In this document: in pieces, positions 1 through 53,153 of the stretch
How positions within the stretch are numbered: the stretch's first letter is position 1
Layout of the letters: the number at the start of each line of letters is the position of its first letter
Assembly (NCBI GenBank): GCA_035505375.1
Contig: DATJQV010000068.1
Coordinates: forward strand, 1-53,153
DNA from: a bacterium
GTDB taxonomy: Bacteria > Hydrothermota > Tepidihabitantia > Tepidihabitantales > Tepidihabitantaceae
DNA length: 53,153 bases
Reading direction: 5' to 3'
The notes under the pieces: model-generated
What the model was told of the DNA's origin: nothing
What the model saw: only the letters and a program-made list of their open reading frames with translations
Database searches by the model: none
Program-made: the position numbers and the translations under genes

Positions 1-235
1 GGAGAGACTTTGCTAGAGGTTCTGCCAAAGGAATTACCATAGGCATTGCCAGAGGCAATACCAGAGACCGGGGGAAAGCCATTACCAGAGGCACTGCCAA
101 AGCCATCGGGGAAGGCTCGACCAAAGACTCTGCCAGAGGCATTACCAGAGGCTGTGCCAAAGGCATCACCCAAGACTATGGCAGAGGCCTTGGGAAAGGC
201 ATTGCCAGAGGCATGGGTAGAGCATCCCCCAGACC
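1..235. repeat. Degenerate short-period repeat (gaggcattacca-like)
   Basis: The stretch is built from a loosely repeated 12-18 base word of the type ccagaggcattacca / ccaaaggca, each copy slightly different. It can be read as an open Pro/Glu/Ala/Lys-rich frame on the plus strand, but that follows from the period, and no ribosome binding site or domain supports a protein. The repeat runs into the left edge, so its full length is unknown. Confidence 0.6.
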
Positions 236-378
236 GGCCCTGGGGTGGTCAATCAGCGATTCTGCGAAAGTCACTTGCATATTCCGGTTCTCTCAAGCGT
301 ATCTATGTATGGTCTAGACGGGGACGCTGCCAATTCTCCGTCTCTCCGCGCCTAAGTTGCCTGGATAGAGGGAGTTAG

Positions 379-730
379 GTGGCGACGCCGACAGTAGACC
401 ATGCTTCCGGAATCGCCCTGGGAACCGTTCCCGGAACGGTTCGGGGGGTGGTTCGGAAGGGGACTCACAGAAGGACGCCCGCGGTGGTTTCCGGCGGGAC
501 GTCCGCCGCGACTAGCGGGGGGATTGGGAAGAGCACACGTGGAGGGATACGCAAGGTGAATCTCGGTTCGACCTGCAGCGCGGTACCCAGCGCGACCCTC
601 AGTTTGACTCTCGGCGGGATTCGCACAGGGACTCAGACGAGGACTTGCGGGAGGATTTCAACGGCGAATCTCATGGCGATTCGCCTTGCTTGCGCTTGGG
701 CTGGAGCGAGGACTACGGGACGCAACGTCT
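379..730. repeat. Second degenerate GC-rich quasi-repeat block, non-coding
   Basis: A run of variants of g-g-N-g-g-g-a-t-t/c-N-g with words such as gggactcac, gggattcgc and gggattggg, plus the small palindrome ggaaccgttcccggaacggttc near 420-441. It looks like a different version of the drifting short-period DNA at 1-235. Open frames exist on both strands but give low-complexity Gly/Arg/Thr sequence. Between it and the gene ending at 976 there is a micro-repeat (731-780, agaagtcagaatgcag-type) and a minus-strand stretch (about 850-970) that translates into protein-like text (RKERAEARRKL, YLYNQRL) but has no start codon; it may be a gene remnant. Confidence 0.5.
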
Positions 731-975
731 TGTAGCCGAATTCAGAAGTCAGAATGCAGATACCAGAAGGCAGAAGTCTTGGACGGACGGAATCCGCGAC
801 GAAGGCGGCTATGGGATCAAACGGAGGAAGCCGCGCTTGCCAACTTTGAGGACCGTGGGGGGACATAACTTCGACGAGCAGTCGAGCGTCGGTCAGACGC
901 TGGTTGTAGAGGTAGAGCGCACGCTCGGTGAGCTTGCGGCGGGCTTCGGCCCGCTCCTTCCTTGTTGGTGGCGTG

Positions 976-1434
976 CTAGCGGAACGCGCGCGCCAGTGAC
1001 TCGGCAACAGCGTGCGTGTCCCTGTCGCTGTGTTTCTTGAGGCCGCACTCAGGGCATGACCAGGTGTAGCCGAGCCACGACTTCGTTTCGACCACTCCCA
1101 GTCCGCACTTCGGGCAGCGGGGCGGTTCCTCGACGTAGACGTCGCGGCGCTGCGACTTCGTGCCGGATTCAAGTTCGTGGCGAGGCCGGGATGTCACCTG
1201 CCAGCGCACGCCGTTGAACATCATCTCTTCGCGCCGGACCGCGCCGGCCGGGGCCGGCATCTCCTGCGACTTCGGCTCCCGCCGGGTTGGAGATGACCCG
1301 GTTGGTGGGGTTCCCTGGCCCGGCGTCCGGGTCGGAGTCTTGTTCCTGCGACGACGGAGAATCCGCACGAACCACGAGATGAAGAAGTAGAATATCACGA
1401 GCTGGACGATGGCGGGTACTGCGCGATTTGCCAT
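976..1434 (-). CDS. Small membrane protein with C-terminal zinc ribbon
   Basis: A 152-residue protein of unknown role. Residues about 7-24 form one hydrophobic segment followed by a basic stretch (RILRRRRNK), which suggests an inner-membrane anchor with the rest in the cytoplasm. A Pro/Arg-rich linker leads to a C-terminal zinc ribbon with two CPxCG knuckles (CPKCG, then CPECG about 20 residues later). It starts at ATG 1434, 6 bases after the stop of the GNAT gene, so it is the last gene of the operon that begins at 5418. The fold call is from the cysteines; the function is not known. Confidence 0.75.
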   Translation of the reverse strand: MANRAVPAIVQLVIFYFFISWFVRILRRRRNKTPTRTPGQGTPPTGSSPTRREPKSQEMPAPAGAVRREEMMFNGVRWQVTSRPRHELESGTKSQRRDVYVEEPPRCPKCGLGVVETKSWLGYTWSCPECGLKKHSDRDTHAVAESLARAFR

Positions 1435-1440
1435 GGGGGT

Positions 1441-2004
1441 CTACACGACCTTTCCGGCGGCTTCGAACTCGTTGCGGACTATCGCGTACAGCACGAGGTC
1501 TTCACAGGTCCCGCGATTGCATACGTACTGACGGAGCAGACCTTCCTTGGTCATGCCCAGTTTCTGCATCACTCGTCCGGAGGCCGGGTTGCGCGGGAAG
1601 TGCATGGCCTGGATGCGGTTCAGCCCGAGGACGCGGAAGCCATAGTCCACGAGCGCCCGGTTCGCCTCGGTGCAGAAGCCCCGGTTCCAGTGTTCTTTCG
1701 CGACCATGTAGCCGAGTTCTCCGCGCAGGTGATTCTTGGTGACCATGAGAGCCACGGAACCGATGACCGGCCGGTCCGGCTTCAGCGTGATGGCAAGTGT
1801 GACTTCGGTGCCCTGGCGGAAGTTGTCGGCGTGGGTGGATATCCACTGTTCGGCAGCGCCGTCCGGATAGGGGTGAGGCAGGTTGAGCGTGGTCGAGGCA
1901 ACCGCCCAGTCCTCGCACATCTGCTGAACGCGGGGCGCGTCAGCCAGTGTGTACGGCCTGAGCACGAGCCGCTCGGTCTCGAGCACGGGCAGGGTGTCGC
2001 TCAA
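1441..2004 (-). CDS. GNAT family N-acetyltransferase (RimJ/RimL type)
   Basis: The 187-residue protein matches the Acetyltransf_3 group that acetylates protein N-termini or small amines with acetyl-CoA. Visible signs are the opening LETERLVLRPYTLADAP, the central GELGYMVAKEHWNRGFCTEA segment holding the acetyl-CoA pyrophosphate loop, and the late PASGRVMQKLGMTKEG motif typical of RimJ/RimL. The start chosen is TTG 2004, 9 bases after the methyltransferase stop; no clear Shine-Dalgarno is seen, so translation may be coupled. The substrate cannot be told from sequence. Confidence 0.85.
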   Translation of the reverse strand: MSDTLPVLETERLVLRPYTLADAPRVQQMCEDWAVASTTLNLPHPYPDGAAEQWISTHADNFRQGTEVTLAITLKPDRPVIGSVALMVTKNHLRGELGYMVAKEHWNRGFCTEANRALVDYGFRVLGLNRIQAMHFPRNPASGRVMQKLGMTKEGLLRQYVCNRGTCEDLVLYAIVRNEFEAAGKVV

Positions 2005-2013
2005 GCGCGGGGT

Positions 2014-2775
2014 CTACGCCTTCTTTGCCACGAAGAGCTGGATGCCGGAGACGTAGTCGTAGGGGCGCTTGTCGTAGCCACCATAAACGTTCTCGACTTC
2101 GTAGCCCGCAAGGCGCAGCAGCAGGTGCATCTCGCGGTGATGAATCCAGCAGAGAGTGAATCTCGCCGGGTAGCGCTTGACCGTGCCGTCGTCCCCGATG
2201 CGGTCAACGCATTCCCAGACCGAAATCGTCTGACTTGCCAGGTTTCTCTTCGAGATGTCGGTGACGACCATGTCTCGACCGGTTTCGGGATCAGGCTCAA
2301 CGGCTATCTCCGTCTCATCGCGGCTGGTCAGCCGTCTGTGGTCGGGCGCAAAGACGTGGATTACGAGTCGACCATCGTCAGCCAGGTACTCACGGACTGA
2401 GTTCAGGCAGGCAAGCTGGTCTTCGGTCGTCATCATGTGCAGGAAAGAGTTGAAAGTGCAGAAGACCAGCTTGAACTTCTGTGAGAACCGGTAGTCGCGC
2501 ATGTCCGCGCACTTGAGCGCGACCCGAGCCTGCACTTCGCGAGGTTCCTTGTCCAGCTTGGCCTGCAGCTTGTCGAGCATCGCCTGACTCAGGTCGATGC
2601 CGGTTACCTCGAAACCGGCCCGGGCAAGGGGCAGCAGGACGCGTCCCGTACCGCAGGCCAGTTCGAGCACCGGCCCACCGGTTTCTTTGGCCGTGGCAAG
2701 GAGGAACGGCACATCGTCCTGTTTGTCTGCCCAGACCAAGTCGTAGTAGACAGAGTAGGCGTCGTATTCAGGCAT
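2014..2775 (-). CDS. Class I SAM-dependent methyltransferase
   Basis: A 253-residue Rossmann-fold methyltransferase. Motif I is clear (VLELACGTGRVLLPLA, residues about 36-51), followed by the acidic SAM-binding strand end GIDLSQAMLDKL, a DMRDYRF motif II region and FCTFNSFLHM. It resembles the broad Methyltransf_25/11 group; the acceptor is unknown. ATG 2775 lies 3 bases after the stop of the secreted protein gene, with GAGGTG just upstream inside that gene's end, so the two are translated from one message. Confidence 0.88.
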   Translation of the reverse strand: MPEYDAYSVYYDLVWADKQDDVPFLLATAKETGGPVLELACGTGRVLLPLARAGFEVTGIDLSQAMLDKLQAKLDKEPREVQARVALKCADMRDYRFSQKFKLVFCTFNSFLHMMTTEDQLACLNSVREYLADDGRLVIHVFAPDHRRLTSRDETEIAVEPDPETGRDMVVTDISKRNLASQTISVWECVDRIGDDGTVKRYPARFTLCWIHHREMHLLLRLAGYEVENVYGGYDKRPYDYVSGIQLFVAKKA

Positions 2776-2778
2776 GGT

Positions 2779-5418
2779 TCACCTCACTAGCACCACGCGG
2801 TAGCGAAAATGGGGACAGTCCCGAGGAGGGGACACGTCCTCAGAGCGACGCGAGGAACGCGTCGCGGATGTGTCCCCAGCGCGAGGACGCGCGGTACAGT
2901 CCCCATTTTCGAGGAAGTACACGCCGGCGGGCAGGCGGCTAAGGTCGTTTGCGCCGGGGCGAACCGACATGACGGCGCGGCCGGTGGCGTCAAGCAACTC
3001 CGAACGTCGAGCGCCGAACGCCGAACTGGGGAGCACCAGACAACCGCGCACGACGGAAGCGGTCAGCATTTGGCGTTTGGCGGTCGACACTTGGCGTTCA
3101 TCGACGCCTGTCGGCACTCCGAACCAGGTGAGTATCCGCCTCATCAGTTGCACGCGGGTGAAGTAGGTCGGCTTGGACCCGGGTCGGTTCACTGCCTCGA
3201 ATCCGAAGCCCATGAACACGATCTTGCCGCCCGACGGCAACTGGCGCCGTGTTGCCGCACACTCAAGAGCAACCGTATCATAGACCAGGAACGCGGCGGA
3301 GTTGCCCAGCGGGGAGATGACGTCTCGGGAGGTCTGGTTGCCGGCGCCGTTGCCGCCAGCCGTCGCGGTTCCGGTGACCGGCGCGCCCAGCGAGTCCTGG
3401 CGGTTGCCGAACGCGAAGAAACCCGACCATCCCGAGGAGTCGAACTGACAGCCGCAGATGCTGTCAAGAAAAGTGGTGCCGTGCAGTTCCTGGGCGATGT
3501 TCTGGCCGGTGATGAACAGGTTGATGCCGGCTTGTGCGTAGCGGGTCAGGCTGTCGCGGTCGGCAGTCGGAACCGTGCCGGTGTTGGTGTTACCTGAGTA
3601 CCAGATCAGCGACTTGGACCGCAGACGGTTGAGTTTGGCATAGGGGAGAAGCCCGCCCGATGGCCGGTTCCACTCGCACCATGTCACGCCGAGCGTGTCG
3701 AGAGTGCTCGTGTAGTAGCTCGCGTAGTTCTCCAGCGTGTCGTTGTTGACTATCAGCACGTGAGCGGGCTGGATCTTGAGTCCGATAGTGGTGTCGCGGT
3801 GAAAGGCCACGGTCCACGACCGCGCATAGTAAGGCACGCCCGGCGTGACCGCTAGCGTGAAGGTGCTGTCAATCAGCTTGAGGCTGAAGTGGCCGCTGGT
3901 GTCGGTCTGGGTCGAATCCCAGACCAGCGTATCGCTGACGAGATAGGCCTTGATCCAGGTCTGGATTCCGTTGCCCGCTGTCGAGTCGGTCAGAGTGCCG
4001 GTCACGCGGCAGGTGTCGAATACCCTGAATCTGGTTGCGACGGTATCGTTGTGCAGGTTGTCATCGCCGCCCGTGAAAGCTGTGAGCGTGTAGAGGCCGG
4101 GCGTGTCGAGCGGGATGGGCCCGGCCGAGACCGTGTCGGTGGCGAGGAACGGGAGCGAGTCGAGGTGCACGCCGAAGTTCGTGCCGCCGGCCTTGACGGT
4201 CAGGTTGACATTGTGCGCGGTGTTCTTGCCGACATTGGCCACCGGCACCAAGGCCGGGACGCTCTCCCCAACAACGTAAACTGAGTGCGGGGTGGGCGCG
4301 ACGAACTCAAGCGTGGCGACGTCGCTGTTGTGGAGCGGCGTCACAAACACGTCCATGCCCATGAAGTCGAGGTAGCTGGAGACCCAGGTCTGGTCCATCG
4401 TATCCGGGTCGGTCCACGTAGCCGGGATGCCGCCGTCGTCGTCTCGGTCGCGCGTCAGCAGCGTGTCAACGAGATAGTGGTGCATCACCCAGTTGAGCGT
4501 GTCGTGGCCTAGTTCGGCCGCGGAGCGGTAGGCGTTCGCGAGCCAGAGGTTATGTGAGCAGTTCCAGTTCCCGGTTGGGTAGAAGCCGGGCAGCGAATCC
4601 TGATAGGTGGCAACCCACTGTTTGCCGGTGACGGTGTCGTCTTTGCACACGGTGTGGACCACGCCCCAGAACGCGGTGCCGCCGCTCATGGCCCAGGCCT
4701 GGTTGCCGAGTCGGGTCGGAGCGCCGCCCTGAATCCATGTCTTGACTCTATTGCCGCGCGCGAGCGCGGTGTCGTGTAGGACGGCGTCGCCCCTGGCCCG
4801 GGCGTACTCCATCGCCATGCCCGATGACTGGCTCGTGATGAAGTAGTCCTGCGCGGACGCGTTCAGGAGAAAAGTGTCGAGGTAGAAGGTCCGGACGGTG
4901 TCCGTGTAGGCAAGATGACTTGAGTCTCCGTAGGCATGCCGATACTCGGACTCGGCCATGAAGCCCAGGCCGCAGTTCCAGATCGCGTACCAGATCTGGC
5001 TCGGCACGCCGCCGTGCTCCCGATAAGCGGGGTTGTTCTTCACGTATGTCCAGGCGCGAGCGACGTTTTGGTGAAAGTCATCGCGGCCGGTCAGTTCGTA
5101 CCAGCGCGACCAGATCCAGATGGCTTCCTGCGTGTTGTCGGTTTCTATGGTGGTCGGCATGTGCTCGGCTTCGATGACGCCGCCATAGCTTGGGGATAAG
5201 GAATCCGAAACCTGGTGACTGGCTACGAAGTCGCAGGTCTTCTTGATCTGGCGCAGGTAGTTGTAGCGCCGTGGTCCGTAACGGAGGCTCTCCGGCCGGG
5301 GCAGCCACTCCGGTCGGTACGAGCGATAGTACGATTCGAACTCCTGTGCGGTCCACGGTCGCGTTGCGAACGCGGCCGAAACAACAAGGACGATGGTTAG
5401 CAGTACGCGTCTATACAG
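2779..5418 (-). CDS. Large secreted protein with CARDB-like and sorting-like domains; probable CTG start
   Basis: An exported protein of about 879 residues. The first in-frame ATG is at 5160, but the frame stays open upstream and encodes a textbook signal peptide (LYRRVLLTIVLVVSAAFA) followed by conserved-looking sequence. The only sensible initiator there is CTG at 5418, 6 bases after GGAGG and about 12 bases after a predicted transcript start. The N-terminal 350 residues look like an alpha-helical repeat domain rich in Trp/Tyr; then come CARDB-like beta domains (VPVANVGKNTAHNVNLTV), a carboxypeptidase-regulatory-like segment, and a C-terminal FlgD/T9SS-like end (LDATGRAVMSVRPG, LPAGVYFL). 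A palindromic repeat at 2804-2911 interrupts this last domain just before the closing RYRVVLVR. No catalytic function recognised. Confidence 0.8.
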   Translation of the reverse strand: MYRRVLLTIVLVVSAAFATRPWTAQEFESYYRSYRPEWLPRPESLRYGPRRYNYLRQIKKTCDFVASHQVSDSLSPSYGGVIEAEHMPTTIETDNTQEAIWIWSRWYELTGRDDFHQNVARAWTYVKNNPAYREHGGVPSQIWYAIWNCGLGFMAESEYRHAYGDSSHLAYTDTVRTFYLDTFLLNASAQDYFITSQSSGMAMEYARARGDAVLHDTALARGNRVKTWIQGGAPTRLGNQAWAMSGGTAFWGVVHTVCKDDTVTGKQWVATYQDSLPGFYPTGNWNCSHNLWLANAYRSAAELGHDTLNWVMHHYLVDTLLTRDRDDDGGIPATWTDPDTMDQTWVSSYLDFMGMDVFVTPLHNSDVATLEFVAPTPHSVYVVGESVPALVPVANVGKNTAHNVNLTVKAGGTNFGVHLDSLPFLATDTVSAGPIPLDTPGLYTLTAFTGGDDNLHNDTVATRFRVFDTCRVTGTLTDSTAGNGIQTWIKAYLVSDTLVWDSTQTDTSGHFSLKLIDSTFTLAVTPGVPYYARSWTVAFHRDTTIGLKIQPAHVLIVNNDTLENYASYYTSTLDTLGVTWCEWNRPSGGLLPYAKLNRLRSKSLIWYSGNTNTGTVPTADRDSLTRYAQAGINLFITGQNIAQELHGTTFLDSICGCQFDSSGWSGFFAFGNRQDSLGAPVTGTATAGGNGAGNQTSRDVISPLGNSAAFLVYDTVALECAATRRQLPSGGKIVFMGFGFEAVNRPGSKPTYFTRVQLMRRILTWFGVPTGVDERQVSTAKRQMLTASVVRGCLVLPSSAFGARRSELLDATGRAVMSVRPGANDLSRLPAGVYFLENGDCTARPRAGDTSATRSSRRSEDVSPPRDCPHFRYRVVLVR
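2804..2911. repeat. Nested REP-like palindrome inside a coding region (copy A)
   Basis: Outer arms CGAAAATGGGGAC (2804-2816) and GTCCCCATTTTCG (2899-2911) are perfect 13-base inverted repeats. Inside are GGGGACAC (2828-2835) with GTGTCCCC (2870-2877), and an 8-base hairpin GCGACGCG (2845-2852) / CGCGTCGC (2858-2865). It lies in frame within the C-terminal domain of the secreted protein, where it adds about 35 residues starting ENGD. Copies B (11400-11478) and C (14679-14721) belong to the same family. Confidence 0.85.
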
Positions 5419-5435
5419 CGTGCACCTCCGCTAGA

Positions 5436-5463
5436 ACGATAACGCAGCGCTACGCACAGTCAA
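5436..5463 (-). promoter_or_regulatory. Promoter of the secreted protein-methyltransferase operon
   Basis: On the minus strand: TTGACT (5463-5458), 16 bases, TATCGT (5441-5436). Transcription would start near 5429, leaving a short leader with GGAGG before the CTG at 5418. This placement is the main support for that unusual start. Confidence 0.6.
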
Positions 5464-5569
5464 GCTAGCCCCGACCGGAGACCGGGGATCGGATCAAGCC
5501 CGTCTTCCGTCTCCCGTCCTTTCTGATTGACCGGTTCCGCGCCTAAGTTACAATGTTACGCTGCGTTAC
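5439..5569. promoter_or_regulatory. Paired near-palindromes in a divergent promoter region (possible operator)
   Basis: ATAACGCAGCGCTAC at 5439-5453 lies within the minus-strand promoter. A related copy in inverted orientation, GTTACGCTGCGTTAC at 5555-5569, lies at the predicted start of the plus-strand transcript. They share the 10-mer TAACGCAGCG and each is close to palindromic. A shared regulator is possible, but none is encoded nearby. Confidence 0.3.
5527..5554 (+). promoter_or_regulatory. Promoter of the C25 peptidase gene
   Basis: TTGACC (5527-5532), 16 bases, TACAAT (5549-5554). Predicted start near 5561 gives a leader of about 80 bases ending in GGAGG (5633-5637) before ATG 5644. 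Confidence 0.6.
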
Positions 5570-5643
5570 TTTGGGGCTCCGGCCTTGAGAAGGCAGGAGC
5601 CCGGCGACTCGATGGCATTATAACAGTTCCACGGAGGAAGTTG

Positions 5644-8600
5644 ATGTTGCGTATTGTTCGTGTTCTTGCGTTCTTGCTGCCCGGCGTCATGGTAGCGGCG
5701 ACCGGTACCGTGACCCAGACGTTTCAGTTCGAGCAGAGTGATTTCATGTTCGGCAAGGTGAACGGTTATGATGTGGTGACGCTTGTCGGTCCCGGGACAC
5801 GATACGAATCCTCCTTAGGTTCGATCATGCCCGCCGGGTGTTCGACGAGCGAGCCGGGCTTTCCGAACCTGCCGCTGGCAGTGTACTACGTCGCGATTCC
5901 GCCGGACGCGGAAGTGACGGGCGTGGACGTTGTGAGCGCCTCGACCGCGGCGCTTTCCGGTCAGATGAACATCTATCCGAGCCAGCCGCCCCAAGCATTG
6001 GCGAATGGCGATGGGCGAATGGCGAATGGCGTTCGCGCGTTTGTCCCGCCTGACCCAACTGTCTATGCGTCGGCCCAGGCGTACCCGGCTGAGATGGTTC
6101 GCTCGACTCGGTCAGGACTCATGGGGGGCTATCGCATCGCCGCCATCCAGTTTTTCCCGCTTCGTTACTTCCCGGCACAGAAGCGACTCGAACTGGTCAC
6201 GCGCGCTACGGTCGCGGTCCACTATGAGCGGAATCGACACGACGTCGTGCGTTTGGATGAGTCGCAGGTGGACCTGATGGGGCAGAGCGTCCGGGCCCTG
6301 GTCAGAAACCCGGAACAGGTTTCGACCTGGTCTCCGCCGGCGAGAATAACCCTCACGGCAGACTCTACCTGCGACATGATGGTTATCACGTCGACCGCGT
6401 TCGCGCCCAGCTTCCAGCCCTTCGTGAACTGGAAGACCCGGCGGGGCATCAAGACCACCGTCGTGAAGACCGAGTCCATCTACTCCACCTATTCCGGCCG
6501 CGACCAGCAGGAGAAGATCCGCAACTGCGTCAAGGACTATTGGCAGAACCACGGTCTGAAGTGGCTGCTCCTCGGCGGCGACGACGGCACAGTTCCGGTC
6601 AGGACCTGCCAGTTGACGGTCGAGGGCACCACCGAGGACATCGCGTCGGACATGTACTACGCCGACCTCCAGTATACATGGGACTCGAACAACAACGGCA
6701 TCTTCGGGGAGATGGAGGACTCGGTTGACCTGTTCTACGACGTCTATGTCGGCCGGGTCCCGGCTGACGGCGCAGCCGACATCGCGACCTTCTTCGCCAA
6801 GGATACGATGTTCGAGAAGCACCAGGATACGACTCGCCAGAAGCGGGTGTTGTACGGTTCGACCATGCTCTTCGATCCGTATCACGGGAAGGTCATAAAC
6901 CACATCATCGCCAATACTTTCCCGTCGGGCTGGACGCACGTCCACCTCGAGGACCCGAGCGGCGGCGTCTACGCGGACTCGATGAGCAAAGGGTTTCAGC
7001 TCGCCCACGTGGCTGCGCACGGCAATCCCTTCACCTTCTCGGTGATGGACAGCAGCGAGGTCCCGGGTCTTACCAACGGGTTCACAAGGCTCAACTTCGT
7101 CAACTCGATAGCCTGCGAGTCGGGCTGGTTCGACGGCACCGATTGCCTGGCCGAGGCTCTGGTCAACGCCCCTAACGGCGGCTGCGTCGCCTGCATGCTG
7201 AATTCCCGCTATGGCTTCGGCTATCCGCCCGCGCTCGGACCGTCGGAGTTGCTCGACCTCCAGTTCTACCGCTATTTCGTCCAGGGCTACGCGACCCAGT
7301 TCGGCACTCTCGGCATGCTGTCGAAGGACTACTTCCACAGCCTGGCGATGGACCAGTCGGTCTGGCGCTGGTGCGTCTACGAGCTGAACCTGTTCGGCGA
7401 CCCGAGCCTGTTCGTCTGGTCCGAGAAGCCAAAGACCTTCACCGTCACGAAGCCGGATTCGGTGCCGACCGGCGTCCAGGTAGTCCGCATCACGGCCAAG
7501 AGCGGCTCCGCGCCGGTCGCGGGCGCGCTGGTCTGCTTGAGTAAGGGCACCGAAACCTACGCGCGCGGCTGGACCAATTCCCAGGGCTGGATTGACCTGC
7601 TGGTTGCACCGACCACTACCGGCAACCTCGACCTGTCGGTCAGCGCCCAGGATTTCTACCCCTACGATGGGCTTATCCCGGTGCGCGGAAGTTCGAACAA
7701 GCCAGCGCTGGTCTTCGCCGGACTCCGCATCGTCGATGACGGCGGCAACGGCAGGCTGGACCCGGGCGAAGGTGCGAACCTGTTCGTTTCCGTCAAGAAT
7801 GCGGGCGCGGTTGCCGCCACCAACACTCACGCGGTGCTGCGTACCTTCTGTCCCTACCTGACTCTGGTCGATTCGACGTCGAACTACGGCACGATTCCGG
7901 CCGGAGTCACGGTTGAGGGCGACCAGTTCCGTGTCACGGCTGCGGATTCAACTCCGGGCGGGACGATGGCCGAGATGATCGCGGCCTGCATCGCCGACCA
8001 GGGGTCGTGGCAGCCTTTCTTCGAGACGCGCATCGGCGACCTACCCCCGGCCAGGAAGCTGTGGGCCGACCACGACAACAACGACATGATACTCTCGGTC
8101 ACCTCACTCGGTTCAATCGGCACGCTCGGCCCATACAACGAGGGGTCAGGCCTGAAGTACCCGCGCAACGCCTCGAACGGCGACCTCTACTTCACCAGTT
8201 TCGCCTGTGGCAACAGCCCGAACTACGTGGTTGACCGCTGGTACGGGCATCCGAGCTCGACCTATCAGTCCGACTGGCGTATCAAGGACACTCTGCATGC
8301 GGTCATCCCGCCGCTTACCGACGGACAGGAGTACGAAACCGTGATCGACGACAGCGCCCATTCCACGCCCAAGGGGCTGACCGTCTACCAGTGGTCGGCA
8401 TCGGTGGCCGACTCCGGTTACCGCGACTTCGTGGTGCTGACCTACGACATCAAGAATCAGGGTTCGGCACCGCTGAACGGGCTCTACGCCGGCATCTTCT
8501 CCGACTTCGATATCTACAACACTACGGCCAACGACGTCTATTCCGACACGCTGCGCCGCCTGACGTACATGACTCAGGCCGGAGACTACACGTGCGCCGC

Positions 8601-9213
8601 CGGGATCAAGTTGCTGTCGCCGACTGCTGCCGCCAACCTGTCGGCGCTCGACAACAGCGTCTACGTTAGCCCGTCCGCGATGATGACCGAGGCGGTCAAG
8701 GACAGCTTCTTGCGCGGAGCGATATCGATGCACAATTCCAACGGCTCCCGCAACTGGTCCTGCGTGGTGTCGGCCGGGCCCTTCAATCTTCCGGTCAACG
8801 GTTCCGCCTTTGCCGCCTTTGCGTTCGTCGGCGGCAATACCCTGCAGGAGATGCTCGACCATGCCGATTCGGCCCAGTCCTGGTTCGACCGCTCGGTCGC
8901 GGTGACAGAGCCGGCAGGCGTTGGCAATACCGACACCAGGCAGCTTGCGCTGAGGGCGGCGCCCAGCCCCTTCCACGACCGCGCGCAGTTGCGGTTTGCC
9001 CTGCCGCAGGCAGGCCGCGTGCTTGTGCAGGTGCTGGATGTCGAGGGCCGGGTCGTGAGGGTCCTCGCCAACACCGATTTCAGCCGTGGCGTGCACACGC
9101 TGACCTGGGATGGCCGCGACGAACAGGGCCGAGTGGCGTCTAACGGTGTGTACGTGTACAGGCTGCAGACTGCAGCCGGCGCGTTGAGCAGGAATACGAT
9201 ACTATTGAAATAG
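5644..9213 (+). CDS. Secreted C25-family (gingipain-like) cysteine peptidase
   Basis: A 1189-residue exported protease. ATG 5644 has GGAGG 6 bases upstream and begins a signal peptide (MLRIVRVLAFLLPGVMVAATG). Residues to about 220 resemble the gingipain propeptide (AYPAEMVRSTRSGLMGGYRIA). The catalytic domain follows: DMMVITSTAFAPSFQPFVNWK opens it, WLLLGGDDGTVP is the acidic loop, the likely catalytic His is H459 in VAAHGNPF and the likely Cys is C491 in NSIACESGWF. Ig-like domains come next, and the last 85 residues form a FlgD/T9SS-type domain (SPFHDRAQLRF, LTWDGRDEQG, GVYVYRLQT). A micro-repeat at about 6000-6037 adds ANGDGRMANG inside the propeptide. Likely secreted or surface-bound; the substrate is unknown. 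Confidence 0.9.
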   Translation: MLRIVRVLAFLLPGVMVAATGTVTQTFQFEQSDFMFGKVNGYDVVTLVGPGTRYESSLGSIMPAGCSTSEPGFPNLPLAVYYVAIPPDAEVTGVDVVSASTAALSGQMNIYPSQPPQALANGDGRMANGVRAFVPPDPTVYASAQAYPAEMVRSTRSGLMGGYRIAAIQFFPLRYFPAQKRLELVTRATVAVHYERNRHDVVRLDESQVDLMGQSVRALVRNPEQVSTWSPPARITLTADSTCDMMVITSTAFAPSFQPFVNWKTRRGIKTTVVKTESIYSTYSGRDQQEKIRNCVKDYWQNHGLKWLLLGGDDGTVPVRTCQLTVEGTTEDIASDMYYADLQYTWDSNNNGIFGEMEDSVDLFYDVYVGRVPADGAADIATFFAKDTMFEKHQDTTRQKRVLYGSTMLFDPYHGKVINHIIANTFPSGWTHVHLEDPSGGVYADSMSKGFQLAHVAAHGNPFTFSVMDSSEVPGLTNGFTRLNFVNSIACESGWFDGTDCLAEALVNAPNGGCVACMLNSRYGFGYPPALGPSELLDLQFYRYFVQGYATQFGTLGMLSKDYFHSLAMDQSVWRWCVYELNLFGDPSLFVWSEKPKTFTVTKPDSVPTGVQVVRITAKSGSAPVAGALVCLSKGTETYARGWTNSQGWIDLLVAPTTTGNLDLSVSAQDFYPYDGLIPVRGSSNKPALVFAGLRIVDDGGNGRLDPGEGANLFVSVKNAGAVAATNTHAVLRTFCPYLTLVDSTSNYGTIPAGVTVEGDQFRVTAADSTPGGTMAEMIAACIADQGSWQPFFETRIGDLPPARKLWADHDNNDMILSVTSLGSIGTLGPYNEGSGLKYPRNASNGDLYFTSFACGNSPNYVVDRWYGHPSSTYQSDWRIKDTLHAVIPPLTDGQEYETVIDDSAHSTPKGLTVYQWSASVADSGYRDFVVLTYDIKNQGSAPLNGLYAGIFSDFDIYNTTANDVYSDTLRRLTYMTQAGDYTCAAGIKLLSPTAAANLSALDNSVYVSPSAMMTEAVKDSFLRGAISMHNSNGSRNWSCVVSAGPFNLPVNGSAFAAFAFVGGNTLQEMLDHADSAQSWFDRSVAVTEPAGVGNTDTRQLALRAAPSPFHDRAQLRFALPQAGRVLVQVLDVEGRVVRVLANTDFSRGVHTLTWDGRDEQGRVASNGVYVYRLQTAAGALSRNTILLK

Positions 9214-9246
9214 CTCGGACAATCCGGGCAAGAAAGGATGAGCTTC

Positions 9247-10047
9247 ATGAGCAGGGAGATGAAACTGGTTCTGGTGATGGTGGCGATGGTGCTGTTTGGA
9301 GCCGTCGGGTGCGGGAAGGCGGCGCGAGCGAACGTCTCGGGCCATGTCGGCCCGACGAACGTGACTCCGGTGCAGAAGCTTAGGTTCACCGACCACGTTC
9401 GCTACCACAACATGGGGATAGCCTGGGACGGTGATTACTACTATACGATCAATGGTGGCAACTCCGGCAGCTCGGATATCAACAAGTACGACGAGTCCGG
9501 CAAGTTCGAGGAGAACTACGACCTCAGCGTTGACGGACGCGCCATTCTCTACAACTCGGACGAAGAGCAGTTGTACCTTAAGGAGAACGGTACCGACCTG
9601 TCCTCCGTAGACTTGGATCTGGAAGAGGCAAACGTCGAGCACTCGGGGATCTTCCAAGGTGAGCAGAGCCACGTCGCGATGTCGCCGGACGGGTCGAGCC
9701 TGTACGAATTGAGCGACGGCAAGGTCCACGTGTACGACGCGAGCAGCGGCGATGTGAACGACTCATTCGACCTGTCCAGCTACAGCTCAGACGACGACGG
9801 CGGCTACGCGTATGCCATCGCTGCCTCGGACAAGTTCCTTTTCGTCTGGGCGCCGAACAGCGACAAAGACATCCTTGTCTTCGACCTCGAGGGTAAGTAT
9901 GTCACCAAGTTCACGCTCCCGCGCTCGGGCTACGGCTATTCGCTGTCGTGGGCCAATGACATGCTCTGGGTCGCCAGGGACGCGGACGGCGGTACCGATG
10001 GCGCGGACGGCACGTGGTACGGATACGAACTCGAAGGATTGGAGTAG
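9247..10047 (+). CDS. Beta-propeller-like lipoprotein
   Basis: A roughly 266-residue lipoprotein with a lipobox ending at C22 (LFGAVGC). The body shows WD/YVTN-like blade signals (GIAWDGDYYYTING, HVAMSPDGSSLYELSDGKVHVYD, LFVWAPNSDKDILVFDLEGKY, LSWANDMLWVARD), so a small propeller is likely. It is rich in Asp and Ser. ATG 9247 was chosen because AAGGA lies about 8 bases upstream; ATG 9238 and 9259 are in frame and possible. It follows the C25 peptidase by 33 bases, probably in one transcript. No function recognised. Confidence 0.75.
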   Translation: MSREMKLVLVMVAMVLFGAVGCGKAARANVSGHVGPTNVTPVQKLRFTDHVRYHNMGIAWDGDYYYTINGGNSGSSDINKYDESGKFEENYDLSVDGRAILYNSDEEQLYLKENGTDLSSVDLDLEEANVEHSGIFQGEQSHVAMSPDGSSLYELSDGKVHVYDASSGDVNDSFDLSSYSSDDDGGYAYAIAASDKFLFVWAPNSDKDILVFDLEGKYVTKFTLPRSGYGYSLSWANDMLWVARDADGGTDGADGTWYGYELEGLE

Positions 10048-10126
10048 GCCGGAAGTGGCCCACTGGTTGAGTGAGCAAATGCCTGCGTCCGCCACTGGAA
10101 CACTAGGTCACTTGATCAGTGGATCG

Positions 10127-11575
10127 CTACAGCCTCCGCAGCGACGGCGCCAGCACTGACACCGCGCCAAGACTGACGAGCACGGCGCATCCGCCGACTA
10201 GAGTCGCCGCGGGTGCGCCGAACCTCTGAGCAATCGCTCCGCCCAGCAGACAGCCGAGGGGGAACATCCCGTTGAACGCCAGCATGTAAACGCTCAAGGC
10301 CCGTCCGCGAATGTGCTCCGGGGCGATGGTCTGAATCAGCGTGTTCATGAGCGAGGTAATCGAGGTCTGGCAGAAGCCGATGATCGCGATCAGCGGCAGG
10401 GCCAGCCGGATATCCCGGACCAGCGAGAGCGCGATGGACGACAGGCCGATACCGGCGGTTCCGAGCGTCAGGATTACTCCCTTGCGGCGAGTCTTCGATA
10501 TCGTGGCCAGGGTCAGCCCGCCTGCCACCGCGCCGATGCCGACGCAGGTCATCATCACTCCGTACTCGCGCGCGCCCTGGTGGAACACGTCCCGAGCGAA
10601 TACCGGCATCAGCGGCAGGTAAATCATCCCGAACGAACTGAACACCGCGGTCAGCACTACCAGGATGCGAATGTCCGGGTGACCCGCGACGAACCGGAGG
10701 CCGGCGAGAATCTGGTGCCAGACCGATTCCTCGGCCCGGTGCGGTTCGCGCGGCGGGAGCTGTATGAACCAGAGCGCGCCGATGATGGCGAGGAAGCTCG
10801 CGCTGTTGATGCCGAAGCAGCCGCCCGCGCCGATGGTGCCGAGCAGGACCCCGGCGATGGCCGGGCCGATGATGCGGGCGGAATTGAACATGGCGTTGTT
10901 CAGGGCGATAGCGTTGAGAACGTTCTTCCGTCCGACCAGGTCCGGCACGAGCGTCTGGGCAATCGGGCCGTTCATCGTTGCCGCGAAGCCGGTCAGACAG
11001 GATATCGCCAGCACGTAATAGATCGTCAGCACGTGAGTCCAGTACAGCACCGCCAGGACAAGCGCAAACAGGGCTAGCACCGACTGGGTGAGAATCATCA
11101 TCCGGCGCTTGTCGAACCGGTCGGCCATGGCCCCGGCCGGCAGCGATACGAACCATGCTGGCAGCCAGGCGAGGGTCGAGTTCAGCCCGACGAAGAACGG
11201 AGAATTGGTCAGCGTGAGAACCAGCCAGCCGGTGGCGATGTTCTGCATCCACGTGCCGATGAGGGAAGCGAGGTTGCCGAACCAGTAGAGCCGGTAGTTC
11301 CGGTGCTCGAACGCGGCGAACGTCGCGGGAAGGGCGATGCCCGTTGCCCGCACCACCTCTTCCTCGACCACCTCGAGTCCGGGTTTGTGCTGCGGCGCTG
11401 GGGACACATCCGCGACGCTTTCCTCGCGTCGCTCCGTGGACGTATCCCCTTCTTCGAAGCGACTGTCCCCATTTTCTCCAATGGACGTGTGCCGGTTTCC
11501 CGAACTTCTGACTTCGGACTCCCGCGCCCCGAGCGCCTCGGCACTGTCCTCTTCACGCGGGTTATTATCTGGCAA
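10127..11575 (-). CDS. MFS transporter (EntS-like MFS_3 group) with repeat-derived N-terminal tail
   Basis: A 12-helix major facilitator of 482 residues. The conserved core begins at about residue 85 (FAAFEHRNYRLYWFGNLASLIGTWMQ), with the loop DRFDKRRMM after helix 2 and sequence like drug and siderophore exporters of the MFS_3 group. The first 84 residues are not seen in that family: they contain a translated palindromic element (ENGDSRFEEGDTSTERRE). The start at TTG 11575 lies 6 bases after a good -10 box, which fits leaderless translation; the alternative is a GTG near residue 75 after GAGGAAGAG, which would make the tail untranslated. Substrate unknown. Confidence 0.85.
   Translation of the reverse strand: MPDNNPREEDSAEALGARESEVRSSGNRHTSIGENGDSRFEEGDTSTERREESVADVSPAPQHKPGLEVVEEEVVRATGIALPATFAAFEHRNYRLYWFGNLASLIGTWMQNIATGWLVLTLTNSPFFVGLNSTLAWLPAWFVSLPAGAMADRFDKRRMMILTQSVLALFALVLAVLYWTHVLTIYYVLAISCLTGFAATMNGPIAQTLVPDLVGRKNVLNAIALNNAMFNSARIIGPAIAGVLLGTIGAGGCFGINSASFLAIIGALWFIQLPPREPHRAEESVWHQILAGLRFVAGHPDIRILVVLTAVFSSFGMIYLPLMPVFARDVFHQGAREYGVMMTCVGIGAVAGGLTLATISKTRRKGVILTLGTAGIGLSSIALSLVRDIRLALPLIAIIGFCQTSITSLMNTLIQTIAPEHIRGRALSVYMLAFNGMFPLGCLLGGAIAQRFGAPAATLVGGCAVLVSLGAVSVLAPSLRRL
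11400..11478 (-). repeat. REP-like palindrome family, copy B
   Basis: Read on the minus strand it follows copy A closely: GAAAATGGGGACAGTC, a GGGGATACGTCC block, GAGCGACGCGAGGAAAGCG and GATGTGTCCCCAGCG. The second outer arm of copy A is missing. It lies in the N-terminal extension of the MFS gene, again in the frame giving ENGD. Confidence 0.8.
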
Positions 11576-11581
11576 GAGGTT

Positions 11582-11609
11582 ATTCTACCGAAGCGCGGCC
11601 GCCTGTAAA
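11582..11609 (-). promoter_or_regulatory. Promoter of the MFS gene, leaderless arrangement
   Basis: Minus strand TTTACA (11609-11604), 16 bases, TAGAAT (11587-11582). The gap to TTG 11575 is 6 bases, so the transcript would begin at the start codon. Confidence 0.5.
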
Positions 11610-11739
11610 CCGCGTCCGGGCAAGGGGATCAGCGGGACTGGCGCAGTCTGAAGGACGTGGACTCGGTCTGCGTCTGCTGCGCCTGACGTCGGCCCCGGAG
11701 ATGGCCTTTCGTCTTCTCGATACGACAGCCTCGTCTCGG

Positions 11740-12804
11740 CTAGCGCACCTGTTTCAGGGTCTGAATCCGGCTCTTGGCCCTGACAACAAGCTGACTGTCG
11801 GCCGGGGACGCGATGATCAAGAAATGCTCGTAGCAGGCAACGGCATCAGCAGTACGCCCCGCGAGTTCGTACGCCCGCGCCTGACCATAGAAGGTTGTGA
11901 CGAGGCTTGAGTCGAGCTTGAACGCCTGTTTGTAGTCCTGGATGGCCGCCTCGTAATCTCCCTTTTCCGTGCGGGCGCTGCCGCGAGCGCTGTAGGCGTC
12001 GGCGTAGTTCGGGTTCAGTCTGAGCACCTGCGAGTAATCCCTGATAGCGAGGTCGTATTCGCCATTGCTGTCGTAGGCATTTCCGCGGCTGTAGTAAGTG
12101 GCCGTGTCATTCGGATTCAACTTCAGCGCCTGGTCGAAGTCCTGGATTGCCAGGTCGTCCTCGCGTTTGTGGCTGTACGCGACCCCGCGGCTGCTGTACG
12201 CGGAGACGTACTTCGGATTCAGACTCAGCGCCCGAGCATAGTCCGCGACGGCCAGGTCGTACTCGCCGCGGTATGCATGGACGTCCCCGCGGCCCTTGTA
12301 GGCCTCGGCGTTATTCGGGTCCAGCCCGATCGCCCGGCCAAAGTCCAGCAGGGCCAGGAAGTCTCTGCTCTTGTTCAGGTAGGTGTTCCCGCGACCGATG
12401 TAGGCGCGGGCGCAGTTCGAATCCAGCTTCAGCACCTGGTTGTAGTCCACAATGGCCAGATCATAATCGCCCCTGTATCTCAGGACGTTCCCGCGGCAGA
12501 TGTACGCGTTCACATAGTGCGGGTCGTGCTTAAGTGCCTGATTGAGGTCGAGCATTGCCAGGTCATACTCACCGCTGTCGCAGTAGACATTAGCGCGGTC
12601 GTAGTAGGCCACGCTGTTGCTTGTGTCCACTTTTATCGCCTGGCTGTACGTTCCGAGCGCATCCTCGACGTAACCTTGGGCCAGCAGGTCGTTGCCCTTC
12701 TTTACAAGGGCATCGGACTCGTATGCGCGACTCACCGCTCCGGAAATGCCGACCAGAAGCAGGATTCCGAGAACGAGGCCGCCAAACAGCTTGGTGTTTC
12801 TCAT
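11740..12804 (-). CDS. Tetratricopeptide-repeat protein, exported or membrane-anchored
   Basis: A 354-residue protein made almost wholly of eight to nine 34-residue TPR units of the pattern AYYxRGNxYxxxGEYDLAIxDYxQALKLDPN, starting after one N-terminal hydrophobic segment (residues 6-23) that may be a signal anchor. TPR solenoids bind peptides and scaffold complexes; nothing here tells the partner. ATG 12804 has no strong ribosome binding site, but its first base pairs form an ATGA overlap with a tiny upstream ORF, so it is probably translated by coupling. A promoter lies at 12891-12918. Confidence 0.88.
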   Translation of the reverse strand: MRNTKLFGGLVLGILLLVGISGAVSRAYESDALVKKGNDLLAQGYVEDALGTYSQAIKVDTSNSVAYYDRANVYCDSGEYDLAMLDLNQALKHDPHYVNAYICRGNVLRYRGDYDLAIVDYNQVLKLDSNCARAYIGRGNTYLNKSRDFLALLDFGRAIGLDPNNAEAYKGRGDVHAYRGEYDLAVADYARALSLNPKYVSAYSSRGVAYSHKREDDLAIQDFDQALKLNPNDTATYYSRGNAYDSNGEYDLAIRDYSQVLRLNPNYADAYSARGSARTEKGDYEAAIQDYKQAFKLDSSLVTTFYGQARAYELAGRTADAVACYEHFLIIASPADSQLVVRAKSRIQTLKQVR

Positions 12805-12884
12805 GTTGTCATTTCTCTGTCGCGAGCCGCGATTCGCGTCGGTCTTGTCAGTTCACCTATCTCAGGTTCTCGATCGTCGGTCAC
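12801..12884 (-). CDS. Leaderless upstream ORF (27 aa) coupled to the TPR gene
   Basis: GTG 12884 lies 6 bases after the TAGAAT box, so this frame would be read from the first base of the message. It runs 27 codons (VTDDREPEIG at the start) and its TGA overlaps the ATG of the TPR gene as ATGA. It resembles no family; its likely role is to bring ribosomes to the next start. Confidence 0.4.
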   Translation of the reverse strand: MTDDREPEIGELTRPTRIAARDREMTT

Positions 12885-12890
12885 GAGGGG

Positions 12891-12918
12891 ATTCTAGGCA
12901 TTGCGGCCGAGGTGTCAA
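12891..12918 (-). promoter_or_regulatory. Promoter upstream of the TPR gene
   Basis: Minus strand TTGACA (12918-12913), 16 bases, TAGAAT (12896-12891); close to the consensus. Confidence 0.65.
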
Positions 12919-13064
12919 ATCCGCGTGCGGAATCGCGGTGTTCAACAACAGTCGCATGACGCGCGGTGGTTCACAACTGCGGGAAAATCGGGGACTGCTT
13001 CGGGAAAGGGCAGGGCAAACCCGCCTCGGGCCAGCCCACGTTTTCGACGGTTGGTCCGCGTTTC

Positions 13065-14423
13065 CTAGAGCGTACCGGCCTTGTGCAGTCTGGCCTTCAG
13101 TTCCCTGGCCTTAGTGTCGTCAGGGGTGCTCTTGAGCCAGGAGTCAAGGAGGGCTCGGGCCCTGTCGGCGCTGCCGCCGCGTGCCAGCCATGTGACCTCC
13201 TGAGTTGCGGCATCGTCGGCATCGGCCTTGCGGCCGGCGGACTCGTAGCGCGACACGAGCTGCGCGTACAGCGACGCGTAGTTGAGTGCCAGGGGCGCGA
13301 CTACTCGGGTCAGCGGCGACATGTTCTGAGGCCACGAGGCCAGCGTGTCCGGCCAATCGAGCTTGTATTGCTTCGTCAGGTTCTCGGTGATGCGGTCGAA
13401 GTCCACGGCAGCGGCGGGCCTAATCTCGGCCACGCGGTTGACCAGTCCTTCGAGGACCAGCCGATCGGCATAGGGCGCGCTCATGTCCGGGCTGACGGTC
13501 ACGGCGAAGTAGACCGGCCGGTGGGCCTTGGCCGCGTTGGCGATGATGTTGGCGACCACCTGCTGCGACGGAAGAATGACGGTCTTGCCGTCCGTGCCGG
13601 TCTTCGGGGCAAGGTCCGCAATCTCCTTGTCCCTGAGGGAGATGGGCAGTCCGAGCGAGTCGCGCATCATCTTCACGACCGCGGGGACGTTGAGCAGACT
13701 CAAGTTCGCGATGGTCACGTCCGGTCGGAACGGGTTGCCTGCCTGCTGCAATACCGAGGGCGGGTACGTGTCATTGTCGCCGTTGGTGAAGAGGATGGCA
13801 TTGGGTTCGAGCCCGACCAGAAGGTTGTACCCGAAGTCAATCAGCGGCTGCGGGTAGTAATGTCTGTTGCCTAGTTCCAATGCCGCGTGTCGCGCATCGG
13901 ACAGGCGGCCCTGTGCCATGCAGCTCGCCCAGAGCGTGGTGTAGGCGTGAGCGCTAAAGGGGTGAGTCGAGGCCGTGGCTTTGAGGTTGCACCGTTCAGC
14001 CTCGGCGAAGCGCTCCGAGTCGCTCTTGCTCGCAAGGTCTCCGGTGCGCATGGGCAGAATCAGGTCCGCGTAGTCGAGAAGCACGCCGGTCGCGTCCGGG
14101 TCGAGCTTCATCGCGGCTTTTGCCTCAGCCAGGGCCGTGTCCCTGACTCCCGAGTAGCGGTAGGCCATGCTCAGGCCGAGATGGGCCTCCGCGCTCTGCG
14201 GGAAGCGCTTGACCAGGTCCTGATACTCTGCCCGTGCCGAGTCGAGCTTCAGCGCGTAGAGCAGGCGGTACGCGTCTGCGAGCTTAGCCTCGGCGCCGGG
14301 CGCGGTCGTCGGCTTGGTGATGCCCCAACGCGCCCAAGCCTGGCTTGCCGACTTGCTCGTGCTGCAGCCGGTGCCGGCCACGACCAGCGCGGCGCCGACC
14401 AGTGCTGCGAAAAATGCTCTCAC
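13065..14423 (-). CDS. TPR lipoprotein with a DUF2723-like C-terminal motif
   Basis: Start at GTG 14423, 4 bases after GGAGG, gives a 452-residue lipoprotein with the lipobox ending at C20 (VVAGTGC). Residues 45-200 carry TPR-like helices (LYALKLDSARAEYQDLVKRFPQSAEAHLGL). A block of about 70 residues (ILFTNGDNDTYPPSVLQ, RPDVTIANLSLLN) resembles the soluble part of the DUF2723 membrane glycosyltransferase-like proteins of Bacteroidetes and relatives, but the multi-helix membrane part is absent. The C-terminus returns to helical repeats. Likely periplasmic, facing the lipoprotein-bearing membrane; function unknown. The open frame extends to 14543 but without signal sequence logic. Confidence 0.8.
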   Translation of the reverse strand: MRAFFAALVGAALVVAGTGCSTSKSASQAWARWGITKPTTAPGAEAKLADAYRLLYALKLDSARAEYQDLVKRFPQSAEAHLGLSMAYRYSGVRDTALAEAKAAMKLDPDATGVLLDYADLILPMRTGDLASKSDSERFAEAERCNLKATASTHPFSAHAYTTLWASCMAQGRLSDARHAALELGNRHYYPQPLIDFGYNLLVGLEPNAILFTNGDNDTYPPSVLQQAGNPFRPDVTIANLSLLNVPAVVKMMRDSLGLPISLRDKEIADLAPKTGTDGKTVILPSQQVVANIIANAAKAHRPVYFAVTVSPDMSAPYADRLVLEGLVNRVAEIRPAAAVDFDRITENLTKQYKLDWPDTLASWPQNMSPLTRVVAPLALNYASLYAQLVSRYESAGRKADADDAATQEVTWLARGGSADRARALLDSWLKSTPDDTKARELKARLHKAGTL

Positions 14424-14551
14424 TTTGCCTCCATTCGTCGTTGAGAACTTTCCTCCGGACCGGTTGTCTTTCGCCCGTGAGATGTCTCTTAGACGCACCT
14501 GGAACTCAGACAGTGCGCAGGCGGTTACCTGCCGTGGTCCCACTGGGCCTG

Positions 14552-14579
14552 TTGACAGACCGCGCCGGGGCGCTAACTT
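14552..14579 (+). promoter_or_regulatory. Promoter of the 14587 gene, leaderless arrangement
   Basis: TTGACA (14552-14557), 16 bases, TAACTT (14574-14579), then 7 bases to ATG 14587. No Shine-Dalgarno is present. Confidence 0.6.
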
Positions 14580-14586
14580 TGGTCTG

Positions 14587-16011
14587 ATGATATTTCAAGC
14601 CGCTCTGTCGCATCGGGCGCTTCGCGGCGTGATATCGGTGCTTGTGCTCTTGGCCGGCGTCGCGTCGGGCACGTGTATCGAAAACGGGGACCGCCCCCAG
14701 GAGGTACAGTCCCCATTTTCGCGCAATCGTTCCGACGTCCTGACCGTGGATGTGCCACTGGTCGAGCTCCCATTCAACTTCCAGTCCGGATACTACGCGC
14801 CGAGCATGGCCCAATCGATTGGACTGACCAAGTCGTTCCATGAGGCGGGGTTCCACGGCATCGATTGGCTGGCGGACAGGCTGGCGGGTACGGGGCATCG
14901 CGGCGCGAGCATCGCGGTCTGGGGCACGACGGCCGCGGCCTTCATGATTTACTCGAGCTACGCACCGCCGGGCGTCACGTGGGCACATGAGGAGTTCCAC
15001 CGGGCAGTGCTGTGGAACCGCGGAGTGAGCAGCCGCAACAGCGTGTACTCGTTTCCCTTCTTCTCCGACCTCGCCTCGGTTGACCATGTCAGCGACAGCG
15101 ATCTTGTCCGGCTGAAGCGTGACTTTCCGCACGACATGGTCCGGGCCGGAGAGGCCGGGTACGAAGGTCAGCAGCAACTGGTGGCGGCATTCCACGAGGA
15201 CGACTTCTATCGTGGTCGGCCTCAGGCTGAGAACCTCAGTACGCTGCTCTCGTGGTATAGCGACCTGTCCAACATTCTCTACGTCGGGCTGTGCAACACA
15301 AGCATCGTAGACACGCTCACGGCACAGACGAACCGGGCCGACGGGACGAATGTCGCGCGGCGTGACTTCATCGGCTTCGATTTCACGGCCTGGGTCTACG
15401 ACCTGTTCCGGCCCGACGAACCGTACGCGCAGCGCGGCATCCACCCATCCGGCGTCGGCATCGACCGCTACATCCGTCGCTCGGAGCTGACCCCGGCCGA
15501 GCGGAGTTTCCTGGCAAGGGAGTTCTATCTCTCGCTCACGTCGCTGGCAGACCCGCTGCTCGTCGGCTTTCCGGGTATCGCCATCGGCGGCGACTCTGCC
15601 AATGCCTATGTCCAGCACTACCTGACGTCATTCGGCCATTCAATCAACGTCACGTTGATGCTCAAGCGCGGAGAGAGCGGTCTCGCCATCGCCTTGCTCA
15701 ATCAGCAGAATCGGGTGGCCCACTTTCCCGGACTGGACATGAGGATTGTGAACTGGCCTGTTTGCTTGGGTCGCGTGCGGCTCGGCCTCGGCCCGCGCCT
15801 CTCGCTGTGGACTCAGCCGAGCGGGCAGGGCTTCGAGACTTCAAGACCCGCACCGGGCGGGCTGGCTTCGCTACGGGTTGACTGGCCGGCGACCCGCGGC
15901 TTGCACGCATTCGCTGAGATTGAAGCCAAGACCAGCGGCTGGGTCGCAGGAAACGCCAGCCTCGACCCAAACGTCAGCGCCCGTCTCGGCATCGGCTACC
16001 TGCTGCGCTGA
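14587..16011 (+). CDS. Secreted protein of unknown function with an HExxH motif
   Basis: A 474-residue protein with a signal peptide (ISVLVLLAGVASG). Just after it lies palindrome copy C, translated as IENGDRPQEVQSPF. The body has the stretch GVTWAHEEFHRAVLWNRGV; HEEFH fits the HExxH zinc-peptidase pattern, preceded by a possible membrane-like segment (AAAFMIYSSYAPPG). The final 90 residues alternate hydrophobic and polar residues and close with RLGIGYLLR, like an outer-membrane barrel strand. I know no family with this whole layout. Starting at ATG 14587 is supported by the promoter 7 bases upstream. Enzyme activity is only a guess from the motif. Confidence 0.75.
   Translation: MIFQAALSHRALRGVISVLVLLAGVASGTCIENGDRPQEVQSPFSRNRSDVLTVDVPLVELPFNFQSGYYAPSMAQSIGLTKSFHEAGFHGIDWLADRLAGTGHRGASIAVWGTTAAAFMIYSSYAPPGVTWAHEEFHRAVLWNRGVSSRNSVYSFPFFSDLASVDHVSDSDLVRLKRDFPHDMVRAGEAGYEGQQQLVAAFHEDDFYRGRPQAENLSTLLSWYSDLSNILYVGLCNTSIVDTLTAQTNRADGTNVARRDFIGFDFTAWVYDLFRPDEPYAQRGIHPSGVGIDRYIRRSELTPAERSFLAREFYLSLTSLADPLLVGFPGIAIGGDSANAYVQHYLTSFGHSINVTLMLKRGESGLAIALLNQQNRVAHFPGLDMRIVNWPVCLGRVRLGLGPRLSLWTQPSGQGFETSRPAPGGLASLRVDWPATRGLHAFAEIEAKTSGWVAGNASLDPNVSARLGIGYLLR
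14679..14721. repeat. REP-like palindrome family, copy C
   Basis: CGAAAACGGGGAC (14679-14691) and GTCCCCATTTTCG (14709-14721) are inverted arms with one mismatch around a 17-base centre. The right part, GGTACAGTCCCCATTTTCG, is identical to the right end of copy A. It sits directly after the signal peptide region of the 14587 gene, in the ENGD frame. Confidence 0.8.
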
Positions 16012-16015
16012 CGCG

Positions 16016-16657
16016 CTAGAACCGCACCGTCACGAGGCGGCAATCAACGAAGGTATGTGTCTGCCGGTCCGACGTTGAACGCGTGCTGAATGCAACTGCT
16101 GGTGGTAAGACCCTGCCACCGAAGTCAGGCCCCGGTTCTCCCCTAGTAGCGCCCACGCTGTAACCGATTACCGCGCCGGCAGGAGGCGCGAGCACAATCG
16201 TGGCGACAAGACCGTACACGACGTATTCTCCGGGGTTGTTGAGCTGATGTCCGATGATTTCGAGCGCACCACTTGTCAGCAGGCCGGCGAACGCACCGCC
16301 GTAGGCAGCGGCGGTATTGCCATCCACATGCAGAGCTTCGCCGACGAGCGTGGTCCCCAACCCGCAGCCGGTCGGATAGCCCAGCACCACGCCGGTGAAC
16401 AAGCCACAGTAGGATGCTGCAGGTATCCCCATGTCGTCCTCATTCCCCGGGAAGAACATACCGCCAGCAAATGCGAGCACGATCCCTGCTCCGATACTGA
16501 CAATAGGGCCACCGACGAGCGCCCCGCCTGACTCACCGAGATAGTCAATGGCACGCGGCCGAACCGGCTGCCACATCTGCGCCGTAGTCACGGACGCGGC
16601 CAGCACGGTCAGCATCATGCCTTTCACAGAGAGGATACGGCCCAGCCCGCATGCCAT
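16016..16657 (-). CDS. Glycine-rich membrane protein, paralogue of the next gene
   Basis: About 213 residues. It has an N-terminal hydrophobic segment, the motif RAIDYLGESGGALVG, several Gly/Ala-rich hydrophobic stretches and a C-terminus almost shared with its neighbour (ATRGEPGPDFGGRVLPPA, then DRQTH and CRLVTVRF). No known family recognised; it resembles small Gly-rich membrane proteins common in this kind of genome. ATG 16657 lies 6 bases after a TATAAT box, so a leaderless start is preferred; ATG 16618 and ATG 16723 are alternatives. The upstream copy at 16727-17305 is a clear tandem duplicate. Confidence 0.7.
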   Translation of the reverse strand: MACGLGRILSVKGMMLTVLAASVTTAQMWQPVRPRAIDYLGESGGALVGGPIVSIGAGIVLAFAGGMFFPGNEDDMGIPAASYCGLFTGVVLGYPTGCGLGTTLVGEALHVDGNTAAAYGGAFAGLLTSGALEIIGHQLNNPGEYVVYGLVATIVLAPPAGAVIGYSVGATRGEPGPDFGGRVLPPAVAFSTRSTSDRQTHTFVDCRLVTVRF

Positions 16658-16663
16658 GGTCGG

Positions 16664-16692
16664 ATTATAGACGGGCCTGGCAGGGATATCAA
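16664..16692 (-). promoter_or_regulatory. Promoter between the two paralogues
   Basis: Minus strand TTGATA (16692-16687), 17 bases, TATAAT (16669-16664). The gap to ATG 16657 is 6 bases, pointing to a leaderless message separate from the upstream copy. Confidence 0.65.
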
Positions 16693-16726
16693 GGGAGCAG
16701 GGACGTCCAGTACTTGTTGACATGAA

Positions 16727-17305
16727 TCAGAACCTGACCGTCACCAGGCGGCACTTGACGACCGCGTGCGTCTGACGGTCCGAACTCGGCCGCATACTGA
16801 ATGCAAGTGCTGGTGGCAAGACCCTGCCACCGAAGTCAGGTCCCTGGTCACCCCTCGTAGCGCCCAAAATGTAACCGATGACCGAGCCGGCAGGCGCGAG
16901 TACGCCCATGGCCACGAGACCGACACGAGGGTCCACGCTGAACGCAAGTAGCCCAAGACCCATGCCTGCAAAGGCGCCCACGTAGGCGCCTGCGGTGTGG
17001 CCGTCCACAAACAGAGCATAGCCGACCAGCGTGGCACCCCACCCGCAGCCGGCAGGATATCCCAGCCCCACCCCGAGCACCGCGCCTATGGAGAATCCAT
17101 CCCAACGATAGCCCGAGGGGGCAAGCCCTGCCCCGACTAGTCCGAGGGCAATTGCTGTCCCCGCGCCAACCGCAACGCCGCAGCCGACCGATCCGCCTGC
17201 CTCACCCAGATAGTCAACCGGACGCAGCCCGTTCGACTCCTGCCCCCGCGCCGGGGCAAACAGTAGGAGCAGCACGCTTACAATGACGAACACGTCACGT
17301 GTCAT
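16727..17305 (-). CDS. Glycine-rich membrane protein, second paralogue
   Basis: A 192-residue protein starting at ATG 17305, 8 bases after GGGAGG. It has a signal peptide (MTRDVFVIVSVLLLLFAPARG), then LRPVDYLGEAGGSVGCG and repeated Gly/Ala-rich hydrophobic stretches that could cross or lie on a membrane. It lines up along its length with the protein at 16016-16657, including the shared end DRQTHAVVKCRLVTVRF. Conserved Cys residues (YPAGCGWGATLVG) recur in both. Function unknown. Confidence 0.78.
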   Translation of the reverse strand: MTRDVFVIVSVLLLLFAPARGQESNGLRPVDYLGEAGGSVGCGVAVGAGTAIALGLVGAGLAPSGYRWDGFSIGAVLGVGLGYPAGCGWGATLVGYALFVDGHTAGAYVGAFAGMGLGLLAFSVDPRVGLVAMGVLAPAGSVIGYILGATRGDQGPDFGGRVLPPALAFSMRPSSDRQTHAVVKCRLVTVRF

Positions 17306-17486
17306 CTTGTCATCCTCCCGTCTCCAGGTCCATCGTCCCTCACGGTCTCGACGCCGCACGCGCCGTGCGATTTGACTGCTTCCAATGACTCAGGGCCTCG
17401 TGCTGCCATGTGAATCGGTCTTGACAAGCCAGGCGTCTTCTTTCCCAGCGCCGCAGGAATACGTCCCGCAGGCGCTCCGGGGAATT

Positions 17487-17669
17487 CTATGCGGCCGGCA
17501 ATGACGTGGCCGCGGTCAGGAGACTGCGCGACAGCCTGCCCTTCGTCGTCTTCGGTTCCGCCGAACTTCCTTGTCCCGCGTTCTGGAGCCGGAAGTCTCT
17601 TCCTGCAGCCGGCAACAGAGTCATCGCTGCCAGCAGCACGCAGGCCCCGGCGCGAAGGCTCTTGCTCAC
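17487..17669 (-). CDS. Short secreted peptide (60 aa), possibly a gene remnant
   Basis: GTG 17669 starts a clear signal peptide (MSKSLRAGACVLLAAMTLLPAAG) followed by only 37 residues with no recognised motif. The start overlaps the stop of a 9-codon ORF as GTGA, which itself overlaps a leaderless 20-codon ORF. It may be a genuine small exported peptide or the front of a broken gene; the next 180 bases show no continuation. Confidence 0.35.
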   Translation of the reverse strand: MSKSLRAGACVLLAAMTLLPAAGRDFRLQNAGQGSSAEPKTTKGRLSRSLLTAATSLPAA

Positions 17670-17754
17670 GAGGTCCTGTCACCGCGTACCGTCATGGCCG
17701 CCCCGAGCTTACGCCCGACTCCTCGTGATACCGGTCTGAGCCTGACTCGGTCAT
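17666..17754 (-). CDS. Chain of two tiny upstream ORFs (20 and 9 aa)
   Basis: ATG 17754 is 6 bases from a -10 box and opens a 20-codon frame (MTESGSDRYHEESG) ending at TGA 17694-17692. That stop overlaps ATG 17695 of a 9-codon frame (MTVRGDRTS), whose TGA 17668-17666 overlaps GTG 17669 of the secreted peptide. The arrangement is visible; translation is inferred. Confidence 0.3.
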
Positions 17755-17760
17755 GTCCGG

Positions 17761-17789
17761 ATTGTAGAGTTCGCGGGCCGGCGTGTCAA
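17761..17789 (-). promoter_or_regulatory. Strong minus-strand promoter
   Basis: TTGACA (17789-17784), 17 bases, TACAAT (17766-17761). It drives the small ORFs at 17754-17487 and perhaps the paralogue gene at 17305. Confidence 0.65.
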
Positions 17790-17835
17790 ACCGATCGATG
17801 GCCAAACGGGCCGGATGGACGGCGACCTGACTAGC

Positions 17836-17864
17836 TTGACAAGGAGCGCGCGCAAAACTACACT
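17836..17864 (+). promoter_or_regulatory. Promoter of the YVTN lipoprotein gene
   Basis: TTGACA (17836-17841), 17 bases, TACACT (17859-17864); start near 17871. Confidence 0.6.
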
Positions 17865-17900
17865 AACCTTGCTTCAAGGGCAGAAGCAGCAGTTACGACC

Positions 17901-17936
17901 ATGCAAGTCTTGTTGAGCCGATCGGAGGTAAGGTGA
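17901..17936 (+). CDS. Tiny upstream ORF (11 aa) coupled to the YVTN lipoprotein
   Basis: ATG 17901 opens 11 codons (MQVLLSRSEVR) and ends in TGA 17934-17936, overlapping GTG 17933 as GTGA. The GGAGG for the downstream start lies within it. The coupling is inferred. Confidence 0.35.
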   Translation: MQVLLSRSEVR

Positions 17937-19204
17937 ACCGTCTGACCGCGTTAGTGCCGCTGGCAGCCGCGATCACGTTGGTGGCGGGCTGCCGCAACCA
18001 GCCGCTCACGCCCGAGGCGCCCAAAGGGCCGTCGAGCGGGATGATCGACCAGATCTACGAGTTCTCAACAGTCACAGGCAGCCAATCGCCCGAAATGGTG
18101 GCCTACCGGTTCTACTGGGGCGACGGAGACACATCCGAGTGGTCGGAGTTCGTGCCGCCCAGGATATCGGTCTCAAGAAGCCACGCGTGGCGCTCGCCGG
18201 GCAACTACTCGGTACGTGCAGAGGCGAGGGATCTGCTCAGCGGGGTCAAGAGCGACTGGAGCACGCCGGCCTTCATTCTGATAAAGGGACAGAGCCCGGA
18301 CACTTATCCGGCGACAGTCCGTGCCACGGTTCCGACGTCCGAGAATCTGGTTTGTCCGCCTAACACCGATAATGTCTATGTAACCGGCGAATGGGATGAC
18401 GCCATCTATGTCATCCGGACCTCGGATAACGTCCTGGCCCAGACTCTCCGCCTACGGTGCGGTCCCACGCAGATAGCGTGCAGTCCCAACGGCGATCGGG
18501 TCTACATCGGCAGTTCGGATGAAGTCTACCGCGACCATCCGCACCGCCTCTATTCGCTTCGCACCTCCAGCAATACCTTTGTTGACAGTGTCGATTTGCT
18601 CGGCAACCCGCAGGGCGTCGCGTGCCTCCCGAACGGTCAGTACATCTACGTTTCGCTCGGCGACTCCACCAACAAGGTGGCGGTCGTCCGCGCATCGGAT
18701 TTCTCGGTGGTCACCGATGTTCCGGTGGGCAGTGAACCCGGCGGCATCACCGCCCTGCCCAGCGGTCAGTACGTTTACGTCGCCTGCACCAACTCCCGGT
18801 TCGTCTACGTTATCCGCACCTCGGACAACACGGTCGCGAAGACCATCGATGCCGGGAGCGGCGTCAATCGGCTCGCGGCCCTGCCCAGCGGCGAGTACGT
18901 TTACGTGACCAGGTTCGAGACCGGGGCCCCGGTAATGGTAGTGCGCACATCCGATAACACCGTCGTGGACAGCATACCGTTGGCCAAGGGGCGGAGGTGC
19001 GGCATTGCGGTGCTGCCCGGCGGACGCTACGTATACGTGACCAACCGCGACGCAAACTGCGTGGATATCATCCGGACTTCGGACAACAAGGTCGTTTCGA
19101 CGGTCGCGGTCGGCAACATCCCCAACGATGCGGCCTGCCTTCCGGACGGCTCGGGTTTGTACGTTGCCAACCGCGGCAGTTCGGTAACATACATAGGCTT
19201 CTAG
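17933..19204 (+). CDS. Lipoprotein with PKD domain and YVTN beta-propeller
   Basis: A 423-residue lipoprotein (lipobox ending C20, ITLVAGC). Residues about 35-120 are PKD-like (YRFYWGDGDTSEWSEF, then SHAWRSPGNYSVRAEARD). Residues 130-423 form a seven-blade YVTN propeller with repeats such as GGRYVYVTNRDANCVDIIRT, PSGQYVYVACTNSRFVYVIR and RTSDNTVV. Such proteins are usually surface-exposed adhesion or scaffold modules. The start GTG 17933 has GGAGG 4 bases upstream. Hairpin terminator follows at 19221. Confidence 0.9.
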   Translation: MNRLTALVPLAAAITLVAGCRNQPLTPEAPKGPSSGMIDQIYEFSTVTGSQSPEMVAYRFYWGDGDTSEWSEFVPPRISVSRSHAWRSPGNYSVRAEARDLLSGVKSDWSTPAFILIKGQSPDTYPATVRATVPTSENLVCPPNTDNVYVTGEWDDAIYVIRTSDNVLAQTLRLRCGPTQIACSPNGDRVYIGSSDEVYRDHPHRLYSLRTSSNTFVDSVDLLGNPQGVACLPNGQYIYVSLGDSTNKVAVVRASDFSVVTDVPVGSEPGGITALPSGQYVYVACTNSRFVYVIRTSDNTVAKTIDAGSGVNRLAALPSGEYVYVTRFETGAPVMVVRTSDNTVVDSIPLAKGRRCGIAVLPGGRYVYVTNRDANCVDIIRTSDNKVVSTVAVGNIPNDAACLPDGSGLYVANRGSSVTYIGF

Positions 19205-19220
19205 AATACGAGGACAGGTA

Positions 19221-19250
19221 ACTCCGTCCCGGCGCCGCCCGGGACGGAGT
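19221..19250 (+). terminator. Hairpin after the YVTN lipoprotein
   Basis: ACTCCGTCCCGG (19221-19232) pairs with CCGGGACGGAGT (19239-19250); a 12-bp stem with a 6-base loop. There is no T tract, so strength is uncertain. Confidence 0.5.
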
Positions 19251-19335
19251 ATCCGTCACGCCGCGCCCAGCGGATTCCGGTGATTTCCGTACCGCGCAGC
19301 GTTTGAGCCATCAATCCACGCTGGCCGGTGTCGGG

Positions 19336-19791
19336 CTACTGGGTTGGCGGCGGTTCGTTGATGGCCAGCCAGTAGAGGCCGAGCTGGCGGAGTGCCTCGA
19401 CGAACAGCTCGAACTTGACCGGCTTCCGCACGTAGCTGTTGGCCCCGAGCTGGTAACCGCGAATCAGGTCTTCTTCGAGGTTCGAGGACGTAAGGATCGC
19501 TACCGGCATCAGCCGCGTGCGTTTGTCCGCCCGGATGCGCTCGAGGACCGTCAGGCCGTCAACCTTGGGTAATTTCAGGTCGAGCAGAGTGATTGCAGGA
19601 AAGTCGGCCGGATTCCGCCCTTCGTACCTGCCGCGGCCGAAGACGTAGTTGAGCGCATCCGCTCCGTCGCGGCACACGACAACCTGGTTGCTGATCCCGC
19701 CCTTGGCGAGAGCCCGGAGCGTCAGTTCCTCGTCGTCCGGGTTGTCTTCGACCAGCAGGATGACCTTGTCGCGGTTCTTGTCGTTGTCCAT
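19336..19791 (-). CDS. Single-domain response regulator (Rcp1/CheY-like)
   Basis: A 151-residue receiver domain with no output domain. The acidic pair is in LLVEDNPDDEE (residues 12-22), the phospho-accepting Asp is D71 in LLDLKLP, the switch Thr is in AILTSSN, and the conserved Lys is K123 in YVRKPVK. Its ATG lies 3 bases after the histidine kinase stop, and its GGAGGG lies inside the end of that gene. It closely resembles Rcp1-type regulators that pair with PAS/GAF kinases of the phytochrome-like class and pass the signal to another partner. Confidence 0.92.
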   Translation of the reverse strand: MDNDKNRDKVILLVEDNPDDEELTLRALAKGGISNQVVVCRDGADALNYVFGRGRYEGRNPADFPAITLLDLKLPKVDGLTVLERIRADKRTRLMPVAILTSSNLEEDLIRGYQLGANSYVRKPVKFELFVEALRQLGLYWLAINEPPPTQ

Positions 19792-19794
19792 CTG

Positions 19795-22700
19795 TTATCC
19801 CTCCTTCGGAGTGTCGAGTGCCGATTCCCGGATTTCGGGCATCGAGCCTCGATCCGCTGTTGCCGGTTCGAGCGTGAACCAGCAGGTTGTACCCTTCTCG
19901 ACACCGCCTTCGATCCATACCCTTCCGCCGTGACGCCCCACGATGCGCTGCACGATGGTCAACCCGATACCGGAGCCGGGGAACTCCCGCTCGGTATGCA
20001 GGCGCTGGAACGGGGCGAAGACCTTGTCGACGTAGGCCATGTCGAAGCCCGCACCGTCGTCGCGCACGAACCAGATCCGTTCGCGGTCGGCGAGCGTCTG
20101 GCCGAACTCGATGCGCGCCGTCGCGTGCTGGGACGTGAACTTCCAGGCGTTGCTCAACAGGTTCTGCAGCGCCAGCGAAACCAGGGTCCGGTCGGCGAGC
20201 GCGGTGAGGCCGTCCGGGATCATGAACTCCACCTTCCGGTCCGGGGCGGCACGCCTCAACTCGGCAGCGATGTTGCGGGCAAGCTGACTCATGTCGACGG
20301 GCTTCCGTTCGATCGGCATACGGGCGATGCGGGCGAGGCCGAGCAGGTTGTCAATCAATCCTTCCATCCGCCGGGCCGCTGCCGTCACCCGGAAGAGGTC
20401 GTCGCGCGCGCGCGCGTTGAGTTCGGGCCCCGCGTCCTCAGCCAGCGCCTGCGTGAACCCGTCAATCGCCCGCAGCGGCGCGCGCAGGTCGTGTGAGGCC
20501 GAGTAGGAGAACGCCTCCAGTTCGCGGTTCGCCGCCTCGAGCTCGGCGGTCCGCTCGTGCACCAGTTCCTCGAGGTGGTCGCGGTGCCGGGCCAGTTCAT
20601 CGGCGTCGCGCCGGTGCTGGATCGCGATAGCGGCTTGATTGACAAATGCCTCGACGGCTTCCGGGTCGTGGACTTCCGCGCCTCGGCGCATCAGGAAGTT
20701 CAGCGTGCCCAGAATCCGACCCCGCCAGTGAATGCCTATCGCATATGTGCCACCGATGTCGAATGTCCTCTCGATGGTCCGTGCCAGGCCTTTGCGCAAC
20801 TGACCGTAGGCGAGACCCCTGATGCCGTCCTCGAACCTCAGCAGCTTCTCAGAAGCATACTCGGGCCGATGTTCCTGGGCGAGCGTAAACTCCGTGCCAA
20901 TCGGGTTTCGGCCCAGGACTTTGAGAACGGTCTCCAGACGGGCGCCGATGCCGGCGACGGCGCGGACCGTAAACCGGTCAGCCGCTTCGTCGTAGGAGTT
21001 GACGATGACATAGGCCTTGCCGATCAGTCGGTGCAGACGGTCAGCGACGTACTGATAGATGTCGGCGTCGCGACCGAGCTGGATAAACCCGACGGCGGTG
21101 TCGCGGAGCAGTGCGGTATCATCGAGGTGCTGCCGTTCGCGCAGCTCGGCCAGCTTGTGTTCGGTAATGTCGGTGTTGGTACCGAACCACTTCACCGTGT
21201 GGCCCTCGGCATTGCTCAACCGTACCGCACGAGTATCAAACCATCGGTACTCGCCGTCGCGGCGGCGGATTCTGAACTCGACGTGGAAGGTTGAGCCGGA
21301 AGTCACCGCGGCGTTCCAGGCAGCGACGGTTGGTCCGCGGTCATCAGGATGGAGCTGTTCCAACCAGCCGAACCCGAGCTGCGGCTCAGCCGGAATGCCG
21401 GTGTATTCCACCCACTGCTCGTTGAGGAAGTCGCACGGCCCGTCCGGCGCACACGTCCAGACAAGTTGTGGCAGCGAATTGGCCAGTTGCCGGAAGCGGC
21501 TCTCGCTCTCGCGCAGGGCGGTTTCGGTCCGCAGGCGTTCGGTAATGTCGCGCAGGAAAACAAGCCGGGCCGGGCGTCCGTCATCGCCGGTCACCCGCAC
21601 ATCCTGGATGTCATAGGTGATCTCGCCGCTCGGTATGGTGTACTCCCGCCGCGTCGTCTCGCCGGCAAGGACCTTGGGGTTGGGGCAGTCCGGACACGGT
21701 TCGGGCCTGCCCATGAGGTACTCATAGCACTTGCGGCCATTGACCGGTCCGGCGCGGGAGAGCAGCGCCGGGTTGACGTACTGGATTACGCAGTCCTGGC
21801 CGACAAGGTACACGCCGTCCGGCATCGCATCGAGGATGCGCCGCAGCCGGTCTCGCTCGGCCTCCACCTGCAGTCGGTGCTGCCGCCTCTCGGTGACGTC
21901 GCGGAAGATGGCGAACGTCCCGAGGAACCTGCCCCGGGCGTCCTGCTGCGGCGAAGCGGTGACCAGGGTGGTCCGCTTCGTTCCGTCCGGGCGTGTGATA
22001 TCGAGGTTGTATGTGTCGGTCTCACCGTTCCGTCGACGCGCGGTCTGCTGGCGGACTACGTCTGCCTGCTTGAGGTCGAGGAACTCAAGTACCTTGCGGC
22101 CGACGAGGCCGCCGCGGGGGAGTCCGAACAGCTCGTCCGCGGCCCGGTTCGCGAAGGAGAAGCGCTCCTCTATATCGGTCATCCCGATTCCCTCGCCCAT
22201 GTCCTCGACGAGCCGGCGGTACCGTGCCTCGCTGTCGGCCAGCGCCGCATCAGTCCGCTTGCGGTCGGAGATGTCGCGCACGGTCGCCTGCAGTATCCGC
22301 TGGCCGCGAAAGACCATCGGCGTGAGCAGCACGTCGGCCGGGAAGACCGAGCCATCGGCCCGCTGGTGGAGCCACTCGAAGTGGTTGCGGCCCTCGCGGA
22401 GCGCAATCGCGATCTTCTCATCGGCGGCAGCGCGCGAATCCCGGCCGTCGGCCTGACAGGGCGGCGAGACATCGGCCGGGTGCTTGCCGAGGAACTCCTC
22501 GCGGGTCGAGTACCCGAACACTCTCAGCGTAGCCGGATTGCAGTCGAAGAACTTGTCGGCCGTGAGCAGCATGATGGCGTCGCTCGAGGACTCGAACAGA
22601 CTGCGGTACTTGAGTTCGCTCTCGGCCAGCGCCGCTTCGACCCGTTTGCGTCTGGTGATATTCCTGACGAGGATAGTCAGGCCGGTCACTTTGCCGCTGG

Positions 22701-23052
22701 CAGTGCGGACCGGATTCCAATCGAATTCACCCCAGTTGACACCGCCGGGCCGAGACTCGACGGTGGTGAAGCTCTCCCCGGCGAGCGCCCGGTTCATGCT
22801 CCACTGCATCATCTCCCTGGCCTGGGGGACACTCATGAAACTGAGCGGGCACATGCCGCGCTTGATGTCCACGCCATGGTGCTTCTTCATCTCCTGCCGG
22901 TGGCAGGCGTTGAACGATGTGTAACGATAGCTGCGGTCGAGGGTGAGGATTTGAGTGTCGGTCGGGCTTTCAGTAAGCGCCCGCAGGATGGTGTCCTGGC
23001 GGCGCGGTTTCGGTGTGGTTCGTTTCGGCTTGGGGTTACGCCTAACGGGCAT
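19795..23052 (-). CDS. Multi-PAS/GAF hybrid-sensor histidine kinase
   Basis: A cytoplasmic sensor kinase of about 1085 residues with no membrane segments. It contains about five PAS domains joined by the usual S-helix joints (ESELKYRSLFESSSDAIMLL, DSEARYRRLVEDMGEGIGM, ESESRFRQLANSLPQLVW), a GAF-like domain (FTVRAVAGIGARLETVLK), then a HisKA domain with the phospho-His in FSYSASHDLRAPLRAI and an HATPase domain (NLLSNAWKFT, DDGAGFDM, GSGIGLTIV). One PAS contains a Cys pair (EPCPDCPNP), which could bind metal or sense redox. ATG 23052 with GGAGA upstream was chosen; the frame is open to 23094. It forms an operon with the response regulator. Confidence 0.92.
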   Translation of the reverse strand: MPVRRNPKPKRTTPKPRRQDTILRALTESPTDTQILTLDRSYRYTSFNACHRQEMKKHHGVDIKRGMCPLSFMSVPQAREMMQWSMNRALAGESFTTVESRPGGVNWGEFDWNPVRTASGKVTGLTILVRNITRRKRVEAALAESELKYRSLFESSSDAIMLLTADKFFDCNPATLRVFGYSTREEFLGKHPADVSPPCQADGRDSRAAADEKIAIALREGRNHFEWLHQRADGSVFPADVLLTPMVFRGQRILQATVRDISDRKRTDAALADSEARYRRLVEDMGEGIGMTDIEERFSFANRAADELFGLPRGGLVGRKVLEFLDLKQADVVRQQTARRRNGETDTYNLDITRPDGTKRTTLVTASPQQDARGRFLGTFAIFRDVTERRQHRLQVEAERDRLRRILDAMPDGVYLVGQDCVIQYVNPALLSRAGPVNGRKCYEYLMGRPEPCPDCPNPKVLAGETTRREYTIPSGEITYDIQDVRVTGDDGRPARLVFLRDITERLRTETALRESESRFRQLANSLPQLVWTCAPDGPCDFLNEQWVEYTGIPAEPQLGFGWLEQLHPDDRGPTVAAWNAAVTSGSTFHVEFRIRRRDGEYRWFDTRAVRLSNAEGHTVKWFGTNTDITEHKLAELRERQHLDDTALLRDTAVGFIQLGRDADIYQYVADRLHRLIGKAYVIVNSYDEAADRFTVRAVAGIGARLETVLKVLGRNPIGTEFTLAQEHRPEYASEKLLRFEDGIRGLAYGQLRKGLARTIERTFDIGGTYAIGIHWRGRILGTLNFLMRRGAEVHDPEAVEAFVNQAAIAIQHRRDADELARHRDHLEELVHERTAELEAANRELEAFSYSASHDLRAPLRAIDGFTQALAEDAGPELNARARDDLFRVTAAARRMEGLIDNLLGLARIARMPIERKPVDMSQLARNIAAELRRAAPDRKVEFMIPDGLTALADRTLVSLALQNLLSNAWKFTSQHATARIEFGQTLADRERIWFVRDDGAGFDMAYVDKVFAPFQRLHTEREFPGSGIGLTIVQRIVGRHGGRVWIEGGVEKGTTCWFTLEPATADRGSMPEIRESALDTPKEG

Positions 23053-23138
23053 GGCCACGATTCTCCATGCGGCTCCGACGAGGGACGCGGGCATCAGGCT
23101 TGGGTACGTTCACATCGGCCATCCTTCTGCTTGACTTC

Positions 23139-23166
23139 AGAATAACACCCGTCGCAAGAGGGTCAA
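23139..23166 (-). promoter_or_regulatory. Promoter of the kinase-regulator operon
   Basis: Minus strand TTGACC (23166-23161), 16 bases, TATTCT (23144-23139). A 26-codon ORF from ATG 23122 (MADVNVPKPDARVPRR) overlaps the kinase start and may couple to it. Confidence 0.5.
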
Positions 23167-23303
23167 GCGATTACGCGGACGGCAGGAAAGCTCGACCGGC
23201 GCGGCATCCCCGGAGTTGGCATGTCACGCTGAATACCAACCTGCGGTTTTGAGTCTAATATAGTTGGATGTCCGTCCGACAAGCACCTAAAACCGGAGGT
23301 CTG

Positions 23304-24146
23304 ATGTTTCGACACCGTCATCTTCTGCTGATTCCGTTGCTTGCCGTCCTGTCGCCGGCGGCGGGCTCGTGGCTGAACAACCCTGACAATTCCTACGAAG
23401 TGCGATTCTCTGCCGAAGCCGGTCTCATCGGCGCGCTCAAGAACACCATCCAGTTCGGCAAACAGGGTACGCAGTTCAACTACGTTGCCGATGGGGGACA
23501 GGATATTCTGTTCCCGTTCCGCCGGATGTCGGCCGAGCTGCACCTCAAACCGCGGCACACCATTATCCTCCTGTACCAGCCCATCGACCTGAGGACCGAG
23601 ACCTACCTCACCAAGCCGCTCGTGGTCGACACTGATACCTTCCCGGCCGGCACTCCAATGGACCTGCGCTACGGGTTCGACTTCTACCGGATAAGCTACC
23701 AGTACGACTTCTGGCCTCAGCCGGACCGGGAACTGGCCGTCGGGTTGTCGCTGCAGGTACGCGACGCAGCGATATCGTTCGCCACAAAGGACGGGAGCCG
23801 GGTCCGAGTCTACGACGACGTCGGGCCGGTGCCGATTCTCCGGTTCCGCGGTCGCCTGCCGCTGGCCGGCAAGTCGTGGGCCGGCGCGGAAGTCGACGGA
23901 TTCTACGCACAGGGCAAGGTCGTCACCGGCAGCACCAACGTTCAGTCGGCCTTCCGCGGCGCGATTCTCGACGCCTCGCTCCGCTACGGCCTGAGCCTGA
24001 ACCAGTCGGTCGACGCCTTCGTCAACCTCCGCTACATCGGCGGCGGCGCATCCGGACAGCAGAACGTGCCGCAATACCGCGGCGACGGCTACACCGACAA
24101 CTGGCTGGGCACCGTCGACTTCGGCATCGGCCTGTACCTCAAGTAG
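23304..24146 (+). CDS. Secreted or outer-membrane barrel protein of unknown role
   Basis: ATG 23304, 4 bases after GGAGG, starts a signal peptide (MFRHRHLLLIPLLAVLSPAAG) on a 280-residue protein. The rest alternates polar and hydrophobic residues in strands typical of an outer-membrane barrel (AELHLKPRHTIILLYQP, LAVGLSLQVRDAAISF, FVNLRYIGGG) and ends TVDFGIGLYLK. An in-frame ATG 23268 lies 6 bases after TAATAT, so a leaderless longer form is possible. No family recognised beyond the barrel pattern. A strong terminator follows. Confidence 0.8.
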   Translation: MFRHRHLLLIPLLAVLSPAAGSWLNNPDNSYEVRFSAEAGLIGALKNTIQFGKQGTQFNYVADGGQDILFPFRRMSAELHLKPRHTIILLYQPIDLRTETYLTKPLVVDTDTFPAGTPMDLRYGFDFYRISYQYDFWPQPDRELAVGLSLQVRDAAISFATKDGSRVRVYDDVGPVPILRFRGRLPLAGKSWAGAEVDGFYAQGKVVTGSTNVQSAFRGAILDASLRYGLSLNQSVDAFVNLRYIGGGASGQQNVPQYRGDGYTDNWLGTVDFGIGLYLK

Positions 24147-24165
24147 CGACGGCCGGAAGACAATC

Positions 24166-24196
24166 GCGGGCAGGCTTTAGCCTGCCCGCTCCTTTT
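24166..24196 (+). terminator. Rho-independent terminator
   Basis: GCGGGCAGGCT (24166-24176) pairs perfectly with AGCCTGCCCGC (24179-24189) across a TT gap, followed by tcctttt. Confidence 0.8.
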
Positions 24197-24234
24197 CCTG
24201 TGCGTTGGAGCGAGTCAGCCGTGGGCTGTGTGAA

Positions 24235-24654
24235 CTACTGGCCAGCTTTCGACTTGTTCAGGGCCGCAGCGGCGCGGATGAGGGCCTTCAGCGCTTTCTC
24301 GTTCAGCTTGTCGCCCTCGTGGAAGTCGATAGCGCGCCTTACCGTTCCTTCCTGGGTGAACAAATGGTCCGGGTCGTCCAAAGAAGCGCCCTTGGCGAAG
24401 GTCATCTTCACGTGGTCCTTGTACGTCTCGCCGGTGCATATCATCCCGTCGTGCGACCAGACTGGCGTCCCTCTCCACTTCCACTCTTCGACCACTCCCG
24501 GTACCGCCTCCTTGATCAGGGTGCGGAGCCGGGACAGCAACTCGCCCCTCCAGTCACCCAGCTCCTCGATTCTCGCTTCTATCATCTCGGATGCAGGCTC
24601 GGCTTTCTTCGATGGGCTCTTCTTCGCGCCATCTCCGCTTCTCCCAGGCGTCAT
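24235..24654 (-). CDS. DUF1801 (YdhG-like) protein
   Basis: A 139-residue cytoplasmic protein of the DUF1801 family. Signs are LRTLIKEAVPGVVEEWKWRGTPVW, the HDGMICTGETYKDHVKMTF strand pair and the C-terminal KLNEKALKALIRAAAALN. Members are small and widespread; a structure-based link to iron-binding frataxin-like folds has been noted for the family, but the biochemical role is unknown. The start at ATG 24654 gives a Lys/Ser-rich tail; an internal ATG (MIEARIEEL) is possible. It faces the terminator of the upstream gene. Confidence 0.85.
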   Translation of the reverse strand: MTPGRSGDGAKKSPSKKAEPASEMIEARIEELGDWRGELLSRLRTLIKEAVPGVVEEWKWRGTPVWSHDGMICTGETYKDHVKMTFAKGASLDDPDHLFTQEGTVRRAIDFHEGDKLNEKALKALIRAAAALNKSKAGQ

Positions 24655-24997
24655 GCCCTCCTCCTCTTCTGACTGTTATTCACCGATTCCATCTAGGAAG
24701 GTTAGACAGCGCCCGCGCCGACATGGGTTCCCCTTCACCAACCGCCGTCGGGCGACGGCTGAGATTGCTCTACTACAGCCTGGTCACTGGAACTTGGAAA
24801 CTGGTCACTCGCGGCCGCCGGCCGCGCTGTGCCTTGACATTGCTCCGTAATAGGTGACTGTTCCTCCCAGAAGGGCTCTCTCTCTGCCGAGCCACCCTGG
24901 GTGAGTCAGACGAATCGAAGGGCCTCTCACGGCTGGTAACCGCGCCGCCGGTGCGGCAGCTGTTGACTTTCAGCCTTCCTCTGTATACAGTCGAAAG
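24655..24997. other. Intergenic region with micro-repeat and metal-locus promoter
   Basis: No gene seen. It contains a micro-repeat (ctggtcactggaacttgg followed by another actggtcact, about 24779-24810) and, at its right end, TTGACT (24963-24968), 17 bases, TACAGT (24986-24991), 6 bases before ATG 24998. This would give a leaderless message for the metal locus. A 15-base spacing to TATACA is the other reading. Confidence 0.5.
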
Positions 24998-25306
24998 ATG
25001 CTCTTGGTCGCCCGGCGCAGCGCCCTACGCTATGCTGTCGTTCGGCTTGCGGTTTGCTTCTTCGCGTTCTTCGTCGTCGCAGTCCCGGCGCTGGTCGTAG
25101 TGACTCACCATCATGACGATGGGAAGGAGCACGGCGACTGCCCGATATGCCAATTCGTCGCGGCCCCGTCTGTCCCCGCCGTAATCACGTCGTTCACACA
25201 GCCCGAGATTACCTGCGCGGAAGAGACTCCGGTCCTGGTCTGCGAGTCGCCATGTCTGGTTCTTGACTTCAGCCCTGACGCACCACGGGCTCCACCGCCC
25301 TTCTGA
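24998..25306 (+). CDS. Small His/Cys-rich exported protein (DUF2946-like), metal locus
   Basis: A 102-residue protein with a signal anchor (residues 12-35), then a metal-binding-looking cluster THHHDDGKEHGDCPICQF (H37-H39, H45, C48, C51). This resembles small DUF2946-like proteins found in copper and zinc gene clusters. It heads the locus that continues with an outer-membrane barrel and a metal ABC transporter. A direct role in holding or sensing zinc is inference. Leaderless start from the promoter 6 bases upstream. Confidence 0.65.
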   Translation: MLLVARRSALRYAVVRLAVCFFAFFVVAVPALVVVTHHHDDGKEHGDCPICQFVAAPSVPAVITSFTQPEITCAEETPVLVCESPCLVLDFSPDAPRAPPPF

Positions 25307-25384
25307 CCTACTGACAACCGTCCGCAACCAAGTCTGAGAATTGCCGGGAAACCGGCATGTTATGGCATGCCCAAGGAGGACGAG

Positions 25385-25648
25385 GTGTCCGTCTTACGAC
25401 CATTCCGAATTCTCTTGCTGGCGGCCGCAGTTCAGCCGGCCGCGGTAGAATCGGCCTGCACGCCGCTCGGGCAGGACGCCGATAACTCGTCTCTGTCTGC
25501 GGTCGGCGACGTCGCCGGTCGCTACTGCCTCGCTGAATCTGGGTATGCCATCGAAAAAGGAGAATTCCATGACATTGAGAAGAACCGCTTTCCCTTTCCT
25601 GATTCTGTTTCTGTTGCTTACTTTCACAGCCCGGGCCGGGGTGGTTAA
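25385..25648 (+). CDS. Possible small secreted protein overlapping the barrel gene
   Basis: GTG 25385 with GGAGG about 6 bases upstream opens an 87-residue frame with a signal-like start (MSVLRPFRILLLAAAVQPAAV) and two Cys. Its last 80 bases overlap the barrel gene in another frame, so the tail is doubtful. It could be a frame-shifted remnant of a metal-locus protein. Weak call. Confidence 0.3.
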   Translation: MSVLRPFRILLLAAAVQPAAVESACTPLGQDADNSSLSAVGDVAGRYCLAESGYAIEKGEFHDIEKNRFPFPDSVSVAYFHSPGRGG

Positions 25649-26636
25649 TCCGGACATCTCGGTTATCGGACAAATGCGTACTTTCATGACCGACGACCCG
25701 GCGGACTCCAACCGCAACCGGATACAGATGAGTCTGGACGAGACCGAGGCGGAGTTCGATGCCGCCCTCAATCCCTTCGCCCATGGGACCGTAATCCTCT
25801 CCGTCCTCGACGGAGGGATCGATGTGGAAGAAGCTTACCTCCAGATCCCGCACAGCCTTCCCTTAGGGTTGGCGCTTAAGGCCGGCAAGTACCGGGTAGG
25901 GTTCGGCAAGCTGAATCCCGCCCATCCCCATACCTATCCCTTCATTGACCGCTTCCGGGTGCTCGCGGCCTACCTGCCCGGGGAGGAGTCCTTCGACGAG
26001 ACCGGAGTCCAACTTTCCTACCGCCTGCCTATGCCCGGAGACCTCTCATCTACGCTGTCCGGAGACTTGCTTCAGGGAAGCACGTTCCATCCCCAGGAAG
26101 CTAGTCTGTCCCGCCCGGCCTGGCTGGGGCGGTGGGAGAACTTCTTCATGCTCGGGGACGAGTCCTCGATGGAGATGGGCCTGTCCGCGACCCAAGGCGT
26201 GAACGACGTCGCGCTCGATGCCAAGACCTCGATCTTCGGGGCGGACGCCAAGGCCAAGCTCTGGCTCACGCCGCTTAACGTGCTCGTGCTCCAGGCCGAG
26301 GGCCTCCTGCTGGACAAGGGATTCGCCACGCTCGATTCCGCAACCGGAGCAGTCAGCCGGACGACGCTTCTCCCTTTCGGAGGCTACGCGTTCGCGGACT
26401 ACACCTGGAAGAAGAAGTACGATGCCGGAGTGAAGTATGAGCGTTTTCAAAGGCCGGTCGCGGGCAAGCCGTGGGACCAGTCGATAGGCCTCTTCGCGGG
26501 ATTCGGCCTGATGGAGGAGACCACCCTGTTCCGCTTTGCCTGGGACCGGTTCTTCCCCGGCGGGGCCAAGTCCTACAATACCTACACCGTTCAGATCCTG
26601 TTTTCTATGGGCCCACACAAAGCCCATCAATTCTAA
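25569..26636 (+). CDS. Outer-membrane beta-barrel protein of the zinc locus
   Basis: ATG 25569, with AAGGAG upstream, starts a 355-residue protein with a signal peptide (FPFLILFLLLTFTARAG). The mature part has amphipathic strands with aromatic girdles (YAFADYTWKKKYDAGVKYERF, TVQILFSMG) and ends in Phe, as expected for BAM substrates. It carries several His (HPHTYPF). The gene ends 10 bases before the metal-binding protein, so it probably lets metal or a metal complex across the outer membrane. This resembles barrels found next to znuA in other Gram-negative bacteria; specificity is inferred from context only. Confidence 0.82.
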   Translation: MTLRRTAFPFLILFLLLTFTARAGVVNPDISVIGQMRTFMTDDPADSNRNRIQMSLDETEAEFDAALNPFAHGTVILSVLDGGIDVEEAYLQIPHSLPLGLALKAGKYRVGFGKLNPAHPHTYPFIDRFRVLAAYLPGEESFDETGVQLSYRLPMPGDLSSTLSGDLLQGSTFHPQEASLSRPAWLGRWENFFMLGDESSMEMGLSATQGVNDVALDAKTSIFGADAKAKLWLTPLNVLVLQAEGLLLDKGFATLDSATGAVSRTTLLPFGGYAFADYTWKKKYDAGVKYERFQRPVAGKPWDQSIGLFAGFGLMEETTLFRFAWDRFFPGGAKSYNTYTVQILFSMGPHKAHQF

Positions 26637-26646
26637 GGAGGACAAT

Positions 26647-27522
26647 ATGAAGAAGATACTTTGGCTCTTGACCTCTCTGCTTTTCCTGGCCGGTTCCGAG
26701 GCCTATGCCAAGCTGACCGTGGCGGCCTCGCTGCCGGACCTGGCCTCGATCGCGGCCTATGTTGGGGGTGATCGGGTGAGCGCCTTTTCCATCGCCCGCC
26801 CCAACGCCGATCCCCATTCCGTCGAAGTGCTTCCGTCCTACATGGTTCGGGTGTCCCGGGCGGACGTTTACCTGAAGGTAGGCATGAGCCTCGACCAGTG
26901 GGCCGACCAGATCATCGACGGCTCCCGGAACGGCAGGATAAGAATCGTGGACTGCTCCAATGGGATCGCGGTGCTCGAGAAGCCCGGCAAGGTGGACGCC
27001 TCGTTGGGCGATGTCCATCCCGAGGGCAATCCGCATTACTGGCTGGACCCCGAGAACGGGATGCTGGTCGCCCAGACCATCGCCGATGCTCTGACTGCTG
27101 CGGATCCCTCCGGGGCTGCAACGTACAGCGCCAACCTGGACCGTTTCAAGGCCGAGGTCACCCGGAAAATGGCTGTCTGGAAGGTTACTGCTGCGGCCAT
27201 CCCGAATCGAACGATCTTGACCTACCATTCCTCCTGGCCCTATTTTGCCCAGGCGTTCGGATTCACGATCCCGGCTCACATCGAGCCCATACCGGGCATC
27301 CCGCCCAATGCCGGGCACCTGGCCCACCTGGTGAAGATCATCAAGGAACAGCAAGTGACCGCGGTCATCTCAGAGCCTTATTACTCGGACGACGCGGCCA
27401 ACTTTCTCGCCCGCGAGACCGGCGTCAAGTTGTTCAAGATCACCCCGTCCTGCGCGGACGCCTCACCCAATTCCTACCTGGACCACTTCCAGCAGATCTT
27501 CGACGCCCTGAAGGGAAATTGA
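26647..27522 (+). CDS. znuA: Metal (zinc-type) ABC transporter substrate-binding protein
   Basis: A 291-residue cluster A-I binding protein with a signal peptide (LLTSLLFLAGSEAYA). Ligands expected for Zn or Mn are H57 (ADPHSVEVLPS), H130 (GNPHYWLDPENG), H194 (LTYHSSWPYFAQAFG) and an acidic residue near 248 (EPYYSDDAA). The family's His-rich loop is absent. AAGGAGG lies 5 bases before ATG 26647. Its neighbours (barrel upstream, ZnuB-type permease overlapping downstream) support a role in zinc uptake, though manganese cannot be ruled out from sequence. Confidence 0.9.
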   Translation: MKKILWLLTSLLFLAGSEAYAKLTVAASLPDLASIAAYVGGDRVSAFSIARPNADPHSVEVLPSYMVRVSRADVYLKVGMSLDQWADQIIDGSRNGRIRIVDCSNGIAVLEKPGKVDASLGDVHPEGNPHYWLDPENGMLVAQTIADALTAADPSGAATYSANLDRFKAEVTRKMAVWKVTAAAIPNRTILTYHSSWPYFAQAFGFTIPAHIEPIPGIPPNAGHLAHLVKIIKEQQVTAVISEPYYSDDAANFLARETGVKLFKITPSCADASPNSYLDHFQQIFDALKGN

Positions 27523-28376
27523 TGAGCGTCTTCGCAGCTTTCTCCTATCCTTTCATGTGGTGGGCCCTGGCAGCCTCCCTGGTCCTGGCTGGAATCCACG
27601 CCTACCTCGGGTTCCATATCGTGAAGCGCGGCGTGATCTTCGTGGACCTGTCCCTGGCCCAGATGGCCGCCATGGGCCTGGCCATCGCGATCCTGCTCCA
27701 TCTGGAGGAGCACCCCCTGGCGAACTACCTGCTGCCCGTGGGCGCCACGCTGATCGGGGCCGTGCTCTTCGCATGGCTGCGTCATCTCGAACACCGGGTG
27801 CCGCTCGAGGCCTTCATCGGAATCGTCTTCGCGACGGCCCAGGCCGCGGTGCTGCTCATCCTGGAGAAGGCTCCCTCGGGCACCGAGCATCTCAAGGAGA
27901 CCCTGGTCGGAAGCATCTTCACGGTCGAGCCTTCAGCGGTCCTGAAGACAGCGGCTATCTACGCCGGAATCGGGCTGCTCCACTTCCTGGTCCGCAAGCC
28001 CCTGTTCGAGATCACCAACAACCCGGGGAAAGCGCGCGAACAGGGACGGAACCTGTTCGGCTGGGACGTCCTGTTCTACGGGACCTTCGGGATCGTCGTA
28101 ACCAGCTCGGTGCGGATTGCCGGGGTGCTCCTGGTCTTCGCCTTCCTGGTCATACCGGCCGTGGCCGGGATCCTGGCCTCGGAGCGCACCGGGGTCCGTC
28201 TTGCCGTAGGCTGGGCCTTCGGGTTCCTGTGTTCCATCGTCGGGCTGCTGGCCGCGTTCAGCTTGAATACCCCTGCGGCCCCGACCATCCTCGTGGTCCT
28301 CACGCTGGCCCTGTCAGTCCACGGAGCCTTGACACCTCTGATCCGGAAGGTTCTCAGGGCAAACGGAGGAGTTTGA
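27522..28376 (+). CDS. znuB: Metal ABC transporter permease (ZnuB/MntB family)
   Basis: A 284-residue inner-membrane protein with about eight hydrophobic helices. It shows family features such as GFHIVKRGVIFVDLSLAQMAAMG near the N-terminus and AGVLLVFAFLVIPAVAGIL late. ATG 27522 shares one base with the znuA stop (TGATG), so translation is coupled. An ATP-binding subunit normally forms the third part of this transporter, but none lies in this operon or elsewhere in the window; it must be encoded away or be shared. Confidence 0.9.
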   Translation: MSVFAAFSYPFMWWALAASLVLAGIHAYLGFHIVKRGVIFVDLSLAQMAAMGLAIAILLHLEEHPLANYLLPVGATLIGAVLFAWLRHLEHRVPLEAFIGIVFATAQAAVLLILEKAPSGTEHLKETLVGSIFTVEPSAVLKTAAIYAGIGLLHFLVRKPLFEITNNPGKAREQGRNLFGWDVLFYGTFGIVVTSSVRIAGVLLVFAFLVIPAVAGILASERTGVRLAVGWAFGFLCSIVGLLAAFSLNTPAAPTILVVLTLALSVHGALTPLIRKVLRANGGV

Positions 28377-28867
28377 TATAGAGCACCCATCGTCTCCCGG
28401 GTCTGAAATAGAGGGGGGCGACTTCGCAGCCGCCCCTCTCACATCACCGGTCGGGAATTCCGGGGACAGGACAAAAGAGGGACGCCATATTTCTGGCTTC
28501 CGTCAAGGCCGGGCTGGTTCGGACCGCATCGCGAGGCGTGCGTTGGCGGCTCTCGGTTCACCGCTCGCGGCTTCGACGGCGGGCAGGAACAGGCCAATGT
28601 AGAGGTCGAGGTTCAGGTTGAGGTTGAGGGCGGAGCGGGCCGCAGCCGGTGCGGGCGGGGACGGCTGATGGCCCACGGCTCACGGCCTGCCGCTCCGATT
28701 CCAACGATGGACGATGGACGCACCGTCGGACAGGGGCCTGCCCGCGCGGCAGCAGGCGGGCCGCTGAGGCCAAGAACGATGCGCTGTCAGACAGGGCCTG
28801 CCGGAGCCAACGGCCCTCGGCGTGTCAATAATCATTTGCTGTCCCCCGAATCCCCTTGTAGGCGAAC
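28377..28867. other. Intergenic region: imperfect hairpin and micro-repeats
   Basis: An imperfect GC-rich hairpin (gaggggggcg at 28411-28420 with cgcccctc at 28431-28438) may end the metal operon. Further on are ccggggacaggacaaaagag near 28457, which may be distantly related to the palindrome family, and the micro-repeats gaggtcgaggttcaggttgagg (28595-28632) and gatggacgatggacg (about 28706). No gene is supported. Confidence 0.5.
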
Positions 28868-29383
28868 TCACGATGGCAGCAGAATCAGCGACAAGGCCAA
28901 CGCGCAGACTGATATGACGCCTGCCACGAACCATGCCAGCGCGCAGTTCACCTTCGTGGCTTTGCGATTCACGATGTCGAAGTTGTTCTTGTAGGCAGCT
29001 AGCCTGATTGCGGCTAGCTTTCTTGGCGATTCCATCCCTTCCTCCGACACTAGTCTCACGAGTTCGTCTTCGTCCATGCGCTGAAGTCCCGTAGCGCCAA
29101 GCGACGACAGGGAAAGGAAGGTCGCCACAATAAAAGTCCCGATGCAGGCAATAAAGGGCAGACCGCGAACCAACCAGAAGACCGCAGTCTGCCACGGGCA
29201 TTCCATCCCCACCGGACGTACCAGAGCGGGCCACCTTAGCGCGACCAAGGACAGCACTAAACCGCACGCGCCCATCAAAGCAATGCCCTTACTTGTCCAA
29301 CCGTCGGAGCGGGTCAGTTCGTGGTCGTACAGCAGCCGGAACTCGTCATCCAGAATGCGGAGTAGCGCAGGATCGGTAGGCAT
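28868..29383 (-). CDS. Three-helix membrane protein next to the graspetide ligase
   Basis: ATG 29383, with GAGGA 4 bases upstream, gives 171 residues. Predicted membrane helices are at about 33-50 (IALMGACGLVLSLVALRW), 67-92 (FIACIGTFIVATFLSLSSL) and 146-168 (CALAWFVAGVISVCALALSL), with acidic and basic helices between them (RMDEDELVRLVSEEGMESP). The frame is open up to 29446. It is the last gene of the accessory operon, 55 bases after the ATP-grasp gene. Layout is somewhat like SLATT-type proteins of conflict systems, but I cannot confirm this. A transport, anchoring or immunity role would be guesswork. Confidence 0.65.
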   Translation of the reverse strand: MPTDPALLRILDDEFRLLYDHELTRSDGWTSKGIALMGACGLVLSLVALRWPALVRPVGMECPWQTAVFWLVRGLPFIACIGTFIVATFLSLSSLGATGLQRMDEDELVRLVSEEGMESPRKLAAIRLAAYKNNFDIVNRKATKVNCALAWFVAGVISVCALALSLILLPS

Positions 29384-29438
29384 TCGTTCCTCGAAGTCCC
29401 GATATGTCGGCTTTGGGGACTGCGCCCTTCCTTGCCGC

Positions 29439-30428
29439 CTACACACGGGCTCTCCCTTGTCTGCTCCTTGAGAGCAAGAACTCTGCCATGTACCTCGTCA
29501 TACCGTTTCTCAGTTCAAGGTCTAGCCAAGCCCATTGTCCATTCGGATTGTTCTCTAGGAACACGTACTCGTGTTTCGGAGTGACCACAAAGTCCATAGC
29601 AGAGAACTGAAGCCCATACCATTCCACGAACTGGCGGCATTTGGCCGCTACCTCGTCTGGCAACTCAAGCTCGAAGTATCGCAGCCCCTGGCAGTTGTTT
29701 CTGCGCCAATCTACCTTGGACGATGCGCTAGCTTGGCTGTCAATGCCCACGGCAAAGATTCGTTCGCCAATTATGGTGACCCGAACTTCATATAGCTTGG
29801 GTACGTACTCCTGAAAGAGGCAGGGCGAGAACGCCACCAGGTCGATGTTGGAGACGTCCGCCTGAGTAACGACCGAGGTGTATATGAGCTCAAGCTTGCC
29901 ATCCGGACACTCGACCGCGCCCGACTTCAGTGGTTTCACGATTCTCTCGCTGCCGCCCGACACGCAGAACCGCCTTGCTGCTTGTGGGTCGGTCGTAACG
30001 AGTGTATCAGGAACTGCGAATCCGACCTCCTGGGCGGCGGCGAGCTGAAGTAGTTTGTCATTCGCGCGTCGGATCACGTCGGGACTACTGACCCAAAACG
30101 AGCGCGCCAACACGCGGTAGAACCCACTCAACATGGCCTCGCACTCCTGCCGTGCGAAGGAGCGGGCCTGCTCATCCACGACCGCCGGCGATACAGATGG
30201 TGGATTAGGTTTGCGGAACCAGACGGTCTCGATGGAGTCCAGAGGAACGTCACCGTGGACTGTATGCAGTAGACCAGTTGCTGTTCCCCCTGAGTAGCGG
30301 AGTTCGACCGCGGCCGATGATGGGTAGCTCTCAGTGTTGAGACGGATGAATCTGCCGCCCAGGACGTTCAGTTCCGCCACGACGAGGTCCGCAGTGACGT
30401 CGTCACTGCCCGTGACAATAAGCAGCAT
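29439..30428 (-). CDS. ATP-grasp graspetide (omega-ester peptide) ligase, MvdD-like
   Basis: A 329-residue RiPP-modifying ATP-grasp enzyme. Family marks are VWFRKP (69-74), a PreATP-grasp to ATP-grasp linker RRANDKLLQLAAAQEVGFAVP (121-140, the VP strand), KPLKSG (165-170), FQEYVPKLYEVRV (205-217), DWRR (240-243), the metal-binding D279 and the closing signature LENNPNGQWAWLDLE (291-305), which is typical of microviridin/MvdD-type ligases. Such enzymes use ATP to join Ser/Thr or Lys side chains to Asp/Glu side chains of a precursor peptide. Its ATG 30428 follows directly on the stop of precursor 2 (TAGATG), tying it to the two precursors just upstream. Confidence 0.92.
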   Translation of the reverse strand: MLLIVTGSDDVTADLVVAELNVLGGRFIRLNTESYPSSAAVELRYSGGTATGLLHTVHGDVPLDSIETVWFRKPNPPSVSPAVVDEQARSFARQECEAMLSGFYRVLARSFWVSSPDVIRRANDKLLQLAAAQEVGFAVPDTLVTTDPQAARRFCVSGGSERIVKPLKSGAVECPDGKLELIYTSVVTQADVSNIDLVAFSPCLFQEYVPKLYEVRVTIIGERIFAVGIDSQASASSKVDWRRNNCQGLRYFELELPDEVAAKCRQFVEWYGLQFSAMDFVVTPKHEYVFLENNPNGQWAWLDLELRNGMTRYMAEFLLSRSRQGRARV

Positions 30429-30572
30429 CTAGTCGGTGTCGCGGCCTTCGCGTATTACGTGAGTGACGGTTGAGGTACCATACGGTTTCTTGGGATCCTT
30501 GCTGCTTAGCTCGGGCTCACAGGGCTCTCGCTTGGTGAAGCACAGAGGCTCTTTGCTCTCGTCAGTCTTCAT
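30429..30572 (-). CDS. Graspetide precursor peptide 2 (47 aa)
   Basis: ATG 30572 has AAGGAG 7 bases upstream; the stop TAG (30431-30429) abuts the ligase start. The peptide has a leader motif PLCFTKREP (9-17) and a C-terminal core with alternating Thr, TSTVT (33-37), followed by REGRDTD (41-47). It lines up with precursor 1 in both regions. Thr side chains and the trailing Glu/Asp are the natural partners for omega-ester bonds. The bond pattern and the processed form are unknown. Confidence 0.75.
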   Translation of the reverse strand: MKTDESKEPLCFTKREPCEPELSSKDPKKPYGTSTVTHVIREGRDTD

Positions 30573-30720
30573 CGTCGTTCTCCTTGCACACTTCTGTTGC
30601 GGTCATTGTGAAAGTATCGCGGCTTGGTGCAGTGGCACCGTCATCCGGGCCGGACTTGACCGGTTCCTTCTTGGCGAAGACAAGTGGGATCGGTTGCTTC
30701 TCTGGCTCTCCCGTAATCAT
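30562..30720 (-). CDS. Graspetide precursor peptide 1 (52 aa)
   Basis: ATG 30720 follows AAGGGAGG by 3 bases. The 52-residue peptide carries the leader motif PLVFAKKEP (12-20), a Gly/Asp/Pro-rich middle, and the core TFTMTATEV (36-44) then KENDDED (46-52). The shared pattern with precursor 2 is PLxFxK(K/R)EP, then TxTxT, then (K/R)Exx(D). Its end overlaps the start of precursor 2 by 11 bases. The open frame can be extended to 30756, but that lacks the ribosome binding site. A leaderless or longer form is not suggested. Confidence 0.75.
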   Translation of the reverse strand: MITGEPEKQPIPLVFAKKEPVKSGPDDGATAPSRDTFTMTATEVCKENDDED

Positions 30721-30768
30721 GGACCTCCCTTCTGGCATGCTGCCAGTAGCTCGCAACAGATGGAATCG

Positions 30769-31188
30769 CTACTCATCCGGGTCAATGCTGTGGCCTATGC
30801 CGGCACCAATCGCGGCTCCACCTGCGGCACCCAGTGGCCCCAAGATGGCACCGACTGCGCCGCCGATGACGCCGCCTATCACAGCGTTGCGGCTCTTTAT
30901 CTGCTTCTTCTTGTCCTTGGATAGCGGTGCCTTCGTGTGGCCGTGGGCCGCGCGCACCGTTCGCGACCCCTTATCTTGCTTACTCGTATTGCAGTGAATG
31001 CAGGCCGGATACAAGTTGTTCCGGTGATCTGTCCCGCCTCGGGCCTGCGCTACCGAGTGATCTATGTGCCACGACATTCTCGCACCAGTAGCACCGTAGT
31101 TCTTGAGGCTTAGCTTCTTACGGCACAGATGGCAGTGCCCGTCGGTACGTCTATAGACCCATTCTATCGTCTCTTCATCGAAAGCCAT
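30769..31188 (-). CDS. HNH nuclease with C-terminal glycine-zipper segment
   Basis: 139 residues. The N-terminal 75 are an HNH domain: CHLCRKK and CIHCNTSKQ are the zinc knuckles, and MSWHIDHSVAQARGGTDHRNN holds the catalytic His region. After a Lys-rich linker the last 40 residues form a glycine zipper (GGVIGGAVGAILG, then GAAGGAAIGAGIG) that could insert in a membrane or self-assemble. AAGGAG precedes ATG 31188. It lies 48 bases upstream of the graspetide precursors and in the same operon as the modification enzymes. A toxin or phage-defence nuclease is plausible; the fusion is unusual. Confidence 0.8.
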   Translation of the reverse strand: MAFDEETIEWVYRRTDGHCHLCRKKLSLKNYGATGARMSWHIDHSVAQARGGTDHRNNLYPACIHCNTSKQDKGSRTVRAAHGHTKAPLSKDKKKQIKSRNAVIGGVIGGAVGAILGPLGAAGGAAIGAGIGHSIDPDE

Positions 31189-31203
31189 GGCTTCTCCTTG
31201 TGG

Positions 31204-31413
31204 TCATGCCACCGTGCCCTCCACAATCCTGACTTCCTCATCCATCAGACCGTATAGTTCATACACCAGCGCGTCGATGGCCTTGTCGGTGACGGCGGTC
31301 TGCCGCTGGAGGGATTCCTGCTCATGCGGCGTCTTTGTACTTGGCGGGTGATAGTGCATGTCCAGCATCCGCTCGACCAAGCTGACCACCTTTTCATGCC
31401 GGGCCTGGTACGG
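31204..31413 (-). pseudogene. C-terminal tail of a type IIG restriction enzyme (fragment 2)
   Basis: From CCG 31413 the frame reads RHEKVVSLVERMLDMHYHPP, TKTPHEQESLQRQTAVTDK and IDALVYELYGLMDEEVRIVEG. This is the conserved end of the Eco57I/TaqI-specificity class of N6-adenine methylase-nucleases. The preceding TAA cuts it off, and there is no methylase or specificity domain left. GTG 31389 could still start a 61-residue peptide. Confidence 0.75.
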
Positions 31414-32181
31414 TTAGCTGTCGCTGGCGCGTCGGGCCTCCTCCTCGGTCACAATCTGGAACTGTAGCCTGTAGTAGACGACGCTGATAGAGGGGTTCGC
31501 TGCCACCGCGTACTTGAGCTTCCTGTCGAACTGCCGCGCGACGATCACGCCTCGCACGTCACTGGTGCCGGCCAAATGCTGTTTGATCCAGCCCATGTAT
31601 CTTGACACTTGCCCCACTGCGCTGTCTGACGCCCTGTCGAGTTTCAATTCGACTACCACGAAGTCACCGTTAGGACGGACACAAAGGAGGTCTATCTCGC
31701 CGACGTCGGTCGGGTACTGCCTTCCGGCGCGGCCGGACGCATCCTTGTAGAGCTTCAGGCCGTTCTCAATCGCCTCGACATCACTCGCGACGACATCCTC
31801 AAGCTCGTTCTCGATCCGCGCGACGAACTCCCTCTGGCCCCTGCTTTCCTCTGCGACAGCATTGGCCTCCTTGGGTCGCGCTCCCAGCCTCTCGATGTGT
31901 ACGATGCACTCGCCGGGGTTCACCTGTTCCTGACTGTCGAACCTCACGAGCAAGGTCGCTCCTGCCGAAATGTGACTTTCCCTGTAGAATCGCTGGAGGC
32001 GTTCGATCGCCGAAGGCTTGCTCCTGTGAGCGTTGAAGGAACGGCCCTCCCCGTCAATGACTGTCATTTTCCTAGGTTTCGTGGGCAAGCTCCGGCCGTG
32101 CGTGGCGCCATCGTTGTCCCTCAGATTCAAATGCCCGCCTTTGACCTCGTTTTCCGTTACTGTTCGCTGGAACTCAACCAT
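31414..32181 (-). CDS. NucS-like PD-(D/E)XK nuclease (DUF91 group)
   Basis: A 255-residue protein. The C-terminal 130 residues match the NucS/DUF91 nuclease fold: GEIDLLCVRPNGDFVVVELKLD supplies the Asp and Glu-x-Lys of the active site, followed by AVGQVSRYMGWIKQHL and VRGVIVA. The N-terminal 110 residues are a small beta-rich domain of unknown role with the piece TLLVRFDSQEQVNPGECIVHIERLG. ATG 32181 has AAGGAGG 10 bases upstream. It sits between two remnants of a type IIG gene inside the restriction island, so a part in DNA defence or repair is likely. Confidence 0.85.
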   Translation of the reverse strand: MVEFQRTVTENEVKGGHLNLRDNDGATHGRSLPTKPRKMTVIDGEGRSFNAHRSKPSAIERLQRFYRESHISAGATLLVRFDSQEQVNPGECIVHIERLGARPKEANAVAEESRGQREFVARIENELEDVVASDVEAIENGLKLYKDASGRAGRQYPTDVGEIDLLCVRPNGDFVVVELKLDRASDSAVGQVSRYMGWIKQHLAGTSDVRGVIVARQFDRKLKYAVAANPSISVVYYRLQFQIVTEEEARRASDS

Positions 32182-32214
32182 ATGCTGTTTGCCTCCTTGA
32201 GTCTGTCCTATCCA

Positions 32215-32394
32215 TCAGCACAACCTATGATCCGTCGCGGCAATCTGGCGCTGGAGCGATTCGTGCTCGTGCGGCGTCTTGGCTTTGGGCAAGTCCTTGT
32301 GCAGCTTCAGCATCGTCTCGACCAGTCCGACCATCCTGTCACGCCGCGCCTTGACGGCCTCGTTGAAGGGCCTGACTACCCTGGTCCATCCCAG
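32215..32394 (-). pseudogene. C-terminal tail of a type IIG restriction enzyme (fragment 1)
   Basis: Reading the minus strand after TAA 32397-32395 gives VVRPFNEAVKARRDRMVGLV, then ETMLKLHKDLPKAKTPHEHE and SLQRQIAATD before a stop. This is the same C-terminal region as fragment 2, from a different copy or a duplication, and is shortened before the IDALVYELYGL part. No start codon or upstream domain remains. Confidence 0.75.
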
Positions 32395-32425
32395 TTACGC
32401 TGCAACACGTTGGAATCCGTGTGTC

Positions 32426-33976
32426 CTAACTCCTCCCACGGTCGGCGACACGGAACTCCTGTTCGTCCCAGATTGGACCGTCACTTGAACGGCCCGCCCT
32501 TGACCAGAGGTGCCTCGCTTGGTCGTAGTGCCACCCGCGCTCCTCCAGCAGCGCAGCGAATTCCTGCTTGCTGACCTTGAGCTCATCGATGATGCCCCTT
32601 CTCCAAGCTTCAACGACGATGCGATTGAAAAGGTACTCCCCGTATAGAACCGGGTGGTCTAGCTCCGACAACACCTCGTCAACCATGCCCTCCAAGTGGA
32701 CAGACTTAGTCATTATGGCGGCAGTCTTGCCATGGGTGCGCCCCTTGAAGAACGTGAGAATGAGCTCGCCGGCCAAGACTGATTCCCGGTTCTTCTTCTT
32801 GTGCATCGACCAGATTGGATCACCGACCTGTGATACCGCTGCACGGAGCGACGCACCCGAGTCGCGGGCTGCATCGAGGATGGACCGGAAGTAGGAGACA
32901 TTCCAGTGTTGGAATACGACCGACATCCAACGCCTGTTCTTCAACATGGCAAACGTGGCCACTGTGCTCTGGTACAGTTGATCAGTGTAGTGTTCCTCGG
33001 AGAAGTCCCTCTCACCTCCAACGATAAGCTCCTTGTCGCGCGCATCTCCACTGGGAAGCATACCCAGCCACACATTCCACAGGCAAGATAGGTCCAAGTA
33101 GGAGATATGGCCGCCATATGGTGGGTCGGTAAAGATGTAGTCGACTTTCCCCTTGAGTTCTCGCTGGAGGTCGACAACGTCCTCGCTGAAGCAGAGGAAT
33201 CGGCCTCGCCATCCCTTGGTCGATCTCTTCATTTCGATCGCGTCTACTAGCTCCCTTCGAGCTGCCATGACTCCGCGGAATCGGTTCTGAAACACGGACC
33301 ACGGGTCTAGTTCTACTGGACGTCGCGCCACCTTGTACCGGTAGATGCTGAAGATGCTGGACCCTCCTCGGGACTCAGCCCGCCCGTTTGTCGATATGAA
33401 CGTCCTATTCAGTCGGGAGAGCGTTCCAGACCACGCCAGCATGAGCAAGGATTTGGCCGGACCTTCGATGGCGTCGATCGCGTGTTTGAGAACCGCGAGC
33501 GAACGAAGCTGCCCCAATGTGAAGAGCTCGTGATACGTCGAGACATCCGCGTTCTTTGGCAGGGGCACGTTTGGCGGGAGGAGGATATCCGGAGGTAGAG
33601 ACGGAGTTCGTGTCGTGGCGCGCATGTCTTTCAGCACGCCGCGGCACTGCTCCTCAACGTGGGTGAATGCGGCTGCGGCCTGGCCCGCTGATACGTCTGG
33701 GAGATGCACCAGGCTCTCGACGATGAAATTCGCAAGCGGGTTTATGTCATTATGGATGCCGGTGCGATTCTCTAGATATGCCTCAACCGCAGTGACTCCG
33801 GAACCTCCAAAGGGATCGAGAACGACATCTCCCTCTTTGGAGTAGTGCAGGATGTAGTCTCTCACGACGTTGTATGGCCTTCTAGTGAAGTAGGGGTGGA
33901 CGCCGTAGTGCCGTTTGGCTTCTTGCCTCGCGGCTGGGATTCGCCTCGTGATCGGGCAAATGCTATCGTACCGCAT
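32426..33976 (-). CDS. Site-specific DNA methyltransferase (N4/N6 type)
   Basis: A 516-residue DNA methylase. The SAM-binding motif DPFGGSG lies at 54-60 and the catalytic TDPPYGG at 283-289, so the motif order is I then IV. The motif-IV spelling with Asp-Pro-Pro-Tyr fits N6-adenine or N4-cytosine methylation. The start RYDSICPITRRIPAARQEAK and HYGVHPYFTRRP resembles stand-alone methylases of restriction systems. It ends up 8 bases downstream of the endonuclease gene and is probably its protecting partner. The recognition sequence cannot be read from here. Confidence 0.9.
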   Translation of the reverse strand: MRYDSICPITRRIPAARQEAKRHYGVHPYFTRRPYNVVRDYILHYSKEGDVVLDPFGGSGVTAVEAYLENRTGIHNDINPLANFIVESLVHLPDVSAGQAAAAFTHVEEQCRGVLKDMRATTRTPSLPPDILLPPNVPLPKNADVSTYHELFTLGQLRSLAVLKHAIDAIEGPAKSLLMLAWSGTLSRLNRTFISTNGRAESRGGSSIFSIYRYKVARRPVELDPWSVFQNRFRGVMAARRELVDAIEMKRSTKGWRGRFLCFSEDVVDLQRELKGKVDYIFTDPPYGGHISYLDLSCLWNVWLGMLPSGDARDKELIVGGERDFSEEHYTDQLYQSTVATFAMLKNRRWMSVVFQHWNVSYFRSILDAARDSGASLRAAVSQVGDPIWSMHKKKNRESVLAGELILTFFKGRTHGKTAAIMTKSVHLEGMVDEVLSELDHPVLYGEYLFNRIVVEAWRRGIIDELKVSKQEFAALLEERGWHYDQARHLWSRAGRSSDGPIWDEQEFRVADRGRS

Positions 33977-33984
33977 GTAGCGGC

Positions 33985-34851
33985 TTAGAGTCCCTTGGCA
34001 AGCGCCCCGACAGCCTGGAGCTCAATCACGTCAATGTTCTTCGGAACCTTGGCTAGGTCGTGGACAGCACAGAGGATCACGGCGCGGGATAGCTCATCTT
34101 TCCCGTACTTCTCCATCTGGTACTTAAACCCACTGCTATGTCGTTTGACCTCAACGGGGACATCGTATTCTGGGTAACCATCGAACTGGAATTTGCTTCT
34201 GCAGTCGTAGCCTTTGCCCACGTATGGGCCCAATGAGCAACCGAGCTGAGCAAGCGGGCCGTAAGCACGCAGGATGTCCGGTTCCTGAATATGGGGGACC
34301 TTCTTGACATGGTCATTAGCGATGGACGCTATCTGCCGGAGGGCCCACGAAACGAGACCTCTACCCTCTTTGGCCAGCACGTATTCAAGCTGTTCACGCC
34401 AGAAAGAACTCACGTAGTGGGTCGTAAGAGTGAGCGGGCGCTCTGCGGCCTTAAGAGGCTTGGCGCGGCGGCCGCCGACTTGGCGGTAGGCCGCGGGGGT
34501 TAGGTAAAACGCATCGTCAATGATCTCGATATCAACGTCAATTCTCTCGAAATCGTCGGTGGACAAGCAGTACCAACTACGGATTGACTCGCCAATGCTC
34601 TCCCCGGTCGTGCCTTGCTGAATTCTGTCATGTCCGACTCGGCCGGGAACAACCCGTCTCTTCTTGTCTAGCTTATGGTAGGCTCCTACTGCAGAGAATG
34701 TCGTCTTGGTAGCCCCGTAGGGAGTGACGAGTGCGACCGGGACAGCACCCTTCTTACGCAGGTATGTCTTGACCACTTCCGAAAGGTCATGGAAGTAGTA
34801 CTGAGGCCCGCCGCTCTTGAGGCTTTCCCGTTTAGTCTGTTGAAGGTGCAT
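33985..34851 (-). CDS. Putative restriction endonuclease (PD-(D/E)XK type)
   Basis: A 288-residue protein from ATG 34851. Near the end it has FQFDGYPEYDVPVEVKRHSSG, with an Asp, then E-V-K as in the PD-(D/E)XK nuclease core. The rest matches no family I know; it includes GRGLVSWALRQIASIANDHV. The place next to a DNA methylase is the best evidence for a type II restriction role. ATG 34851 shares a base with the stop of a 27-codon upstream ORF (TGATG); a TTG at 34914 would add 21 residues that look like untranslated DNA. Confidence 0.75.
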   Translation of the reverse strand: MHLQQTKRESLKSGGPQYYFHDLSEVVKTYLRKKGAVPVALVTPYGATKTTFSAVGAYHKLDKKRRVVPGRVGHDRIQQGTTGESIGESIRSWYCLSTDDFERIDVDIEIIDDAFYLTPAAYRQVGGRRAKPLKAAERPLTLTTHYVSSFWREQLEYVLAKEGRGLVSWALRQIASIANDHVKKVPHIQEPDILRAYGPLAQLGCSLGPYVGKGYDCRSKFQFDGYPEYDVPVEVKRHSSGFKYQMEKYGKDELSRAVILCAVHDLAKVPKNIDVIELQAVGALAKGL

Positions 34852-34966
34852 CAGCGTTCCGGGTCTATTCGCCGTCCGGGCGGCGAGAACGGACGGGACT
34901 CGCCCATCAGGCAAGGAACGCTCTGAAGCGTCATCCAGCAGCCCGCGTTTCTACAGGTTCAATCAT
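34851..34966 (-). CDS. Chain of two tiny upstream ORFs (11 and 27 aa) before the endonuclease
   Basis: ATG 34966 lies 5 bases after the -10 box and encodes MIEPVETRAAG, ending in TGA 34933-34931. That stop overlaps ATG 34934 (ATGA) of a 27-codon ORF (MTLQSVPCLMGESRPF at its start), whose TGA 34853-34851 overlaps the endonuclease ATG. Translation of all three would be coupled. No similarity is recognised. Confidence 0.4.
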
Positions 34967-34971
34967 TGCTC

Positions 34972-34999
34972 AGTATGGCAACGCTGAAGTGCAAGTCAA
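34972..34999 (-). promoter_or_regulatory. Promoter of the restriction/graspetide island
   Basis: Minus strand TTGACT (34999-34994), 16 bases, CATACT (34977-34972). It lies next to and partly within the 3' end of the type IIG N-terminal fragment. Confidence 0.55.
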
Positions 35000-35310
35000 C
35001 AGTTTGACGTCAGTGGCAACCACCGACGATCGGGACGCATTAGCGCTAGCCGTGCATCCGCGACCTTGATCGACTCTTCGTGGATCACCGGCTTGAAGAC
35101 TTCGGTCAGGCCGGCCTTGTTGGCGACGTCCCAGCCGAGGGACTCATGAGGCGAAGTCCGAATGACGAAGGACGAATGACGAATGGACAGACTCGGACCG
35201 GAAGATACGCGGAGTTGTTCTTCTTTGTAGTCTGGGGACAGGAAGACCTTGCGGTCGCGTTCGAACCGCTCGACGAGGTCAGCCACCAGTGCGGGAGGAG
35301 ACGCTCCCAT
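34996..35310 (-). pseudogene. N-terminal fragment of a type IIG restriction enzyme with a micro-repeat insert
   Basis: The frame starts LVADLVERFERDRKVFLSP, DYKEEQLR and later gives LGWDVANKAGLTEVFKPVIH and EESIKVADA, which matches the N-terminal domain of Eco57I-like N6-methylase restriction enzymes. Between QLR and LGWDV, where the family has a short conserved helix, there is SSGPSLSIRHSSFVIRTS, encoded by a cgtcattcgtccttcgtcattc-type micro-repeat. After IKVADA homology is lost and the frame stops at 34996. The enzyme is clearly dead. Confidence 0.75.
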
Positions 35311-35377
35311 GGAGGCTCAAGGATATTGTCCGGCGAAGCGAAGTCAAGCCGACGCGGACAGGCAGGACGGTTGGCTC

Positions 35378-35419
35378 GGGACACGATCCCAATTCCCCGG
35401 CGGAATTGGGTCATGTCCC
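35378..35419. repeat. Palindromic repeat of a second family
   Basis: GGGACACGATCCCAATTCC (35378-35396) faces GGAATTGGGTCATGTCCC (35402-35419) around a short centre, with one or two mismatches. It lies between the type IIG fragment and the gene at 35439-35807. Confidence 0.7.
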
Positions 35420-35438
35420 TGCGGACGGGCCGGCGGCG

Positions 35439-35807
35439 CTAGGGTTCGGGCTGGACGCTGCAGACTTCCCGCTGGATCGCAAGGAGCACGTCCTCGTCGA
35501 GGCCGCGGGCCTTCCACTTGTTGCGCAGGACCTCGGCCGCAAGCTGCAGGCTGTGGCCGTCGATGTCCTGCTCGCGCGAGTACTTCCAAAGCTGCCGGCC
35601 GAAACTGAGGTAGGGGACGTAGAGGATGGTGCTGACCGACTTGCCGTTCAGGACCTGTTTGACCTTGGTATCATTGGCGAGCATGGCGGTCATCGCCGTC
35701 TGGTATCTGGCCTGCATGTCCGGCCGCATCTCATCGAGTGTGGCTTTGATGCGCTCGGTGTTGTACTTCACGTTCCAACTCGTGAATCGCTTCATCTTGT
35801 CCGGCAT
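35439..35807 (-). CDS. Conserved small protein of unknown function
   Basis: A 122-residue soluble protein, all helix by appearance, beginning MPDKMKRFTSWNVKYNTERI and including LWKYSREQDIDGHSLQLAAE and VLRNKWKARGLDEDVL. GGAG lies 8 bases before ATG 35807. A promoter is present at 35892-35919, and an upstream frame overlaps the start. No family identified; its basic helices might bind nucleic acid, but that is speculation. Confidence 0.7.
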   Translation of the reverse strand: MPDKMKRFTSWNVKYNTERIKATLDEMRPDMQARYQTAMTAMLANDTKVKQVLNGKSVSTILYVPYLSFGRQLWKYSREQDIDGHSLQLAAEVLRNKWKARGLDEDVLLAIQREVCSVQPEP

Positions 35808-35891
35808 CTGTATTCTCCTTTCATCTCGGGCTGCTGATTCCGGTCCGTTGCGAGCCTCAGCCGCCGGCCGAGACCGAAGTCAGCCACAGCT

Positions 35892-35919
35892 ATTGTACAC
35901 TACGTTCTGCATCAAGCAA
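35892..35919 (-). promoter_or_regulatory. Promoter of the 35439-35807 gene
   Basis: Minus strand TTGCTT (35919-35914), 16 bases, TACAAT (35897-35892). Confidence 0.5.
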
Positions 35920-36034
35920 TAGCCAGATTGGCTTTCCGACTCAACTTCCAGCTTGGTAACTAGCCAGCAAAGGTGACTTATATTCCGCAAATGCGAGAGT
36001 TATAGCATGAACCATTGCTGATACTAGCCCTGAG

Positions 36035-36345
36035 ATTGGCATTCGGTAGACCGTCCCCCGGACGGTCTAGTAGACGGTATGGTAGACGGTCTATGAGATG
36101 GACTAGAGGTATGACTGAGGGTAGGTGTAATCAACGGTATAGTGGTGCATCCGATGGTATGTCTATCAGTCCGTCATGCGGTTGGTTCAGTGGTATGACT
36201 GCATGTTGGTGCGATGGATAGTATATGGGTTCCTCCATTGCACGTTCTGGTAGACGTTTCACATGACCTGCCGGTGATCTGTCTAGTATATAGTCCGAAT
36301 GATGGTCTATCGATTGGTCTAGTAGATGCTGGCTTACTGGCCGAG
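36035..36345. repeat. Degenerate quasi-repeat block (ggtctagtagacggt-like)
   Basis: A run of loosely repeated 10-16 base words: gacggtctagtagacggtat, ggtagacggtctatgag, ggtatgactg (several times), ggttcagtggtatgactg, tggtctatcgattggtcta. It is less GC-rich than the genes around it. The whole stretch 35920-36552 has no convincing gene. Confidence 0.6.
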
Positions 36346-36552
36346 GCGAAGGTCAGCTAGCGTGGATATGCGGGGTCGGCTGATGGCTCATTCGACATGT
36401 CGAGTCGGCCATGCGTGCGATTCTGTGTCGAGAGGGCGGAATGAGGTCAGGCTGAAATCAGGGACGCGAACTCAAGCCGGCGTCCGCGTGAGCGAGCTGC
36501 TCGAAGTCTGAGTGCCCCGCCGAGTGTATGACGCTTTGCCGGTTCGAGTCGG

Positions 36553-36954
36553 CTATTTGGCCAGGGCCAGCTTGAGCGGCTCCCAGTAGTACTCGCGCCA
36601 GCCGTCCTTGATTTCGCCGTACGCGGCCGCGGGTACGCCGGAGTGGAGGAAGTCGAGTCGGGTCCCGCCCTTTGTCTTGGTGAACGTGAACCTGACCGAC
36701 GAGTAGTAGCCTTTGGGCCAGTCATCGTCGTTGCCTCGCCATCCCTGAAGTATGAGCTTGCCCTTCACGAGTTCCAGGTTCATTCCTTCGATCCATCCGT
36801 CGCCGGCGTTGAACTTGCCGCCGACCTTGCGGCTGATGACCGCCTTCGAGCCGGTGAACTGCGAGTGCTTCTTGGAGTCCATCAGCCATTCGTATAGTTC
36901 GTGGGGCGTCGCGCCTTTGAAGGTTACCTGCTGTCTGATTGTCTTGGTCTTCAT
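36553..36954 (-). CDS. AHSA1/SRPBCC-family protein
   Basis: A 133-residue START-like protein of the AHSA1 (activator of Hsp90 ATPase homologue 1-like) family. It begins with TIRQQVTFKGATPHELYEWL, continues with GGKFNAGDGWIEGMNLELVKG and ends GWREYYWEPLKLALAK. The fold binds hydrophobic ligands; the role is usually unknown in bacteria. GGAG lies close to ATG 36954. Confidence 0.88.
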   Translation of the reverse strand: MKTKTIRQQVTFKGATPHELYEWLMDSKKHSQFTGSKAVISRKVGGKFNAGDGWIEGMNLELVKGKLILQGWRGNDDDWPKGYYSSVRFTFTKTKGGTRLDFLHSGVPAAAYGEIKDGWREYYWEPLKLALAK

Positions 36955-37291
36955 GTTGACTCCTCATTACCGTTCCGGCCGTGTCTGTCCTCCCGCGTGG
37001 TTCGTTCCCTCTCCCTTGCACGGGAGAGGGCAGGGGTGAGGGTGGCATTAGTTCGTGGGCTCCTCACCCCAACCCTCTCCTCAGTGAGGAGAGGGAGTAG
37101 GGCCGAGGCTATCTTGTTCGTGTCTTGGTGGCGAATGCGCATCAGATCGGGGGGTCGAGTGTGATCTGCGAGGGATGGAGGGATAGAGTGTTCAGCCTTG
37201 GCGTTCTTGGCGACCTTGGCGGTTTTCCTCTCCGTTCCATGTGTTCGTGTCTTAGTGTCTTTGTGGTAAGGTCCGGTCCCGTTTCCTCGCC
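36955..37291. repeat. Intergenic micro-repeats (gagaggg/tgaggag and cttggcg types)
   Basis: No gene. Two hairpin-like pieces: ccctctcccttgcacgggag with a gagggcaggggtgaggg tail (37007-37045), and ctcctcaccccaaccctctcc with gaggagagggag (37060-37098). Then ggcgttcttggcgaccttggcgg (37198-37221) and gtgttcgtgtcttagtgtctt (37240-37262). These are families seen across many environmental genomes. Confidence 0.55.
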
Positions 37292-37801
37292 TCACTTGTC
37301 CGGGACGGTGTACGGCTGGCAGCGGATGTCGCAGTAGCAGAAGCCGGTCCTGGCCCGGGCTTCCTGTTCCTTGAGCCATTTGTTCAGGCCAATTCTCTTC
37401 AGTCGCTTGCCGTCCGCGATCAGCGTGACGTAGCTCTTGCCGAGTCGGTTGATGCGCGCGCACGGCCAGTCACGGCAGTCGACGCAGAGGTCCGTCTTGC
37501 GGTGCTGCGCGCACTGCCTGATGTCGCAGGATTCCGGGCCGCCGCAGAAGGGCGGCGCGCCTTCGGTCCGGCAGCCCGGGCAGGACTTTTCCGGGTCGGC
37601 AATCCGGTTGAGGAATTGCCAGAACTCCTTGAAGTCTTTGACCTCGCCGCCGAGGGAATCCCAGCCACCGTTGGCCATTGTCCGCCGCAGTGCCTGCGCC
37701 TGTTGCGGCATGCGGTTGCGCGAGGAGCAGAGGCCGCAGTAGATGCCGCAGGGAGCGAGGAGACGTAGCTTCAAGGACGCGGAAGAATTCCTAATTCTCA
37801 A
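37292..37801 (-). CDS. DUF3795 cysteine-rich protein, copy 1 (N-terminus altered by a micro-repeat)
   Basis: A Cys-rich protein of the DUF3795 type with likely metal or cluster sites: CGIYCGLCSSR, SCPGCRTEGAPPFCGG, CDIRQCAQHRKTDLCVDC, then WPCARI and FCYCDIRC. It matches the 38032 copy along its length, nearly perfectly at the 3' end. The first residues MRIRNSSAS come from an aattaggaattgagaat micro-repeat, where the sister protein has MAKKKDD; the true start may be a TTG near 37774. Function unknown. Confidence 0.8.
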   Translation of the reverse strand: MRIRNSSASLKLRLLAPCGIYCGLCSSRNRMPQQAQALRRTMANGGWDSLGGEVKDFKEFWQFLNRIADPEKSCPGCRTEGAPPFCGGPESCDIRQCAQHRKTDLCVDCRDWPCARINRLGKSYVTLIADGKRLKRIGLNKWLKEQEARARTGFCYCDIRCQPYTVPDK

Positions 37802-38031
37802 TTCCTAATTCCTAGTTCGGGCTGCGAATCCTCTTCGTGTCTTTGTGGTGGAAGCCGGAGGGACAGAGTGTTCGGGCTTGGCCGCCTTGGCGGTTCTCAA
37901 CCTCGGGGTCTGGGGTTCAGGGGTTCTGGGGTTCGAGCGAATCTGCGTCATCTGCGGTTGACCCATCCGCATCCGTACTTCTGACTTCCAGCTTCTGACA
38001 TCTGACATCTGACTTCGTTTTCTCCTTCGCC
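37802..38031. repeat. Micro-repeat spacer between the DUF3795 copies
   Basis: Contains aattcctaattcctagttc (37799-37818), cttggccgccttggcggttc, gggttcaggggttctgggg, gcgtcatctgcgg, and cttctgacttcc with tctgacatctgacatctgac (37978-38012). No gene. Confidence 0.6.
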
Positions 38032-38511
38032 TCACTTGTCCGGGACGGTGTACGGGTGGCAGCGGATGTCGCAGTAGCAGAAGCCGGTCCTGGCTCGGGC
38101 TTCTTGTTCCTTCAGCCACTTGGCGATCCCGATACGCTTGTGCCGCTGGGAGTCGGGAATCAGGTTGACATAGCCCGCGGCCAATCCTTCAATGCGGTGG
38201 CAGGGCCACTCTTTGCACTCGATGCAGAGGTCGAGACCCTTTGCGCGGGCGCACTTCCGGATTCCGCAGAATGGCGGGCCACCGCCCTGGCGGCAGCCGG
38301 GACAGGACTTCTCGGCAGTGGAGATGCCGTCGAGGAACTTCCAGAACTCCTTGAATCCAGGAACTGGGCCGCCCCAGTCTTCCCAGCCTTCCGTTCGCAT
38401 GCTGTCCCCGAGCGCCGCCGCCTGTTTGGGAATCCGGCCACGCGAGGAGCAGAGGTCGCAGTGGAGCCCGCAGTAAGTCACGAGCTTCAGGTCATCTTTC
38501 TTCTTCGCCAT
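38032..38511 (-). CDS. DUF3795 cysteine-rich protein, copy 2
   Basis: A 159-residue version with a normal start, MAKKKDDLKLVTYCGLHCDL, and GGAAG before ATG 38511. Cys motifs are CGLHCDLCSSR, SCPGCRQGGGPPFCG, CARAKGLDLCIECKEWPC and FCYCDIRC. Copy 1 lies 230 bases downstream in the same direction. The two are a tandem duplication. The family is Cys-rich and probably binds metal; a role in redox or metal handling is possible. Confidence 0.85.
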   Translation of the reverse strand: MAKKKDDLKLVTYCGLHCDLCSSRGRIPKQAAALGDSMRTEGWEDWGGPVPGFKEFWKFLDGISTAEKSCPGCRQGGGPPFCGIRKCARAKGLDLCIECKEWPCHRIEGLAAGYVNLIPDSQRHKRIGIAKWLKEQEARARTGFCYCDIRCHPYTVPDK

Positions 38512-38693
38512 GTCTTCCTTTCAGTCACTGGTTTGCTGTCTGTCACCCCGACGCCCATGGAGGGGTCTCGTCCGGGCGGGATTTCTCCTTGGCCGCGGCG
38601 GCCCCTGTCGGACAGTGCGTCGGACTCAGTCGAAATGACAGCGGCTGCTGATTCTTGCGAGTCTGGCGGCCCATTGCATCAGTCTAATACTGT

Positions 38694-39269
38694 ATGCGGA
38701 GCATTCAAGTCATATTGGCAGTCGCGGCCATCCTGGCCTGCGGCGCAAGACAATCAACACAAGTTAAGATTAGCGACCCAAAGGAGTTGCCGATGAAAAC
38801 CGACACCGCGACGTTCGCCGCGGGCTGTTTCTGGGGAGTTCAGGCCGAGTTTGATAAGGTTAAGGGTGTCGTGCAGACTACCGTCGGATACACCGGCGGA
38901 CATACCGAGAAGCCGACCTACAAGGACGTCTGTTCGGACACCACCGGGCACGCCGAAGCCGTGGAGGTTGTATTCGACCCGGCGGTCGTGACGTACGAGC
39001 AATTGCTGGACAAGTTCTGGTCCTCGCACGACCCGACCACGCCGAATCAGCAGGGACCTGATTTCGGGTCGCAATATCGTTCAGTGATTTTCTATCATTC
39101 GCCGGGCCAGGAGTCTGCCGCTGTCGCATCGAAGGACAAGCTGACCAAGGCGCACGCGTTCCCGAGGCCGATCGTGACCGAGATTGTTCCGGCCGCGACG
39201 TTCTGGCGTGCAGAAGAATATCACCAGAAGTACTTCCAGAAGCACGGCGGAGGGAGTTGCCATATCTGA
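38694..39269 (+). CDS. msrA: Peptide methionine sulfoxide reductase MsrA, probable lipoprotein
   Basis: A 191-residue MsrA, reducing methionine-S-sulfoxide with the catalytic Cys C45 in GCFWG. Later motifs [30 protein letters not shown] and [11 protein letters not shown] are all typical. The first 17 residues look like a lipoprotein signal ([10 protein letters not shown]), so it may act in the periplasm. A second ATG at 38793, with AAAGGAGT upstream, would give a cytoplasmic form beginning [11 protein letters not shown]; both could be made. The C-terminal GGGSCHI may hold the resolving Cys. Confidence 0.93.
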
Positions 39270-39274
39270 GGAGT

Positions 39275-39375
39275 CGGATAGTCCAGAATTCAGAGACCAG
39301 AGTCCAGAGTTCAGAATTCCGAGGCTTGAATTCTGGATTCTGATTTCTGGATTCTGGATTCTGAATTGTCCGGTT
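39275..39375. repeat. Micro-repeat (attctggattctg type)
   Basis: cagaattcagagaccagagt, ccagagttcagaattcc and ttctggattctgatttctgg follow one another, a drifting repeat of about 8 bases. The same words return at 50915-50950. Confidence 0.7.
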
Positions 39376-39381
39376 CCTCAT

Positions 39382-39410
39382 TTGACTCCCTTGGTCTGAT
39401 TCCCTAGTAT
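39382..39410 (+). promoter_or_regulatory. Promoter of the glycosyltransferase, leaderless
   Basis: TTGACT (39382-39387), 17 bases, TAGTAT (39405-39410), then 5 bases to GTG 39416. Confidence 0.6.
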
Positions 39411-39415
39411 TGCTC

Positions 39416-40132
39416 GTGCCACGCGGACTGGTAATCTTCCCGACCTACAACGAAGCAGAGAATATCGAGCGCATCCTGCCCGAGGTGCTATCGAAGTCGC
39501 CCGAACTTGAGGCGCTGGTTATCGATGATAACTCGCCGGACAAGACCGGGGACATGGTCGAGCGGATGGCGCAGGCCAACCCGAAGATTCACCTCATCAG
39601 GCGGCCGGGCAAGATGGGGCTCGGCACCGCGTACGTGCTCGGGTTCAAGTACGCGCTCGAACACGGCTACGACTACTGCTTCGAGATGGACGCCGATTTT
39701 TCACACCCGCCGGACAAGGTGCCGGAGATGATTGAGCTGCTCCGGGACTACGACCTCGTAATCGGCTCGCGTTACTCCGACGGCGTGTCGGTCGTGAACT
39801 GGCCGATGAAGCGGCTCCTGCTTTCCTACTTCGCGTGCATGTACGCGAGGACGGTGACCGGCGTGCCAATCCGCGACCTGACCGCCGGGTTCAAGGCCTA
39901 CCGGCGCGAGACGCTGGCAGGCATCGACCTCGATAAGCTAAAGGAAGACGGGTACGGGTTCCAGATTGAGATTGACTTCCTGATATGGCGCAAGGGATTC
40001 CGTATCAAGGAAACACCCATCGTGTTTGCCGAGCGGCGCGCGGGCACGTCGAAGATGAACAAGAGAATCGTGCGCCGTGCGTTCTTCCTCGTCCTCCGGC
40101 TCAGGCTGGCACGGATGTTCGGCCGGGCGTAG
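39416..40132 (+). CDS. Polyprenol-phosphate mannosyltransferase (DPM1-like GT2)
   Basis: A 238-residue GT-A fold glycosyltransferase of the dolichol-phosphate mannose synthase group, which moves a sugar from a nucleotide donor to a polyprenyl phosphate. Motifs are FPTYNEAENIERILPEVL, VIDDNSPDKTGD, GLGTAYVLGFKYALEHGYD, MDADFSHPP (the metal-binding DxD) and the late RRAGTSKM. There is no C-terminal membrane part, as in the Ppm1/DPM1 soluble type. GTG 39416 is favoured over TTG 39410 because it falls at the predicted transcript start. Confidence 0.92.
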   Translation: MPRGLVIFPTYNEAENIERILPEVLSKSPELEALVIDDNSPDKTGDMVERMAQANPKIHLIRRPGKMGLGTAYVLGFKYALEHGYDYCFEMDADFSHPPDKVPEMIELLRDYDLVIGSRYSDGVSVVNWPMKRLLLSYFACMYARTVTGVPIRDLTAGFKAYRRETLAGIDLDKLKEDGYGFQIEIDFLIWRKGFRIKETPIVFAERRAGTSKMNKRIVRRAFFLVLRLRLARMFGRA

Positions 40133-40251
40133 ACAAGCGCAAGCTCAAGCTCGCACAAGAAACTTCAAGCCCCAAGCCACAAGCCCCAGGCTGGTGACCG
40201 GCGGCAGTCTGATTTCGTTCCGTTCCGGCCCCAGCCCCTGGTCCCTGCCCC
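40133..40251. repeat. Micro-repeats between convergent genes
   Basis: gcaagctcaagctcgc, cttcaagccccaagccacaa and ccagcccctggtccctgcc, with words of 6-9 bases repeating. The last of these supplies the stop codon of the ABC-F gene on the other strand. Confidence 0.6.
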
Positions 40252-41895
40252 CTAGCCCTTGGCCCGAAGGGCCTCGTAGCGCTCGTGGTGGTCGAACAGC
40301 GCGCCGTCTCTGAGTTCAAGCACGCGGTCGGCTAGTCTGCCGAGCATGGCGCGGTCGTGGGATGCGAACAGGAGCGCGCACGGAGCCTGTGAGAGCAGGC
40401 TTTCCATGGCGAGCAGGGCATCTATGTCAAGGTGGTTGGTCGGTTCGTCGAGGATAAGCAGGTTTGCACCGCCGGCCAGAATCCGGGCAAGGAGCACCTT
40501 TGACCGCTCCCCGGCAGAGAGTTCGGAGAGCTTCTTTTCCGCAAGTCCCTTGGGCAGTAGAAGAGTCCCGAGTACGGTGCGGGCCGTCTCCTGGCTTGCG
40601 CCCGATTCCATCACTTCTTCCAGCGCCGTTCGTTTGAGGTCGAGGAACGTCACGTCCTGCGGGAAGTAGCCGACTTTGGTGCCGGCGCCGAATTGCGCTT
40701 CGCCCTCGTCGGGTTTGAGCTCGCTCACAAGCATCCGCAGGAGTACCGTCTTGCCTGAGCCGTTCGGTCCGATGAGCGCCACTCGCTCGCCGGTCCGCAT
40801 TTCGAAGGACGCGCCTTTGACTACTGTCTTAGTCTTGAACGACTTGCTGAGACCCCTGGCGAGCAGGGCGCGCTTGTCGGGCAGGTCTTCGGTCACCAGA
40901 ACGGGCTTTGGTTTCTTCTCAATGAAGGGCTTTTTCGCCTCGTGCTGCGCGACCGTCTGCTCGATGCGCTTCCCGGCGTGCCTGGCCCGTTTCGCCATCT
41001 TGGCCGCACGAGCGCTCTCGAACCCGCTGTCGGCCGCCGAGGCCTTTGTCTTCTCACGGCGCGCGGACCAGACTTTGCGTTCCTCGGCCATGCGCTCGAG
41101 CTTGTGGATTCCCTTCTGCTGCACATCGTGCTCGTGTTCGAGCCTCGCCTGCTCCTGCGCGCGGGCGTCCGCGTAGTCGTCGTAGTCGCCTTCGTAGACC
41201 GTGAGCCGGCCGCGGCGCAGCTCGAACACACGGTTGACTACCCGGTTGAGGAACACGCGGTCGTGCGACACGACAAGCACCGTCCCGCTGAATTCTTCGA
41301 GGAATCGTTCCAGCCATTCGCGCTGGCCGATGTCGAGGAAGTTGGTCGGCTCGTCCAGGACGAGGATGTCGGGTCTGCGGACGAGCACCCGGGCAAGCTC
41401 CAGGCGCGCGCGCTCGCCCGGCGAAAGTTCGTTGACCTTCTCGCCGGACCGGCCGGCGCTGAAGCCAAATTGAGCGAGTGTCTTCTCGCAGCGGCTGCGG
41501 TAGTCGCTTCCGAATCTCGTGGCGAGTTCCTCCTCGAGTACCTCGTACTTGGCCAGCTCACCTTCGTCATCCGGGCTTGCCGTGATCTCCTTGCGGATCT
41601 TGTCAAGGCGCGCCTCCAGCTCGTCCATGTCGCCGAGCAGGGCTTTTCCCACGGTCGAACCCTCGTCGTCGACGATATCCTGCCGCACGTAGCCGATCTC
41701 CGGTGCGTCGGCAATCACGATGTCGCCCTGGTCCGGCTCAAGCTGGCGCAGGATGATTCTGAGCAGCGTGGTCTTGCCGCTGCCGTTGGGGCCGACCAGT
41801 CCGACCTTCTCGCCGGGGCTGATGGTGAACGTGACGTTCTTCAGCAGAGTCTCGGCGCCGTACGATTTGCTGATGTCGCTCGCGTTGATGAGCAT
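40252..41895 (-). CDS. ABC-F family ATPase
   Basis: 547 residues with two ATP-binding cassettes and no membrane segment. First cassette: GPNGSGKTTLLRIIL, LSPGERARLELARVL and LVLDEPTNFLDI. Second: IGPNGSGKTVLLRML, LSAGERSKVLLARIL and LILDEPTNHLDI. A charged linker with EYDVQQKGIHKLERMAEERK-like helices joins them, as in EttA/Uup proteins that act on the ribosome. Start ATG 41895 lies 6 bases from the -10 box. The exact ABC-F subgroup cannot be told. Confidence 0.92.
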   Translation of the reverse strand: MLINASDISKSYGAETLLKNVTFTISPGEKVGLVGPNGSGKTTLLRIILRQLEPDQGDIVIADAPEIGYVRQDIVDDEGSTVGKALLGDMDELEARLDKIRKEITASPDDEGELAKYEVLEEELATRFGSDYRSRCEKTLAQFGFSAGRSGEKVNELSPGERARLELARVLVRRPDILVLDEPTNFLDIGQREWLERFLEEFSGTVLVVSHDRVFLNRVVNRVFELRRGRLTVYEGDYDDYADARAQEQARLEHEHDVQQKGIHKLERMAEERKVWSARREKTKASAADSGFESARAAKMAKRARHAGKRIEQTVAQHEAKKPFIEKKPKPVLVTEDLPDKRALLARGLSKSFKTKTVVKGASFEMRTGERVALIGPNGSGKTVLLRMLVSELKPDEGEAQFGAGTKVGYFPQDVTFLDLKRTALEEVMESGASQETARTVLGTLLLPKGLAEKKLSELSAGERSKVLLARILAGGANLLILDEPTNHLDIDALLAMESLLSQAPCALLFASHDRAMLGRLADRVLELRDGALFDHHERYEALRAKG

Positions 41896-41901
41896 CAACG
41901 C

Positions 41902-41929
41902 AGATTAGCGGACGGAGCCCGCTTGTCAA
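41902..41929 (-). promoter_or_regulatory. Promoter of the ABC-F gene, leaderless
   Basis: Minus strand TTGACA (41929-41924), 16 bases, TAATCT (41907-41902), then 6 bases to ATG 41895. Confidence 0.65.
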
Positions 41930-42007
41930 CAAGGAGAAGAGAGAGTTTGAGAGATTGAGTGATCAAGTAGCCGAGCGGCACGGACACAAGGAAAGCAGAC
42001 CCCGGCA

Positions 42008-42035
42008 ACCACGGATGAACACAGACTAGCACGGA
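42008..42035. repeat. Micro-repeat (accacggatgaacacaga type)
   Basis: accacggatgaacacagact is echoed in inverted sense at 42400-42425 (gttcatcggtgttcatccgt). Both belong to a word repeat common in environmental genomes. Confidence 0.6.
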
Positions 42036-42143
42036 TAGACGGGTCGCCGGGCCTCAGATTTCGAGGTTTCACCCACCTGCTGTTGTGCGGACACGTCCTT
42101 GACTATCCGCCCTTCCCGGCTATCCTAGAAGCGCGAAAACCAA

Positions 42144-42227
42144 GCCGAGGTGGCGGAAATGGCAGACGCGCTAGGCTCAGGACTTAGTGGGTTCACACCC
42201 ATAGGGGTTCAACTCCCCTCCTCGGCA
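42144..42227 (+). tRNA. tRNA-Leu (CAG)
   Basis: An 84-base tRNA with acceptor stem GCCGAGG/CCTCGGC, a long variable arm as expected for Leu, anticodon stem CTAGG/CTTAG around the loop CTCAGGA (anticodon CAG, reads CUG), and the T loop GTTCAAC. The discriminator is A and CCA is not encoded. Confidence 0.95.
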
Positions 42228-42260
42228 TAACAACACGGTTGGGAGTTGGCTGCTCCCGCA

Positions 42261-42282
42261 GTTCAACTCCCTTCCTCGGCAT
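42261..42282 (+). repeat. Second copy of the tRNA-Leu 3' end
   Basis: Positions 42207-42228 (gttcaactcccc then tcctcggcat) recur at 42261-42282 with a single mismatch, 54 bases further on. Such a repeat of a tRNA tail is what integrating elements leave as att sites; it could also be the rest of a lost second tRNA. Confidence 0.6.
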
Positions 42283-42285
42283 ATC

Positions 42286-42316
42286 CCGCGCACCCCACCG
42301 GGTGCGCGGTAGTTTT
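42286..42316 (+). terminator. Terminator after tRNA-Leu
   Basis: CCGCGCACC (42286-42294) pairs with GGTGCGCGG (42301-42309), followed by tagtttt. Confidence 0.75.
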
Positions 42317-42483
42317 CAGTTCCCAGTTTCCAGTGTAGAGGACCAACTTCTACCGTTGCGTTCCTGCTTCTGACATCTGATCTCGGCTGCTCATTACATC
42401 TGTGTTCATCGGTGTTCATCCGTGGTTTCCACAAGAAGCGGGAAGCCGGACCGAAGTCCGGCTTCCGATACTGGCCTACTCGA

Positions 42484-43863
42484 CTAGAAATTGTCGGCGA
42501 CGTCCGAGATACGGACGCCGTCACAGATGACGTATTCGGGGATGCTCATGGCGGTAGGGGAGCGGCGGTCATAGGTGGCGGACACGTTCCACGGAATTGT
42601 GCGGGAGGAGATGGCTACCACGCCAGAGAAGACCTGCGGCAGCGTGTCGGTGATGCGGGAGGAGAGGAGCGGGGCCACGAACTCGCCGTCTTTGATGAGC
42701 CGTGCGTTGAACCGGCTGGAGCCCGTGAACATACCCTTGGTCGGGTCCGGCATGTGGGTGTAGTGGATGTGCGGGATGTAGAGAGCATCTTTGGCGAGCT
42801 TGCACCCGGCGTCGATTCCGGCCGGAGCGGTGCCCGGTGCGAGACAGAAGTCGTCGTTGCCAAGGTCGCTGGCCGTGGGCTGGCGCTTGTACTTGGCCGC
42901 GGTGCCCGAATCGTACAAGAGCCCCTTGAGAATGCCTTTGTCGCAGATGACGCGCGGGTGCCGGCGGTGGCCTTTGAAGTCAAAGGGCATGCCGAAGACG
43001 TTGGGGTTGGTCGGGTCGTCAGAGATGGTGATGCTCTCCGGGAATAGCCGGTCGCCGGGCTTCAAGTTCGAGGAAAACGCGCGCTTCTCTTCCCACATCC
43101 GACCAACGAACGCGCCCCATACGCTCAGGCCCAGGAGCTCGGCAACGGCCTCGTACCCGAACATCACCCGCTGGCGGTCGATGTGGGTTTTGTATCCGGG
43201 GCTCTTCTCGTAAAGCGGCAGCATCGAATTGAAGTCGGCGATCACCTCGTCGGCCGAGAACTCGCCGGCCCTCTTCTGGGTCCGCTCGACCTGAAGCTCC
43301 CACTTCTTCGTCTGCTCCTTCAGGACCATGGTGAACCGGCCGTCGGTCAAGCGTCGGTAGGCTTCCTTGTCATTGGCGGTCGAGACCATGTACATCTCGG
43401 TCGAACCCGATGACCACGAACCGGAGAAGTCGTAGTTACCTCTGGGCTTGACGGCATCAACGACCTTCTTGCACAGCTCGGTCTTGGCCACGGGCGATAG
43501 CGTCTCGAGCGCCGGGTCAAACCCGGTCGAGTCGTCAACCGTTTCCTCGACCGCACCAAAGATGGGGTCGTAGTCCTTTTCGAGCGCCGCCTTGCAGTTG
43601 TTGGCCGCGATTGCCAGCGCCTCGTCGAGCTGCTCCGGGTGCGTGATGTCCGAGGTCATGCTGTATGCCCCGGATTTGCGGCCCTGCTGAACTGAAACAT
43701 CGAGGCGGGAGAGCTCCTCAAAGGTGGACAGCGCCACCGATGAGTTGCCGAGCCTTATCAGGCTCGACCGCTCGCGGTGGAAGTTGAACTCGGCGTCGAG
43801 CTTCTGCTTGCGGGCCTTGGCGCGGGCGTCGAGCAGGAGGTCGCGGATTCTCTTCTCTAGCAT
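42484..43863 (-). CDS. tldE: TldE/PmbA family metalloprotease subunit
   Basis: A 459-residue TldE (PmbA) protein, partner of TldD in the metalloprotease that processes peptides such as microcin B17. It has the family layout, with EFSADEVIADFNSMLPLYEK in the middle, FGMPFDFKGHRRHPRVICDK and the C-terminal RFNARLIKDGEFVAPL region, but lacks the HExxxH of TldD. ATG 43863 comes 2 bases after the TldD stop. The pair in this order is common in archaea and bacteria. Confidence 0.9.
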   Translation of the reverse strand: MLEKRIRDLLLDARAKARKQKLDAEFNFHRERSSLIRLGNSSVALSTFEELSRLDVSVQQGRKSGAYSMTSDITHPEQLDEALAIAANNCKAALEKDYDPIFGAVEETVDDSTGFDPALETLSPVAKTELCKKVVDAVKPRGNYDFSGSWSSGSTEMYMVSTANDKEAYRRLTDGRFTMVLKEQTKKWELQVERTQKRAGEFSADEVIADFNSMLPLYEKSPGYKTHIDRQRVMFGYEAVAELLGLSVWGAFVGRMWEEKRAFSSNLKPGDRLFPESITISDDPTNPNVFGMPFDFKGHRRHPRVICDKGILKGLLYDSGTAAKYKRQPTASDLGNDDFCLAPGTAPAGIDAGCKLAKDALYIPHIHYTHMPDPTKGMFTGSSRFNARLIKDGEFVAPLLSSRITDTLPQVFSGVVAISSRTIPWNVSATYDRRSPTAMSIPEYVICDGVRISDVADNF

Positions 43864-43865
43864 GG

Positions 43866-45350
43866 TTACTCCTTCTCTCCGGTTTCGACGTTGTGGAAGC
43901 GCATCACCGGTATGCCGTGGCCGAGCTCCATTATCTGGTTGGGCTCGCCTTTGCCGCAGTTCGGCACCTGCTCAAGGCACCAGGTCGACTTGGATCCGAC
44001 CTTGTCGAGCGAGTTCCAGAACTCGAGTGTATGGCCGTGGTAGGTCGGGTTCTTGTAGACCTTCGTCTTCTTGCCGTTCTTCACCTCCCAGGCGATCTCG
44101 GTGCCGAAGTGGAAGTGCTCGCGGTTCGACCCGATGGACCACGAGACCGGCACGTCCAGTATCACGCCGTCCTCGGTCGCGGCGATGATGTCTTCGAGCG
44201 TGCCGTCGTCACCGGCGTCGATGTTGATGTTGGTCATGCGGTCGATGGGCGGACGGTAGAATGCGCAGGCGCGGGCCGCGGTGCCGGATTCATTGATGAC
44301 GGTATGGCCGGCCTTGGCGTTGGCCTCGGCCAGGTCGGTGCGGGAGGAGAGGACGTTCACGAGGATGCCGTTCTTTATGAGGTAGTAGTCGCGTTGGGGC
44401 GAGCCCTCGTCGTCGAAGCCGAATGTGCCGGGCGAATTGGGCGTCATGCCGGCCCGGGCGTTCAGTTTGTCCGAACCGTAGCGGAGCTTCCCGATGTGCT
44501 CCAGCCGGACGTGTGAGCCGCCGGCAAACGACAGCTCGTAGCCCAGAATGCGGTCGAGTTCCAGGGCGTGTCCGATGGTTTCGTGTGTCTGCAGATACCC
44601 CTGGCCGGGCAGGAGGATGACATCCCGCTTTGCCGGAGGCAGCGGGTCGGCAGCGACGATCTCGGACAACTCACTGCGGATGCGCTCGGCGTGGGCACCG
44701 AACATGTCGGGGTCGGCAATCCACTCCCAGCCGCGGGTGCCTTCGCCGTTGCAGAAAAGCTCCATCGAGCGGCGCTGGGTACGGCCCTGCGGGTCGGGTG
44801 CCATAACCATCATGGATCCGAAGGTGTTGAGCTGCCAGCGGTCGACCTCGGTGCCTTCCGAGTTCCAATAGAGGATCTTGCGGCGCTGAAAACCGGCCGT
44901 GACGTAGCGGTGGGCCACCGTCTTGTCGTTCAGCGTGGCATCGATGCCGGAGAGCAGGGCGAGTTTCTCGGAAGTCGGCACATCGAACGGGTCTTGCTTG
45001 ACCGGCGGCCGGTACTTCCCTTTGGCAGGCTGGGCCTGCCCCATGTCCTTAGGGAATCCGGGCAGCATCGTCGCGGCCTTGGCGTTGGCGAAGGCCTTTT
45101 CGAAGCACGCCGGAATTGCCCCCAGGTCGGCGGTGGCGGCAAAGCCCCATGCGCCTTTGTATAACGTGCGGATGCCGATGCCGCGTTCGTTCGCATCATA
45201 GTTCGTCTCGAGGTTCCCGTCGTAGAGTGTGAGACGCTCGGAGCGGTCCTCGTCATAGAGCCGCGCGTCCGCGAAGCTGCAGCCGGTGTCTAGCATCCGC
45301 TTCAACTCGGCTTTCACGGTCGCGGCCTGCCGGTCAAAACCAGTACTCAA
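43866..45350 (-). CDS. tldD: TldD metalloprotease subunit
   Basis: A 494-residue TldD with the zinc motif HETIGHALELD (HExxxH) in GYLQTHETIGHALELDRIL. The end region DGTLEDIIAATEDGVILDVP and RMTNINIDAG also fit. TldD and TldE form a dimer that cleaves unfolded peptides through a narrow tunnel. The start is TTG 45350, 7 bases after AGGAG, and its promoter is at 45404-45432. In other genomes TldD/E can remove leaders from modified peptides, so a role in trimming the graspetides of this window is possible, but it is 13 kb away and the pair is widely conserved. Confidence 0.92.
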   Translation of the reverse strand: MSTGFDRQAATVKAELKRMLDTGCSFADARLYDEDRSERLTLYDGNLETNYDANERGIGIRTLYKGAWGFAATADLGAIPACFEKAFANAKAATMLPGFPKDMGQAQPAKGKYRPPVKQDPFDVPTSEKLALLSGIDATLNDKTVAHRYVTAGFQRRKILYWNSEGTEVDRWQLNTFGSMMVMAPDPQGRTQRRSMELFCNGEGTRGWEWIADPDMFGAHAERIRSELSEIVAADPLPPAKRDVILLPGQGYLQTHETIGHALELDRILGYELSFAGGSHVRLEHIGKLRYGSDKLNARAGMTPNSPGTFGFDDEGSPQRDYYLIKNGILVNVLSSRTDLAEANAKAGHTVINESGTAARACAFYRPPIDRMTNINIDAGDDGTLEDIIAATEDGVILDVPVSWSIGSNREHFHFGTEIAWEVKNGKKTKVYKNPTYHGHTLEFWNSLDKVGSKSTWCLEQVPNCGKGEPNQIMELGHGIPVMRFHNVETGEKE

Positions 45351-45403
45351 TTTGAGACTCCTTTTAGTCTTGCCAAGACGTGGGTCCAGAAATCCAGCCT
45401 AAC

Positions 45404-45432
45404 ATTATGCCAGCCGGCCGCGGCGTAAGCAA
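45404..45432 (-). promoter_or_regulatory. Promoter of tldD-tldE
   Basis: Minus strand TTGCTT (45432-45427), 17 bases, CATAAT (45409-45404). Confidence 0.5.
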
Positions 45433-45531
45433 GAGAGAAAGTGACTCGCGTTCGAGCGACGGGTGGTGTGGCAGCAGTCCGTAGTGGTGCCCGGCGGTGC
45501 GAAGTTGCATGTCATCGCTTCTCTTGCTATC

Positions 45532-45561
45532 TTGACAGCAGGCACTGCCGAGCATTAAGAT
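45532..45561 (+). promoter_or_regulatory. Promoter of the TPR/OmpA-pyr operon
   Basis: TTGACA (45532-45537), 18 bases, TAAGAT (45556-45561); the spacing could also be read as 17 to TTAAGA. ATG 45564 is almost at the -10, so either the message is leaderless or TTG 45579 is used. Confidence 0.45.
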
Positions 45562-45563
45562 AA

Positions 45564-47711
45564 ATGGAGACTAGCTTGATCCGTTCCCAACACATCCGGC
45601 CTATCGCCTGCCTGTTTGTGGTAGCTGTGCTGCTAGGTGCGGGCTGCGCGTACTACAACACCTTCTACAATGCCGAGGCCGCCTACCGCGAGGGCATGAA
45701 GCTCAAGGGACAGAATCAGGACGCGCAGGCCAAGACGAAGTTCGACAAGGCGATTGAGAAGTCGGCCCTGGTCATCAAGCGCTGGCCTAAGTCGCAATGG
45801 GTGGACCAAGCGCTTCTCCTCGTCGGTTTGAGCTACTACGAAGAGGGCCAGTATGAGAAGGCGATTCGGGAGTTTGACCAGTTGAGCCTTGCTTTCCCGA
45901 ATTCCGCTTTCCTGCCCCGGGGCGAGCTGTACCGGGGACTGTCGTTGCTCGCCGACAAGCAGTTCGGAACCGCCCGTCTGGCGCTTGACGCGGTGAAGCA
46001 GAAGTACCCGAAACTCGCCGACCAAGCCGCGTACAACCTGGCGAAGTCGTTCGTCGACCGAAGCGAGCTGGAACGCGGAGCCGACTCGCTCGCGGCGTTC
46101 ATCGAGCGATTCCCTAAGTCCGATTTACACATTTCCGCGGTGAAGCTGCTGGCCGACGTTTCGTTCGCGCGGAAGCGGTACGCCGACGCTGAGAAATGGT
46201 ATGCGGCCTTTGCCAGGACGAGCGTGGACCCGAAGGAGCGGGCGCTGGCCAAGCTGAAGATAGCAGGCTGCCGGTACGAGCAGGGCAAGTACGATGAGGC
46301 GATTGTCGAGGTCAACGACGTCCTCGGCCGGTATTCGGACCTGGACGACGAGGCGAACCTGCTGCTCGGGAAGGCGCTGAATCAGAGCGGCAGGCAGTCC
46401 GACGCCCTGGCAACGTGGCTTAAGGTAAAAGGCTCAACTGACCTCGGGGCCGAGGCCGCGTTTCGCATCGGCAAGAGCCGCGAGGAAGCCGGGCAGTTCG
46501 ACGCGGCGCGCGCGTATTACGACACGGCCAAGACCCGGCGCGTGGATTCAGACTACGGTGTGCTGGCGGTCAAACGACTGGCGTTGCTCGACGCCCTGGC
46601 CGCACGCACCACCGGCAAGAAGGTCGGTGGAGATTCACTGACGCCGGCTGAGGCGATGTTCCTCGTGGCCGAGGTGAACAATCTGAACCTCGGCGAGTAC
46701 GACAAGGCGATAGACCTGTACCAGAAGGTCCACGATTCGTTTCCGGGCACGGACTGGGGAGCGAAGGCGCTCTTCGCCAAGGCGTGGATAATGAGGAATG
46801 TCAAGAGCGACACGGCCGGCGCCGATTCGCTGGCCAAAGAGGAGATATCCGAGTATTCCGAGACCGAGTACGCGGATGAGTCGCGGCGCTGGCTCGGCTT
46901 ACCGGTGCCCGTGCGTGAGAAGAAGCCCGAAGTCAAGCCGGAAACAACAGCAATGGCGCCGCCGCTTCCGCCGGCAGAGACCGCCAAGGTGCCAGGTTTA
47001 CCGCCGTTGCCGTCGGAGTCGCTGCCCGCGGACACGGGTGACTTCGCAGCGAGACAAGGGCTCGCAAAGGCGCCGCACGGCAATCGTGCACCGGGACATG
47101 TTCCCGAGCGGCCCGGCCACGGCAGTGGCCCGCAAGGCCCGGGCGAGATGCCCGGCGTGAAGCCCGGTACTCCGGAAGCGTTGAAGGGGACAGGCGGAGA
47201 GAAGCCGGCGGGCGCAGAGTCGCAGAAGAGAGACACGATGCAGGCACGCGTGAAGCCGCCGCCGTCCGGCCCGACGCCCGGAATCGGGGCGCGTGTTCCC
47301 GGGGATACGGTGCCGTCTGCACCGAAGACGGACACGACCAAGCCGGCTAACCCGCCGGTGGTTCATGAACCGAAGCCCTCTGCCAGACTGCAACTTGAGA
47401 TGGCGCACTTCGAGACTGACTCGTGGCGTGTACAGGCCGCTGACTCGGCGCGACTCAAAGCCGATGCTGATTCGCTCAAAGCACATCCCGATGTTAAGGC
47501 AGTGATTGTGGGCAACTGCGACCCGAGGGCGAGCGAAGACTACAACCAGAAGCTCGGTTTGAAGCGGGCGCAGGCGGTGCGGGACTTCCTTGTAGCGGCC
47601 GGGGTCGATTCCGGCCGAATCAGCGTTCGCAGCGACGGAAAGAAACGGCCGATTTCCACCATGCCGGAAGAGTACGGGCTGGACCGGAGAGCAGAATTCG
47701 AGTTGCATTGA
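45564..47711 (+). CDS. TPR/OmpA lipoprotein
   Basis: A 715-residue lipoprotein with its lipobox ending at C28 (AVLLGAGC). Residues 30-450 are TPR units like those of BamD/YbgF (YYEEGQYEKAIREFDQLSLA, NSAFLPRGELYRG, GEYDKAIDLYQKVHDSFPGT). A long Pro/Lys/Gly-rich linker (about 450-610) leads to a C-terminal OmpA domain for peptidoglycan (VIVGNCDPRASEDYNQKLG, KRAQAVRDFLVAAGVDSGRI, LDRRAEFELH). It probably links an outer-membrane complex to the cell wall. Its TGA overlaps the TTG of pyrK, so it is in one operon with pyrimidine genes for no clear reason. Confidence 0.9.
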   Translation: METSLIRSQHIRPIACLFVVAVLLGAGCAYYNTFYNAEAAYREGMKLKGQNQDAQAKTKFDKAIEKSALVIKRWPKSQWVDQALLLVGLSYYEEGQYEKAIREFDQLSLAFPNSAFLPRGELYRGLSLLADKQFGTARLALDAVKQKYPKLADQAAYNLAKSFVDRSELERGADSLAAFIERFPKSDLHISAVKLLADVSFARKRYADAEKWYAAFARTSVDPKERALAKLKIAGCRYEQGKYDEAIVEVNDVLGRYSDLDDEANLLLGKALNQSGRQSDALATWLKVKGSTDLGAEAAFRIGKSREEAGQFDAARAYYDTAKTRRVDSDYGVLAVKRLALLDALAARTTGKKVGGDSLTPAEAMFLVAEVNNLNLGEYDKAIDLYQKVHDSFPGTDWGAKALFAKAWIMRNVKSDTAGADSLAKEEISEYSETEYADESRRWLGLPVPVREKKPEVKPETTAMAPPLPPAETAKVPGLPPLPSESLPADTGDFAARQGLAKAPHGNRAPGHVPERPGHGSGPQGPGEMPGVKPGTPEALKGTGGEKPAGAESQKRDTMQARVKPPPSGPTPGIGARVPGDTVPSAPKTDTTKPANPPVVHEPKPSARLQLEMAHFETDSWRVQAADSARLKADADSLKAHPDVKAVIVGNCDPRASEDYNQKLGLKRAQAVRDFLVAAGVDSGRISVRSDGKKRPISTMPEEYGLDRRAEFELH

Positions 47712-48514
47712 GACCCACGCAAAGCCGGATTACCGACGCTCGCGAGTTGTGCGCGGGCGTCATCTCGCTCTGGCTGGAGGCTCCGGAAATCGCCCGTCGA
47801 GTCAGGGCAGGGCAATTCCTGAACGTTCGAGTCTCGCCCGGTCCCGACCCGTTGCTGATGAGGCCGATATCGGTCTGCGATGTCGAACGGAACCAAGTCC
47901 GACTTGTTTTCCGAGTGGTCGGGCGCGGGACGGCGATGCTTGCCCGCGTGCGGGTGGGCGACGAGCTGGATGTGCTCGGGCCGCTGGGCCGATCCGCGCC
48001 GGAATTGCACAGCAAGGATGTTCTACTCTGCGGCGGTGGAATCGGGTCTGCGCCGCTGCTTTTCCTCGCACGCAAGATGAGCAAGGCGAACCGACTGCAG
48101 GTGGTGCTCGGAGCGCGCGCCAAGGCCGAGTTGCTGCTGGTCAGGGAGTTCCGCGCGTTGGGGCTTCCGGTCAGCCTTGCGACCGACGATGGCAGCGCGG
48201 GATTCCATGGCACGGTGACGGAACTGGCCCAGGAACAGGTCAAGGTGCGAGATGCAAAGGGCAAAGGTCAAGATGGCGGAAGGCGGTTAGCGGCCAGCGG
48301 TGAGCGGCTGACGGTCTTCGCCTGTGGTCCGAGGCCGATGCTCGCTGACCTGGTGAGGCGACTTGACCCGATTCCGGTCTGGGGCTATGTCGAGGAACGG
48401 ATGGGCTGCGGCACGGGAATCTGCTATTGCTGCGCGCTGCCGAAGAAGGGCGGCGGGCATGTACGGTTCTGCGAAGAGGGGCCGGTCGTCCGGCTGAATG
48501 AGGTCGTCCTGTGA
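47708..48514 (+). CDS. pyrK: Dihydroorotate dehydrogenase B electron-transfer subunit PyrK
   Basis: A 268-residue ferredoxin-reductase-like protein with FAD and a 2Fe-2S cluster, passing electrons from PyrD to NAD. FAD site: RPISVCDVERNQV and FRVVGRGTAML; nucleotide site: LLCGGGIGSAPLLFLA; cluster Cys are C234, C239, C242 and C255 (CxxxxCxxC then C after 12). A block of about 20 residues before FACGPRPML (RDAKGKGQDGGRRLAAS) is encoded by word repeats (gggcaaaggtcaag, gcggttagcggccagcgg). It starts at TTG 47708, overlapping the upstream stop. Confidence 0.92.
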   Translation: MRPTQSRITDARELCAGVISLWLEAPEIARRVRAGQFLNVRVSPGPDPLLMRPISVCDVERNQVRLVFRVVGRGTAMLARVRVGDELDVLGPLGRSAPELHSKDVLLCGGGIGSAPLLFLARKMSKANRLQVVLGARAKAELLLVREFRALGLPVSLATDDGSAGFHGTVTELAQEQVKVRDAKGKGQDGGRRLAASGERLTVFACGPRPMLADLVRRLDPIPVWGYVEERMGCGTGICYCCALPKKGGGHVRFCEEGPVVRLNEVVL

Positions 48515-49413
48515 ACCCACAGGTTATCGTCGGGAAGACCACGTTCGCGAACCCGGTGCTGGCCGCGTCCGGGACGTTCGAGTTTGGCCTTAAGTTCCCC
48601 GCAGTTGCGAACCGACTCGGCGGTGTCGTGACGAAAGCAATAACCCTCCAGCCCAGAATAGGAAACCCGCCGCCGAGAATCTTCGAGTTTCCGGGAGGCA
48701 TTCTGAACTCGGTGGGGCTTGAGAATCCCGGTGTGGAGAAGTTCTGCACCGACGTGGTGCCGCGGACGGCGAAGCTGCGGTGCCGGGTTGTCGTCAATAT
48801 CGCCGGATTCACGGTGGGCGAGTACGGCGAACTGGCGGCGAGGTTAGATTCAGAACCAGTGGACGCTCTCGAGTTGAACGTCTCCTGCCCGAACGTCAAA
48901 GAGGGCGGTGCCATCTTCGGGCAGCGGCCGGGAGTGGTCGAGGCGATTACTGCGCTCGTGCGTAAGCGGACCGCAAAGACTATTATCGTCAAGCTGACCG
49001 CCAACTTCGTGGACCCGGTAGAGACCGCGAAGGCAGCCGAGGCATCCGGTGCAGACGGAGTTACCCTGATCAACACGTTGTTCGGACTGGCCCTGGACGG
49101 GAACGGCAGGCCTTTCCTCGGTGGTAGAACCGGCGGAGTTTCCGGGCCCGCGCTTAAGCCCTTCGCGCTGTTCTGCGTCGACAGAGTGTCGGCCGCAGTG
49201 AAGATACCGGTTATCGGCTGTGGCGGTATCATGGATGCGACCGATGCGCTCGACTACCTGAGCGCCGGCGCGCGGATGGTACAGGTCGGTACTGCGAACC
49301 TGGTCAATCCTGAAGCGGCGTTAGATGTCTGGACCGGCCTCAAGGTGTACGCCCAGAAGAACCGGCTGAGCAACTGGGACAAGGTCGTAGGTCGAGCAAG
49401 GAGGCAGAGTTGA
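48511..49413 (+). CDS. pyrD: Dihydroorotate dehydrogenase B catalytic subunit PyrD
   Basis: A 300-residue FMN-binding TIM barrel of the class 1B type, oxidising dihydroorotate to orotate. Motifs: FANPVLAASGTFEFG, the active-site Cys in ELNVSCPNVKEGG, VKLTANFVDP, TLINTLFG, VIGCGGI and GARMVQVGTANL. GTG 48511 overlaps the pyrK stop as GTGA, and its own stop overlaps pyrF as TTGA. Confidence 0.95.
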   Translation: MNPQVIVGKTTFANPVLAASGTFEFGLKFPAVANRLGGVVTKAITLQPRIGNPPPRIFEFPGGILNSVGLENPGVEKFCTDVVPRTAKLRCRVVVNIAGFTVGEYGELAARLDSEPVDALELNVSCPNVKEGGAIFGQRPGVVEAITALVRKRTAKTIIVKLTANFVDPVETAKAAEASGADGVTLINTLFGLALDGNGRPFLGGRTGGVSGPALKPFALFCVDRVSAAVKIPVIGCGGIMDATDALDYLSAGARMVQVGTANLVNPEAALDVWTGLKVYAQKNRLSNWDKVVGRARRQS

Positions 49414-50126
49414 CCAAGATTGTGCTGGCGATGAATGTTGACCGCATCGGCGCTGTCGCATTGCGCGACCGCATCGGCGACAAGGTCGACGTGTACAAGA
49501 TCGGTATGGACATGTTCACGACTTCGGGGCCGGCTGTCGTGCGCGACTTCGTTCTCGACGGGTGCCGGGTATTCCTCGACCTGAAATACTCGGACATCCC
49601 GACCGTCGTGGGCAAGGCGGTCGAGGCGGCGTCCGAACTCGGGGTTTCGATGCTCACGGTCCACACCATGGGCGGGCCGGAGATGCTGTCCGCGGCTGCG
49701 AGCGCGGCCGACAAGGCCAAAGGCACGAAGCCGCTTGTGCTTGGGGTGACCGTGCTGACGAGCCTCGATGACGTGGCGCTTGAGAAGATAAGCGGCAAGA
49801 AGCAGGCGGTCACCGACCGTGTCCGCAGCCTGGCACTGCTTGCTAAAGAGTCAGGCTGCGGCGGCGTGGTCGCCTCGCCTCAGGAGATCGGAGTCGTCAA
49901 GGAGGCGTGTGGCAAGGACTTCGTCGTCGTGACGCCGGGAATCCGGATGGGGGCGGGGGGCGGGGGACGAGGGACGAAGGATGACCAGGCGCGGACGCTG
50001 ACGCCTGCCGAGGCGGCGCAGGCCGGTGCGGACTACATTGTTGTGGGTAGGCCGATATATGAAGCACCGGACCCGGTCGCGGCAATCGCCGAGATAAGAG
50101 AACAATTAGCCGTTGGCAATCATTGA
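49410..50126 (+). CDS. pyrF: Orotidine 5'-phosphate decarboxylase PyrF
   Basis: A 238-residue TIM barrel that decarboxylates OMP to UMP. The catalytic motif is DLKYSDIPTVV (usual DLKxHDIP; the His is Ser here), with LTVHTMGG and VTPGIR followed by ADYIVVGRPI. The phosphate loop after PGIR carries a few extra Gly (GAGGGGRGTKDD), encoded by a gggggcgggg-type word repeat. It starts at TTG 49410. The substitution and loop insertion do not remove the Lys and Asp of the active site. Confidence 0.93.
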   Translation: MTKIVLAMNVDRIGAVALRDRIGDKVDVYKIGMDMFTTSGPAVVRDFVLDGCRVFLDLKYSDIPTVVGKAVEAASELGVSMLTVHTMGGPEMLSAAASAADKAKGTKPLVLGVTVLTSLDDVALEKISGKKQAVTDRVRSLALLAKESGCGGVVASPQEIGVVKEACGKDFVVVTPGIRMGAGGGGRGTKDDQARTLTPAEAAQAGADYIVVGRPIYEAPDPVAAIAEIREQLAVGNH

Positions 50127-50250
50127 CCTTCGCATGAGCAATGCAACAGTCTGTCCCCCTCCCTTCTGTTCCCTCCCCCTTGAGGGGGAGGGAAGGGTGA
50201 GGGTGACCCGGTTCGTCATTGCCGACATCAGAAAGCAGACGGGAGGATAG
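50127..50250. repeat. Micro-repeat between pyrF and pyrE
   Basis: ccctcccttctgttccctcc and cttgagggggagggaagg, tgagggtgacc; a common gagggagagggtgaggg-type word element forming a loose hairpin (about 50157-50205). Confidence 0.6.
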
Positions 50251-50820
50251 GTGGCGCAAGACCTCGGAGAGATGCTCAAGAAGTATGGTGTTCTGCGCGA
50301 GGGGCACTTTCTACTGACGTCCGGGAAGCACTCGGACAAGTACTTCGAGAAGTTCAGGATTCTCGAACAGCCTCCGGTCTGCGAGGCGTTTGCCAAGGTG
50401 GTCGCGGACCGGTTCCGCAAGGACAGCGTGACCGTCGTGTGCGGGCCCACGACCGGCGGCGTGATTATCGCCTATGAAGTCGCCCGGCAGCTTGGGTGCC
50501 GGTGCATCATCGCCGAGAAAGCAGAAGTGGGCAGGAAGATCGGCCGCGGGTTCCGCGTCGGTCCTGATGACCGCGTGTTGGTGGTCGATGACGTGATGAC
50601 CACTGGCGGGTCAATCAAGGAGACACTGGCCGCCGTTGAGCCGAGCGGAGCGAAGGTCGTGGGTGTCGGAGTGTTTGTGGACCGCAGCGCCAGTGTCGAC
50701 TTCGGCGTGCCGCTGCTCGGGGCATTCTGCCAGCAGGTGGCGACGTACGAGCCTTCCGCCTGTCCGTTGTGCGCGAAAGGCATCCCACTCGAAGAGCCGG
50801 GGCGCAGCGGAAAGAAATAG
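50251..50820 (+). CDS. pyrE: Orotate phosphoribosyltransferase PyrE
   Basis: A 189-residue phosphoribosyltransferase joining orotate to PRPP. The PRPP loop is VLVVDDVMTTGGSIKE; other features are LTSGKHSDKYFEKF and GPTTGGVIIAYEVARQLG. The C-terminus has two Cys (ACPLCAKG), as in some archaeal and Thermus-like forms. It starts at GTG 50251 and is separated from pyrF by a repeat, so it is probably still in the same operon. Confidence 0.93.
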   Translation: MAQDLGEMLKKYGVLREGHFLLTSGKHSDKYFEKFRILEQPPVCEAFAKVVADRFRKDSVTVVCGPTTGGVIIAYEVARQLGCRCIIAEKAEVGRKIGRGFRVGPDDRVLVVDDVMTTGGSIKETLAAVEPSGAKVVGVGVFVDRSASVDFGVPLLGAFCQQVATYEPSACPLCAKGIPLEEPGRSGKK

Positions 50821-50951
50821 CGGACCACAAGGCCCGCAGGCTACAAAGCAAAAGCTAGAAGCTAAAAGCCAAGAGCCAAGAGCCAAGAGCCAAAACTCCG
50901 GCCTCCGGGAATTCTGAATTCTGGTTTCTGGATTCAGCTTTCTGAATTGTC
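50821..50951. repeat. Micro-repeat between convergent genes
   Basis: agctagaagctaaaagcc, then agccaagagccaagagcc, then ggaattctgaattctggttt. Two word families side by side. Confidence 0.65.
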
Positions 50952-51266
50952 CTAGTTCTTTTTTTCCGCCTCGTACTCCTGCTGGCTCTTGGTTATTTCA
51001 GACTCGATCTTCGCGATATCCCGCATCAGCCCTCGTAACTCATCATCGACTGCGATGGGCGCGTCCGGGGTCTTCGAGTAGCGGGAGTACACTTTCACGC
51101 CCAAGTCGGCCATCTTCTTCTCGATCTCGTGGCTCAGGCGTACCAATTCCATCTTCAGCCGGCCGCGGCGAGTGAGGTCCTCGGCTTCCTTGAGTGCGGT
51201 CTTGGTAGCGTCGGTCATCCACAGACGGACATCGTCCCAGATGCCCTCGATGTTCTTTTTTGCCAT
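50952..51266 (-). CDS. Small coiled-coil protein
   Basis: A 104-residue helical protein, MAKKNIEGIWDDVRLWMTDA at the start, TRRGRLKMELVRLSHEIEKK and IAKIESEITKSQQEYEAEKK in its coiled coil. This resembles small phasin-like or stress-related helical proteins found in many genomes; the role is unknown. ATG 51266 lies 5 bases after a -10 box, with no Shine-Dalgarno. Confidence 0.75.
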   Translation of the reverse strand: MAKKNIEGIWDDVRLWMTDATKTALKEAEDLTRRGRLKMELVRLSHEIEKKMADLGVKVYSRYSKTPDAPIAVDDELRGLMRDIAKIESEITKSQQEYEAEKKN

Positions 51267-51271
51267 GGTCA

Positions 51272-51300
51272 AGTCTAGTGCCCGCCGGACGCGGAGTCAA
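51272..51300 (-). promoter_or_regulatory. Promoter of the coiled-coil gene, leaderless
   Basis: Minus strand TTGACT (51300-51295), 17 bases, TAGACT (51277-51272), then 5 bases to ATG 51266. Confidence 0.6.
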
Positions 51301-51364
51301 TCTACCAGGGGGCACGCACGCACAAGCCTCTGGCGAAGCCGCGCCCGGCCGCGTGTGATTTTAC

Positions 51365-51391
51365 TTGACTTCGCCCCGTGCAGACTATAAT
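51365..51391 (+). promoter_or_regulatory. Promoter of the last gene
   Basis: TTGACT (51365-51370), a short 15-base spacing, TATAAT (51386-51391). A leader of about 90 bases precedes ATG 51490. Confidence 0.45.
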
Positions 51392-51489
51392 TCCGATAGC
51401 GACGCCGAGTGCGGCGGAGCCAAGGTTACACCGCCGCGAAGCCCGATCGGCGCCAGTCTGCATGGGTTACTTCCGGCCGGAGGTGCAGA

Positions 51490-53153
51490 ATGTCACTTGA
51501 TCGTGTTCGACGTTCTTTGGCTCGAACCATTTCCTTACACATTTGGGCCGTGCGACCCGTGGCCACATTGTTGGCCTTGTGCTGCTGCCTGTCGGTGGTC
51601 AGCGGCCAGTGGTTGGAGAAGACGATCGGATTCGCGGACTCGTTCGGCAGCACAAGGCCGGCGGCCATCTACTATGTGCCAAACACCGACTTCGTGTACG
51701 CTGCCGGTGAAGACGGAATCATCGTCATTGATGCTGCGACCAACGTTCGCATGGCGCGGATGGACCTGAAATCCCCGTTATTCATGGCCTATGACTCGCA
51801 TGACAACAGGGTTTACATGGGTTCCGGAGACGACTCCTTGACGGTCATCGACCCGGTCACAAACCACGTCATGTCGCGTGTGCGGGTCGGCAGCTATCCC
51901 TACAAAGTGTGCTACAACCCCACAGCGAACAAGGTGTACTGCCTGACGGGTTCCAATCTCGACACTCTGGCCGTGGTTGACTGCAACACCAATTCAGTGA
52001 GAGCCCGTATCTGGGTCGGGTGGAACGAGTACCCGTTCTCTTCGATCTGCTGCAATCCGGCCGGTAACAAAGTCTATGTCTCGTCATTCGAGACTGGTAC
52101 GATTGCTGTGATAGACGGTCCCGGCGACAGTCTGCTCAAGTCCCTGACGGTTGGCGACTATCCCGTCGCACCAACTTACAGTTCGATCAGCAACAAGCTC
52201 TACTGCGCGGTCTTTGAGAGTACAAAAGTCGCAATCTTCGACGCCGGACCGGATACCCTGCTCGGGCTCATAAACCTCACCACGTGGCCGATCGCTTTGG
52301 GCTACAACCCGGTTTCGAACAAGGTGTACATCGGCGACTGTGACGGCTACATCCACATCATCGACTCCCATACGGATGCGGTTCTTGCATCGCTCGGCCC
52401 GGCCTCCGGCGAACCGAGGTCATTTCTATTCGACTCGGTCGACAACCGGGTATTCTGCTTTCCCGATTACTACACCTCCATCCTGGTCATGTCCGGCAGC
52501 GGCGATACCATAGTCGGCTCGGTTGCGCTGATCGGTGATGCCGACGACCCGGACCCGGCTTGCTTCGACCCCCAGCATGACCGCGTCTACATCCGCGGCC
52601 GGACATCCGCAGATGTTACAGTGGTCGACCCGGCAAGCTGTGAGCCCGTAGAGGCCGTCCCGATGGACCCTGCTCCCACCCTGGGGTGCTACGCTGAGCC
52701 GATGGACAAGTTGTATTGCTCCGACGAGGAAAGCGGGCTGATCACCGTCATCAACTGTTCAACGGACAGCCTGGAACGGAGGATATTCACACCGGCGTGG
52801 GGGCTGGGGCAGCCGGTCTACACGTCGGGCTCGAACAAGCTCTTCTGCAGCGCCTCGCTATCCGATGGGCGCGCGCTTCTGGTCGTGAATTGCGCGCGCG
52901 ACAGCTTTGAGGCGGCGCTGCCGATGAACGTGGACGGCGCGGCCGCAATCGTCTATAACCCCGCGATGGACCGTCTCTACTGGGCCCGCGCCTGGATCGA
53001 CTCGACCATCGCCGTGGTAGATTGTGAGCGTGACAGCCTGGTCACTGACGTGCAGGTTGGGGGCTACCCCACCGCGCTGGCCTGTAGCCCGGATTCGAAC
53101 CGTATCTACTGCGCGAGATACAGCGGGGATTCGACGTACATCAGCGCGATTGA
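51490..53153 (+). CDS. Secreted YVTN/beta-propeller protein (3' end beyond the window)
   Basis: ATG 51490 with GGAGG 6 bases upstream starts a protein still open at the edge (at least 554 residues). A signal segment (RPVATLLALCCCLSVVSGQW) is followed by many propeller repeats: YYVPNTDFVYAAGEDGIIVI, SHDNRVYMGSGDDSLTVIDP, NPTANKVYCLTGS and NPAGNKVYVSSFETGTIAVI. The pattern N(x)VYxxx...VID is typical of YVTN-family surface propellers; the count suggests two propellers. Probably surface-exposed; no enzyme motif is seen. Confidence 0.88.
   Translation, partial: MSLDRVRRSLARTISLHIWAVRPVATLLALCCCLSVVSGQWLEKTIGFADSFGSTRPAAIYYVPNTDFVYAAGEDGIIVIDAATNVRMARMDLKSPLFMAYDSHDNRVYMGSGDDSLTVIDPVTNHVMSRVRVGSYPYKVCYNPTANKVYCLTGSNLDTLAVVDCNTNSVRARIWVGWNEYPFSSICCNPAGNKVYVSSFETGTIAVIDGPGDSLLKSLTVGDYPVAPTYSSISNKLYCAVFESTKVAIFDAGPDTLLGLINLTTWPIALGYNPVSNKVYIGDCDGYIHIIDSHTDAVLASLGPASGEPRSFLFDSVDNRVFCFPDYYTSILVMSGSGDTIVGSVALIGDADDPDPACFDPQHDRVYIRGRTSADVTVVDPASCEPVEAVPMDPAPTLGCYAEPMDKLYCSDEESGLITVINCSTDSLERRIFTPAWGLGQPVYTSGSNKLFCSASLSDGRALLVVNCARDSFEAALPMNVDGAAAIVYNPAMDRLYWARAWIDSTIAVVDCERDSLVTDVQVGGYPTALACSPDSNRIYCARYSGDSTYISAI

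What the first reader, a model, noticed from the sequence alone, without database searches (positions are those of the whole stretch)
29439..30720. A graspetide cluster with two unannotated, homologous precursor peptides
The ATP-grasp gene (29439-30428) has the closing signature of omega-ester peptide ligases. Directly upstream are two short ORFs of 52 and 47 residues, the second too short for usual gene callers, which share PLxFxK(K/R)EP near the front and TxTxT followed by (K/R)E and Asp/Glu at the end. They overlap by 11 bases, and the second stops exactly at the ligase start. The core pattern does not look like the microviridin, plesiocin or thuringinin cores I know, so this may be a new graspetide class.
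Basis: partly seen in the sequence, partly recalled or inferred. Interest (0 to 1): 0.92.

Follow-up and report, generated by a model that had tools for sequence, protein, structure and literature searches.

The report
Graspetide cassette with overlapping tandem precursors
A bacterium of the uncultured WOR-3 phylum carries a three-part gene cassette (two tiny peptide genes, an enzyme predicted to staple the peptides into hairpins, and a membrane protein) of a known natural-product kind, whose only close relative found is in a very distant Black Sea bacterium and whose peptide genes overlap so that the staple-site codons also start the next gene.

Summary
The ligase (29439-30428, -) is a graspetide ATP-grasp enzyme, preceded by two homologous precursors of 52 and 47 aa that overlap by 11 bp. 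It is not chance: the nearest ligase found (Kiritimatiellae MAG, 53%) has four such precursors in tandem. A profile from those four alone picks the two window ORFs first out of 15,804 (E 2e-8, 4e-7).
'New class' is not supported. The core TxTxTxxxxExxDxD has exactly the spacing of multi-core graspetide precursors in Bacteroidota and a Verrucomicrobiota/Kiritimatiellota-group genome, and the leader fits the published 'Phhx(1,2)h' pattern.
What is unusual: a deep, rare two-member ligase clade; leader PLxFxK(K/R)E seen only there; one core per precursor; and one 11-bp overlap at all four precursor junctions, in which the core codons for (K/R)E form the next gene's Shine-Dalgarno and the Asp-x-Asp codons contain its ATG. 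Likely product: hairpins with three nested omega-esters. Cross-linking, product and activity are untested.

The parts
30562..30720 (-). precursor peptide p1 (52 aa): leader IPLVFAKKEP, C-terminal core TMTATEVCKENDDED; SD GGGAGG before its ATG
   Evidence: HMM from Kiritimatiellae precursors E 2.2e-8
30429..30572 (-). precursor peptide p2 (47 aa): leader EPLCFTKREP, C-terminal core TSTVTHVIREGRDTD; stop abuts the ligase ATG
   Evidence: HMM E 4.2e-7
30562..30585 (-). dual-use junction AAGGAGAACGACGATGAAGACTGA: core codons K-E-N-D-D-E-D-stop of p1 contain the Shine-Dalgarno (AAGGAG) and the ATG of p2; same layout at the three precursor junctions of L005
   Evidence: 0 matches in 100 dinucleotide shuffles of the window
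29439..30428 (-). graspetide ATP-grasp ligase (329 aa; TIGR04187-like below cut-off, PF21068 pre-ATP-grasp domain), closing signature FLENNPNGQW
28868..29446 (-). 192-aa protein with three long predicted helices (putative membrane partner), GTG start overlapping the ligase end by 8 bp; homolog in the same place in L005 (38% over 175 aa)

Best explanation
A complete small graspetide (omega-ester RiPP) cassette: two precursors, one ATP-grasp ligase and one membrane protein, apparently translationally coupled in one operon. Proposed mechanism: the ligase binds the leader segment PLxFxK(K/R)E, uses ATP to phosphorylate the core Glu/Asp side chains, and esterifies them with the three Thr, giving a hairpin with three nested lactones (T5-E10 inner, T3-D13, T1-D15; up to 54 Da lost). 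The membrane protein then exports the product, protects the host from it, or responds to it. Shown here: homology of ligase, precursors and membrane protein, conserved spacing, gene layout. Inferred from known graspetides: leader binding, ester chemistry and nested connectivity. Least certain: the membrane protein's role and the product's activity.
For: The ligase matches TIGR04187 at 275 bits, MvdC 223 and MvdD 220, Pfam PF21068 above its cut-off, and solved ligases: AMdnB 7m4s at 1.7e-50, 5ig9, 5ig8, CdnC 7mgv. Six precursors in two phyla share invariant P, F, K, T, T, T, E, D, D. An independent HMM recovers p1 and p2, and its next-best hits are multi-core precursors beside other graspetide ligases. 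Identical core spacing occurs in known-type precursors. The third gene is found by a profile built only from membrane proteins downstream of other graspetide ligases: L005 5e-7, window 2e-6. OEP6-1, a hairpin with three nested cross-links, is described in PMC12291112.
Against: No product or mass data. The ligase is below every NCBIfam curated cut-off. Its clade position is unresolved, so the shared core spacing may be convergent. No transporter, peptidase or GG cleavage site was seen in the cassette. L005 precursor 1 has a loop one residue shorter, so the spacing is not absolute.
Confidence: 0.87

Rival explanations
1. A founding member of a truly new graspetide class, with ring connectivity unlike the known nested hairpins (for example staggered rings, or lactams through the conserved K/R9 where it is Lys).
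For: Deep separate ligase clade; leader variant seen only in window and L005; no NCBIfam or Pfam precursor family matches.
Against: Core spacing identical to cores beside other ligase clades. Position 9 is Arg in three of six precursors (p2, L005_3, L005_4), so a lactam there cannot be general.
Confidence: 0.08
2. A conflict or defence module: the cross-linked peptide controls a membrane effector encoded by the third gene (a PycTM-like membrane protein), rather than being an exported product.
For: Both known loci lie beside defence-type genes: in L005 E1-E2, JAB, MBL and type IIG R-M-like genes; in the window HNH, NucS-like and DNA methyltransferase genes. Some members of the membrane family hit PADLOC PycTM weakly (best 1e-4; window 0.049). 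Some cassettes lie on phage genomes.
Against: Only two loci, weak matches of helix-rich proteins, no nucleotide cyclase or other sensor in the cassette, and no informative fold match. PMC8939145 proposes transport for a graspetide-locus membrane family.
Confidence: 0.1
3. The small ORFs are chance reading frames or remnants, and the ligase is an orphan modifying something else.
For: Short ORFs; the cassette is sporadic (1 of 18 family genomes).
Against: Conserved in sequence, position, overlap and Shine-Dalgarno with four homologs in another phylum.
Confidence: 0.02

Closest known systems
Kiritimatiellae MAG BS750m-G19 locus (JADHWE010000007.1; L005)
   Same: Ligase 53-54% identical; same leader and core motifs; same 11-bp precursor overlaps; homologous membrane protein downstream of the ligase
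   Different: Four precursors instead of two; different flanking genes; itself not described in the papers read here
Thr-Glu/Asp hairpin graspetides (Lee groups 3/5/6; Makarova cluster 13; thuringinin, OEP6-1 type), represented here by L007, L010, L015, L047
   Same: Core TxTxTxxxxExxDxD with identical spacing; membrane protein gene right after the ligase
   Different: Those precursors carry several cores, and in the Bacteroidota a leader such as MRPFVYxFLE at the N-terminus; ligases only 32-35% identical; exact Lee motifs not readable here, so the assignment of L007/L010/L015/L047 to these groups is by resemblance
SAV_5884/TgmB graspetides (TIGR04187 with TIGR04186 precursors; fuscimiditide type)
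   Same: Best NCBIfam profile of the ligase
   Different: Below curated cut-off (275 vs 350 bits); TgmB is a separate clade; precursors do not match TIGR04186; no methyltransferase next to the ligase
Microviridin (MvdC/MvdD)
   Same: Ligase fold and leader-core logic; solved homologs
   Different: One ligase not two; no PFFARFL leader; no TxKxPSD core

Membership tests
graspetide (omega-ester RiPP) cluster | MvdC/MvdD-type ATP-grasp ligase with pre-ATP-grasp domain and E-N-P closing motif | tested here: met
graspetide (omega-ester RiPP) cluster | adjacent short precursor with conserved leader and Thr/Ser...Asp/Glu core | tested here: met
graspetide (omega-ester RiPP) cluster | leader pattern Phhx(1,2)h (PMC8939145) | tested here: met
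   PLVF, PLCF (window); PITF, PLLF, PLAF, PLCF (L005):
graspetide (omega-ester RiPP) cluster | side-chain ester/amide bonds formed (-18 Da each) | not testable with these tools
   needs co-expression and mass spectrometry
Lee 3/5/6-type hairpin group (Makarova cluster 13) | core TxTxTxxxxExxDxD | tested here: met
   spacing compared with L007, L010, L015, L047 precursors; the published regular expressions were not readable, so this motif as the group's definition is from memory
Lee 3/5/6-type hairpin group (Makarova cluster 13) | several core repeats per precursor | tested here: not met
   one core per precursor; repeats are separate overlapping genes
Lee 3/5/6-type hairpin group (Makarova cluster 13) | shared N-terminal leader (M[RK]PF.. 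type) | tested here: not met
   window leader is PLxFxK(K/R)E with its Pro at residue 12 (p1) and 9 (p2)
Lee 3/5/6-type hairpin group (Makarova cluster 13) | ligase falls in the same clade | tested here: inconclusive
   separate 100/99 clade with L005; grouping with the Bacteroidota clade not rejected (p-AU 0.145), nor with all membrane-gene loci (p-AU 0.37)
SAV_5884/TgmB family (TIGR04187/TIGR04186) | ligase above curated cut-off 350 bits; TIGR04186 precursor; neighbouring methyltransferase | tested here: not met
   274.8 bits; no precursor match; downstream gene is a membrane protein
microviridin | PFFARFL leader, TxKxPSD core, two ligases | tested here: not met
Pycsar (PycTM effector) | PycTM match plus neighbouring nucleotide cyclase | tested here: not met
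   window protein E 0.049 only; no cyclase in the cassette

The most novel reading that the evidence does not exclude
A new graspetide group, spread horizontally between distant phyla in defence-type islands, in which arrays of single-core precursors grow by duplicating a unit whose cross-link codons double as the next gene's start signal, and in which the cross-linked peptide gates a membrane effector instead of being exported.
Probability: 0.1. Interest if true: 0.8.

Novelty: new variant of a known kind. Interest (0 to 1): 0.42.

Why it matters
It adds a rare ligase lineage with a compact leader and very short single-core precursors (47 aa), which would be a handy minimal system for making triple-lactone hairpins if active. 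The shared overlap is a concrete case of core codons that appear constrained both by peptide chemistry and by translation start of the next precursor. It also shows that the membrane protein next to many graspetide ligases extends to a lineage found in WOR-3 and Kiritimatiellae, and its role is an open, testable question.

Tried and rejected
Rejected 'new core class': the spacing is identical to cores beside other ligase clades. Rejected TgmB membership: score below cut-off, separate clade, no methyltransferase. Close relatives on plasmids, phages and viral contigs: none; only ligases at about 30-36% identity. Relatives among 346 genomes of L005's class and 388 of its phylum: none above about 225 bits except L005 itself. 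Contig contamination: rejected, because the right flank is syntenic with the same genus and a flank gene is 92-96% identical there. Fold searches with the membrane protein model: only generic helical matches. Junction DNA pattern in viral contigs: 18 hits, none with a core, i.e. chance. Published group definitions: Ramesh 2021 not held, supplements not available, motif text searches empty.

Full report
Observation. The ligase ORF (29439-30428, minus strand) and the two small ORFs (30562-30720 and 30429-30572) are as described, with an 11-bp overlap and the second stop adjoining the ligase ATG. The ligase hits TIGR04187 (275 bits), MvdC and MvdD profiles, Pfam PF21068 and solved graspetide ligases such as AMdnB and CdnC. 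All curated NCBIfam cut-offs are missed, so it is a family member without a named subfamily.

Where it sits. The genome belongs to the same phylum as two candidate division WOR-3 MAGs (L002/L014 and L003/L017). The ligase occurs in 1 of 18 genomes of its family, and relatives in 4 of 147 of its phylum including itself. The right flank from about 36.5 kb is syntenic with same-genus genomes, but the cassette side is not; a flank gene is 92-96% identical in four of the five other genus members. The neighbouring ZnuA at 26.6 kb has only 29-35% matches in the genus, so the region is accessory. GC of the cassette is 56-58% against 61.5% for the window. This fits horizontal acquisition.

Relatives. 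A scan of 84,980 species genomes for two conserved ligase peptides gave 26 loci; only one is close: a Kiritimatiellae MAG (L005), 53% identical over the full length. Upstream of its ligase lie four tandem small ORFs, each with P-(L/I)-x-F-x-K-(K/R) and a C-terminal Thr/Glu/Asp core. An HMM built from those four alone finds the two window ORFs as the first and second of 15,804 ORFs (2.2e-8, 4.2e-7). The next hits (1.6e-5, 1.6e-3, 1.7e-3) are multi-core precursors next to other graspetide ligases.

The core. Five of the six precursors have exactly T1-x-T3-x-T5-x4-E10-x2-D13-x-D15 at the C-terminus; L005 precursor 1 has a loop one residue shorter. Cores in L007, L010, L015 and L047 have the same spacing, with occasional shorter loops. 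[quoted passage not shown] PMC12291112 describes OEP6-1 as a hairpin with three nested cross-links. From memory, not verified here, Lee group 6 has this motif. The core is thus not a new pattern. The leader is a variant of the general Phhx(1,2)h leader.

The junctions. At all four precursor-to-precursor junctions (one in the window, three in L005) the sequence is (AAG/AGG) GAG AAY NNN GAT GNN GAC TRA. The codons for (K/R)-E-N give a Shine-Dalgarno 7 nt before an ATG that lies across the first Asp codon and the next codon of the D-x-D pair. In the last precursor of each array the same residues use CGC GAA and GAC ACC/ACG, which give neither signal, yet R, E, D and D are kept. So the residues are conserved as peptide, while the codon choice follows the junction. 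With four internal and two terminal genes the codon contrast is only suggestive (Fisher p 0.067), and whether the overlaps drive translation is untested.

Third gene. The ORF 28868-29446 starts inside the ligase end. Its L005 counterpart is 38% identical over 175 aa. A profile made only from membrane proteins downstream of ten other graspetide ligases (Bacteroidota, Leptospira phage-like contigs, viral contigs and others) finds the L005 and window proteins (5e-7, 2e-6); the other hits are its own members or lie in further loci fetched through ligase searches. PMC8939145 lists an uncharacterised membrane protein family in thuringinin loci and suggests transport; identity with that family was not tested. 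The AlphaFold model (mean pLDDT 82.7) has three long helices. Weak PycTM similarity in some members leaves an effector role possible; the fold searches did not help.

Phylogeny. Window and L005 ligases form a 100/99 clade with long stems; its neighbours are unresolved. Grouping with the Bacteroidota TxTxT clade is not rejected (p-AU 0.145), nor with all membrane-gene loci (0.37).

Verdict. A real, probably functional graspetide cassette and a new variant of a known kind: new ligase lineage, new leader variant, single-core precursors as overlapping tandem genes. It is not a new core class. Chemistry, product and the membrane protein's role remain inferred.

Noticed in passing
window 30769-31188 (-): 139-aa HNH nuclease-like protein with a C-terminal glycine-zipper stretch, 48 bp upstream of p1 and in the same direction; no counterpart directly upstream of the L005 precursors, so probably not part of the cassette.
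   Followed up: partly
window 31414-34914 (-): NucS-like protein (PADLOC candidate PDC-S02), a DNA methyltransferase and a 309-aa protein without family match that may be its restriction partner: a small defence-type region beside the cassette.
   Followed up: partly
L005 145-5311 and 7970-12726: Flanks of the Kiritimatiellae cassette carry E1-E2, JAB, two MBL-fold proteins, a TM protein, and type IIG R-M-like genes including a T5orf172/ResIII protein: a defence island.
   Followed up: partly
L014 1457-1678, L017 5740-5961: Two WOR-3 MAGs carry a different graspetide locus with a single 73-aa precursor ending TSTLSTHKG(V/I)WSDNDGDDTD(F/M).
   Followed up: no
L067 (Leptospira phage KF114876.1) and L032 4679-6580: A phage-borne cassette of multi-core graspetide precursor, ligase and membrane protein; the annotated 37-aa ORF seems to be only the end of a 106-aa precursor (MKPLIFDY... 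with TKTxT cores).
   Followed up: partly
L047 848-1501: A Verrucomicrobiota/Kiritimatiellota-group genome with two precursors, one single-core (GTSTFSEIRSEALDSD) and one triple-core, both with the same spacing as the window cores.
   Followed up: partly
L009 4581-5218: Thermomicrobiaceae MAG with two tandem ~100-aa paralogous small ORFs (YMFRGVGQI motif) upstream of a graspetide ligase; possible other precursor family.
   Followed up: no
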